Positions 1-28,992 of a stretch of DNA of 28,992 nucleotides are shown one piece after another. Both the position numbers and the translations under genes were made by a program. Within the stretch, counting starts at the first letter, position 1; every line of letters starts with the position of its first letter. The stretch lies in the IMG/VR virus record IMGVR_UViG_3300008267_000602, positions 1 through 28,992 of that record. The stretch is one strand, 5' to 3'. The stretch comes from a virus. The notes beneath the pieces were generated by a model, which searched no databases, was not told the origin of the DNA, and was given only the letters and a program-made list of their open reading frames with translations.

Positions 1-37
1 GCTTATATAGATCTAGTAGAAGCAAAGAGGAAAAGCC

Positions 38-211
38 ATGCTACTCGATACGTCTGTTACCGTCGGCCAAAACGTTCGTGCGTTCCTCAATAAGAATGCG
101 CGTGGAAAGGTTGTCGCAGCCAACGGTTCGTTGTTGACAGTTCAGTGGGAAGGTGGTAATATGGTAGAAGTTAATCGGTTCAGTGTTATCGTCATGAAAC
201 CTGGGTACTAA
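38..211 (+). CDS. Small hypothetical protein, 57 aa
   Basis: Not recognised. The start follows an AAGAGGAAAAG ribosome site. The product is a small basic protein whose middle (GKVVAANGSLLTVQWEGG) alternates hydrophobic and polar residues in the way of a small beta-barrel of SH3 or KOW type; this is a shape guess only. The next gene begins 11 bases downstream in the same direction, so the two are probably co-transcribed. Confidence 0.6.
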   Translation: MLLDTSVTVGQNVRAFLNKNARGKVVAANGSLLTVQWEGGNMVEVNRFSVIVMKPGY

Positions 212-221
212 GGAACAACGA

Positions 222-386
222 ATGCAAACTGTACGTGAACTTATCGAAGAAGCTATCGCAGAAGCTCGCATCATGGAGGCTGCTCGAGAAGTATTCGATG
301 TAGATAACATGTTGCTCACCGCTATGCGCTTGAGTGGTGCGCCGTATTCGTTTGTCGAAACAGTATACGAGCGAGCATCAGCATGA
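222..386 (+). CDS. Small hypothetical protein, 54 aa
   Basis: Not recognised. It starts at ATG after an AAGGAACAACGA leader. The protein is largely helical and acidic in its first half (ELIEEAIAEARIMEAAREVF). The stop overlaps the next start as ATGA at 383-386, indicating translational coupling with the following gene. Confidence 0.6.
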   Translation: MQTVRELIEEAIAEARIMEAAREVFDVDNMLLTAMRLSGAPYSFVETVYERASA

Positions 387-706
387 ACTACTTTGGAGCT
401 ACATACACTAAAAGCCGTGATCCTACTGATATCTACTATAAGCGCATTCTTGAGATGATGCGTGATTACAAACTATCAATGCAAGATGCGATCAACTGGG
501 ATATGGATGGCTTTATGCCATACCCTTCTCGTGGAATGATTCTTACTGATGAAGAAGAGATTGACTTTTATCTTCACATAAATTATATTCCAGCTGATAG
601 CCGTACATTCTTCACAGGAGTTGCCCTTGGCTTTTATGACTATACACTCGAAGACAAAGAAGAGGAAACTGACCAAGAGGATGATCGAAGCACAAGCACG
701 CCATGA
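383..706 (+). CDS. Hypothetical protein, 107 aa
   Basis: Not recognised. The start is the ATGA overlap with the preceding gene. The protein is rich in aromatic residues and aspartate, with an acidic tail (EDKEEETDQEDD) that then frays into a short STSTP end. It has no signal peptide or membrane segment. The 3' end overlaps the next gene in another frame by 26 to 71 bases depending on which start that gene uses. Confidence 0.6.
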   Translation: MNYFGATYTKSRDPTDIYYKRILEMMRDYKLSMQDAINWDMDGFMPYPSRGMILTDEEEIDFYLHINYIPADSRTFFTGVALGFYDYTLEDKEEETDQEDDRSTSTP

Positions 707-956
707 CGAATGGCTTGCCTCGATTGGAGTGAATGGCCGTAAGACGCTGAAGGGTGTTGAGCATGTAAATCTTCGTGAAGGTATTGTTGAGAACGCACAG
801 CTCACGAATGGTATTGCTGGTAACGGTACAAAGAAAGAAGCTAACGTATACACTGGTGACTACATCATGGGTATCGCCACTATGCACAAGTCAAACGCTG
901 TCCCGATTACAAGCGGCCAACAAGCTATTGAAGTATCGCAGATGAGGAGGAACTAA
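636..956 (+). CDS. Conserved small phage protein (HKSNAVP family), about 106 aa
   Basis: Family I recognise from marine tailed phages, with unknown function. The hallmarks are an N-terminal KKRKLTKRMIEAQARHDEWL segment, a central GNGTKKEANVYTG motif and the C-terminal GIATMHKSNAVPITSGQQA block ending in MRR. The start is uncertain: ATG 636 keeps the basic KKRKLTK segment that relatives have, ATG 681 would reduce overlap with the upstream gene, and a TTG at 621 directly follows AGGAG. I favour 636. The gene ends inside the left arm of the terminator that follows. Confidence 0.75.
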   Translation: MTIHSKTKKRKLTKRMIEAQARHDEWLASIGVNGRKTLKGVEHVNLREGIVENAQLTNGIAGNGTKKEANVYTGDYIMGIATMHKSNAVPITSGQQAIEVSQMRRN

Positions 957-971
957 GGTTCCTCCTTTTTT
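945..971 (+). terminator. Rho-independent terminator
   Basis: A perfect 9-bp stem (945-953 with 958-966) has a four-base TAAG loop and is followed by a run of T. The left arm lies within the last codons of the upstream gene. A late-promoter octamer begins at the end of the T run, so this point separates two transcription units. Confidence 0.85.
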
Positions 972-978
972 ATAAATA
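971..978 (+). promoter_or_regulatory. T4-type late promoter TATAAATA
   Basis: Exact match to the T4 late-promoter octamer recognised by the phage sigma factor gp55. It sits directly after a terminator and 20 bases before the gene at 998, which begins a late block of structural or virion-associated genes. Confidence 0.8.
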
Positions 979-997
979 CTTTAAATATCAAGAGGTA

Positions 998-2299
998 ATG
1001 ATGGCAACTATTGTCAATAACGCCAAATACGGTGATGGCCATGAAGTCATATTAAAGACGATGCAGCAGCTTCCTGCTGCATCTAAGTTTGCCTTTGCGA
1101 GATACAAATTTGTTCCCGGCGTATCTGTATTTAAAGTAAATCGTACCGCGAAAACAGCGGACGCTGTTATTAACCTTGGCGTTGGTACAGATGTAGTTTA
1201 TTTAACTGATGATAAAGGCAAAGTTTATCGTATCGTCGGTAAAGCATCTACTATTAATGGTACGTTTAACCATAATGGCAATAGTAGCAAATCAATGACA
1301 AATTTGTTAACTGAAATCAAAGAACTTGTTTCAATGTGGGTGTTTGAGAAGTATTTTGAGACTGGAACATTTATCGAAGAAGACGAAATATATTCTAAAC
1401 TAAATGCTGCGAATAAAGAAGGATATAAGACGGTCTACTACGAAAGTGCTTTAAAACAGTTAGCGGCATTGAAACCATATGTGACCGATCCAAAGGGTTA
1501 TACTTACGAAAGACAGGGTCAAGATCGCACGAAAAACCTCTACATCAATGCCCGAAAATTAACACGTAAGCTGAATGATAACTGGAATCCTGCAGACATA
1601 TGGATGATTAAACGTTCGTATAGCATGGAACCATTATACAAAGCTACGAACGCGAACGAACTGAATGGCTTACTCGCAGACGCAGTAGAAACGCAAGACA
1701 TTATTCCAATTTCGCTGAAGCAGATCGTTACTCCGTCTGCTAAGTTTAGTTTAGTCGACTCAGCTAAACAGCTTGATGGTGATGTTGATTTAGATTTTAC
1801 ACTAAAAGAAATTCAGCTTACAAGCTCTTTCGCAAACTTCTTTGTTGTTACGAATTCAAGATTCGCAGTCAGAGGCGGCTTTAAATCATCAGGGCAAACA
1901 TTATCTGTCTCGCTTGAAGGCAAGATGATGGGTGCAAAGTATCAAATGGGTGCTATTGATGCTCGCTGGTTTGCAAATACAGTTCAGACTCAGTACTCTC
2001 ATCGCCTAATTGGTGGTGTTGGTGTTGATTTGAACTATATGGACACGGCTAAGCAGCAACTGAAAGAAATCATTCAGCGCAATGGTATGCCGTCTGGAAA
2101 AATTTCTAGTTATGACGACGCTATCAAAATGGTTGATTCGGCGGACGAACTTACTAAGAAAAGATTTATTGCTCTTATGTCTTATTTGTATGTGCTTACA
2201 GTAAAACCTGGCCGTGATCTTCCTTCATTCATGAAACAATGCTATTTCTCAGCAAAGAAAATTTCAAGTGACGCTAGCGTCTATGTTCTCATATCTTAA
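998..2299 (+). CDS. Conserved phage protein of unknown function, 433 aa
   Basis: I do not recognise a domain. The start is ATG 998 or the adjacent ATG 1001, both behind AAGAGGT. The protein is soluble, with a segment NPADIWMIKRSY near residue 205 that recalls NPxDIW motifs in other large phage proteins; that likeness does not give a function. It is the first gene after a terminator plus late promoter and is followed within 9 bases by the HAD phosphatase gene, so it probably belongs to the same late unit of virion or head-associated proteins. It lacks the capsid-targeting-like N terminus of its two downstream neighbours. Confidence 0.75.
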   Translation: MMATIVNNAKYGDGHEVILKTMQQLPAASKFAFARYKFVPGVSVFKVNRTAKTADAVINLGVGTDVVYLTDDKGKVYRIVGKASTINGTFNHNGNSSKSMTNLLTEIKELVSMWVFEKYFETGTFIEEDEIYSKLNAANKEGYKTVYYESALKQLAALKPYVTDPKGYTYERQGQDRTKNLYINARKLTRKLNDNWNPADIWMIKRSYSMEPLYKATNANELNGLLADAVETQDIIPISLKQIVTPSAKFSLVDSAKQLDGDVDLDFTLKEIQLTSSFANFFVVTNSRFAVRGGFKSSGQTLSVSLEGKMMGAKYQMGAIDARWFANTVQTQYSHRLIGGVGVDLNYMDTAKQQLKEIIQRNGMPSGKISSYDDAIKMVDSADELTKKRFIALMSYLYVLTVKPGRDLPSFMKQCYFSAKKISSDASVYVLIS

Positions 2300-2308
2300 G
2301 GTGTCTTA

Positions 2309-2914
2309 ATGCTTTCATTCAGATCATTCATAACAGAACAGACTCGCGGTAAAGGTCTTACTATTTTTGACATAGACGAGACACTTTTTCAGACAAAAGC
2401 TTTGGTTAAGGTAGTGAAGGACGGAAAAGTAGTTCAGTCTCTCGATAACCAAGCTTTTAATACATATAAGCTTAAGGACGGTGAGTCGTACGACTTCGGT
2501 GAATTTACTTCAGCTGAGATCTTCCAGAACACCTCTGTTCCTATCATGAAGATGGTTCAAAAGGCAAAAGCAATTATACGTAATGCGGTAAATGCTGGGT
2601 CTAGAGTTATTATCGTGACTGCTAGATCTGACTTTGACGATAAGAAAAAGTTCCTTGATACATTTCGTAGATATGGAATAGATATAGATAAGGTGTATGT
2701 TGAAAGAGCGGGTAACTTAGGTCTAGGATCGAGCGCAAAGAACAAACGCTTTATATTTCATAAATACCTACGTAAGGGAGAGTACGAGAGAGTACGCTTC
2801 TTTGATGACGCGATGTCAAACATTACGATGTTTAAGGCTCTTGCAAAGCAGTATCCGGACATATCGTTCGAAGCATATCACGTTCACCATGACGGATCAG
2901 TAAGGAAAGTATGA
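2309..2914 (+). CDS. HAD-superfamily phosphatase with capsid-targeting-like N terminus
   Basis: A 201-residue HAD hydrolase. Motif I is FDIDETLF near residues 20-27 (nucleophile in the DxDxT pattern), motif II is IIVTARS near residue 100, and motif IV is the RFFDDAMSN acidic pair near residue 165, with lysines (KYLRKGEY) before it. Such enzymes remove phosphate from small molecules or from polynucleotide 3' ends, as in the phosphatase domain of T4 polynucleotide kinase; which applies here is not visible. The first ten residues, MLSFRSFITE, match the T4 capsid-targeting sequence MKTYQEFIAE in layout, including an IxE site at residues 8-10. The gene is coupled to the next by a stop/start overlap. 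Confidence 0.85.
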   Translation: MLSFRSFITEQTRGKGLTIFDIDETLFQTKALVKVVKDGKVVQSLDNQAFNTYKLKDGESYDFGEFTSAEIFQNTSVPIMKMVQKAKAIIRNAVNAGSRVIIVTARSDFDDKKKFLDTFRRYGIDIDKVYVERAGNLGLGSSAKNKRFIFHKYLRKGEYERVRFFDDAMSNITMFKALAKQYPDISFEAYHVHHDGSVRKV

Positions 2915-4143
2915 TGTTATCATTCGACCGGTTTCTTGTAGAATCAAAGAACACTCACATGGAGCATATCGAGGATAATATCCTCAATGCGGGTGTCGAG
3001 GGTGCACGTCAGTCGATTAACTATCTTCGTTCTCTTCGTGACATGCTAGCAGGCAACTCTACGAAGTCGGTGAACGTAACGATTAAATGGGATGGCGCAC
3101 CAGCAGTCTTTGTCGGTATTGATCCAACAGATGGTAAATTCTTTGTAGCAAAGAAGGGTATCTTCAATAAGGACCCAAAGGTGTATAAGACACCAGCTGA
3201 TATTGATGCAGATACGTCAGGTGATTTGAACACTAAGCTCAAGATTGCTCTTGAAGAGCTCTCAAAGCTTGGTATTACAGGAGTGGTACAAGGTGACTTC
3301 TTATATTCGAAAGAAGATATTCGAGAAGTGGATATTGATGGAGAATCGTATATTACTTTCCATCCTAACACGATTGTTTACGCGATACCGAAGAACAGCC
3401 AACTTGCTCGTGAAATCCTTGCCTCAAGAATCGGTGTGGTCTGGCACACTACATACCGAGGAAACACTCTTGAATCAATGTCAGCGAGTTTTGGAGAGGA
3501 GATCGCAAGCGGCCTCAAGAAAACGAAATCGGTCTGGTCAGTAGACGCAGTTTACAAAGATGTTTCTGGTTCCGCTAACTTTAATGCAGCAGAAACAAAA
3601 GAAGTAACTGAGCTATTGTCAAAGGCAGGTAAGATCTTCTCAGGCTTAAAGAGATCTGCGCTTGATGGTATTTCGGATAATGATGATCTTCTTATGCGAG
3701 TAAAAGCTTACATTAACACAAAGGTTCGTGTCGGTGAACGTATTGGTAACACCTCTCAGTTCGTCGATGGTCTTATGAAGTATGTACATGACTTTTATCA
3801 AAAAGAGATTGACAAGAAAGCGACCGATAAGGCAAAAGCTGCTGGAGAAGCAAAGCGTGCAGAAGTCATGAAGTACTTTGCAAACACTCCTAAAACTGAA
3901 ATTGTGAAAATCTTTGATATGTACAATCTCATCGTCGATGCTAAGCATTTGATTATTCGTAAGCTCGACAAAGCAAAACAGATTGGAACGTTCCTTAAAA
4001 CTGCTGATGGCTACAAAGTCACTGAGCAAGAGGGATTCGTTGCTATCGATCACATGGGTAAGAATGCTGTGAAACTTGTAGATAGACTACAGTTTAGCCA
4101 TGCAAACTTCTCGTCAGACATTATCAAAGGATGGCAGCGTTAA
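2911..4143 (+). CDS. Nucleotidyltransferase/ligase-like phage protein (KWDG motif, DUF6267-like)
   Basis: About 410 residues. I recall this as a family conserved in marine T4-like phages (probably DUF6267). The THMEHIEDNILN segment near residue 15 is typical. It carries IKWDGAPAVF at residues 57-66 (counting from ATG 2914), a fit to the KxDG motif I of covalent nucleotidyltransferases such as DNA and RNA ligases. FFVAKKGIFN follows about 18 residues later and GVVQGDFLY sits near residue 125, in plausible places for the next ligase motifs. Two adjacent ATGs exist; starting at 2914 gives MLSFDRFLVE, which aligns exactly with the upstream HAD protein and the T4 capsid-targeting motif (LxE at 8-10). 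Ligase activity is an inference. Confidence 0.75.
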   Translation: MMLSFDRFLVESKNTHMEHIEDNILNAGVEGARQSINYLRSLRDMLAGNSTKSVNVTIKWDGAPAVFVGIDPTDGKFFVAKKGIFNKDPKVYKTPADIDADTSGDLNTKLKIALEELSKLGITGVVQGDFLYSKEDIREVDIDGESYITFHPNTIVYAIPKNSQLAREILASRIGVVWHTTYRGNTLESMSASFGEEIASGLKKTKSVWSVDAVYKDVSGSANFNAAETKEVTELLSKAGKIFSGLKRSALDGISDNDDLLMRVKAYINTKVRVGERIGNTSQFVDGLMKYVHDFYQKEIDKKATDKAKAAGEAKRAEVMKYFANTPKTEIVKIFDMYNLIVDAKHLIIRKLDKAKQIGTFLKTADGYKVTEQEGFVAIDHMGKNAVKLVDRLQFSHANFSSDIIKGWQR

Positions 4144-5450
4144 TGGCACAGTTTAGAACAGACACTTCTAAATATTCACTCGACAATAAAACCCTGTTTG
4201 AAGTAAATATGCTTAGCAGTAGATTTACTGCGTCAGGGACAGCAACCGATGCTTTCGGCCGTCTAAGAGTTGCAAATCCACTTACATTGTTTGATTCATT
4301 TCACCGTTATCAAGACAACGGTAAATTTTCTACTAGCACAAGCGGTACGGCAAATACACAATATCAAGCAAACGAATCTGTAGTAGATTTGAATGTGGGT
4401 ACTGCATCGGGTGATAGATGCTATCGCGAAACAAAAAGAGTTTTCGCGTATCAGCCTGGCAAGTCATTGCTCATCATGAACACGTTCGCGATGAATGAGC
4501 AAAAAGCAAATCTGAGACAGCGCGTTGGCTACTTCAATTCGCAGAATGGTGTGTTCCTCGAAAATGATGGTACCGGCAATTACCTCGTACTGAGAACATA
4601 CACGTCTGGATCTGTTGTAGAAACTAGAGTTGCACAAGCAAACTGGAATATCGACAAGTTTGACGGCACAGGGGCCTCTTCGCAATCAGGACACCCAGAT
4701 CGCGGAAATCTAAATACTGCTAAATCAAACATTTTCTGGGTTGATATTGAATGGTTAGGCGTTGGTGATGTTCGCTGCGGGTTTGTAGTTGACGGATTGA
4801 TGGTGCCTGCACATGTATTTCACAATGATAATCTTAACGCAACTACTTATATGACGACTGCTATTCTACCTGTTCGATATGAAATTGAAAATACCGGTAT
4901 AACAGCATCTGTATCTAAGATGAAACAAATCTGCTCAACGGTTGTTTCAGAAGGTGGATATACGCTTGAAGGTAGAGCAAGAAGCGTTAGCATACCGATC
5001 ACCACTCCAAAAGACTTGCCAACAGCAGGAACTTTTACACCTGTCATGTCAATCAGGCTGAAAGATTCGTTCAAAGATGCACTAGCGGTATTGAAGGATG
5101 TTGAGTTCTTCGGCATAACAAACAATACGAGTTATCGGTACAAGATTATTATCGGTGGCACGTTAACTGATGCATCATGGGCATCTGCTGCATCGGATTC
5201 GCCTATCGAATATGACCTTGCTGCAACGGCAATCTCTGGTGGAAGAGATGCACAAGTTGGTTATGTCAATGTCTCCGCTGGTGCTGGCGGGGCAGCAGTG
5301 AATCTTGGAAGAGAAACATTGTTTACATATCAGTTTGAAAGAGACCCATTCGCGGTGAGTGATGCCGGTACAATCATCACACTTGCTGCTACTGGTGCAG
5401 CAAACGGCAACGATGGGGTCGGGGCAATGACTTGGGAAGAAATCACGTAA
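4143..5450 (+). CDS. Virion structural protein, 435 aa
   Basis: I chose the ATG at 4143, which overlaps the upstream stop by one base and lies about 12 bases after AAAGG; an in-frame ATG at 4131 has no room for a ribosome site. The protein is rich in small and polar residues and in TGTA, GTAS and GAGG runs, as in beta-rich particle proteins. Its FDSFHRYQDNGKFS and ETKRVFAYQPGKSLLIMNTF segments recur in virion proteins of large marine phages. It may be a head or tail decoration or fibre-associated protein. It is the last gene of the late unit beginning at 998. Confidence 0.7.
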   Translation: MAQFRTDTSKYSLDNKTLFEVNMLSSRFTASGTATDAFGRLRVANPLTLFDSFHRYQDNGKFSTSTSGTANTQYQANESVVDLNVGTASGDRCYRETKRVFAYQPGKSLLIMNTFAMNEQKANLRQRVGYFNSQNGVFLENDGTGNYLVLRTYTSGSVVETRVAQANWNIDKFDGTGASSQSGHPDRGNLNTAKSNIFWVDIEWLGVGDVRCGFVVDGLMVPAHVFHNDNLNATTYMTTAILPVRYEIENTGITASVSKMKQICSTVVSEGGYTLEGRARSVSIPITTPKDLPTAGTFTPVMSIRLKDSFKDALAVLKDVEFFGITNNTSYRYKIIIGGTLTDASWASAASDSPIEYDLAATAISGGRDAQVGYVNVSAGAGGAAVNLGRETLFTYQFERDPFAVSDAGTIITLAATGAANGNDGVGAMTWEEIT

Positions 5451-5499
5451 GTGACTACCGGCTATACCTAAATGTCAATGTAAACTGTCGACTTTTTGT

Positions 5500-5507
5500 G
5501 ATAAATA
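5500..5507 (+). promoter_or_regulatory. Possible late promoter GATAAATA
   Basis: One-base variant of the T4 late octamer, 37 bases before the gene at 5545. The 94-base gap also holds an 11-base palindrome, GTATAGTATAC at 5524-5534, just before the ribosome site. Confidence 0.5.
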
Positions 5508-5544
5508 TATCCGTATGACAAAGGTATAGTATACGGAGAAAAGA

Positions 5545-5772
5545 ATGTACGCCGCTGTAAATGAAACTGCTCGAGCAATTAGCCCGCTTAGCATCGCAAT
5601 ATCAAATGGAATCCTTCGCTCGATCGAACTTATGCTAAAAGCAATTCCATCTGGATCAAAAGAAAAAAAGATTAGAGATCTCGCTCATTCACTTAAGTTT
5701 GAGTACCCACACGAATCACTTGATTATGTTACGAACATGGCTGCTAATATTTATGAGGATGGTCGCAAATGA
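5545..5772 (+). CDS. Small hypothetical protein, 75 aa
   Basis: Not recognised. A strong ribosome site (ACGGAGAAAAG) precedes ATG 5545. The protein is mostly helical with a mildly hydrophobic first half (ISPLSIAISNGILRSIELML) that is too interrupted for a clear membrane span, and an acidic C terminus. The stop overlaps the next start as ATGA. Confidence 0.65.
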   Translation: MYAAVNETARAISPLSIAISNGILRSIELMLKAIPSGSKEKKIRDLAHSLKFEYPHESLDYVTNMAANIYEDGRK

Positions 5773-5834
5773 TAGATCCAGATCACTCATACTTTAAAGA
5801 CATTGACGACAAAAAGAAAAATGGTGGCAAGTAA
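5769..5834 (+). CDS. Possible micro-protein, 21 aa
   Basis: A 22-codon ORF joined to its neighbours at both ends: ATGA with the gene before and TAATG with the gene after. The product is very polar (DIDDKKKNGG). It may be a real peptide or only a coupling element that carries ribosomes to the gene at 5834. Confidence 0.4.
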   Translation: MIDPDHSYFKDIDDKKKNGGK

Positions 5835-5974
5835 TGTGGAAAAAGATAGTTAAATTTTTTGAGAGATACGACGAGAAAACTTGGGCTCACAAGTATCTTT
5901 CTGAGTCGTATGATCATATCGATCTTGAACGTAGAATGGAAGAGCTTGACCGTCGTGGTATCCGCTGGTACTGA
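5834..5974 (+). CDS. DUF3563-like small protein, 46 aa
   Basis: Starts in a TAATG overlap with the preceding micro-ORF, with GGTGG upstream. The C-terminal half (YDHIDLERRMEELDRRGI) matches the pattern of the DUF3563 family, small proteins common in Rhizobiales and Burkholderiales: an aromatic/basic N-terminal helix, then an xDLERRxRELxR block. The function of the family is unknown. Its presence is a weak hint of an alpha- or betaproteobacterial host. Confidence 0.65.
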   Translation: MWKKIVKFFERYDEKTWAHKYLSESYDHIDLERRMEELDRRGIRWY

Positions 5975-5982
5975 TCAATCAC

Positions 5983-5990
5983 AATAAATA
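5983..5990 (+). promoter_or_regulatory. Possible late promoter AATAAATA
   Basis: Variant of the late octamer placed 11 bases before the terminator hairpin at 6001. Transcripts from it would begin near 5997 and carry the whole hairpin at their 5' end before reaching the methyltransferase gene. Confidence 0.45.
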
Positions 5991-6000
5991 GAATTGAGTC

Positions 6001-6026
6001 AAGGAGAGTTTCGGCTCTCCTTTTTT
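6001..6026 (+). terminator. Rho-independent terminator
   Basis: Stem of 6 G-C-rich pairs (GGAGAG with CTCTCC) extended by two A-T pairs, with a TTTCGG loop, followed by six T. It ends the small-gene unit and separates it from the modification cassette. Confidence 0.85.
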
Positions 6027-6039
6027 ATTGGAGGAAGAT

Positions 6040-6597
6040 ATGGTAATAATGGATCGTGGCCACAACGGCGGTAATGTGTGGCGTTGGCAGACTCTTGAAA
6101 GATTTGTGAAAGAAAATAATTGGACTAATGGCGCAGAACTCGGTGTTTGGTATGGCGAAACATTCAAGCGTTTAGTAAATAACTGTCCAGATCTTCGTTT
6201 GTTTGGTGTTGACTTATATGCAGAACAACCTGAGAATGATGGGCCGCAAAAGTACATTCCGGGCGAAGATGGTCACGTATGGAAGCATGAACAATACTAT
6301 GAAGATATTAAGTCTTTTTGTGATGCATCGAACGGTAGAGCAACTATCTATCGTGGATACACTAATGAAGCGTCAAAGCTTGTTGAAGATGAGAGCCTAG
6401 ATTTTGTATTCATCGATGCAGACCATTCATTTAAGGGTGTAGATGAAGATATTATTCATTGGATGCCAAAGGTGAAAAAGGGCGGGTACATGATTGGGCA
6501 TGATATTCATTGGCCGACTGTAAAAGAAGCTGTAGAAAAGCATTTTGGCGAAAACTACTTTAAAGAACAAGATTTTATTTGGTATGTGATAAAATGA
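6040..6597 (+). CDS. Class I SAM-dependent methyltransferase (Methyltransf_24-like)
   Basis: A 185-residue protein. Start ATG 6040 follows GGAGGAAG. The fold is indicated by GAELGVWYGETFKRL (the glycine-rich SAM loop, about residue 31), FGVDLYAEQ (acidic end of strand 2), LDFVFIDADHSFKGV (strand 4 with IDADH) and KKGGYMIGHDIH near the C terminus. Proteins of this set often modify sugars or small metabolites; the substrate is not visible here. It opens a four-gene cassette with an FkbM methyltransferase and two glycosyltransferases, so a role in making or altering a glycan is likely. The stop overlaps the next start (ATGA). Confidence 0.85.
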   Translation: MVIMDRGHNGGNVWRWQTLERFVKENNWTNGAELGVWYGETFKRLVNNCPDLRLFGVDLYAEQPENDGPQKYIPGEDGHVWKHEQYYEDIKSFCDASNGRATIYRGYTNEASKLVEDESLDFVFIDADHSFKGVDEDIIHWMPKVKKGGYMIGHDIHWPTVKEAVEKHFGENYFKEQDFIWYVIK

Positions 6598-7223
6598 TAA
6601 ATGACGAACTTGCTATGAGAACTGTTGCCATCGAAGGTGTAGATAAATTACTCTGGCCAGTACGTGACTTTAATGCTTTTCATTGGCCACTTCAAGATTG
6701 GATACGCGACAAAGAAGCTTTTCTAAAATTTGTAAAAGCAAGAGATGTTGTAGTACAAGCTGGTGGATGTTGTGGTATGTATCCTCGATTCTACAAGAAT
6801 CATTTTAAGCGTGTGTACACGTTTGAACCGAATCCTACAAATTATTATTGTCTTGAAAGAAACTGCGAGGTTGAAGGTATTCATCACCAAAATGTTGCAC
6901 TCGGTTCTGCAGAAAAACTAGTAAGCCTTGATTCACCGACTGCACCTGGAGAAGAAAATAACGTCGGCATGTATACAGTGAATGAAAATCCGGGTGAAGT
7001 AAAAATGATCACTATCGATAGCTTAGGCCTTGATGAGTGTGATCTAATTCACTTTGATCTTGAAGGATATGAGACCGAGGCTTTAAAAGGTGCTATAAAT
7101 TTAATTGAGAAGTGTAATCCAGTCATTATAACAGAAAGAGCTTGTGGTCGGGAATTGCTCGAATCAATCGGCTACCGTATAGTTCAAAGAACTTCTATGG
7201 ATTCTATTTTTGTGAGAGGTTGA
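6594..7223 (+). CDS. FkbM-family methyltransferase
   Basis: A 209-residue protein starting at the ATGA overlap. Motifs are VVVQAGGCCGMYPRFY (SAM loop, in place of the usual DxGAxxG), VYTFEPNPTNY (the FEP motif of FkbM proteins), MITIDSLGLDECDLIHFDLEGYE (IDSL and DxEG hallmarks) and the C-terminal ITERAC strand. FkbM enzymes O-methylate sugars or polyketides and are common in surface-glycan loci. The loop has Q-A-G-G where most homologues have D-x-G, a mild deviation. Confidence 0.85.
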   Translation: MINDELAMRTVAIEGVDKLLWPVRDFNAFHWPLQDWIRDKEAFLKFVKARDVVVQAGGCCGMYPRFYKNHFKRVYTFEPNPTNYYCLERNCEVEGIHHQNVALGSAEKLVSLDSPTAPGEENNVGMYTVNENPGEVKMITIDSLGLDECDLIHFDLEGYETEALKGAINLIEKCNPVIITERACGRELLESIGYRIVQRTSMDSIFVRG

Positions 7224-7225
7224 AT

Positions 7226-7873
7226 ATGAATATTGAAAAGAAGATGACGCAGATCTGGATCGGACCAAGACCTGCACCTATGAAGTGGATGAATACTTGG
7301 AAAGAAAAACATCCGGATTGGGAATACAGTATCTTTACTCAACAAGATCTTGAGTCAAGAAAATTCCACAATCAGCACCTAATCGACCATTATTATGCCA
7401 TGGGATTATATAGCGGAGTTTCTGACTTAATCAGATATGAACTATTGTACGAGCGAGGTGGTTTCTTTCCAGAAGCAGACTTCTTGTGCATGGAAAACAC
7501 CGATGAACTCTTTACTGCCCCAAAAGAATTCTGCTACACTTGTTATGAACAAGAAAAGATTCGTCCGGGATTTGTACAGCCTATTCTTGCAGCAAACCCT
7601 GGCAATGATTTCGTGAAAACACTCATCGATATCTTGCATCCTTTGCGTACTGATCAGATGAGTAAGTACCCATGGAAATCTACCGGTAACGAATGGTTAT
7701 CAAAAGTTATTCCAAATTACAAGCCAAACATCGTAATTTGGCCTTCACATTACTTTATCCCAACTCATTACGACCGCGCGATGCCAAATTATAATGGTAC
7801 AGATAAAGTTTATGCTCATCACTTATGGGGTTCAACCGGCGGCGGCGTCGATTATCGGGAAGGTGTAAAATGA
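7226..7873 (+). CDS. Glycosyltransferase, Gly_transf_sug / Och1-like
   Basis: A 215-residue protein. I chose ATG 7226 after GAGAGGT, three bases beyond the upstream stop. IPKIIHQ-like IEKKMTQIWIGP starts the protein, followed by SGVSDLIRYELLYERGGFF, the signature SDxxRYxxLYxxGG block of Och1-type sugar transferases near residue 62. The metal-binding DxD that should follow reads PEADF, so the first aspartate is replaced by glutamate. The C-terminal YAHHLWGSTGG is the conserved His-Trp end. It probably transfers a sugar to a phage or host glycan. Confidence 0.8.
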   Translation: MNIEKKMTQIWIGPRPAPMKWMNTWKEKHPDWEYSIFTQQDLESRKFHNQHLIDHYYAMGLYSGVSDLIRYELLYERGGFFPEADFLCMENTDELFTAPKEFCYTCYEQEKIRPGFVQPILAANPGNDFVKTLIDILHPLRTDQMSKYPWKSTGNEWLSKVIPNYKPNIVIWPSHYFIPTHYDRAMPNYNGTDKVYAHHLWGSTGGGVDYREGVK

Positions 7874-8550
7874 TTCCTACTAAAGCATATATTTTAACTA
7901 TTGACAATCCTATCTCAAGAGAGTATGCTAAAACTTGTGCAGACTCGTGCGACGCAGTTGGGCTAGCATGGGAATATTTCGAAGGGTATACCAACATATC
8001 GATATACGATTCCTGGATCAGAACCGGAATAAACACTCCTACGCTAAAAGGCTTAGTTGGAGATTCACGTATTGATAATACACAGTGTTGCTCTGCAGGC
8101 CATGCAGCTATTTGGAAAAAGATATCTGAAGGAAATGAAGCTGCCATCGTTCTTGAGCATGATGCGATAATGTTACATAATCCAAACGTTGATATTCCTG
8201 ATGATAGAATTGTAGTACTTGGATATAAGACACCAGATCCTTCAAGGTATGATCACATCTCAGCTGGTCCCCCTCAGAGAGTTATCGAATTGGCAGCACA
8301 TGAGGGCGCTCACGCGTACGCACTTACACCAACTACTGCTAAAGCAATGGTTACCGAAATCGAAACACATGGAATTCTAGGTTGCATTGACAACGCATAC
8401 TTTATTAAGCATCAGCGTAGAACAAAGACACCTTTGGCTATCATGGACCCAACTCCAGCTATTGGATGGCTACGAGAGTCGACTCTTTGGAAAAAGTCAG
8501 CTACCGCAAACTATGATTTTATTCCATCGTTTTCGTGTCATTTTCGTTAA
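7870..8550 (+). CDS. Glycosyltransferase family 25-like
   Basis: A 226-residue protein starting at an ATGA overlap. The signature is CSAGHAAIWKKISEGNEAAI followed by VLEHDAIM, matching the SHxxxW...LEDDA block of LPS family 25 transferases, with EHD in the metal site. The GAHAYALTPTTAKAMV block near residue 155 corresponds to the conserved xAYxLSxxGA segment. It ends the glycan cassette; a late promoter follows three bases after the stop. Confidence 0.75.
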   Translation: MIPTKAYILTIDNPISREYAKTCADSCDAVGLAWEYFEGYTNISIYDSWIRTGINTPTLKGLVGDSRIDNTQCCSAGHAAIWKKISEGNEAAIVLEHDAIMLHNPNVDIPDDRIVVLGYKTPDPSRYDHISAGPPQRVIELAAHEGAHAYALTPTTAKAMVTEIETHGILGCIDNAYFIKHQRRTKTPLAIMDPTPAIGWLRESTLWKKSATANYDFIPSFSCHFR

Positions 8551-8552
8551 AC

Positions 8553-8560
8553 TATAAATA
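8553..8560 (+). promoter_or_regulatory. T4-type late promoter TATAAATA
   Basis: Exact octamer three bases after the GT25 stop and 66 bases before the start of the 1017-residue protein. The leader contains a weak CCTAA/TTAGG stem. Confidence 0.8.
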
Positions 8561-8618
8561 GCCCTAATAGAAGCTTGCGGTTAGGCTAAGGCAAACCCGT
8601 GATGTGAAGGAGAATCTT

Positions 8619-11600
8619 ATGGAAAAGAAGTCTAAAAAAGACGAGAAGCTTAACAAGAATGCTATCGAAGTAAACCCTACTCTCAAGGAAGCTTCATCCC
8701 GTAAAGTCGTTATATCTTGGGGAAGAATGAACCCTCCAACGATTGGCCACGAAAAGCTCGTGAAAAAGGTTCAAGATACTGCTCGTAAACTTGGCGCAAA
8801 AGCCGAAATTTACTTGAGCCAGTCACAAGACGCAAAAAAGAATCCACTCTCATATTCTGATAAAGTCATGATTGCCAAAGAAGCATTTGGCAGCACTATT
8901 CAGTCGTCACCAGCTAAAACCATTATTGATCTGATGAAACAGCTTCAGTCAAAGTATGATGAAGTTACTTTGGTTGTAGGCCAAGACCGTGTACAAGAGT
9001 TTGAGACTTTGTTAAATAAGTACAACGGTAAAGATTACACAATGAAATCGATTGCTGTAGTTTCTGCTGGAGAAAGAGATCCAGATGCTGATGGTGTCGA
9101 AGGTATGTCAGCCTCTAAGATGAGAGACGCCGCATCAAAAGGTGAAGAAGAAAAATTCAAGTCAGGTCTTCCTAAAAAGCTTCAATTGCATGCACAAGAC
9201 ATCTATGATATGGTTCGTGCGGGTATGAAGTTAACAGAAGATGTTCAGCTTGATGAGTATGTTCTTACATATGCTCAACGACGTCGCCGCGCACTTGTAA
9301 TGCGTAAGTATGAGCGTAAGATGGAAGCAGCACGTGAAAGACTTAAGAATCGTATTGCGTCGAATCAAAAGCTAGCAGTAAGAGCTCGTAAGAAAGCAAT
9401 TGAACTTATTCGCAAGCGAGTTGCAGGCGAACGTGGCGCAAACTACGCAGATCTTTCGCCTTCAGAAAAGATTATGATTGACCAGAAGGTTGAGAAGAGA
9501 AAAGGCGCAATTGCGAAGATTGCTGCTCGTCTTCTACCAAAGGTACGCAAAGCAGAACTTCAGCGAGTTGCTTCTTTACATCAGCAAAAAGAAGACATCG
9601 ATCAGATGTTTGAATCTTTCTTGAATGAAGACTATTACGCAGGTCTAAGTAAATCAACCGCAGCAAAACGCAAAGCACACTTTAATAAGCATGCAAAAAT
9701 GGATGATGATAATCCTGCTGCGTATAAACCGGCTCCAGGTGATGCTACTGCAAAAACAAAGCCTTCAGTACATACACGCCGTTATCATATGATGTATAAC
9801 GGAGATGGATCGCTCAAGTATGATCGTCGTTTCCGCGCATTCCGCCACATTGTTCGCCAAGAAGAAGTCACAGTAGAGAATGATGCAGATCTTCTTGAAA
9901 TGATTATGGTTGCAGAAGAAATCAACAACTCTATTAATCTTGACGAAGCAAAGGCAATGGAAGGTCTGAAGAAGAAAGCTGAGAAGTCAGGCATTTCTTA
10001 TGGTACTTTGAAAAAAGTATTTGACCGCGGAGTTGCTGCATGGAGAACTGGTCATCGTCCAGGCACTACTCCACAGCAATGGGGTTATGCCCGCGTAAAT
10101 TCTTACATTACCAAAGGTAAGGGAACTTACCATGGCGCAGATAAAGATCTTCGTGAAGAGAGTCTAAACGAAGGTGTTAACGACCCTTCGATCTTCAAAG
10201 CGGTATTTCTTGCAGGTGGTCCGGGATCAGGCAAGTCATTCATCGTTGGTAAGACCGCGTTAACAGCACTTGGTTTTAAAGTGATTAACTCTGATGATGT
10301 GTTCGAGCGTGCACTTGTGAAAGCAGGTCTTAAGACTACGCCTGAGGATATCTATTCAGAAAAAGGTCAAGAGATTCGTAGTGCAGCGAAAGCTATCACT
10401 GGAAAGAAAATGGACCTTGCTCTTGCTGGTCGTCTTGGCTTAGTTATTGATGGAACTGGTAAAGATTACGAAAAAATCGAGAAGCAAGCTTCAAAGCTCA
10501 AGAAGCTTGGGTACGAAATCGCGATGATCTTCGTCAACACCGACCTCGATACTGCTAAAGCTCGTAATGCCGCACGTAGCAGATCACTACCGGATACAGA
10601 AGTTGAGTCGATGTGGAACGGTGTTCAAAAGAACATTGGTAAGTTCCAGAACTTCTTTGGTACTAAGATGTTCGTAATCGATAACTCCGAAGGATCTAAC
10701 TTTGAAGGAGCTGTTACTTCTACTTACCGCAAGATCAGTGCATGGGCCAAAGTAACTCCTACGAATCCTGAAGCAAAGTCATGGATTGCTTCAGCGAGAA
10801 CAGTCAAAGAAGATAAGATGTCGGTAAAGCATCATCTTGGAATTGGTGTTCCGTTCAAGCATCAGTACAAAGATAATGTTAAGCACATCGATACTGATCT
10901 TGATGGTGATGTTGATGCAGATGACTTCAAATACTCAGCTCCAGACGAGACAATCGGCGATGATGCTGAGACGAAGAAGCTTCTCAAAAAATATTCTAAC
11001 GAGAAAAAGCACACGCGTAAGGGTGTAGCCTTTGAACAAGCTATTCCTACCCCAGTGATTCCGCCAGAATCAAACGATGGTGATGAAGATCATGCTGAAA
11101 AGCACATTGAAGCTGCTCTGAAACGTGCAAAGAAAATGAAACACTTTAGAGCTTATAATGAAGCTTATGGTGCTGGATTTGAAAATACTGATACTCTCGT
11201 TCAGAATTATAAAAATGCTACGCCAGGCGAAAAAGGATCGGTGAAGAAGCCAAAGATCACTGACGGTGTAAAGATCAATGAAGCATTTGAAGCTCTTGTA
11301 GAAGAACCAGATGTTGAGATCACTGCGTCAAAGATGAAAGACTTCGAAAAGTTCGTTGATCGCATGTTCGAGAAGTTCAAGATCGACTTCGAGTTCACTA
11401 AGCATTTTGGCGACCGTATGAATGACGATCGTAACTCACCAAAGATTAAGCTCAAAGAACTTGCAGATTTGATCAAAAAGATTTATGCTAAGAATGGTAA
11501 TCCGCTCAAAGGCAAAGCTGGTGCTGAGCTTGTGGTGAAAGATCTACAGTCAGACCTCAATATGCCGATCGTTGTTAAGTACGACGAGAAGAACGACGAG

Positions 11601-11672
11601 ATCGATATTGTAGCAAAGACTATTATGCGCAAGAAGAACTTCACAACGCCTAACCCAGTCGTCAAGTACTAA
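8619..11672 (+). CDS. Multidomain cytidylyltransferase-like / P-loop kinase protein, 1017 aa
   Basis: Start ATG 8619 follows AAGGAG with ideal spacing; a GTG at 8604 lies upstream of that site. Domains: basic leader 1-24; cytidylyltransferase (NMNAT-like) domain with GRMNPPTIGH at 35-44 and SASKMR at 164-169; Arg/Lys-rich helical domain about 213-330; YYAGLSKSTAAKR domain from about 338; DUF5824-like domain about 445-510 (GHRPGTTPQQWGYARVNS); P-loop kinase of zeta-toxin type with GGPGSGKS at 533-540 and an INSDD motif; EF-hand/dockerin-like calcium loop at 758-769; and a C-terminal domain with KHFGDR at 928-933. Each piece is known in phages; substrates are unknown. LxE or IxE tripeptides mark most borders, see findings. 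It may be a processed, head-packaged polyprotein. Confidence 0.8.
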   Translation: MEKKSKKDEKLNKNAIEVNPTLKEASSRKVVISWGRMNPPTIGHEKLVKKVQDTARKLGAKAEIYLSQSQDAKKNPLSYSDKVMIAKEAFGSTIQSSPAKTIIDLMKQLQSKYDEVTLVVGQDRVQEFETLLNKYNGKDYTMKSIAVVSAGERDPDADGVEGMSASKMRDAASKGEEEKFKSGLPKKLQLHAQDIYDMVRAGMKLTEDVQLDEYVLTYAQRRRRALVMRKYERKMEAARERLKNRIASNQKLAVRARKKAIELIRKRVAGERGANYADLSPSEKIMIDQKVEKRKGAIAKIAARLLPKVRKAELQRVASLHQQKEDIDQMFESFLNEDYYAGLSKSTAAKRKAHFNKHAKMDDDNPAAYKPAPGDATAKTKPSVHTRRYHMMYNGDGSLKYDRRFRAFRHIVRQEEVTVENDADLLEMIMVAEEINNSINLDEAKAMEGLKKKAEKSGISYGTLKKVFDRGVAAWRTGHRPGTTPQQWGYARVNSYITKGKGTYHGADKDLREESLNEGVNDPSIFKAVFLAGGPGSGKSFIVGKTALTALGFKVINSDDVFERALVKAGLKTTPEDIYSEKGQEIRSAAKAITGKKMDLALAGRLGLVIDGTGKDYEKIEKQASKLKKLGYEIAMIFVNTDLDTAKARNAARSRSLPDTEVESMWNGVQKNIGKFQNFFGTKMFVIDNSEGSNFEGAVTSTYRKISAWAKVTPTNPEAKSWIASARTVKEDKMSVKHHLGIGVPFKHQYKDNVKHIDTDLDGDVDADDFKYSAPDETIGDDAETKKLLKKYSNEKKHTRKGVAFEQAIPTPVIPPESNDGDEDHAEKHIEAALKRAKKMKHFRAYNEAYGAGFENTDTLVQNYKNATPGEKGSVKKPKITDGVKINEAFEALVEEPDVEITASKMKDFEKFVDRMFEKFKIDFEFTKHFGDRMNDDRNSPKIKLKELADLIKKIYAKNGNPLKGKAGAELVVKDLQSDLNMPIVVKYDEKNDEIDIVAKTIMRKKNFTTPNPVVKY

Positions 11673-11681
11673 GAGGAAACC

Positions 11682-11939
11682 ATGAAAACTTTTAAAGAAA
11701 TGCTAGCAGAAGCAAAAGAAGACGACGGCGAATACGGCCAAGAAGGTGGTATGGCTAAGTCCCAGTTAAGAATGATCATCTCATCTGCAAAGAGATTACA
11801 TTCTCTTCTTAGTGACGATGATGAACTTCCAGGGCATGTCATTGCAAACATCGTTCTTGCTACAGATTACATTACCGGTGCTGCTGACTATATGGAGTCA
11901 GAGATGGCTGACGAAGAAGATTTTGATTCAGACGAATAA
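11682..11939 (+). CDS. Conserved phage protein with capsid-targeting-like N terminus, 85 aa
   Basis: Starts after TAAGAGGAAACC. The core, KSQLRMIISSAKRLHSLLSD with DDELPGHVIANIVLATDYIT, is widely conserved in marine T4-like phages, function unknown. The first ten residues MKTFKEMLAE differ little from the T4 internal-protein targeting peptide MKTYQEFIAE, and an LxE cleavage site lies at 8-10. The remaining protein is acidic and helical. Confidence 0.8.
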   Translation: MKTFKEMLAEAKEDDGEYGQEGGMAKSQLRMIISSAKRLHSLLSDDDELPGHVIANIVLATDYITGAADYMESEMADEEDFDSDE

Positions 11940-11951
11940 GGATACTAACCA

Positions 11952-12362
11952 ATGAAATCATTTAAGTTATTCCTTGAACATCCAAATTGCGGTACACCTA
12001 ATTGCTGCAACGAATGCTCAACTGAAGTTGTAGAAGGTAATGGTCTTTGGGCCAATATCCACGCAAAGAGAAAGCGTGGAGAAAGTCCAGCGAAGCCCGG
12101 AGACAAAGATTATCCCTCAAAGGAAGCAATTAGAAGCGCTCAAGAAGAAGTTGATCTTGACGAAGCGGAATCTTGGGAAGCAGGATATAAGCGTCGTGTA
12201 GTTAAGACCACTTCTGCAGAACATAAAGAAAAGGGTATGAACTGGAGAATCAAGGGCAAGGAACGTCCTGAGATCTCGATCAAACTCTATAAAGAAAAGC
12301 CATCACAGGCTGAGTTCAACAAACAAATGAAGCGCGTTGCTGGTCACGAGTTCGGAGGATAA
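11952..12362 (+). CDS. Conserved phage protein, 136 aa, MKSFKLFLE N terminus
   Basis: Starts after ATAAGGATAC. A cysteine-rich stretch near the N terminus (CGTPNCCNEC) could bind a metal. It is followed by GLWANIHAKRKRGESPAKPG and DKDYPSKEAIRSAQ, a block common to many phages with unknown role. The start MKSFKLFLEH resembles a capsid-targeting peptide, though its glutamate is at position 9 rather than 10. An EEVDLDEAE linker near residue 70 holds an LDE tripeptide. It is transcribed with its neighbours, with only short gaps. Confidence 0.75.
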   Translation: MKSFKLFLEHPNCGTPNCCNECSTEVVEGNGLWANIHAKRKRGESPAKPGDKDYPSKEAIRSAQEEVDLDEAESWEAGYKRRVVKTTSAEHKEKGMNWRIKGKERPEISIKLYKEKPSQAEFNKQMKRVAGHEFGG

Positions 12363-12363
12363 G

Positions 12364-12888
12364 ATGAAAAGTTTTAAACAGTTTGTAGAATCTGAGATAT
12401 ATGAAAACATCGGTGGACTATTCAAAAATGCTTCTGAATGGGAAAGTTCGGCAAAAGCTCGTGGTCTAGTTGTTAAATCAATGACACACCCGTCTGGCGA
12501 AGCAACAAAGTACCAGATTGCTAAAGACAAGCAAGGTAACAATCGTGGACACTTTGATCACGGGACAAAATCAGGCCGCCTCAAAGAAGAAGCCGATCTC
12601 GATGAAGAGAAAGATCCACGTATCGAGAGAGCTGGTGTCCAAGGTTTCAATAAACCAAAGGCAACTCCAAGCCATCCAGAAAAAAGCCACATTGTTGTTG
12701 CAAAGAGTGGTGATCAAGTGAAGACGATTCGTTTCGGTGAGCAGGGTGCAGAAACTGCTGGCGCGCCGAAAGAAGGTGAGTCAGATCGTATGAAAGCAAA
12801 AAGAAAATCTTTCAAAGCGCGTCACGCAAAGAACATTGCAAAAGGTAAGATGTCTGCAGCGTATTGGGCTGACAAGGTAAAGTGGTAA
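12364..12888 (+). CDS. Conserved phage protein, 174 aa, MKSFKQFVES N terminus
   Basis: ATG 12364 follows GGAGGATAAG; the upstream extension is rejected because it would precede this site. Two conserved parts: ASEWESSAKARGLVVKSMTH in the first half, and the C-terminal FGEQGAETAG...KSFKARHAKNIAKGKMSAAY-WADKVKW block, which is widespread in marine phages and strongly basic. The halves are joined by an EEADLDEEKD linker with an LDE tripeptide, like the linker of the upstream gene. The basic C-terminal block suggests nucleic-acid contact; function unknown. Confidence 0.8.
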   Translation: MKSFKQFVESEIYENIGGLFKNASEWESSAKARGLVVKSMTHPSGEATKYQIAKDKQGNNRGHFDHGTKSGRLKEEADLDEEKDPRIERAGVQGFNKPKATPSHPEKSHIVVAKSGDQVKTIRFGEQGAETAGAPKEGESDRMKAKRKSFKARHAKNIAKGKMSAAYWADKVKW

Positions 12889-12913
12889 TGACTCATATCG
12901 AATATAATGAATG

Positions 12914-12921
12914 AATAAATA
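12914..12921 (+). promoter_or_regulatory. Possible late promoter AATAAATA
   Basis: One-base variant of the late octamer in the 64-base gap before the probable virion protein gene at 12953, which has a good AAGGAG ribosome site. Confidence 0.6.
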
Positions 12922-12952
12922 ATACCATTAGCCAACCATAAGGAGAATAACA

Positions 12953-13312
12953 ATGGCACTATGGGGTAAAACTGACGCTCGAGCATCAGCACCGAAATAT
13001 CTAATCGATGGCGCGAATACTGACATCGTTCCAACGGCAAACACTGCTCGCGACTATCCTGGTCTTCCAGATCAAGTCGATTTGAACAATGCTTTCTTTG
13101 TTGATACTACTGAAGCAACGATCGAATCTAACCGTGACGCTGGCCTTCGCACACCGGGTTGGAATCTTTTCACAACCTACACCGATGCGAATAGCAATAC
13201 ACGTCGTCGTGTTGAATCACTTGTTGTGATGAAAGTTTCTGCTTCTGACGCGGGTGACGCTGGTGTTTCTGGCAACACTTCGATTGAAGACGCTACCGTC
13301 GCTGATAGCTAA
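12953..13312 (+). CDS. Probable virion protein, 119 aa
   Basis: Start ATG after AAGGAGAATAACA. The protein (MALWGKTDARASAPKYL ... GLRTPGWNLFTTYTDANSN) belongs to a family I recognise in marine T4-like phages, where it is generally listed as a structural or hypothetical protein. It is rich in small and polar residues and acidic, has no signal or membrane segment, and ends in a low-complexity SDAGDAGVSGNTSIED tail. It forms its own unit, with a late promoter before and a strong hairpin after it, as expected for an abundant particle protein. Confidence 0.7.
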   Translation: MALWGKTDARASAPKYLIDGANTDIVPTANTARDYPGLPDQVDLNNAFFVDTTEATIESNRDAGLRTPGWNLFTTYTDANSNTRRRVESLVVMKVSASDAGDAGVSGNTSIEDATVADS

Positions 13313-13315
13313 TAT

Positions 13316-13337
13316 GAAGGGGGAGAAATCCCCCTTC
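13316..13337 (+). terminator. Hairpin terminator
   Basis: Perfect 8-bp stem GAAGGGGG/CCCCCTTC with a six-base AGAAAT loop, three bases after the stop. Only a weak T-containing tract follows (CACCTTTATT), so it may serve mainly as a transcript 3' end. Confidence 0.7.
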
Positions 13338-13360
13338 TCACCTTTATTAAGAGTGAATGA

Positions 13361-13735
13361 ATGATTTTGAACGATTCTAATTTTTTGTTATACGCAGCGA
13401 AAGCATACGATGTCAAGAAGTCATCGAGCTCAGAAGAGTTTTACGAAGACTTGAAACGGTTTCAGTATCTGAAGAGATTATTCAAGCGTTACGAAGAAGC
13501 AGATGATTTAAAAATAAGACTCATTCTAAACCATATCATTGTATTATATAATTGCTTTGGCGCAGAAACAACACACATGTTATTCTTTAAACTAAAAGAT
13601 TATCATGGTATGTTAAAACCATTCGTCTTATTTTTAAACTATCTGCCAGAAGTGGTAGAATACGAAGACATTAAATTAAAAACGGTGGATGTACCTCTCG
13701 ATCCACAAATAATATCAGAGTTGAGAAAGATATGA
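13361..13735 (+). CDS. Conserved T4-like phage protein, 124 aa
   Basis: Family recognised from marine T4-like phages, function unknown. Helical and aromatic: LLYAAKAYD, EEFYEDLKRFQYLKRLFKRY, IRLILNHIIVLYNCFG and LKPFVLFLNYLPE in order. It is coupled by ATGA to the next gene, with which it usually travels. It has no signal peptide, and the hydrophobic stretches look like packed helices rather than spans. Confidence 0.75.
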   Translation: MILNDSNFLLYAAKAYDVKKSSSSEEFYEDLKRFQYLKRLFKRYEEADDLKIRLILNHIIVLYNCFGAETTHMLFFKLKDYHGMLKPFVLFLNYLPEVVEYEDIKLKTVDVPLDPQIISELRKI

Positions 13736-14289
13736 TTGTAGATCTATTCCTCGTTTATCAGTTCATCAAGAGGTTAACCACACCTTTTGATCAATGGGAA
13801 GCATATAAACTTGGCATCATTGATGCTGAAGGCAACGAGCTAAAGAAAAGACAAGACTTCACAAAAGTTGCTGAAAGACAAGCATACGGGATCTATGACA
13901 GAATGATCTTAAAACTCAAGAAATTACTCGCAAAACTTCCAGCTGGTCAGACTAGATTAGCAACCTATGCTGCAGCGTTATGGCTCATCAAAGAGCATAA
14001 AGATATCGAAGATAACGGTGATACCCTTACTGAAGATGTAATTGAATCTAGATTAAACCATTATATTCATTATACTACAGAAGCGTATAGTGTCAACAAT
14101 AATTTTAAGATGATGTTTGAAGAAGCACCAGTGAATAGCGCAGGTTCTGGTAATATTGCTGGAATCGGTATAGGACCAGACGGTGAACCAGGTGTTTCGA
14201 AAAAGAGACAAAAGAAAATACAAAAAGATCAAACATCAGTGATCAAGAGATTTAGTACGTTTAGCAAACTTGAAGGAGATAAGAAATGA
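13732..14289 (+). CDS. Conserved T4-like phage protein, 185 aa
   Basis: Also a family shared by marine T4-like phages. LVYQFIKRLTTPFDQWEAYK opens the protein, then KLGIIDAEGNELKKR, a helical LKKLLAKLPAGQTRLATYAA segment, and a flexible NSAGSGNIAGIGIGPDGEPG tail that recurs across the family. Function unknown. The start is ATGA-coupled to the gene before, and the stop overlaps the endolysin start, so the lysis gene is translated from the same mRNA. Confidence 0.75.
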   Translation: MIVDLFLVYQFIKRLTTPFDQWEAYKLGIIDAEGNELKKRQDFTKVAERQAYGIYDRMILKLKKLLAKLPAGQTRLATYAAALWLIKEHKDIEDNGDTLTEDVIESRLNHYIHYTTEAYSVNNNFKMMFEEAPVNSAGSGNIAGIGIGPDGEPGVSKKRQKKIQKDQTSVIKRFSTFSKLEGDKK

Positions 14290-15167
14290 GTTTTGAATTT
14301 AAAGAAGAACATCTAGCAGCGATGATTCCAACAAACAAGAATGTTTCATCATGGTACAAAGCAATGATGGAAATCTTCCCAAAGTATGAAATCAATACAC
14401 CGAATCGTATCGCAGGGTTTGTTGCTCAGTGCGCCCACGAATCAAATAACTTCAATAATCTTGAAGAGAATTTGAACTACAAAGAAGAAACATTGCTTAA
14501 AGTGTTTGGCCGCTATTTTGGACCAGCACCAAAGCGTAATGCAAAAGAATATGCTCGTAATCCAGAGAAGATTGCTAACTATGTTTACATGGATGAGTTC
14601 CGTAGCTCAAAGATGGGTAACGTAAAAGAAGGTGACGGTTGGAGATTCCGTGGTCGTGGCTTGAAGCAACTCACTGGGCGCGAAAACTATACTAACTTTG
14701 GTAAGACCGTTAACATGACTGCAGAAGAGGCAGCCGAATATGTTGCAACCGAAAAGGGTGCAATCGAGTCAGCATGCTGGTTCTGGAATGCGAAGAAGCT
14801 GAATGCAATTGCTGATTCAGGCGACATCGTCAAAATGACTAAAATCATTAACGGTGGTGATATTGGTCTTGCCGATCGTCAAAAGCGCTGGGAAGGTGCT
14901 CTTGCCGTTCTCGGTGGAAAGGTCTCTGTTGCTCCGGTTAAGTCACAGATTACAGATTCGGTTACTCAATCTGCTGCTCCTGCCACTACTGTGAAGCGCG
15001 GATCACAAGGTGAAACTGTGAAGAAGCTTCAAGCTGCTCTTGGTCTTAAAGCTGATGGCGTGTTTGGTATCGGCACTGAAGCATCGCTTAAGTCATGGCA
15101 AGCAAAGAACGGTCTTGCCGCTGATGGCGTTGCTGGACCAAAAACACTTGCAAAGCTTCTAGGATAA
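14286..15167 (+). CDS. Endolysin: GH19 glycosidase with C-terminal peptidoglycan-binding domain
   Basis: A 293-residue lysis enzyme that cuts peptidoglycan sugars. The GH19 (chitinase-like) domain covers about residues 10-210, with catalytic Glu52 in AQCAHESNNF, a second glutamate at about 61 (LEENLNY), and the GWRFRGRGLKQLTGRENY and INGG segments that line the cleft. A proline/threonine linker leads to a PG_binding_1 repeat at about 237-293 (KRGSQGETVKKLQAALGL...DGVFG). There is no signal peptide, so it needs a holin. It is followed by spanin genes and an XhlA-like gene, making a full lysis cassette. Confidence 0.92.
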   Translation: MSFEFKEEHLAAMIPTNKNVSSWYKAMMEIFPKYEINTPNRIAGFVAQCAHESNNFNNLEENLNYKEETLLKVFGRYFGPAPKRNAKEYARNPEKIANYVYMDEFRSSKMGNVKEGDGWRFRGRGLKQLTGRENYTNFGKTVNMTAEEAAEYVATEKGAIESACWFWNAKKLNAIADSGDIVKMTKIINGGDIGLADRQKRWEGALAVLGGKVSVAPVKSQITDSVTQSAAPATTVKRGSQGETVKKLQAALGLKADGVFGIGTEASLKSWQAKNGLAADGVAGPKTLAKLLG

Positions 15168-15170
15168 ACA

Positions 15171-15632
15171 ATGCTCGGGATAAAAGGCTATCTCATAATG
15201 GGTGCGATTATGCTCACCATGGTTGGTGGGTTCTATTGGTATTATAAAGATAGCCAAGCTCGAATTGCCATTCTTTTAGAGAATAATGCAAAACTAGAGA
15301 TCGCGGTCAAAACCAACGAGGAGACGATCGCGACTCTTCAACAAAATTTTGCTGCAGCAAATGCTGAAATCACAAGAGTGAATGAGTCATTCGCTGCAGT
15401 AAGAGCACAAAATCGTGAATTGACCGATCGCCTGAGCGAACATGACCTGGCCTATCTTGCATCAAAGAAGCCAGGTTTAGTTCAAAGGGTGATTAACGGC
15501 GCGTCTGACAAAGCTGCGAGATGTTTCGAGCTTTTGAGCGGCGCAGCTTTAACTGATGCTGAAAGGAATGCTACTGATGGTAAATCATTTAACAGTGAGT
15601 GCCCTTGGCTTTTTAACACTCTTACTCGTTAG
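15171..15632 (+). CDS. Inner-membrane spanin (Rz-like), 153 aa
   Basis: An N-terminal membrane anchor (about 5-25, YLIMGAIMLTMVGGFYWYY) is followed by a long periplasmic coiled coil (about 28-95, ENNAKLEIAVKTNEETIATL and on) and a short C-terminal part with two cysteines. This is the shape of the Rz i-spanin that bridges the membranes in the last step of lysis. It starts three bases after the endolysin stop, and its 3' end overlaps the lipoprotein gene in another frame, the usual Rz/Rz1 arrangement. Confidence 0.8.
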   Translation: MLGIKGYLIMGAIMLTMVGGFYWYYKDSQARIAILLENNAKLEIAVKTNEETIATLQQNFAAANAEITRVNESFAAVRAQNRELTDRLSEHDLAYLASKKPGLVQRVINGASDKAARCFELLSGAALTDAERNATDGKSFNSECPWLFNTLTR

Positions 15633-15993
15633 TGGGTGCGGTAAGCCTCCGGTACAAGAGATTCAGATATCGGCAAAACCAGTCGATAAACCGGAACTAG
15701 TTTTACCGTATGCTGATCCGATAAAAACACGTGATATCGAATGGGTAATCATTACACCTGAGAACTATGAAGAAGTATTTAATGATCTTGCCAAAAAGGG
15801 CAAGCCAATCGTATTATTTGGGTTGACTGATAAGGGTTATGAAAGTTTAGCCTTAAACCTGAGCGATATTCGTGGATTGATTCAACAACAGCAAGCGATC
15901 ATCGTTGCTTATGAAGGCTATTATAAAGAGAGTAATGCTGCTATTGATGCTGCGAATGAAGAGATAAATAATATCAATACACCAACTAACTAA
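15577..15993 (+). CDS. Outer-membrane spanin lipoprotein candidate (Rz1-like), 138 aa
   Basis: ATG 15577 sits 9 bases after AAAGGA inside the i-spanin gene, so the first 56 bases overlap it in another reading frame. The signal sequence ends in LLLVSGC with the lipid-bearing Cys21, followed by a proline-containing segment. It is longer than most Rz1 proteins. The conserved second half (WVIITPENYEEVFNDLAKKG ... LSDIRGLIQQQQAIIVAYEG) occurs in other marine phages. The partner of the Rz-like gene by position; the o-spanin role is inferred from lipobox and overlap. Confidence 0.75.
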   Translation: MVNHLTVSALGFLTLLLVSGCGKPPVQEIQISAKPVDKPELVLPYADPIKTRDIEWVIITPENYEEVFNDLAKKGKPIVLFGLTDKGYESLALNLSDIRGLIQQQQAIIVAYEGYYKESNAAIDAANEEINNINTPTN

Positions 15994-16003
15994 GGGTAAC
16001 ACC

Positions 16004-16465
16004 ATGGTCGATGATTTAAATAAGCTGAAGACTGACGTTGAAGTCATTAAGCGCGACATCGGCGCAATACAAACCTTTTCTGGTAAGATTGATGATGCTA
16101 TCGAAAAGATGGCAGAAATCTCGAATAGTATCTCAAAGATGCTTATTGTACATGAGAATAAACTACAAAATCATGATCAGCAAATTGATGGCATAAAGGT
16201 TTCAATGTCAGAAAGAAAGACTGACTTTGAAAAACAAGTTGACCTATTGCATAAAAGAATATCGGATATGAAAGATGAAAATTCAGCTGATCGTGAAAAG
16301 CATCACCAAGAGTTGCTTGCTGCGATTAAAGAAATAGCCGATAATTATAAGGCGCTCGACAGTAGAATTACACTTCTTGAGCAATGGAAGTGGTACGTCA
16401 TGGGCGGTGCCGCAGTCATAGGCTTCATCATCGCTCAAGTGCCTTGGGATAAATTTTTCGGGTAA
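16004..16465 (+). CDS. XhlA-like coiled-coil membrane protein (possible holin component)
   Basis: A 153-residue protein with a long coiled coil over most of its length and a single C-terminal membrane span (WKWYVMGGAAVIGFIIAQV, about 127-146) after the phrase SRITLLEQWKW. That coil-then-span plan with a Leu-Glu-x-Trp-Lys-Trp join is the pattern of haemolysin XhlA, a holin-associated protein. By its position at the end of the lysis cassette it may help time lysis. It could instead be a plain tail-anchored protein. Confidence 0.65.
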   Translation: MVDDLNKLKTDVEVIKRDIGAIQTFSGKIDDAIEKMAEISNSISKMLIVHENKLQNHDQQIDGIKVSMSERKTDFEKQVDLLHKRISDMKDENSADREKHHQELLAAIKEIADNYKALDSRITLLEQWKWYVMGGAAVIGFIIAQVPWDKFFG

Positions 16466-16478
16466 CTGCACTTTTTGG

Positions 16479-16506
16479 TGTACAAACCCTACGAACTGAG
16501 TATAAT
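16479..16506 (+). promoter_or_regulatory. Sigma-70-like early promoter for primase
   Basis: TGTACA (-35) and TATAAT (-10), spacing 16, preceded by GCACTTTTT. The same GCACTTTTTT stretch precedes the promoter at 25488, which supports the assignment. It drives the primase gene after a 38-base leader. Confidence 0.7.
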
Positions 16507-16543
16507 GCTATTAAGCTTATGAATATACTTAGGATCAATCAAT

Positions 16544-17572
16544 ATGAATCTCGTAGATGTAAAGTACTGTGGCATTCTATCTACTCGTCTAGAGAGATAC
16601 AAGGTCAAGCAGTCCAACCCGTACAAGGCTAACTTTCGGTGCCCGATCTGTGGTGACAGCCAGAAGTCGAAGACTCTATGCCGTGGATGGTTGATCGAAA
16701 AAGATACGACTGCTATGTTCCATTGCTTCAACTGCGGCCAAAGCCACCCGCTCTGGAGATTGCTCAAGCTTACAGATGTTGGTCTCTATAACGACTACGT
16801 AATCGATTCAAAGTTTGATAAGATGTCCTTGAAGCCTTCTCAGGAGAAACCTAAGGCTCTTGAGACTCTTACAGCCCCAGTGCCAAACTTTAAGCGTTCC
16901 GGATCACCTCTACTTAAGATCAAACGGATGGGACAGTTAGCTGCAGATCATCCTGCACGGTCTTATATTAACAAGCGTAAGATCCCAACAAAGGCTCATC
17001 ACAGACTATACTACGCTCCTAAGTTTAATACTTGGGTGAATAGTCTTATTCCTGACAAACTCCCACAACCTGAACGTGATTTACCTCGACTCATCTTGCC
17101 GTTGATCGATCAAAACGGTGTTGTGTTTGGCTTTCAGGGCAGAGCATTCGATAAACTATCGATTCGATATATTACGATCATGCTTGAGGATAGAGCAAAA
17201 CTGTTTGGTCTCGATCAAGTCGACTTCAATAAGAAGTACTATGTTGTCGAAGGTCCTATCGATTCTCTTTTTCTGTCCAACGCTGTTGCTATGGCTGGTG
17301 CAGATGGGAATGCTACAGGCCTTGAAAATCTTGATAATGCTGTATTTGTATTCGATAATGAACCACGTAACAAAGAGATCGTTTCTCGTATGGAGAAGAT
17401 GATCGATCGTGGTTATAAAGTTTGTATCTGGCCTTCAAAGATTACTGTGAAAGACATTAATGATATGGTACTCAGCGGCCTTACGACCGCTGAAGTAGAG
17501 CTTATGATCGATCAGAATACCTACACTGGATTGTCTGGTAGGTTAACTCTTGCCGAATGGCGCCGTTGTTAA
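16544..17572 (+). CDS. 61: DNA primase (T4 gp61-like)
   Basis: A 342-residue primase that makes RNA primers for lagging-strand synthesis with the phage helicase. An N-terminal zinc-binding module uses Cys33, Cys36, Cys61 and Cys64 (FRCPICGD and FHCFNCGQ). It is followed by a catalytic core with RLILPLIDQNGVVFGFQGR and a TOPRIM domain whose glutamate is E236 in YYVVEGPIDSLF, with VFVFDNEPRNKE as the acidic pair. The length agrees with T4 gp61 (342). It has its own early-type promoter. The stop codon interlocks with that of the minus-strand gene (see findings). Confidence 0.88.
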   Translation: MNLVDVKYCGILSTRLERYKVKQSNPYKANFRCPICGDSQKSKTLCRGWLIEKDTTAMFHCFNCGQSHPLWRLLKLTDVGLYNDYVIDSKFDKMSLKPSQEKPKALETLTAPVPNFKRSGSPLLKIKRMGQLAADHPARSYINKRKIPTKAHHRLYYAPKFNTWVNSLIPDKLPQPERDLPRLILPLIDQNGVVFGFQGRAFDKLSIRYITIMLEDRAKLFGLDQVDFNKKYYVVEGPIDSLFLSNAVAMAGADGNATGLENLDNAVFVFDNEPRNKEIVSRMEKMIDRGYKVCIWPSKITVKDINDMVLSGLTTAEVELMIDQNTYTGLSGRLTLAEWRRC

Positions 17573-17841
17573 GCAGCGTCGTCTTCGTCTTTCTTTGAAG
17601 ACTTAGTACCCGAACCAGACAACATAATGCCGGATAGTGTACCGGTCAAGAACGTTGCAATTGGTTGAATAAGTTCAAAGAACTTCTGATCGTTTGGTGA
17701 CACAAACATTGGTTGTGTGACATGAATAAGCGAGTAAAGAACTGCGAAGATTGTTCCAGTAAGTGTGAATGCTAAGCAAACACCCACAATGAAACGTAGT
17801 TTTGCGTTGAGTTCTTCAATATTATCTTTTTTGCCGGCCAT
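17569..17841 (-). CDS. Two-span membrane protein, holin-like, 90 aa
   Basis: Reads on the minus strand with start 17841. It has two membrane segments, LRFIVGVCLAFTLTGTIFAV and IQPIATFLTGTLSGIMLSG, and a charged C-terminal tail (KSSKKDEDD). The family (EELNAKLRFIVGVCLAxTL) occurs in marine T4-like phages as a hypothetical protein. Size, two spans and charged tail fit a class II holin; that role is an inference. It begins one base inside the upstream stop (TAATG) and is one of only three minus-strand genes in the window. Confidence 0.75.
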   Translation of the reverse strand: MAGKKDNIEELNAKLRFIVGVCLAFTLTGTIFAVLYSLIHVTQPMFVSPNDQKFFELIQPIATFLTGTLSGIMLSGSGTKSSKKDEDDAA

Positions 17842-18167
17842 TATTCTACCTCTTCATATAGTGGTTTTTCTTCTTCAATTACGACTTCAGCTGGCTTGAT
17901 GCCGACTGCAGCTTGAGATGCTTCAATCTCGGCGACCATCGCAGCAAGTTGTTCAGCCGATACCGGTGAACCGTCAAGAGTGACTAAGTTTTCTGGGCAT
18001 GTTGCTGATGCTGTGCACATTGGTGGCTGGCACTCTGATGTGCCCCAATTAGTTGGATCTTGGCACGCATAACGATACTTATCATCTGCGAAGAACACTA
18101 CAAAGAGTCCAAGAATTAAAGCCACAACCGGTAGGTATTTGTACATGTCTAAGAGTCCTGCTTTCAT
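17841..18167 (-). CDS. Single-span membrane protein with cysteine-rich region, 108 aa
   Basis: Start 18167 on the minus strand after AAAGGATAGG. There is one N-terminal span (YLPVVALILGLFVVFFADD), then an exported-looking stretch with four cysteines (YACQDPTNWGTSECQPPMC and TCPENL) that could form disulfides, and an acidic C terminus (EEEKPLYEEVE). Not recognised beyond this. It is transcribed with the holin-like gene from a minus-strand late promoter at 18245. Confidence 0.7.
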   Translation of the reverse strand: MKAGLLDMYKYLPVVALILGLFVVFFADDKYRYACQDPTNWGTSECQPPMCTASATCPENLVTLDGSPVSAEQLAAMVAEIEASQAAVGIKPAEVVIEEEKPLYEEVE

Positions 18168-18237
18168 AGACCTATCCTTTCTTGTTGATTACGAAATCAT
18201 CGTATAGGTCAAGGGTTACACGTTGTATTACACTTCA

Positions 18238-18245
18238 TATTTATA
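18238..18245 (-). promoter_or_regulatory. T4-type late promoter TATAAATA on the minus strand
   Basis: Exact octamer read on the minus strand, about 70 bases before the start of the 108-residue membrane protein gene. It ends two bases before the -35 box of the plus-strand early promoter, giving a back-to-back late/early pair. Confidence 0.8.
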
Positions 18246-18247
18246 GG

Positions 18248-18276
18248 TTGACATTTCTTCAACACAGTGATAGTAT
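18248..18276 (+). promoter_or_regulatory. Sigma-70-like early promoter for the frd-td-nrd operon
   Basis: GTTGACAT with a perfect TTGACA -35 at 18248-18253, a 17-base spacer and TAGTAT -10 at 18271-18276. It lies 46 bases before the dihydrofolate reductase start. Confidence 0.85.
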
Positions 18277-18322
18277 GGATTCTGGATCTTATAGATAGAT
18301 TATATTTAAGAATGAGGTGAAC

Positions 18323-18817
18323 ATGATTAGCGCTATTGTGGCTTGTGACACAGAACATGGTATTGGTAAAAACGGTAAGCTGCCGTGGCCTTACCACCCA
18401 GAAGACATGAAATGGTTTCGTGAGAATACGACTGGTCATGTAGTTGTTATGGGAAGTAAAACTTGGGAATCGATTGGTTCGATGAAGCTTCCCGACAGAG
18501 TAAATATTGTTCTGAGCAATCATCCAGAAAGATTACATGGAGTTCCAAATCGAACTATGGACGTAGCTCCTCGAGACATGGGAGCTATGTTACAAAACTT
18601 ACAAATGGAATACCCAGCTAAGAAGATCTGGGTAATTGGTGGCGGCAACATATACGCACAAGCCATTCCTTTCTGCGAAAGATTGTATTTAACCAAGTTT
18701 AAAGAAGCTTATGGATGTGATACGTTTCTTGATCCAGAACAGCTCAAACCGTATATACGTCTAATCGATAGTAAGAATTCTGATATTTGTTCGTTCAGTG
18801 TCTGGAGCCGTGTATGA
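18323..18817 (+). CDS. frd: Dihydrofolate reductase
   Basis: A 164-residue enzyme, the usual length, that reduces dihydrofolate to tetrahydrofolate with NADPH for thymidylate synthesis. ATG 18323 is placed well after GAGGTGA. Features: [20 protein letters not shown] (N-terminal strand and Met20-type loop), catalytic Asp28 in [21 protein letters not shown] (NADPH binding), and [14 protein letters not shown] (glycine pair). The stop overlaps the td start as ATGA. In T4 the same gene precedes td, in the same order. Confidence 0.95.
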
Positions 18818-19486
18818 AACAGTATCATGATGCTCTTCAGTATATTCTCGATAACGGTGAAGTTTGTTCTGATCGTACAGGAGTAGGTACACGTTCGGTA
18901 TTTGGTTATCAAATGCGGTTCGATCTTCGTGAAGGATTCCCTGCAGTCACAACAAAGCGATTGGCTTGGAAAGCGGTCGTAGGTGAACTACTCTGGTTTT
19001 TAGAAGGAAGTACAGATGAAAGTCATCACACAGATACGAACCAATCCTGACTCAAGAAGAATTATCCTTTCAGCATGGAACCCTCTACAAACCGCCGAAA
19101 TGGCTCTCCCTCCCTGTCATGTCCTCGCACAGTTTCGTGTCGTCAACGGTAAGCTGAGCTGCCACCTCTATCAACGTTCTGCCGATATGTTCCTTGGAGT
19201 ACCTTTCAATATCGCAAGTTATGCTCTACTTACACACATGATATCGAAAATTTGTTCACTTGAAGTAGCATATTTAGTACATAGCATAGGCGACGCGCAT
19301 ATATATAGTACTCATGAAGATGTAGTACGTGAACAACTTAAGCGAACTCCTCGAAAATTACCTACTCTCAAAATGCCTGAACTGCAGTCACTTAACGTCG
19401 ACAGCATTCAAACATTATGTGCTTCTGATTTTGAGTTGGTGGGATATGATCCGATGGAATCGCTGAAAGCTCCGATGGCTGTATAA
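18814..19486 (+). pseudogene. td: Thymidylate synthase, broken by internal deletion and frameshift
   Basis: The N-terminal part (18814-19050, 78 aa) reads [46 protein letters not shown] and [12 protein letters not shown], then leaves the family and stops. The C-terminal part (19016-19486, 156 aa) starts in another frame with [15 protein letters not shown] and keeps the catalytic Cys34 (LPPCHVLAQF), QRSADMFLGVPFNIASYALL and DAHIYSTHEDV, ending KAPMAV. Compared with T4 and E. coli enzymes, about 45-65 residues are missing between GSTDE and KVI, including the TVWDE and GPVYGKQWR blocks. ATG 19016 has a good ribosome site (AAGGAAG), so the second part could be translated alone. Activity is very unlikely unless the sequence is wrong here. 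Confidence 0.85.
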
Positions 19487-19507
19487 GAAAATAAGAAAGA
19501 GGAATAA

Positions 19508-20482
19508 ATGTTATTCGAAGAACAAATTTCACGTAAACCAGATCTATATCCATGGACTAAGCAGTTCATCGATGCAATCTGGCAAGGTTTCTGGACTCCC
19601 GATGAGTTCAATTTTAGATCAGACTACTCTCAGTTTAAAACTGATTTAACTGAGCAAGAGCAAGAAGTCATCGTTAAGACTCTATCTGCTATCGGACAGA
19701 TCGAAGTTGCGGTAAAGACTTTCTGGGCAGATCTTGGTAAGAACCTTCCGCATCCATCACTACGCGATCTTGGCTTTGCCATGGCAAACTCAGAAGTGAT
19801 TCATAACCTTGCATATGAGAAGCTACTCGATGTTCTTCAGCTTACTCATGTGTTTGAGCAAAATCTAAATGAGGAAGTGATTAAAGGCCGTGTAAACTAC
19901 TTACGTAAGTATCTCAAGAAGACCTACAAGGACGACACTAAAAAGCAATATATCTACGCGATCACCCTGTTTACTTTGTTCGTTGAGAACGTATCGCTCT
20001 TCTCGCAGTTCTATATCATCATGCACTTCAACCGTAACAAAGCTGTTTTGAAGGATTGCGCTCAGCAAGTACAATACACTCGTAATGAAGAAATGCTTCA
20101 TGCACAAGTTGGCATTAAGATTATTAACACTCTTCGTGAAGAATATCCAGAGCTATTTGATGAAGAACTGCAGAAGCGTATCGAGAGTGAATGCATCGAC
20201 TCATTAAAGGCAGAGTCAAAGGTTATTGACTGGATCATGGGCGATTACGCTATTCAGGGTCTTGATGCAAGTATCTTAAAAGCATTTATTGCAAAGCGCA
20301 TGAAAGAGTCCATCGATCAAATCGGTTTTGATAGTTCTGCAATTGTTTATGACGCTGAACTCGTAAAGAAAACACACTGGTTTGATGAGGAACTTTACGG
20401 TGCGAATATGACTGACTTCTTCCAGAAGAGACCGGTTGAATATTCAAAAGGCAAAGCAATTACAGCAGACGATCTATTCTAA
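19508..20482 (+). CDS. nrdB: Ribonucleotide reductase class I, beta subunit
   Basis: A 324-residue radical-generating subunit of the enzyme that makes deoxyribonucleotides. Metal and radical residues are visible: Glu96, His99 and Tyr103 in SEVIHNLAY, Glu160 in LFVENVSLF, and Glu195 with His198 in RNEEMLHAQ. At the place of the usual first ligand aspartate stands Glu66 (GQIEVAVKTFW), as seen in some other beta subunits, while the radical tyrosine is kept. Start ATG 19508 follows AAAGAGGAATAA. It comes before nrdA, the reverse of T4. Confidence 0.93.
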   Translation: MLFEEQISRKPDLYPWTKQFIDAIWQGFWTPDEFNFRSDYSQFKTDLTEQEQEVIVKTLSAIGQIEVAVKTFWADLGKNLPHPSLRDLGFAMANSEVIHNLAYEKLLDVLQLTHVFEQNLNEEVIKGRVNYLRKYLKKTYKDDTKKQYIYAITLFTLFVENVSLFSQFYIIMHFNRNKAVLKDCAQQVQYTRNEEMLHAQVGIKIINTLREEYPELFDEELQKRIESECIDSLKAESKVIDWIMGDYAIQGLDASILKAFIAKRMKESIDQIGFDSSAIVYDAELVKKTHWFDEELYGANMTDFFQKRPVEYSKGKAITADDLF

Positions 20483-20492
20483 GGAGAACAAC

Positions 20493-22142
20493 ATGGGATT
20501 TGAATGGGCAAATGAAGACTCTCGCATCTTCCTCTCGAGAGGTTATATTGATGGTAATATGACAGTTGAAGAGAGAGTTCGTGAGATTGCAAAAGCAGCT
20601 GAACGTATTCTTGACAAAGAAGGTTTTGCTGATAAGTTTTATGATTACATGAGTAGAGGCTATTATTCTCTCTCATCGCCAGTATGGTCTAACTTTGGTA
20701 CGAAGAAAGGTCTTCCTATCTCATGTAATGGTGTTTACATTGAAGACTCAGTCGAGAGCTTTCTCGACAAGTTTGGTGAAGTCTGCACTCAAAGCAAACT
20801 AGGCGCTGGTACTTCTGGATTCCTCGGTTCTATTCGTCCTCGTGGTACAGATATTAAAGGTGGAGCGAATGGTAAGGCAAATGGTCCTGCGTACTATTTG
20901 GCGTTGTGGGATACCGGTGTTGACGTGATTAGCCAAGGGTCGACTCGCCGTGGATCCTTCGCAGCATATCTTCCTATTGAACATCCTGATATTATGGAGT
21001 TCCTTGACATCCGTGAAGTCGGTAGTCCGATCCAAAATGTCTCGATGGGTGTAACCATCACTGACAAATGGATGGAAGAAATGATTGCTGGTGATCCGGA
21101 TAAACGTACTATCTGGGCTCGTGTTCTACGTAAGCGTAAGGAAACTGGCTATCCGTATTTGTTCTTTACTGATACTGTGAATAACAATAAGCCTCAGGTA
21201 CTGAAGGATAAGAACATTCCTATCTGGGCTTCGAATCTTTGCTCTGAGATTGCACTTCCTTCTTCGAAGGATTGGTCGTTTGTTTGCAACCTTGCTTCGA
21301 TGAACATTCTTACATTCGACGAGTGGGTAAATACTGATGCGGTTGAAGTGATGATCTGGTTCCTTGACGCCGTCATGGAAGAGTACATCGAGAAGACCGA
21401 CGGTGTAAAGTACATGGAATCCTCCAACAACTTTGCTCGTCACTGGAGAGCGCTTGGTCTTGGCCAGCTTGGTTGGCATTCATACCTTCAGTCAAAGATG
21501 ATTCCTTTCGAATCATTTGATGCTCATATGTTGTCGATTAAGATCTCGAAGTTTATTGACGACCGTTCTCTTGCTGCTTCGAAAGAACTTGCACTTGAGT
21601 ACGGCGAGCCTGAAGGACTTCTTGGATATGGCGTACGCAACCTTACTCGTTGTGCTATTGCTCCTACTACTTCTTCGAGCTTTATTCTTGGCCAGGTATC
21701 ACCATCGATTGAACCTCTTGCTTCGAACTACTTCACGAAAGACCTTGCAAAAGGTAAGTTCACTTACAAGAACCCCTACCTTGTAGATGTTCTTGAAGCA
21801 CACGGTAAAAACGACGACGAGACCTGGATGTCTGTTCTACAACATGGTGGATCGGTACAGCATCTCGAGTTCATGACTCAGACCGAAAAGGACGTATTCA
21901 AGACTTTCTCTGAGATCGCTCCCATTAGCATTGTTCAGCAAGCGGCTGCTCGTCAGAAGTACGTCGACCAAGCACAATCTTTGAACTTGTTGATTGCTCC
22001 TGATGTGTCACCAAAAGATGTGAATGCTCTGATCATCGAAGGATGGAGACTCGGAGTGAAGACATTCTACTATCAACGCTCATCAAATCCTGCTCAGCAA
22101 CTTGTAAGAGACATCATGAATTGCCAAGCGTGTGAGGCCTAA
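20493..22142 (+). CDS. nrdA: Ribonucleotide reductase class I, alpha subunit (short form)
   Basis: A 549-residue catalytic subunit. ATG 20493 follows AAGGAG 10 bases after the nrdB stop. Active-site residues: Cys78 (PISCNGVY) pairs with Cys265 (FVCNLASM); Asn248, Cys250 and Glu252 lie in SNLCSEIALP; the tyrosine pair is in TFYYQRSS; and the C-terminal redox cysteines are 544 and 547 (NCQACEA). It is about 200 residues shorter than T4 or E. coli NrdA: it begins directly at the catalytic barrel and lacks the N-terminal ATP-cone, so the activity-control site is absent. Confidence 0.93.
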   Translation: MGFEWANEDSRIFLSRGYIDGNMTVEERVREIAKAAERILDKEGFADKFYDYMSRGYYSLSSPVWSNFGTKKGLPISCNGVYIEDSVESFLDKFGEVCTQSKLGAGTSGFLGSIRPRGTDIKGGANGKANGPAYYLALWDTGVDVISQGSTRRGSFAAYLPIEHPDIMEFLDIREVGSPIQNVSMGVTITDKWMEEMIAGDPDKRTIWARVLRKRKETGYPYLFFTDTVNNNKPQVLKDKNIPIWASNLCSEIALPSSKDWSFVCNLASMNILTFDEWVNTDAVEVMIWFLDAVMEEYIEKTDGVKYMESSNNFARHWRALGLGQLGWHSYLQSKMIPFESFDAHMLSIKISKFIDDRSLAASKELALEYGEPEGLLGYGVRNLTRCAIAPTTSSSFILGQVSPSIEPLASNYFTKDLAKGKFTYKNPYLVDVLEAHGKNDDETWMSVLQHGGSVQHLEFMTQTEKDVFKTFSEIAPISIVQQAAARQKYVDQAQSLNLLIAPDVSPKDVNALIIEGWRLGVKTFYYQRSSNPAQQLVRDIMNCQACEA

Positions 22143-22152
22143 TCTTCCGAAA

Positions 22153-22160
22153 GATAAATA
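22153..22160 (+). promoter_or_regulatory. Possible late promoter GATAAATA
   Basis: Variant octamer directly against the left arm of the terminator that begins at 22161. Transcription would start inside that arm, so late transcripts would not form the hairpin. Confidence 0.55.
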
Positions 22161-22190
22161 GGGCAGGAGCAAATCCTGCCCATTTTATTT
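22161..22190 (+). terminator. Rho-independent terminator after nrdA
   Basis: Perfect 8-bp stem GGGCAGGA/TCCTGCCC with loop GCAAA, then ATTTTATTT. It ends the frd-td-nrdB-nrdA operon. Confidence 0.85.
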
Positions 22191-22203
22191 GAAGGAGACT
22201 ATT

Positions 22204-22359
22204 ATGAATAAAGAAGATTTAGTCTGCGAAGTTTGCGACTCAGAATTTTCGATTGAACACTATGAAGACGGCGAGATTTGTTTTTGCCCATTCTGCGGAG
22301 AGTCACTTTTTCACGATGATGACGATGAAGAGTGGGACGAAGAGTTAGAAGAAGAATGA
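22204..22359 (+). CDS. Small zinc-ribbon protein, 51 aa
   Basis: ATG 22204 follows GAAGGAGACTATT. Two CxxC pairs, VCEVCDSEF near residue 8 and CFCPFCGES near residue 30, form a likely zinc ribbon. The rest is strongly acidic (HDDDDEEWDEELEEE), unlike a DNA-binding protein and more like an adaptor that touches a basic protein partner. The stop overlaps the next start (ATGA). Confidence 0.75.
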   Translation: MNKEDLVCEVCDSEFSIEHYEDGEICFCPFCGESLFHDDDDEEWDEELEEE

Positions 22360-22775
22360 GCTGGACATACGAAGGGAAGCCATTCTCTTCGGACGATATT
22401 AATGGACATGCTGGTTTCGTCTATGAAATAACCGATACACTGAATGGTAAGAAATACATCGGTAAGAAGAAGCTCAGTTCAACGCGAACTCTGAAGCCTC
22501 TCAAAGGACAGAAAAGAAAGCGCAAGGTTATATCCGAGTCTGATTGGATGGACTACTACGGATCTAGCGAAGAAGTAAAGACGTTAGTCGAAGAGTTTGG
22601 TGTTGATAGGTTTCAGCGAAAGATTATCCGACTATGCAAGACAACTGCAGAGATGAGTTACTATGAGCTTCGAGAGCAAGTGGTTAACGACGTCCTGCTG
22701 AAACCTGACGAATTCTACAATGCATTTGTCGGAGCTAAGATCCACCGCAATCATCTAAAGCACCTCATCACATGA
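22356..22775 (+). CDS. GIY-YIG-like nuclease-family protein, 139 aa
   Basis: Starts at an ATGA overlap. GFVYEITDTLNGKKYIGKK, near residues 22-40, is the GIY...YIG pair in variant form. A basic segment and ESDWMDYYGSSEEVKTLVEE follow, as in a family of phage proteins annotated as putative endonucleases. Candidate catalytic residues are an arginine in the LSSTRTLK region and a glutamate in YYELREQ. It could be a free-standing homing endonuclease, but its conserved position in an operon fits a repair or recombination role as well. Confidence 0.75.
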   Translation: MSWTYEGKPFSSDDINGHAGFVYEITDTLNGKKYIGKKKLSSTRTLKPLKGQKRKRKVISESDWMDYYGSSEEVKTLVEEFGVDRFQRKIIRLCKTTAEMSYYELREQVVNDVLLKPDEFYNAFVGAKIHRNHLKHLIT

Positions 22776-22981
22776 CATGGTTTCAAATCAAAGAAGCGAA
22801 TCGCTTTTACTGGATCGTCAAAGGCCAGCTCATCCCTGAAGCTTGGTCCGAGAAGGACATCGAGTCGACTTATCATTCCTACATAGAACGGATCTGGGGC
22901 AACCACGAGAACGTTGTACACGAAGTCGGCTTCGAGGCTGCATGGGCTGCAAGGCAAGCGAAAAAAATTAACGAAAAGTGA
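22772..22981 (+). CDS. Small hypothetical protein, 69 aa
   Basis: Not recognised. Starts in an ATGA overlap with the GIY-YIG gene. Rich in tryptophan and aromatic residues (MTWFQIKEANRFYWIVKG), with FEAAWAARQAKKINEK at the end. No signal or membrane span. It closes the small operon; an early promoter follows 11 bases later. Confidence 0.65.
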   Translation: MTWFQIKEANRFYWIVKGQLIPEAWSEKDIESTYHSYIERIWGNHENVVHEVGFEAAWAARQAKKINEK

Positions 22982-22991
22982 ATTTTACTGG

Positions 22992-23020
22992 TTGACATTT
23001 GTAGTTGCAAGTACTATATC
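22992..23020 (+). promoter_or_regulatory. Sigma-70-like early promoter
   Basis: GTTGACAT with -35 TTGACA at 22992-22997, a 17-base spacer and TATATC as -10 at 23015-23020. It lies 30 bases before the gene at 23050. Confidence 0.75.
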
Positions 23021-23049
23021 TATATAGTAAGGCAGTGAAAGGCTACACC

Positions 23050-23358
23050 ATGAAATTCGCGAATATGATCGGTTACTCTGACATCGTCCCTTTCGAAGTC
23101 GTCCGTGTTGTCTCTAACAAGACCATCGAAATCCGTGAGATGGATGCTAAGCTTGTCGAAGGGTGGAAGCCCGAGATGATTGCCGGCGGCTTCAGTGCTC
23201 ACTGTGTAAACAACAGTACTCAAGAGTATACCTATGCTACTCGTGAGGGTTCGCCCGTCATTCGTGCTCGACTTCAGAAAAACGGCAAGTGGAAGTCGAT
23301 CCACGGCGAACATCGTCTCTCTGACAAGCCCAAGCGCTTCTACGACTACAACTTCTGA
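23050..23358 (+). CDS. Conserved phage protein, 102 aa
   Basis: ATG 23050 follows GAAAGG. An upstream in-frame start at 23005 is rejected because it lies within the promoter. The protein belongs to a family I recognise in many tailed phages: IVPFEVVRVVSNKTIEIREM, GGFSAHCVNNSTQEYTY, a terminal HRLS, and a final YDYNF. Small, beta-rich, function unknown. Confidence 0.75.
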   Translation: MKFANMIGYSDIVPFEVVRVVSNKTIEIREMDAKLVEGWKPEMIAGGFSAHCVNNSTQEYTYATREGSPVIRARLQKNGKWKSIHGEHRLSDKPKRFYDYNF

Positions 23359-23366
23359 GGTGAAAG

Positions 23367-23615
23367 ATGAATACGAAAAACATCGACTTCGGTGTACAGT
23401 TCGACGTGATCGATGAGATCAAAGAACCTGTCGGGATGAAATCAAGACTTATACAGAGTCATCGTACAAAGACTCTTGCAATCCAGTCGTGGGGTTTCAT
23501 GACTGGTGAGTGGATCACAACTCAGCGATATAAAGACGTTCAAGAGATGTGGGACAAGAGCAAAGCTCTTGCTATTTCGATCGTTGAGAACAAACGAAAG
23601 AAAAAGAGCAAGTAG
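23367..23615 (+). CDS. Hypothetical protein, 82 aa
   Basis: Not recognised. ATG 23367 follows GAGGTGAAAG. It is a beta-rich N-terminal part with an IQSWGFMTGEWITTQRY segment, then a helical part ending in a strongly basic ENKRKKKSK tail. It is co-transcribed with the gene before, with an 8-base gap. Confidence 0.65.
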   Translation: MNTKNIDFGVQFDVIDEIKEPVGMKSRLIQSHRTKTLAIQSWGFMTGEWITTQRYKDVQEMWDKSKALAISIVENKRKKKSK

Positions 23616-23627
23616 CGTATTTTCCTG

Positions 23628-23654
23628 TTGACATACCAGAGTTTTTGGTATACT
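23628..23654 (+). promoter_or_regulatory. Sigma-70-like early promoter
   Basis: GTTGACAT with TTGACA at 23628-23633 and TATACT at 23649-23654, spacing 15. A spacing of 17 would give TACTCT. It lies 25 bases before the gene at 23680. Confidence 0.7.
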
Positions 23655-23679
23655 CTATATAAGTAACCGGAGAAAAAAG

Positions 23680-23856
23680 ATGCAGATGCAAGACTACGAC
23701 ACTGTGATTATTCGCCTGAAAGACATCGTTCGCCGCGCCAAAGCGTATGAGCACTCGCGAGAAGATCTGATGATGCGGATCGAGTTCTTTGTAGAAGATC
23801 TTCAGCTTGAACAAAGCTTTGAAGAAGAGAGAATGATTAAGAGTATGGCTTCATGA
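23680..23856 (+). CDS. Small hypothetical protein, 58 aa
   Basis: ATG 23680 follows CCGGAGAAAAAAG directly downstream of an early promoter. The product is a charged, almost wholly helical peptide (IIRLKDIVRRAKAYEHSRED, then FFVEDLQLEQSFEEER). It is probably a coiled-coil or host-interacting early protein; no family recognised. ATGA overlap with the next gene. Confidence 0.65.
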   Translation: MQMQDYDTVIIRLKDIVRRAKAYEHSREDLMMRIEFFVEDLQLEQSFEEERMIKSMAS

Positions 23857-24056
23857 GTATCGCCGAAAAAGTTGAAAGAAAGATGCAGGCCCTTGAGCAT
23901 TTGATGAATGCTCAGATGCATATCGAGATGCCCTCATCGGTTGCCGAATCAATCGAATCGTTGTCGATTTACTGGGCACACTTGTCGGATGAAGATAAAG
24001 ACTATATTAACTGCGCTGCAGATGCCATGAAGGAAAAACGTGAATGGATCGTATAA
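23853..24056 (+). CDS. Small hypothetical protein, 67 aa
   Basis: Not recognised. Starts in an ATGA overlap. It is helical: VERKMQALEHLMNAQMHIEM, then SIESLSIYWAHLSDEDKDY. The composition is that of a small globular three-helix protein. It overlaps the next gene by 13 bases. Confidence 0.65.
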   Translation: MSIAEKVERKMQALEHLMNAQMHIEMPSSVAESIESLSIYWAHLSDEDKDYINCAADAMKEKREWIV

Positions 24057-24259
24057 ATACTGAGTATAATCCCGTCGTAGATGAGATGCGTAAGGTAAAT
24101 GCTCAACCAGTGAAATCTGAATTTGAGCTAGCAATCGATAAAGAAGTTGCTGCGTTCATTGAGCGTGTTGGCCTTTATGATTCCCCTGTTGCAGTTCGTC
24201 CTCGCTGGAAAACTGACAAAGAAATGTACACTGCTTTCTGGAACGAAAGGCTCGCCTAA
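24044..24259 (+). CDS. Small hypothetical protein, 71 aa
   Basis: Not recognised. Starts 13 bases before the end of the previous gene after AAGGAAAAACGTGA. Soluble and charged (FELAIDKEVAAFIERVGLYD, and a C-terminal KEMYTAFWNERLA). A perfect late-promoter octamer lies in codons 3-6 of the gene. The stop overlaps the next start as TAATG. Confidence 0.65.
   Translation: MDRINTEYNPVVDEMRKVNAQPVKSEFELAIDKEVAAFIERVGLYDSPVAVRPRWKTDKEMYTAFWNERLA
24052..24059 (+). promoter_or_regulatory. T4-type late promoter TATAAATA inside a coding sequence
   Basis: Exact octamer within the first codons of the gene at 24044. Late transcripts from it could not encode that protein but would supply the secreted glycine-zipper gene at 24259. 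Confidence 0.65.
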
Positions 24260-24639
24260 TGAAAACCCTACTCGTAATTGCTGCTACTCTCGTAGCTACG
24301 TCAGCTTCTGCTGATACGGTTCGGGCTACTATTAAAGATCATTATACGTTGCAAGAAGTGAGTGTTCCTACTACACAAACCTTTTGCAGAAATGGTTCAG
24401 CCGGCGGCGACGCATTAGCGGGTATGATTATTGGTGGTATTATCGGTAAAGGCGTTACCGGCGACGATCAAGGAGCAGCTGCAGGTGCGGTTATCGGCGG
24501 TGTGATCGGAGCTGACAAGGGTGGCAAGAAGTGCTGGGAAGAAACAACATATCACGTTGAACGCACTGAAGTCTACTCACATAGCACGATTACATTTAAA
24601 CAAAACGGTCAAACATATTCGTTTGAATTTTATAAATAA
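24259..24639 (+). CDS. Exported glycine-zipper protein, 126 aa
   Basis: A signal peptide (MKTLLVIAATLVATSASA, cut before DTV) leads to a glycine-zipper segment of about residues 48-90 (LAGMIIGGIIGKGV, then AAAGAVIGGVIGADKGG), as in the glycine-zipper 2TM family of envelope proteins. Two cysteines flank the zipper (FCRNG and KKCWEE) and could form a disulfide. It is probably placed in the host envelope or periplasm late in infection, perhaps altering membrane integrity or blocking later phages; this role is inferred. The last codons overlap a late promoter. Confidence 0.75.
   Translation: MKTLLVIAATLVATSASADTVRATIKDHYTLQEVSVPTTQTFCRNGSAGGDALAGMIIGGIIGKGVTGDDQGAAAGAVIGGVIGADKGGKKCWEETTYHVERTEVYSHSTITFKQNGQTYSFEFYK
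24631..24638 (+). promoter_or_regulatory. T4-type late promoter TATAAATA ahead of the tRNA cluster
   Basis: Exact octamer over the last two codons and stop of the glycine-zipper gene. A start about 6 bases downstream would fall just before tRNA-Arg(TCT) at 24648. Confidence 0.65.
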
Positions 24640-24647
24640 TATACATT

Positions 24648-24725
24648 GCTTCCGTAGCTCAGCTGGATTAGAGCAAGGCACTTCTAATGCCAAGGTCGAG
24701 GGTTCGAGTCCTTCCGGGAGCACCA
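24648..24725 (+). tRNA. tRNA-Arg (TCT)
   Basis: Acceptor stem GCTTCCG/CGGGAGC, D stem GCTC/GAGC, anticodon loop CTTCTAA with TCT at 24683-24685, T stem GAGGG/CCTTC with loop TTCGAGT, and encoded CCA. It reads AGA. The first pair of the anticodon stem is A-A. Confidence 0.9.
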
Positions 24726-24731
24726 AATTTA

Positions 24732-24808
24732 GTCCTCGTAGGCCAATAGGTAGAGTCAGCAGACTTAAAATCTGCGTAGTGTCGGTTCGAGTCCGACCGG
24801 GGACACCA
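24732..24808 (+). tRNA. tRNA with TAA anticodon (Leu by codon), short variable loop
   Basis: Acceptor GTCCTCG/CGGGGAC, anticodon stem GCAGA/TCTGC with loop CTTAAAA, T stem GTCGG/CCGAC with loop TTCGAGT, and encoded CCA. It reads UUA. The variable loop is only 5 bases (GTAGT), whereas bacterial tRNA-Leu has a long variable arm. Confidence 0.8.
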
Positions 24809-24815
24809 ATTTCAT

Positions 24816-24906
24816 GGAAGTGGGCGTTAGACGCAAGAGGGCCTTATAAACCCTTCAGCAGTAGATGACTGTTCTCGACTGGGAGCGTAACCCAGCACTT
24901 CTACCA
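24816..24906 (+). tRNA. Class II tRNA-like gene, anticodon uncertain (TAT?)
   Basis: At 91 bases with encoded CCA, this element folds as acceptor GGAAGTG/CACTTCT, a tiny D hairpin (GCGT-TAG-ACGC), an anticodon arm AGGG/CCCT, a long variable arm with CAGT/ACTG, and a T stem CTGGG/CCCAG. The T loop is AGCGTAA, not TTCRANY. The 7-base reading of the anticodon loop is CTTATAA (TAT), but the closing pair is C-A, so a 9-base loop is possible. It may be an unusual working tRNA or a decayed one. Confidence 0.6.
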
Positions 24907-24910
24907 ATCT

Positions 24911-24987
24911 GCTCCTGTAGCTCAGTGGTTAGTAGCTGTCCGCTCATAACGGATTGGTCCGGGGTTCGAATCCCTGCGGGAGCACCA
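24911..24987 (+). tRNA. tRNA with CAT anticodon (Met or Ile2)
   Basis: Acceptor GCTCCTG/CGGGAGC, anticodon stem GTCCG/CGGAT with loop CTCATAA, T loop TTCGAAT, and encoded CCA. The paired G1-C72 excludes an initiator. It may be elongator Met or lysidine-modified Ile; the sequence does not decide. Confidence 0.88.
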
Positions 24988-24990
24988 CAA

Positions 24991-24998
24991 TATAAATA
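24991..24998 (+). promoter_or_regulatory. T4-type late promoter TATAAATA for dps
   Basis: Exact octamer four bases after the CAT tRNA and 29 bases before the dps start, so Dps is expected to be made late. Confidence 0.8.
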
Positions 24999-25027
24999 CT
25001 CAAGAACAATAACAAAGGATGAGTATC

Positions 25028-25459
25028 ATGGATCAACTCGCTGAAGCATTGAAGGTTCTGCTTGGAACAGTTTATGGCCTTTCGGTAAAAGCACAAAACT
25101 ATCATTGGAACGTGACTGGGCCAAACTTTGCACAGTATCATGAGTACTTTGGTGAGTTTTATGAAGAGGTTGGTGGTTCTATTGACTCTATCGCAGAGAT
25201 GATCCGTGTTGTAGGATCGTTTGCTCCAGGTTCGTTGTCTCGCTTCAAGGAGCTGAGCCGAATCGAAGATGAGCTCATGATTCCAGAACCACCTCTGATG
25301 TTTGCTCGTCTCGCTCGTGATAATGATGTGGTCATCATGACTCTTTACGAAGTACGGGCCGTAGCAGAACAACTTGGTCAGGCAGGCGTAGTGAACTTCA
25401 TAGAAGATCGAATCACCGCTCATGAGAAACACCGCTGGATGCTCAAAGCTTTCATCTAA
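25028..25459 (+). CDS. dps: Dps-like DNA-protection ferritin
   Basis: A 143-residue four-helix protein of the Dps/ferritin-like family, which forms 12-subunit shells that store iron and guard DNA from oxidants. ATG 25028 is 8 bases after AAAGG; ATG 25019 has no room for that site. Ferroxidase residues are visible: His26 (NYHWNVTGPNF), His38 (QYHEYFGEF), and Asp53 and Glu57 (SIDSIAEMIR). The E. coli Asp67 position is Gly42 here, next to Glu43. There is no long basic N-terminal tail, so direct DNA binding is not evident. It sits alone among tRNA genes, behind a late promoter. Confidence 0.9.
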   Translation: MDQLAEALKVLLGTVYGLSVKAQNYHWNVTGPNFAQYHEYFGEFYEEVGGSIDSIAEMIRVVGSFAPGSLSRFKELSRIEDELMIPEPPLMFARLARDNDVVIMTLYEVRAVAEQLGQAGVVNFIEDRITAHEKHRWMLKAFI

Positions 25460-25487
25460 ATTATTTTCGGAAAAGCGCACTTTTTTG

Positions 25488-25517
25488 TTGACATCTTCGA
25501 GAATCAGTGTATAAATA
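25488..25517 (+). promoter_or_regulatory. Dual early/late promoter candidate
   Basis: GCACTTTTTTGTTGACAT with TTGACA at 25488-25493, a 16-base spacer and TATAAA at 25510. The -10 box is also the first part of an exact TATAAATA late octamer (25510-25517), so one site could serve host sigma-70 and phage gp55-type sigma factor. Confidence 0.7.
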
Positions 25518-25551
25518 GTATAAGAAACAAACTAACAGGAACTATCCTTCA

Positions 25552-25665
25552 ATGAAACCCACTATCGCATCAGTCTCAAAGCATATGCAGGCACAGCCTG
25601 GCTATCGCTTTACTGTGCGTTGTGAAGAACTTAATATTATGAACATGAGGGGGTACGACAGCTAA
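25552..25665 (+). CDS. Possible short peptide, 37 aa
   Basis: First ORF after the promoter at 25488, with AGGA 11 bases before ATG. The sequence (MKPTIASVSKHMQAQPGYRF) shows no known motif and ends at NMRGYDS. A terminator hairpin follows 30 bases on, then tRNA-Cys. It may be a real micro-protein or a leader peptide. Confidence 0.45.
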   Translation: MKPTIASVSKHMQAQPGYRFTVRCEELNIMNMRGYDS

Positions 25666-25694
25666 CAAGCTAGAGTACATGGTTCAAGAAAACC

Positions 25695-25730
25695 AACCCC
25701 TCCGATCGAAAGGTCTGGAGGGGTTTCTTA
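25695..25730 (+). terminator. Hairpin terminator before tRNA-Cys
   Basis: A 9-bp stem AACCCCTCC/GGAGGGGTT continues, after one bulged T, into four pairs capped by a GAAA tetraloop, followed by TCTTATTT. The tRNA-Cys starts 4 bases later. Confidence 0.75.
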
Positions 25731-25733
25731 TTT

Positions 25734-25815
25734 GGTGAGTGGCCCGGATGGTAAGGGGTCGGATTGCAAATCCGAAGCACGCAAGTAGTCAGTTCAATTC
25801 TGACACTCACCTCCA
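25734..25815 (+). tRNA. tRNA-Cys (GCA)
   Basis: Acceptor GGTGAGT/ACTCACC, anticodon stem TCGGA/TCCGA with loop TTGCAAA, T stem GTCAG/CTGAC with loop TTCAATT, and discriminator T with CCA, as Cys tRNAs have. The variable region is enlarged to 12 bases, giving an 82-base gene. Confidence 0.88.
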
Positions 25816-25824
25816 AAATAACGG

Positions 25825-25851
25825 TTGACATTCATGTCGATCAAGTATAGA
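25825..25851 (+). promoter_or_regulatory. Sigma-70-like early promoter for the structured RNA region
   Basis: GTTGACAT with TTGACA at 25825-25830 and TATAGA at 25846-25851, spacing 15. It has the same TTGACATTC core as the promoter at 27285. The expected start is near 25857. Confidence 0.7.
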
Positions 25852-25856
25852 AGAAA

Positions 25857-26091
25857 ATTCGGGATCGAAGAGATCATATCAATCATCCCCGCTCATTGAA
25901 AATTTAAGCATTGTTCCTAGGGGAGGCCCGATGATGGAACTGGAAACAGAAGAGATTCTGTTTTCACATGCACTGATACAGTAGGGTGGCAAGTAGGCGA
26001 GTCTGTTATTGCCGAGGGTTGGAATTCCCGAGTAGTGAACAGCTACAGCAGTGCAGTTGAAAACAGAATCAAGGTATTCTTCGGATTCCAA
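25857..26091 (+). ncRNA. Candidate structured RNA of unknown function
   Basis: About 210 bases without a plausible gene follow a good promoter. Visible structure: GGGAT/ATCCC closing a GATC-GAAGA-GATC hairpin (25861-25889); a GTTCC/GGAAC stem with inner GGG/CCC (25913-25940); and a long helix of 13 perfect pairs (25954-25966 with 26058-26070) continuing, after a 2x2 internal loop, into 7 more (25969-25975 with 26049-26055). It encloses a GGCAA/TTGCC hairpin and a GGG/CCC hairpin. A hairpin with a C(TTCG)G loop follows at 26073-26089. The 3' part overlaps, antisense, the end of the minus-strand gene at 26069. Confidence 0.5.
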
Positions 26092-26557
26092 GCAATCTTG
26101 AAGTTGGGTACGTTTTGTACTTAATCTCATCGTCTTGGTTTCCGCCTAACACAACGTAGCTTGGTACGCCATCTACGACAGCAGACTCTACATAGAAGCC
26201 AACGTGACCTTGCCAGTTATTGTTGTTTCGAGTGAATATTACGATATCTCCGAACTCTGGCTCTTTAACTGGCTCACCCCACTTCAAAAAGCTTCTTGCA
26301 AGAAGTGGATGGCGGCTTACAGTTTCAGACCCAGGAATATCGTGGTACTTGAGCACAGAATTAACAAAGGCTGCACACCATTGGTATCTGACTGGGTCGA
26401 GACCTATGAATTGGCGAATTTCTTTTCTTGAGGTTTTTTCATGTAGACCAATCATAGATGCAGCAGTATCTACCGGCTCAACTGGCGGCATGACACGGCT
26501 CATAAACGTAAAGTCTGAGCACCCTGCAAGGGCGAATATAAGAATAATGTATTTCAT
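26069..26557 (-). CDS. Lipoprotein cysteine peptidase/amidase, TIGR02594-like
   Basis: A 162-residue minus-strand gene. A lipoprotein signal (KYIILIFALAGC, lipid Cys13) precedes an NlpC/CHAP-type cysteine hydrolase of the TIGR02594 group: nucleophile Cys61 in YQWCAAFVNSVL, His118 in GHVGFYVE, Asn140 in VVLGGNQ, plus ARSFLKWG and FGDIVIF. Such enzymes cut peptide bonds in peptidoglycan. With a lipid anchor it would work from the envelope, perhaps helping lysis, superinfection control or particle entry. It stands alone and opposite to all its neighbours. ATG 26557 has no clear ribosome site. Confidence 0.82.
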   Translation of the reverse strand: MKYIILIFALAGCSDFTFMSRVMPPVEPVDTAASMIGLHEKTSRKEIRQFIGLDPVRYQWCAAFVNSVLKYHDIPGSETVSRHPLLARSFLKWGEPVKEPEFGDIVIFTRNNNNWQGHVGFYVESAVVDGVPSYVVLGGNQDDEIKYKTYPTSRLLGIRRIP

Positions 26558-26562
26558 AAAAA

Positions 26563-26570
26563 TATTTATG
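26563..26570 (-). promoter_or_regulatory. Possible minus-strand late promoter CATAAATA
   Basis: One-base variant of the late octamer only 5 bases before the start codon of the lipoprotein gene. If used, the mRNA would be almost leaderless. It stands back to back with the early promoter at 26588. Confidence 0.45.
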
Positions 26571-26587
26571 GAAAACGAAAATAGTAG

Positions 26588-26615
26588 TTGACATTCTGAA
26601 AAGACTGTTTATAAC
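26588..26615 (+). promoter_or_regulatory. Sigma-70-like early promoter
   Basis: GTTGACAT with TTGACA at 26588-26593, a 16-base spacer and TATAAC at 26610-26615, 25 bases before the small gene at 26640 and the tRNA run behind it. Confidence 0.8.
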
Positions 26616-26639
26616 TGAGTAAGTAACGAGGAAAAGGAA

Positions 26640-26783
26640 ATGAAACATAAGGAACTTCCGAAGGTACGAAATCCTTTCGTCCTTCATCTTTCCAAACGTC
26701 CATCTGGCGCTCATGGAAAGACTAAAAAGGTGGAACGCCGAGACGATAAAGTGGCGGTTCGCAAAGAGTGGATCCGTAGCTGA
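26640..26783 (+). CDS. Conserved small basic phage protein, 47 aa
   Basis: ATG 26640 follows GAGGAAAAGGAA. The protein reads VRNPFVLHLSKRPSGAHGKT and then KKVERRDDKVAVRKEW, matching a widespread phage family of very basic peptides (RNPxxxxxxxxxxGAHxKSKKAxRRxxK) of unknown function. The last 14 bases, with the stop codon, overlap the 5' end of tRNA-Lys(TTT). Confidence 0.75.
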   Translation: MKHKELPKVRNPFVLHLSKRPSGAHGKTKKVERRDDKVAVRKEWIRS

Positions 26784-26845
26784 GGTGGTTTTAGCACGTG
26801 ACTTTTAATCACAGTACGTCAGTTCGAGTCTGACCGGATTCACCA
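26770..26845 (+). tRNA. tRNA-Lys (TTT)
   Basis: Acceptor GGATCCG/CGGATTC, anticodon loop CTTTTAA, T stem GTCAG/CTGAC with loop TTCGAGT, and encoded CCA. Its first 14 bases are also the end of the small gene before it. Confidence 0.9.
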
Positions 26846-26855
26846 TTACTTTGAT

Positions 26856-26929
26856 GATACACTGAGTGGCATTTAGGCCGCCACATAAAATAAACCTATC
26901 GGACCAGAAATGGTATTGGTCAGTGTATC
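26856..26929 (+). ncRNA. Candidate small RNA, tRNA-sized three-way junction
   Basis: The 74-base element is closed by a perfect 10-bp helix (GATACACTGA/TCAGTGTATC). Inside are a GTGGC/GCCAC hairpin with a 9-base loop stacked directly on it, and an ACCA-GAAA-TGGT hairpin with a GNRA tetraloop. There is no anticodon arm, T loop or CCA. It lies between tRNA-Lys(TTT) and tRNA-Lys(CTT), so tRNA processing would release it. Confidence 0.5.
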
Positions 26930-26940
26930 TTCTAAGTAAT

Positions 26941-27016
26941 GCACCGGTAGCTGAGAGGCTTAGCGGCGGGCTCTTAATCCGCGTCAACCTGGGTTCGATT
27001 CCCAGTCGGTACACCA
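26941..27016 (+). tRNA. tRNA-Lys (CTT)
   Basis: Acceptor GCACCGG/TCGGTAC with one C-A mismatch, anticodon stem GCGGG/TCCGC with loop CTCTTAA, T stem CTGGG/CCCAG with loop TTCGATT, and CCA. It reads AAG beside the TTT isoacceptor. Confidence 0.88.
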
Positions 27017-27024
27017 AAGAATAT

Positions 27025-27099
27025 CCTGATGTAGTGATAATGGTAGCACATTGAGCTGTGGACTCAATAGAGTTGGATCGTAACCAACCGTCAGGACCA
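27025..27099 (+). tRNA. tRNA-His (GTG), alphaproteobacterial type
   Basis: Acceptor CCTGATG/CGTCAGG, anticodon stem TTGAG/CTCAA with loop CTGTGGA, T stem GTTGG/CCAAC with loop ATCGTAA, and CCA. The base before position 1 is T and position 73 is A, so the usual G-1/C73 pair of bacterial tRNA-His is absent. The T loop has A54 and T58 in place of T54 and A58. Confidence 0.88.
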
Positions 27100-27105
27100 A
27101 ATTTT

Positions 27106-27180
27106 TGCCCGTTCGTCTATCTGGCAGGACGCCTGATTTTGACTCAGGAAAGCGCGGTTCGAACCCTCGACGGGCAACCA
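27106..27180 (+). tRNA. tRNA-Gln (TTG)
   Basis: Acceptor TGCCCGT/ACGGGCA, anticodon stem CCTGA/TCAGG with loop TTTTGAC, T loop TTCGAAC in a CGCGG/CCTCG stem with one mismatch, and CCA. The weak U1-A72 pair is typical of tRNA-Gln. Confidence 0.9.
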
Positions 27181-27184
27181 ATAT

Positions 27185-27260
27185 GCACTTGTAGCTCAGA
27201 CGGTAGAGCACGGGATTGAAGATCCTGGTGTCGGGAGTTCGATTCTCTCCAAGTGCACCA
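27185..27260 (+). tRNA. tRNA-Phe (GAA)
   Basis: Acceptor GCACTTG/CAAGTGC, anticodon stem CGGGA/TCCTG with loop TTGAAGA, T loop TTCGATT, and encoded CCA. Canonical in all arms. Confidence 0.92.
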
Positions 27261-27284
27261 AATTAAGTACTATGAAAATAGTTG

Positions 27285-27311
27285 TTGACATTCGTCTTCA
27301 ATTAGTATAGT
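27285..27311 (+). promoter_or_regulatory. Sigma-70-like early promoter within the tRNA cluster
   Basis: GTTGACAT with TTGACA at 27285-27290 and TATAGT at 27306-27311, spacing 15. The expected start lies just before tRNA-Ile(GAT) at 27325. Confidence 0.75.
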
Positions 27312-27324
27312 AATAGATTAACAT

Positions 27325-27398
27325 GTTCCTATAGCTCAAAGGTAGAGCGTTCGCCTGATAAGCGAGAGACCAAGGATCGTTACCTTGTAGGAACACCA
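27325..27398 (+). tRNA. tRNA-Ile (GAT)
   Basis: Acceptor GTTCCTA/TAGGAAC, anticodon stem TTCGC/GCGAG with loop CTGATAA, T stem CAAGG/CCTTG with loop ATCGTTA (A54 and T58, swapped from the usual T54 and A58), and CCA. Confidence 0.9.
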
Positions 27399-27404
27399 AA
27401 TTAT

Positions 27405-27475
27405 GGCGACACAGCAGGTGCTGACATGGGTCTCATAAGCCCGTAGGGATGGTTCAAGTCCATCTGGCGCTACCA
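27405..27475 (+). tRNA. Compact tRNA with CAT anticodon (Met or Ile2)
   Basis: Only 71 bases. Acceptor GGCGACA/TGGCGCT with one A-G mismatch, D arm CAGC-AGGT-GCTG with a 4-base loop, anticodon stem TGGGT/GCCCG with loop CTCATAA, T stem GATGG/CCATC with loop TTCAAGT, and CCA. It is the second CAT tRNA of the cluster. Confidence 0.82.
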
Positions 27476-27480
27476 AGTTT

Positions 27481-27564
27481 GGGAGTGACGCCTCAAGGTG
27501 AGGCAGCGGACTGTAAATCCGTCGCTGAAAAGCACGTTGGGTTCGATTCCCTTCACTCCCACCA
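27481..27564 (+). tRNA. tRNA-Tyr (GTA)
   Basis: Acceptor GGGAGTG/CACTCCC, anticodon stem GCGGA/TCCGT with loop CTGTAAA, a long variable arm as expected for bacterial Tyr (class II), T loop TTCGATT, and CCA. Confidence 0.9.
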
Positions 27565-27573
27565 ATACCCTTT

Positions 27574-27650
27574 GCAGCGTCGGACTAGATGGGGTGGTCG
27601 CCGTACTTTCAATTCGGAGATGACGGGTTCGATACCCGTACGCTGTACCA
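27574..27650 (+). tRNA. tRNA-Glu (TTC)
   Basis: Acceptor GCAGCGT/ACGCTGT, anticodon stem CCGTA/TTCGG with a T-T mismatch and loop CTTTCAA, T stem ACGGG/CCCGT with loop TTCGATA, and CCA. Confidence 0.88.
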
Positions 27651-27668
27651 ATAATAAAAGGTAATACC

Positions 27669-27866
27669 ATGCGAGTTTGCGAAGATTACAAATATAAAGT
27701 TGGGAATAGGTCTTACACTATTGGAGAAAGTGTTCTCGGGACATCGCAACCTATCCGCTTCTATTACATAAGTGGGCCTGGCTATCTTGGCGTCGGTACA
27801 ATCAAAGATAATGATTCTTTAGAAGAATCAGTGATGGCTGTATTGAAGCGAGAAAAACTTATATAA
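27669..27866 (+). CDS. Small hypothetical protein between tRNA genes, 65 aa
   Basis: ATG 27669 follows AAAAGGTAATACC. Not recognised. The protein is beta-rich with tyrosine and glycine (YKYKVGNRSYTIGESVLGTS and FYYISGPGYLGVGTIKD), with a helical end ESVMAVLKREKLI. No signal or membrane segment. The stop lies 2 bases before tRNA-Val. Confidence 0.6.
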   Translation: MRVCEDYKYKVGNRSYTIGESVLGTSQPIRFYYISGPGYLGVGTIKDNDSLEESVMAVLKREKLI

Positions 27867-27868
27867 AC

Positions 27869-27942
27869 GTTCCTATGGTGTAATGGAAGCTCATCTCCCC
27901 GACACGGAGAAGGCCCAGGCTCGATTCCTGGTGGGAACACCA
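27869..27942 (+). tRNA. tRNA-Val (GAC)
   Basis: Acceptor GTTCCTA/TGGGAAC, anticodon stem TCTCC/GGAGA with loop CCGACAC, T stem CCAGG/CCTGG with loop CTCGATT, and CCA. Position 33, almost always T, is C here, and position 54 is C. Confidence 0.85.
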
Positions 27943-27947
27943 ATAAC

Positions 27948-28021
27948 GCTGCTATAGTATACTGGTATTACACATCCTTGGTACGGATGAGAAGAAAGTT
28001 CAATTCTTTCTAGCAGCACCA
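27948..28021 (+). tRNA. tRNA-Thr (GGT)
   Basis: Acceptor GCTGCTA/TAGCAGC, anticodon stem CATCC/GGATG with loop TTGGTAC, T stem GAAAG/CTTTC with loop TTCAATT, and CCA. Confidence 0.9.
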
Positions 28022-28027
28022 GACAAT

Positions 28028-28100
28028 GCTTCTGCCGGCGGAACCGGTGGCGGGTCTACGAAGCCTGCTTACGAATGTTCGACTCATTCCAGGAGCACCA
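28028..28100 (+). tRNA. tRNA-Arg (ACG)
   Basis: Acceptor GCTTCTG/CAGGAGC, D arm CCGG-CGGAA-CCGG with a short loop, anticodon stem CGGGT/GCCTG with loop CTACGAA, T stem GAATG/CATTC with loop TTCGACT, and CCA. A34 would need host deamination to inosine for broad reading. Confidence 0.87.
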
Positions 28101-28114
28101 TTTAGGATTTAATC

Positions 28115-28342
28115 ATGGTTAAAGTACTAATCTACAGTTCAAAAGAAATTTATGAGACTGCGCCCTTTGAAGGTCGAGCAGAAGCAGATCTTATTGCATA
28201 CGCGAAAGATGAATTCTCTTACGAAGTACTGAAAAACAAACAGCCGAATCTCTGGCTGGCCGGTACTGGAGAGTATGGAAAACGTTACGTTAAGCGTTGG
28301 ATTAAAGAAGTAGAAAACAACGAGCTCAATCCTCGAAAATAA
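28115..28342 (+). CDS. Small hypothetical protein between tRNA genes, 75 aa
   Basis: ATG 28115 follows TTAGGATTTAATC. Not recognised. It is an alpha/beta-looking peptide with VKVLIYSSKEIYETAPFEGR at the start and YVKRWIKEVENNELNPRK at the end. The TAA stop is one base from tRNA-Arg(TCG), so the gene is embedded in the tRNA transcript. Confidence 0.6.
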   Translation: MVKVLIYSSKEIYETAPFEGRAEADLIAYAKDEFSYEVLKNKQPNLWLAGTGEYGKRYVKRWIKEVENNELNPRK

Positions 28343-28343
28343 C

Positions 28344-28415
28344 GCTCCCGCCGCTGAGACGGACAAGGCCTTCGAAGCCGACGATGGATGGGTTTGATTC
28401 CCTCCGGGAGCTCCA
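28344..28415 (+). tRNA. tRNA-Arg (TCG), somewhat degenerate
   Basis: Acceptor GCTCCCG/CGGGAGC and encoded CCA are perfect. The anticodon loop CTTCGAA sits on only three pairs (GGC/GCC), and the T stem needs a bulged T (GGA-T-GGG with CCC-TCC, loop TTTGATT). It may be decaying. Confidence 0.75.
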
Positions 28416-28421
28416 ATTTAA

Positions 28422-28429
28422 AATAAATA
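28422..28429 (+). promoter_or_regulatory. Possible late promoter AATAAATA
   Basis: Variant octamer seven bases after the last tRNA and about 67 bases before the secreted-protein gene; its transcript would include the whole hairpin at 28447. Confidence 0.55.
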
Positions 28430-28446
28430 GACAGATATTGCACTAC

Positions 28447-28485
28447 ATTATACGGCGTGAAATATATTATACAACGCCGTATAAT
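28447..28485 (+). promoter_or_regulatory. Perfect 12-bp hairpin against a ribosome-binding site
   Basis: ATTATACGGCGT (28447-28458) pairs exactly with ACGCCGTATAAT (28474-28485) across a 15-base A/T-rich loop. The ribosome site GGAGA begins at the next base, 28486. It may be an mRNA-stabilising or translation-control element, or an operator for a dimeric repressor. Confidence 0.7.
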
Positions 28486-28495
28486 GGAGAAAGTA

Positions 28496-28992
28496 ATGTA
28501 CAGGTTTTACATTGCAGTGCTGGCTGGTCTTTTATCGTCAACCGCATATGCAGATACAAGTAGTATAGACGGTACATCCGGAATGGGTGTACTCGAAAAT
28601 AATTGGGTTAAAGCTGGTGTAAATAAAAACACTGGAACGTTTGGAAGTGGCGGAGGAACCAGTCCAGGTCTTCTCTTCGACCCAACAGGAACCGGAACGT
28701 TTAATGCTGGGTTTGATTACTTAACACCCGGTTCACCATTCGATGGATTTTCTTTGAAGGTCGATGGTACAAACGCTTTTAATAACAACACTGGTATGTC
28801 ATCGTTTGTAGACCCTGATGGTCTTGTCGACGGTGTTAATACTCTTACTTGGAGTGGAACTCGCGCATTCGGAAGCTCATCTTGGGATGTGACGAATGTA
28901 TTTACTCTTGGAACGACATCACCATTCGTTGATGTAACTACAACAATTGTTGCTGGAAGCGCAGCATCAAGCGTTTGGTTTGGTAAGTACAT
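28496..28992 (+). CDS. Secreted or surface protein, N-terminal part (runs off the window)
   Basis: ATG 28496 follows GGAGAAAGTA. The reading frame stays open to the end of the window (165 codons). A clear signal peptide (YRFYIAVLAGLLSSTAYA, cut before DTS) is followed by a Gly/Thr/Asn-rich beta-type sequence (NKNTGTFGSGGGTSPG, FDPTGTGTFNAGFDYLTPGS). Tailed-phage virion proteins rarely carry signal peptides, so this is probably an envelope or extracellular protein made in the infected cell. Not assigned to a family. Confidence 0.75.
   Translation, partial: MYRFYIAVLAGLLSSTAYADTSSIDGTSGMGVLENNWVKAGVNKNTGTFGSGGGTSPGLLFDPTGTGTFNAGFDYLTPGSPFDGFSLKVDGTNAFNNNTGMSSFVDPDGLVDGVNTLTWSGTRAFGSSSWDVTNVFTLGTTSPFVDVTTTIVAGSAASSVWFGKY

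What the first reader, a model, noticed from the sequence alone, without database searches (positions are those of the whole stretch)
25857..26091. Structured RNA candidate with its own early promoter
A 20-pair interrupted helix (25954-25975 with 26049-26070) plus two upstream hairpins and a C(TTCG)G-capped hairpin occupy a gene-free stretch behind a GTTGACAT promoter. Such long exact pairing does not arise by chance in 200 bases and is not explained by a tRNA, a terminator or a coding gene. Known: the T4 tRNA cluster also yields stable RNAs C and D of unknown function; this may be a counterpart, a new regulator or an antisense RNA to the lipoprotein gene.
Basis: partly seen in the sequence, partly recalled or inferred. 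Interest (0 to 1): 0.8.

Follow-up and report, generated by a model that had tools for sequence, protein, structure and literature searches.

The report
Modular leader RNA of phage tRNA operons
The finding is a real, previously uncatalogued RNA family found in tRNA gene clusters of uncultivated phages: a ribosomal-RNA-style leader followed by a conserved long stem that carries exchangeable, often tRNA-like heads.

Summary
The helix is real (117 nt, z = -5.1) and belongs to a family. I found 57 related units on about 34 uncultivated-phage contigs, almost all in tRNA arrays and on the tRNA strand. Each has a 23-pair stalk with conserved arms (UUCURUUUUCACAU / AGYUGAAAAYAGAA) around a variable 46-137-nt head. 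Covariation is decisive: 20 of 23 pairs change on both sides and 92% of cells pair. Upstream, the window shows promoter, hairpin H1, a boxA one mismatch from the family consensus (as E. coli rrnB boxA is), covarying hairpin H2, and an 11-bp GNRA hairpin P0 that competes with the stalk. Heads are swapped: window and L002 share a leader but not a head; window and L059 share a head but not flanks. Some heads are tRNA-like without an anticodon, and two match Rfam YrlA (bacterial Y RNA) end to end, below its cut-off. The family is absent from Rfam, from cultured phages (blastn) and, as exact pattern, from bacterial genomes. Best reading: an rRNA-type antitermination leader of phage tRNA operons that also yields a stable tRNA-mimic RNA. 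Cis leader likely; trans role inferred. The antisense idea and the TTCG hairpin are rejected; T4 RNA C is only an analogue.

The parts
25825..25851 (+). sigma70-like early promoter: TTGACA (25825-25830), 15-nt spacer, TATAGA (25846-25851); start of transcription inferred near 25857
   Evidence: 7 TTGACAT-N13-17-TATA sites in the window against 0.1 expected; promoter-like sites (<=2 mismatches) upstream of 30 of 57 family units against 84 of 550 control stretches
25861..25889 (+). hairpin H1: GGGAU - CGAAGAGAUCAUAUCAAUC - AUCCC, directly before boxA (the place boxB holds in rrn leaders)
   Evidence: 13 relatives: all 5 stem pairs change on both sides, 97% of cells paired, loop CGAAGNGAU...UCAAUC invariant
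25891..25906 (+). boxA-like element GCTCATTGAAAATTTA
   Evidence: 1 mismatch to family consensus GCTCTTTGAMAATTTA, as is E. coli rrnB boxA GCTCTTTAACAATTTA; <=2 mismatches within 200 nt upstream of 29 of 50 units against 2 of 1000 controls
25913..25940 (+). hairpin H2: GUUCC-UA-GGG..CCC-GAUGAU-GGAAC
   Evidence: 12 relatives, 97.6% of cells paired, 4 of 7 pairs changed on both sides, covariation 0.571 against 0.156 shuffled
25941..25966 (+). alternative hairpin P0: UGGAAACAGAA-GAGA-UUCUGUUUUCA, 11 bp with a GNRA loop; uses the same bases as the outer 5' arm of the stalk
   Evidence: fold of the nascent 110 nt gives H1, H2 and P0; >=8 bp in 22 of 57 units against about 5% of shuffles, and P0 follows arm changes (GGAAAUAGAA/UUCUAUUUUC in L086)
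25954..25976 (+). 5' strand of the stalk; conserved arm UUCUGUUUUCACAUG at 25956-25970; internal-loop bases C25967 A25968
25971..26053 (+). exchangeable head (83 nt)
   Evidence: 93% identical to the head of L059_2 and 87% to L212_1 in unrelated flanks, unrelated to the head of L002 whose flanks are nearly identical
26048..26070 (+). 3' strand of the stalk; conserved arm CAGUUGAAAACAGAA at 26054-26068; internal-loop bases G26056 U26057

Best explanation
This is one member of a modular phage RNA family that works as the leader of phage tRNA transcription units and is released as a stable tRNA-mimic RNA. An early sigma70-type promoter starts a transcript that first makes hairpin H1 and then boxA. 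The order is that of ribosomal RNA leaders, so host NusB/S10 most likely bind boxA and build an antitermination complex that carries RNA polymerase through the untranslated tRNA array. H2 and the GNRA hairpin P0 fold next. When the head and the 3' arm emerge, the 5' arm leaves P0 and pairs with the 3' arm, closing the 23-bp stalk around the head (refolding inferred from mutually exclusive, conserved pairings). Where a tRNA begins 2-7 nt downstream, RNase P cleavage at that tRNA would free the 3' end (inferred). The freed stalk-and-head RNA, laid out like a bacterial Y RNA, would then occupy a tRNA-handling or tRNA-cleaving enzyme (decoy or tether; inferred). Shown: structure, covariation, boxA and promoter association, position, head exchange. 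Inferred: protein partners, antitermination, processing, trans role.
For: Stalk: 48 distinct arm pairs, 92.2% of cells paired (77.6% shuffled), 20 of 23 pairs changed on both sides, covariation 0.432 against 0.155; inner columns 19-25 were not used to select members. H1 and H2 covary. boxA in 29 of 50 units against 2 of 1000 controls; E. coli rrnB leader has a hairpin then GCTCTTTAACAATTTA; rrn order boxB-boxA-boxC and leader-trailer helices are described in PMC10250234. All ARAGORN tRNAs on carrier loci lie on the unit's strand (491 to 0 in the per-unit tally), and 23 of 50 units end 2-7 nt before a tRNA. P0 alternative. Heads recur as cassettes, two types with compensatory changes, and Rfam YrlA aligns end to end with two units (32.0 bits, E 3.9e-5 in a 501-nt search, and 27.1 bits; gathering 69). 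The idea that a tRNA mimic competes for a tRNA nuclease is raised for YrlA in PMC7790460.
Against: No transcript, binding or phenotype data. In the window, L002 and L014 no tRNA follows the stalk closely; a convergent CHAP gene does. About 20 units lack a recognisable boxA within 200 nt. The window's own head is not recognisably a tRNA, YrlA or any Rfam family. No Ro60 (TROVE) gene in 15 carrier contigs, most of them fragments. Some heads have no tRNA feature.
Confidence: 0.5

Rival explanations
1. Cis element only: boxA plus the stalk form a tRNA-operon antitermination and processing leader (like rRNA leader and leader-trailer helix, cut by RNase III). The head is a tolerated filler captured from neighbouring tRNA genes and has no function of its own.
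For: Position at the 5' side of tRNA runs, all on one strand; boxA association; long near-perfect dsRNA stalk; heads often hold tRNA fragments such as repeated T-arms.
Against: Head types recur in unrelated flanks at 85-96% identity with compensatory changes in head helices (GGGA/UCCC to GAGC/GCUC; CCCA/UGGG to CCAG/CUGG), which filler would not show. The stalk arms are conserved in sequence, more than dsRNA cutting needs. In the window no tRNA follows closely.
Confidence: 0.25
2. Phage Y RNA: the stalk binds a Ro60-like protein and the tRNA-like head an effector such as PNPase.
For: Same plan (stalk plus tRNA-like module); YrlA model aligns end to end with two units, whose heads show the YrlA order T-arm, closed acceptor, D-arm.
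Against: Below the YrlA gathering score (32.0 and 27.1 against 69); no TROVE domain in 15 carrier contigs; the arms do not resemble the YrlA stalk consensus in the alignment; most heads, the window's included, are not YrlA-like.
Confidence: 0.12
3. Mobile or recombinational DNA element: the arms are inverted repeats that move head cassettes.
For: Heads are exchanged between otherwise related loci.
Against: Arms and inner helix covary as RNA pairs, G-U included; the inner helix changes with each head. Homologous recombination at the conserved arms explains the swaps. Linkage to a transposase was not searched for.
Confidence: 0.05
4. Antisense RNA to the convergent lipoprotein (CHAP) gene.
For: The RNA points into the 3' end of that gene (26069-26557, - strand).
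Against: Overlap with the conserved stalk is about 2 nt; units in other phages have a tRNA or a promoter there instead.
Confidence: 0.03

Closest known systems
Leader of bacterial rRNA operons (boxB-boxA-boxC plus leader-trailer helix; rrn antitermination complex)
   Same: Promoter, hairpin, then boxA in the same order; boxA nearly identical to E. coli rrnB; followed by a long helix enclosing a folded RNA; precedes untranslated RNA genes.
   Different: Drives phage tRNA arrays; the helix encloses a 46-137-nt exchangeable head, not rRNA; conserved arms, H2 and P0 have no counterpart that I know of; no boxC identified.
Bacterial Y RNA, YrlA (RF02553)
   Same: Stem with a tRNA-like module at its end; two units align to the full model and share the permuted T-arm / closed acceptor / D-arm order.
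   Different: Far below the gathering score; different stalk sequence; no Ro60 gene found; many head types, most not YrlA-like; boxA leader and tRNA-array position.
T4 stable RNAs C and D (species 1 and 2)
   Same: Phage tRNA cluster, non-tRNA stable RNA, RNA C has a tRNA-like 3' half with T-arm; RNA D abuts a tRNA.
   Different: No conserved arms or stalk; no member of this family found in the T4 tRNA region.
GOLLD and skipping-rope RNAs
   Same: Large or unusual phage RNAs near tRNA genes; both occur in the same arrays as this family.
   Different: Different sequence and fold; separate loci; the units do not match either model.

Membership tests
rrn-type boxA antitermination leader | boxA sequence GCTCTTTAACA-like downstream of the promoter | tested here: met
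   25891-25906 one mismatch from the family consensus; 29 of 50 units against 2 of 1000 controls; E. coli rrnB compared
rrn-type boxA antitermination leader | hairpin upstream of boxA (boxB-boxA order) | tested here: met
   H1 covaries and lies directly before boxA in the window and most aligned relatives; L019, L058, L094 and L097 carry H1 without boxA
rrn-type boxA antitermination leader | binds NusB/S10 and suppresses Rho termination | not testable with these tools
   needs binding and reporter assays
YrlA / bacterial Y RNA | match to the Rfam YrlA model at gathering score | tested here: not met
   best 32.0 bits against 69; the window gives no match up to E = 10
YrlA / bacterial Y RNA | partner Ro60/Rsr (TROVE) protein | tested here: not met
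   0 of 15 carrier contigs, though most are fragments and a host copy is possible
YrlA / bacterial Y RNA | tRNA-like module at the end of a stem | tested here: met
   for part of the family only (L024_2, L032_1 by model; others by inspection), not for the window's head
tRNA | canonical cloverleaf with anticodon | tested here: not met
   ARAGORN and RF00005 do not call the window's head
T4 RNA C/D | sequence or arm similarity to T4 RNA C or D | tested here: not met
   no arm pair in the T4 tRNA region
Any Rfam 15 family | gathering-score match over the unit | tested here: not met
   window and the listed matches on 18 carrier loci show only tRNAs, GOLLD and skipping-rope; the one listed match found on a unit is RF00005 over the tRNA-like head of L230_2

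The most novel reading that the evidence does not exclude
A new class of modular phage RNA: one common handle (rrn-like boxA leader and stalk) presents a library of interchangeable tRNA-mimic heads, each aimed at a different host tRNA-handling or tRNA-cleaving defence enzyme, and phages swap heads by recombination at the arms.
Probability: 0.3. Interest if true: 0.92.

Novelty: new variant of a known kind. Interest (0 to 1): 0.78.

Why it matters
How phages transcribe long untranslated tRNA arrays past Rho, and why stable non-tRNA RNAs sit in those arrays (open since T4 RNAs C and D), are unanswered. This family gives both a concrete, testable object: a boxA leader borrowed in form from rRNA operons, and exchangeable heads that look like tRNA mimics. 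It also gives annotators a signature (arms, boxA, H1) to label transcription units in phage tRNA arrays.

Tried and rejected
Rfam scans: no family covers the window's RNA; very weak hits were chance. The Salmonella 6S RNA hit by blastn only abuts the 6S gene and is a chance 24-nt match. skipping-rope looked promising but is a separate RNA further along L065. Hits in bacterial genomes lacked tRNA context: chance. Most loci without tRNAs were chance or coding matches and were dropped. Protein-coding reading dropped: the overlapping ORFs span heads that are unrelated between relatives. Ro60 search negative. blastn of concatenated units against 50,697 phage records found nothing. A terminal helix closing 25861-26090 in the fold was dropped because its 3' side is coding and not conserved in L014. 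Hammerhead-like and kink-turn-like readings of the GAUGAU region were considered and not supported.

Full report
Observation. The window (a 28,992-base IMG/VR phage fragment) holds 15 tRNA genes in its last 4.4 kb, all on the + strand. Between tRNA-Cys (25734-25815) and a convergent CHAP-domain lipoprotein gene (26069-26557, - strand) lies the claimed RNA. The helix 25954-25976/26048-26070 exists, and 25954-26070 folds far better than shuffles (z -5.08, 0 of 200).

Relatives. A homologous locus in a 195-kb phage contig (L002) has an almost identical leader and arms but a completely different sequence inside the helix. Searching IMG/VR for the arms and scanning the loci with arm and pairing rules gave 57 units on about 34 contigs. 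The exact pattern in bacterial genomes gave only chance hits, and blastn against 50,697 cultured phage records gave none. The few weak matches were short; the one followed up was chance.

Stalk. On 48 distinct arm pairs 92.2% of cells pair, 20 of 23 pairs show changes on both sides, and the covariation score is 0.432 against 0.155 for shuffles and at most 0.111 for slid partners. Membership was scored on the 15-nt arms, so columns 19-25 are free of selection bias. There, for example, pair 22-33 is UA 23, AU 18, CG 3, GC 3, UG 1, with none unpaired. The arms are also conserved in sequence, and most units keep a CA/GY internal loop, which suggests protein recognition (inference).

Leader. Upstream of the stalk come H1, boxA and H2, in that order. 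H1 covaries in all five stem pairs with a constant loop. boxA-like sequences occur in 29 of 50 units and in 2 of 1000 control windows. H2 covaries. E. coli rrnB has a hairpin followed by GCTCTTTAACAATTTA; the published order in rrn leaders is boxB, boxA, boxC, and sequences flanking the rRNAs form leader-trailer helices (PMC10250234). Promoter-like sites precede units about 3.5 times as often as control stretches (30 of 57 against 84 of 550), and the window has seven TTGACAT...TATA sites where 0.1 are expected.

A built-in alternative. In 22 of 57 units the bases of the outer 5' arm can instead close a hairpin of 8 or more pairs with the sequence just upstream (about 5% in shuffles); many loops are GNRA and the hairpin follows changes in the arm. 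In the window it is 11 bp with a GAGA loop, and the nascent 110 nt fold to H1 + H2 + P0. Replacement by the stalk once the 3' arm is made is an inference from mutually exclusive conserved pairings.

Position. In the tally over 50 units all ARAGORN tRNAs on the carrier loci lie on the unit's strand (491 to 0), and 23 units end 2-7 nt before a tRNA, most often tRNA-Cys. The window, L002 and L014 are exceptions: a convergent CHAP gene follows in the window and L002, and in all three no tRNA follows within hundreds of bases.

Heads. Heads fall into types that recur in unrelated flanks: the window's with L059_2 (93%) and L212_1 (87%); L002's with L213 (96%) and L024_3 (87%); L006 with L022_2; L010 with L022_1; and others. 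Helices inside two head types change with compensation. L002-type heads form a cloverleaf-like shape with T-arm CACG-UUCGAUU-CGUG but a 4-nt 'anticodon' loop. L104, L058, L063 and L096 heads carry two or three T-arms. L024_2 and L032_1 read T-arm, closed acceptor, D-arm, a permuted tRNA, and align end to end to Rfam YrlA at 32.0 and 27.1 bits (gathering 69). The window's head has no recognisable tRNA feature by model.

What it is. The anatomy is secure (about 0.9). The cis role as an rRNA-type antitermination and processing leader rests on boxA, order, strand and position (about 0.55). The trans role of the released RNA as a tRNA mimic rests on head conservation and tRNA-likeness (about 0.35). 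A tRNA mimic as competitor of a tRNA nuclease has been proposed for YrlA (PMC7790460). Abundant early transcripts of unknown identity beside phage tRNA genes, with TTGAC/TATAMT promoters, are reported for a Listeria phage (PMC12282133), which shows that such loci can be strongly expressed; whether they are related was not tested.

Membership. It is not filed as a Y RNA (model score and Ro60 tests not met), a tRNA, or T4 RNA C/D. It works like an rrn leader on the sequence features tested, but binding and antitermination were not testable. No held paper found by the searches describes the family; the library is open-access only, so an undiscovered description remains possible.

Noticed in passing
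L245:1759-2220 (-), L063:7909-8367 (-): GOLLD RNAs (191.7 and 182.3 bits), each with a tRNA call inside the matched stretch, in the same tRNA arrays as the new family.
   Followed up: no
L065:2726-2843 (+): A skipping-rope RNA (RF02924, 43.7 bits) directly after a tRNA in an array that also holds two units of this family.
   Followed up: partly
L216:1409-1547 (-), T4 RNA C: T4 RNA C ends in a tRNA-like half: acceptor-like ACGGAACG/CGUUUCGU and T-arm CCGGGTTCGAATCCCGG; weak tRNA-Sec match, 17.5 bits.
   Followed up: partly
L084:8904-9028 on the reverse strand: A unit whose head looks like a whole long tRNA (acceptor, T-arm, possible anticodon arm) locked between the arms; its arms carry fully compensated changes.
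   Followed up: no
L104:6501-6651 (+): A head with three T-arm-like hairpins in a row.
   Followed up: no
L019, L058, L094, L097 upstream of the stalk: A second leader type: H1 is followed not by boxA but by AAGTGGATAAGCGGAACGAGACTGCGAGTAACC and a different hairpin.
   Followed up: no
window:8604-11672 (+): 1022-aa protein joining a cytidyltransferase-like part with an AAA/zeta-toxin-like kinase part.
   Followed up: no
window:25019-25459 (+): Ferritin-like (Dps-type) protein gene inside the tRNA array.
   Followed up: no
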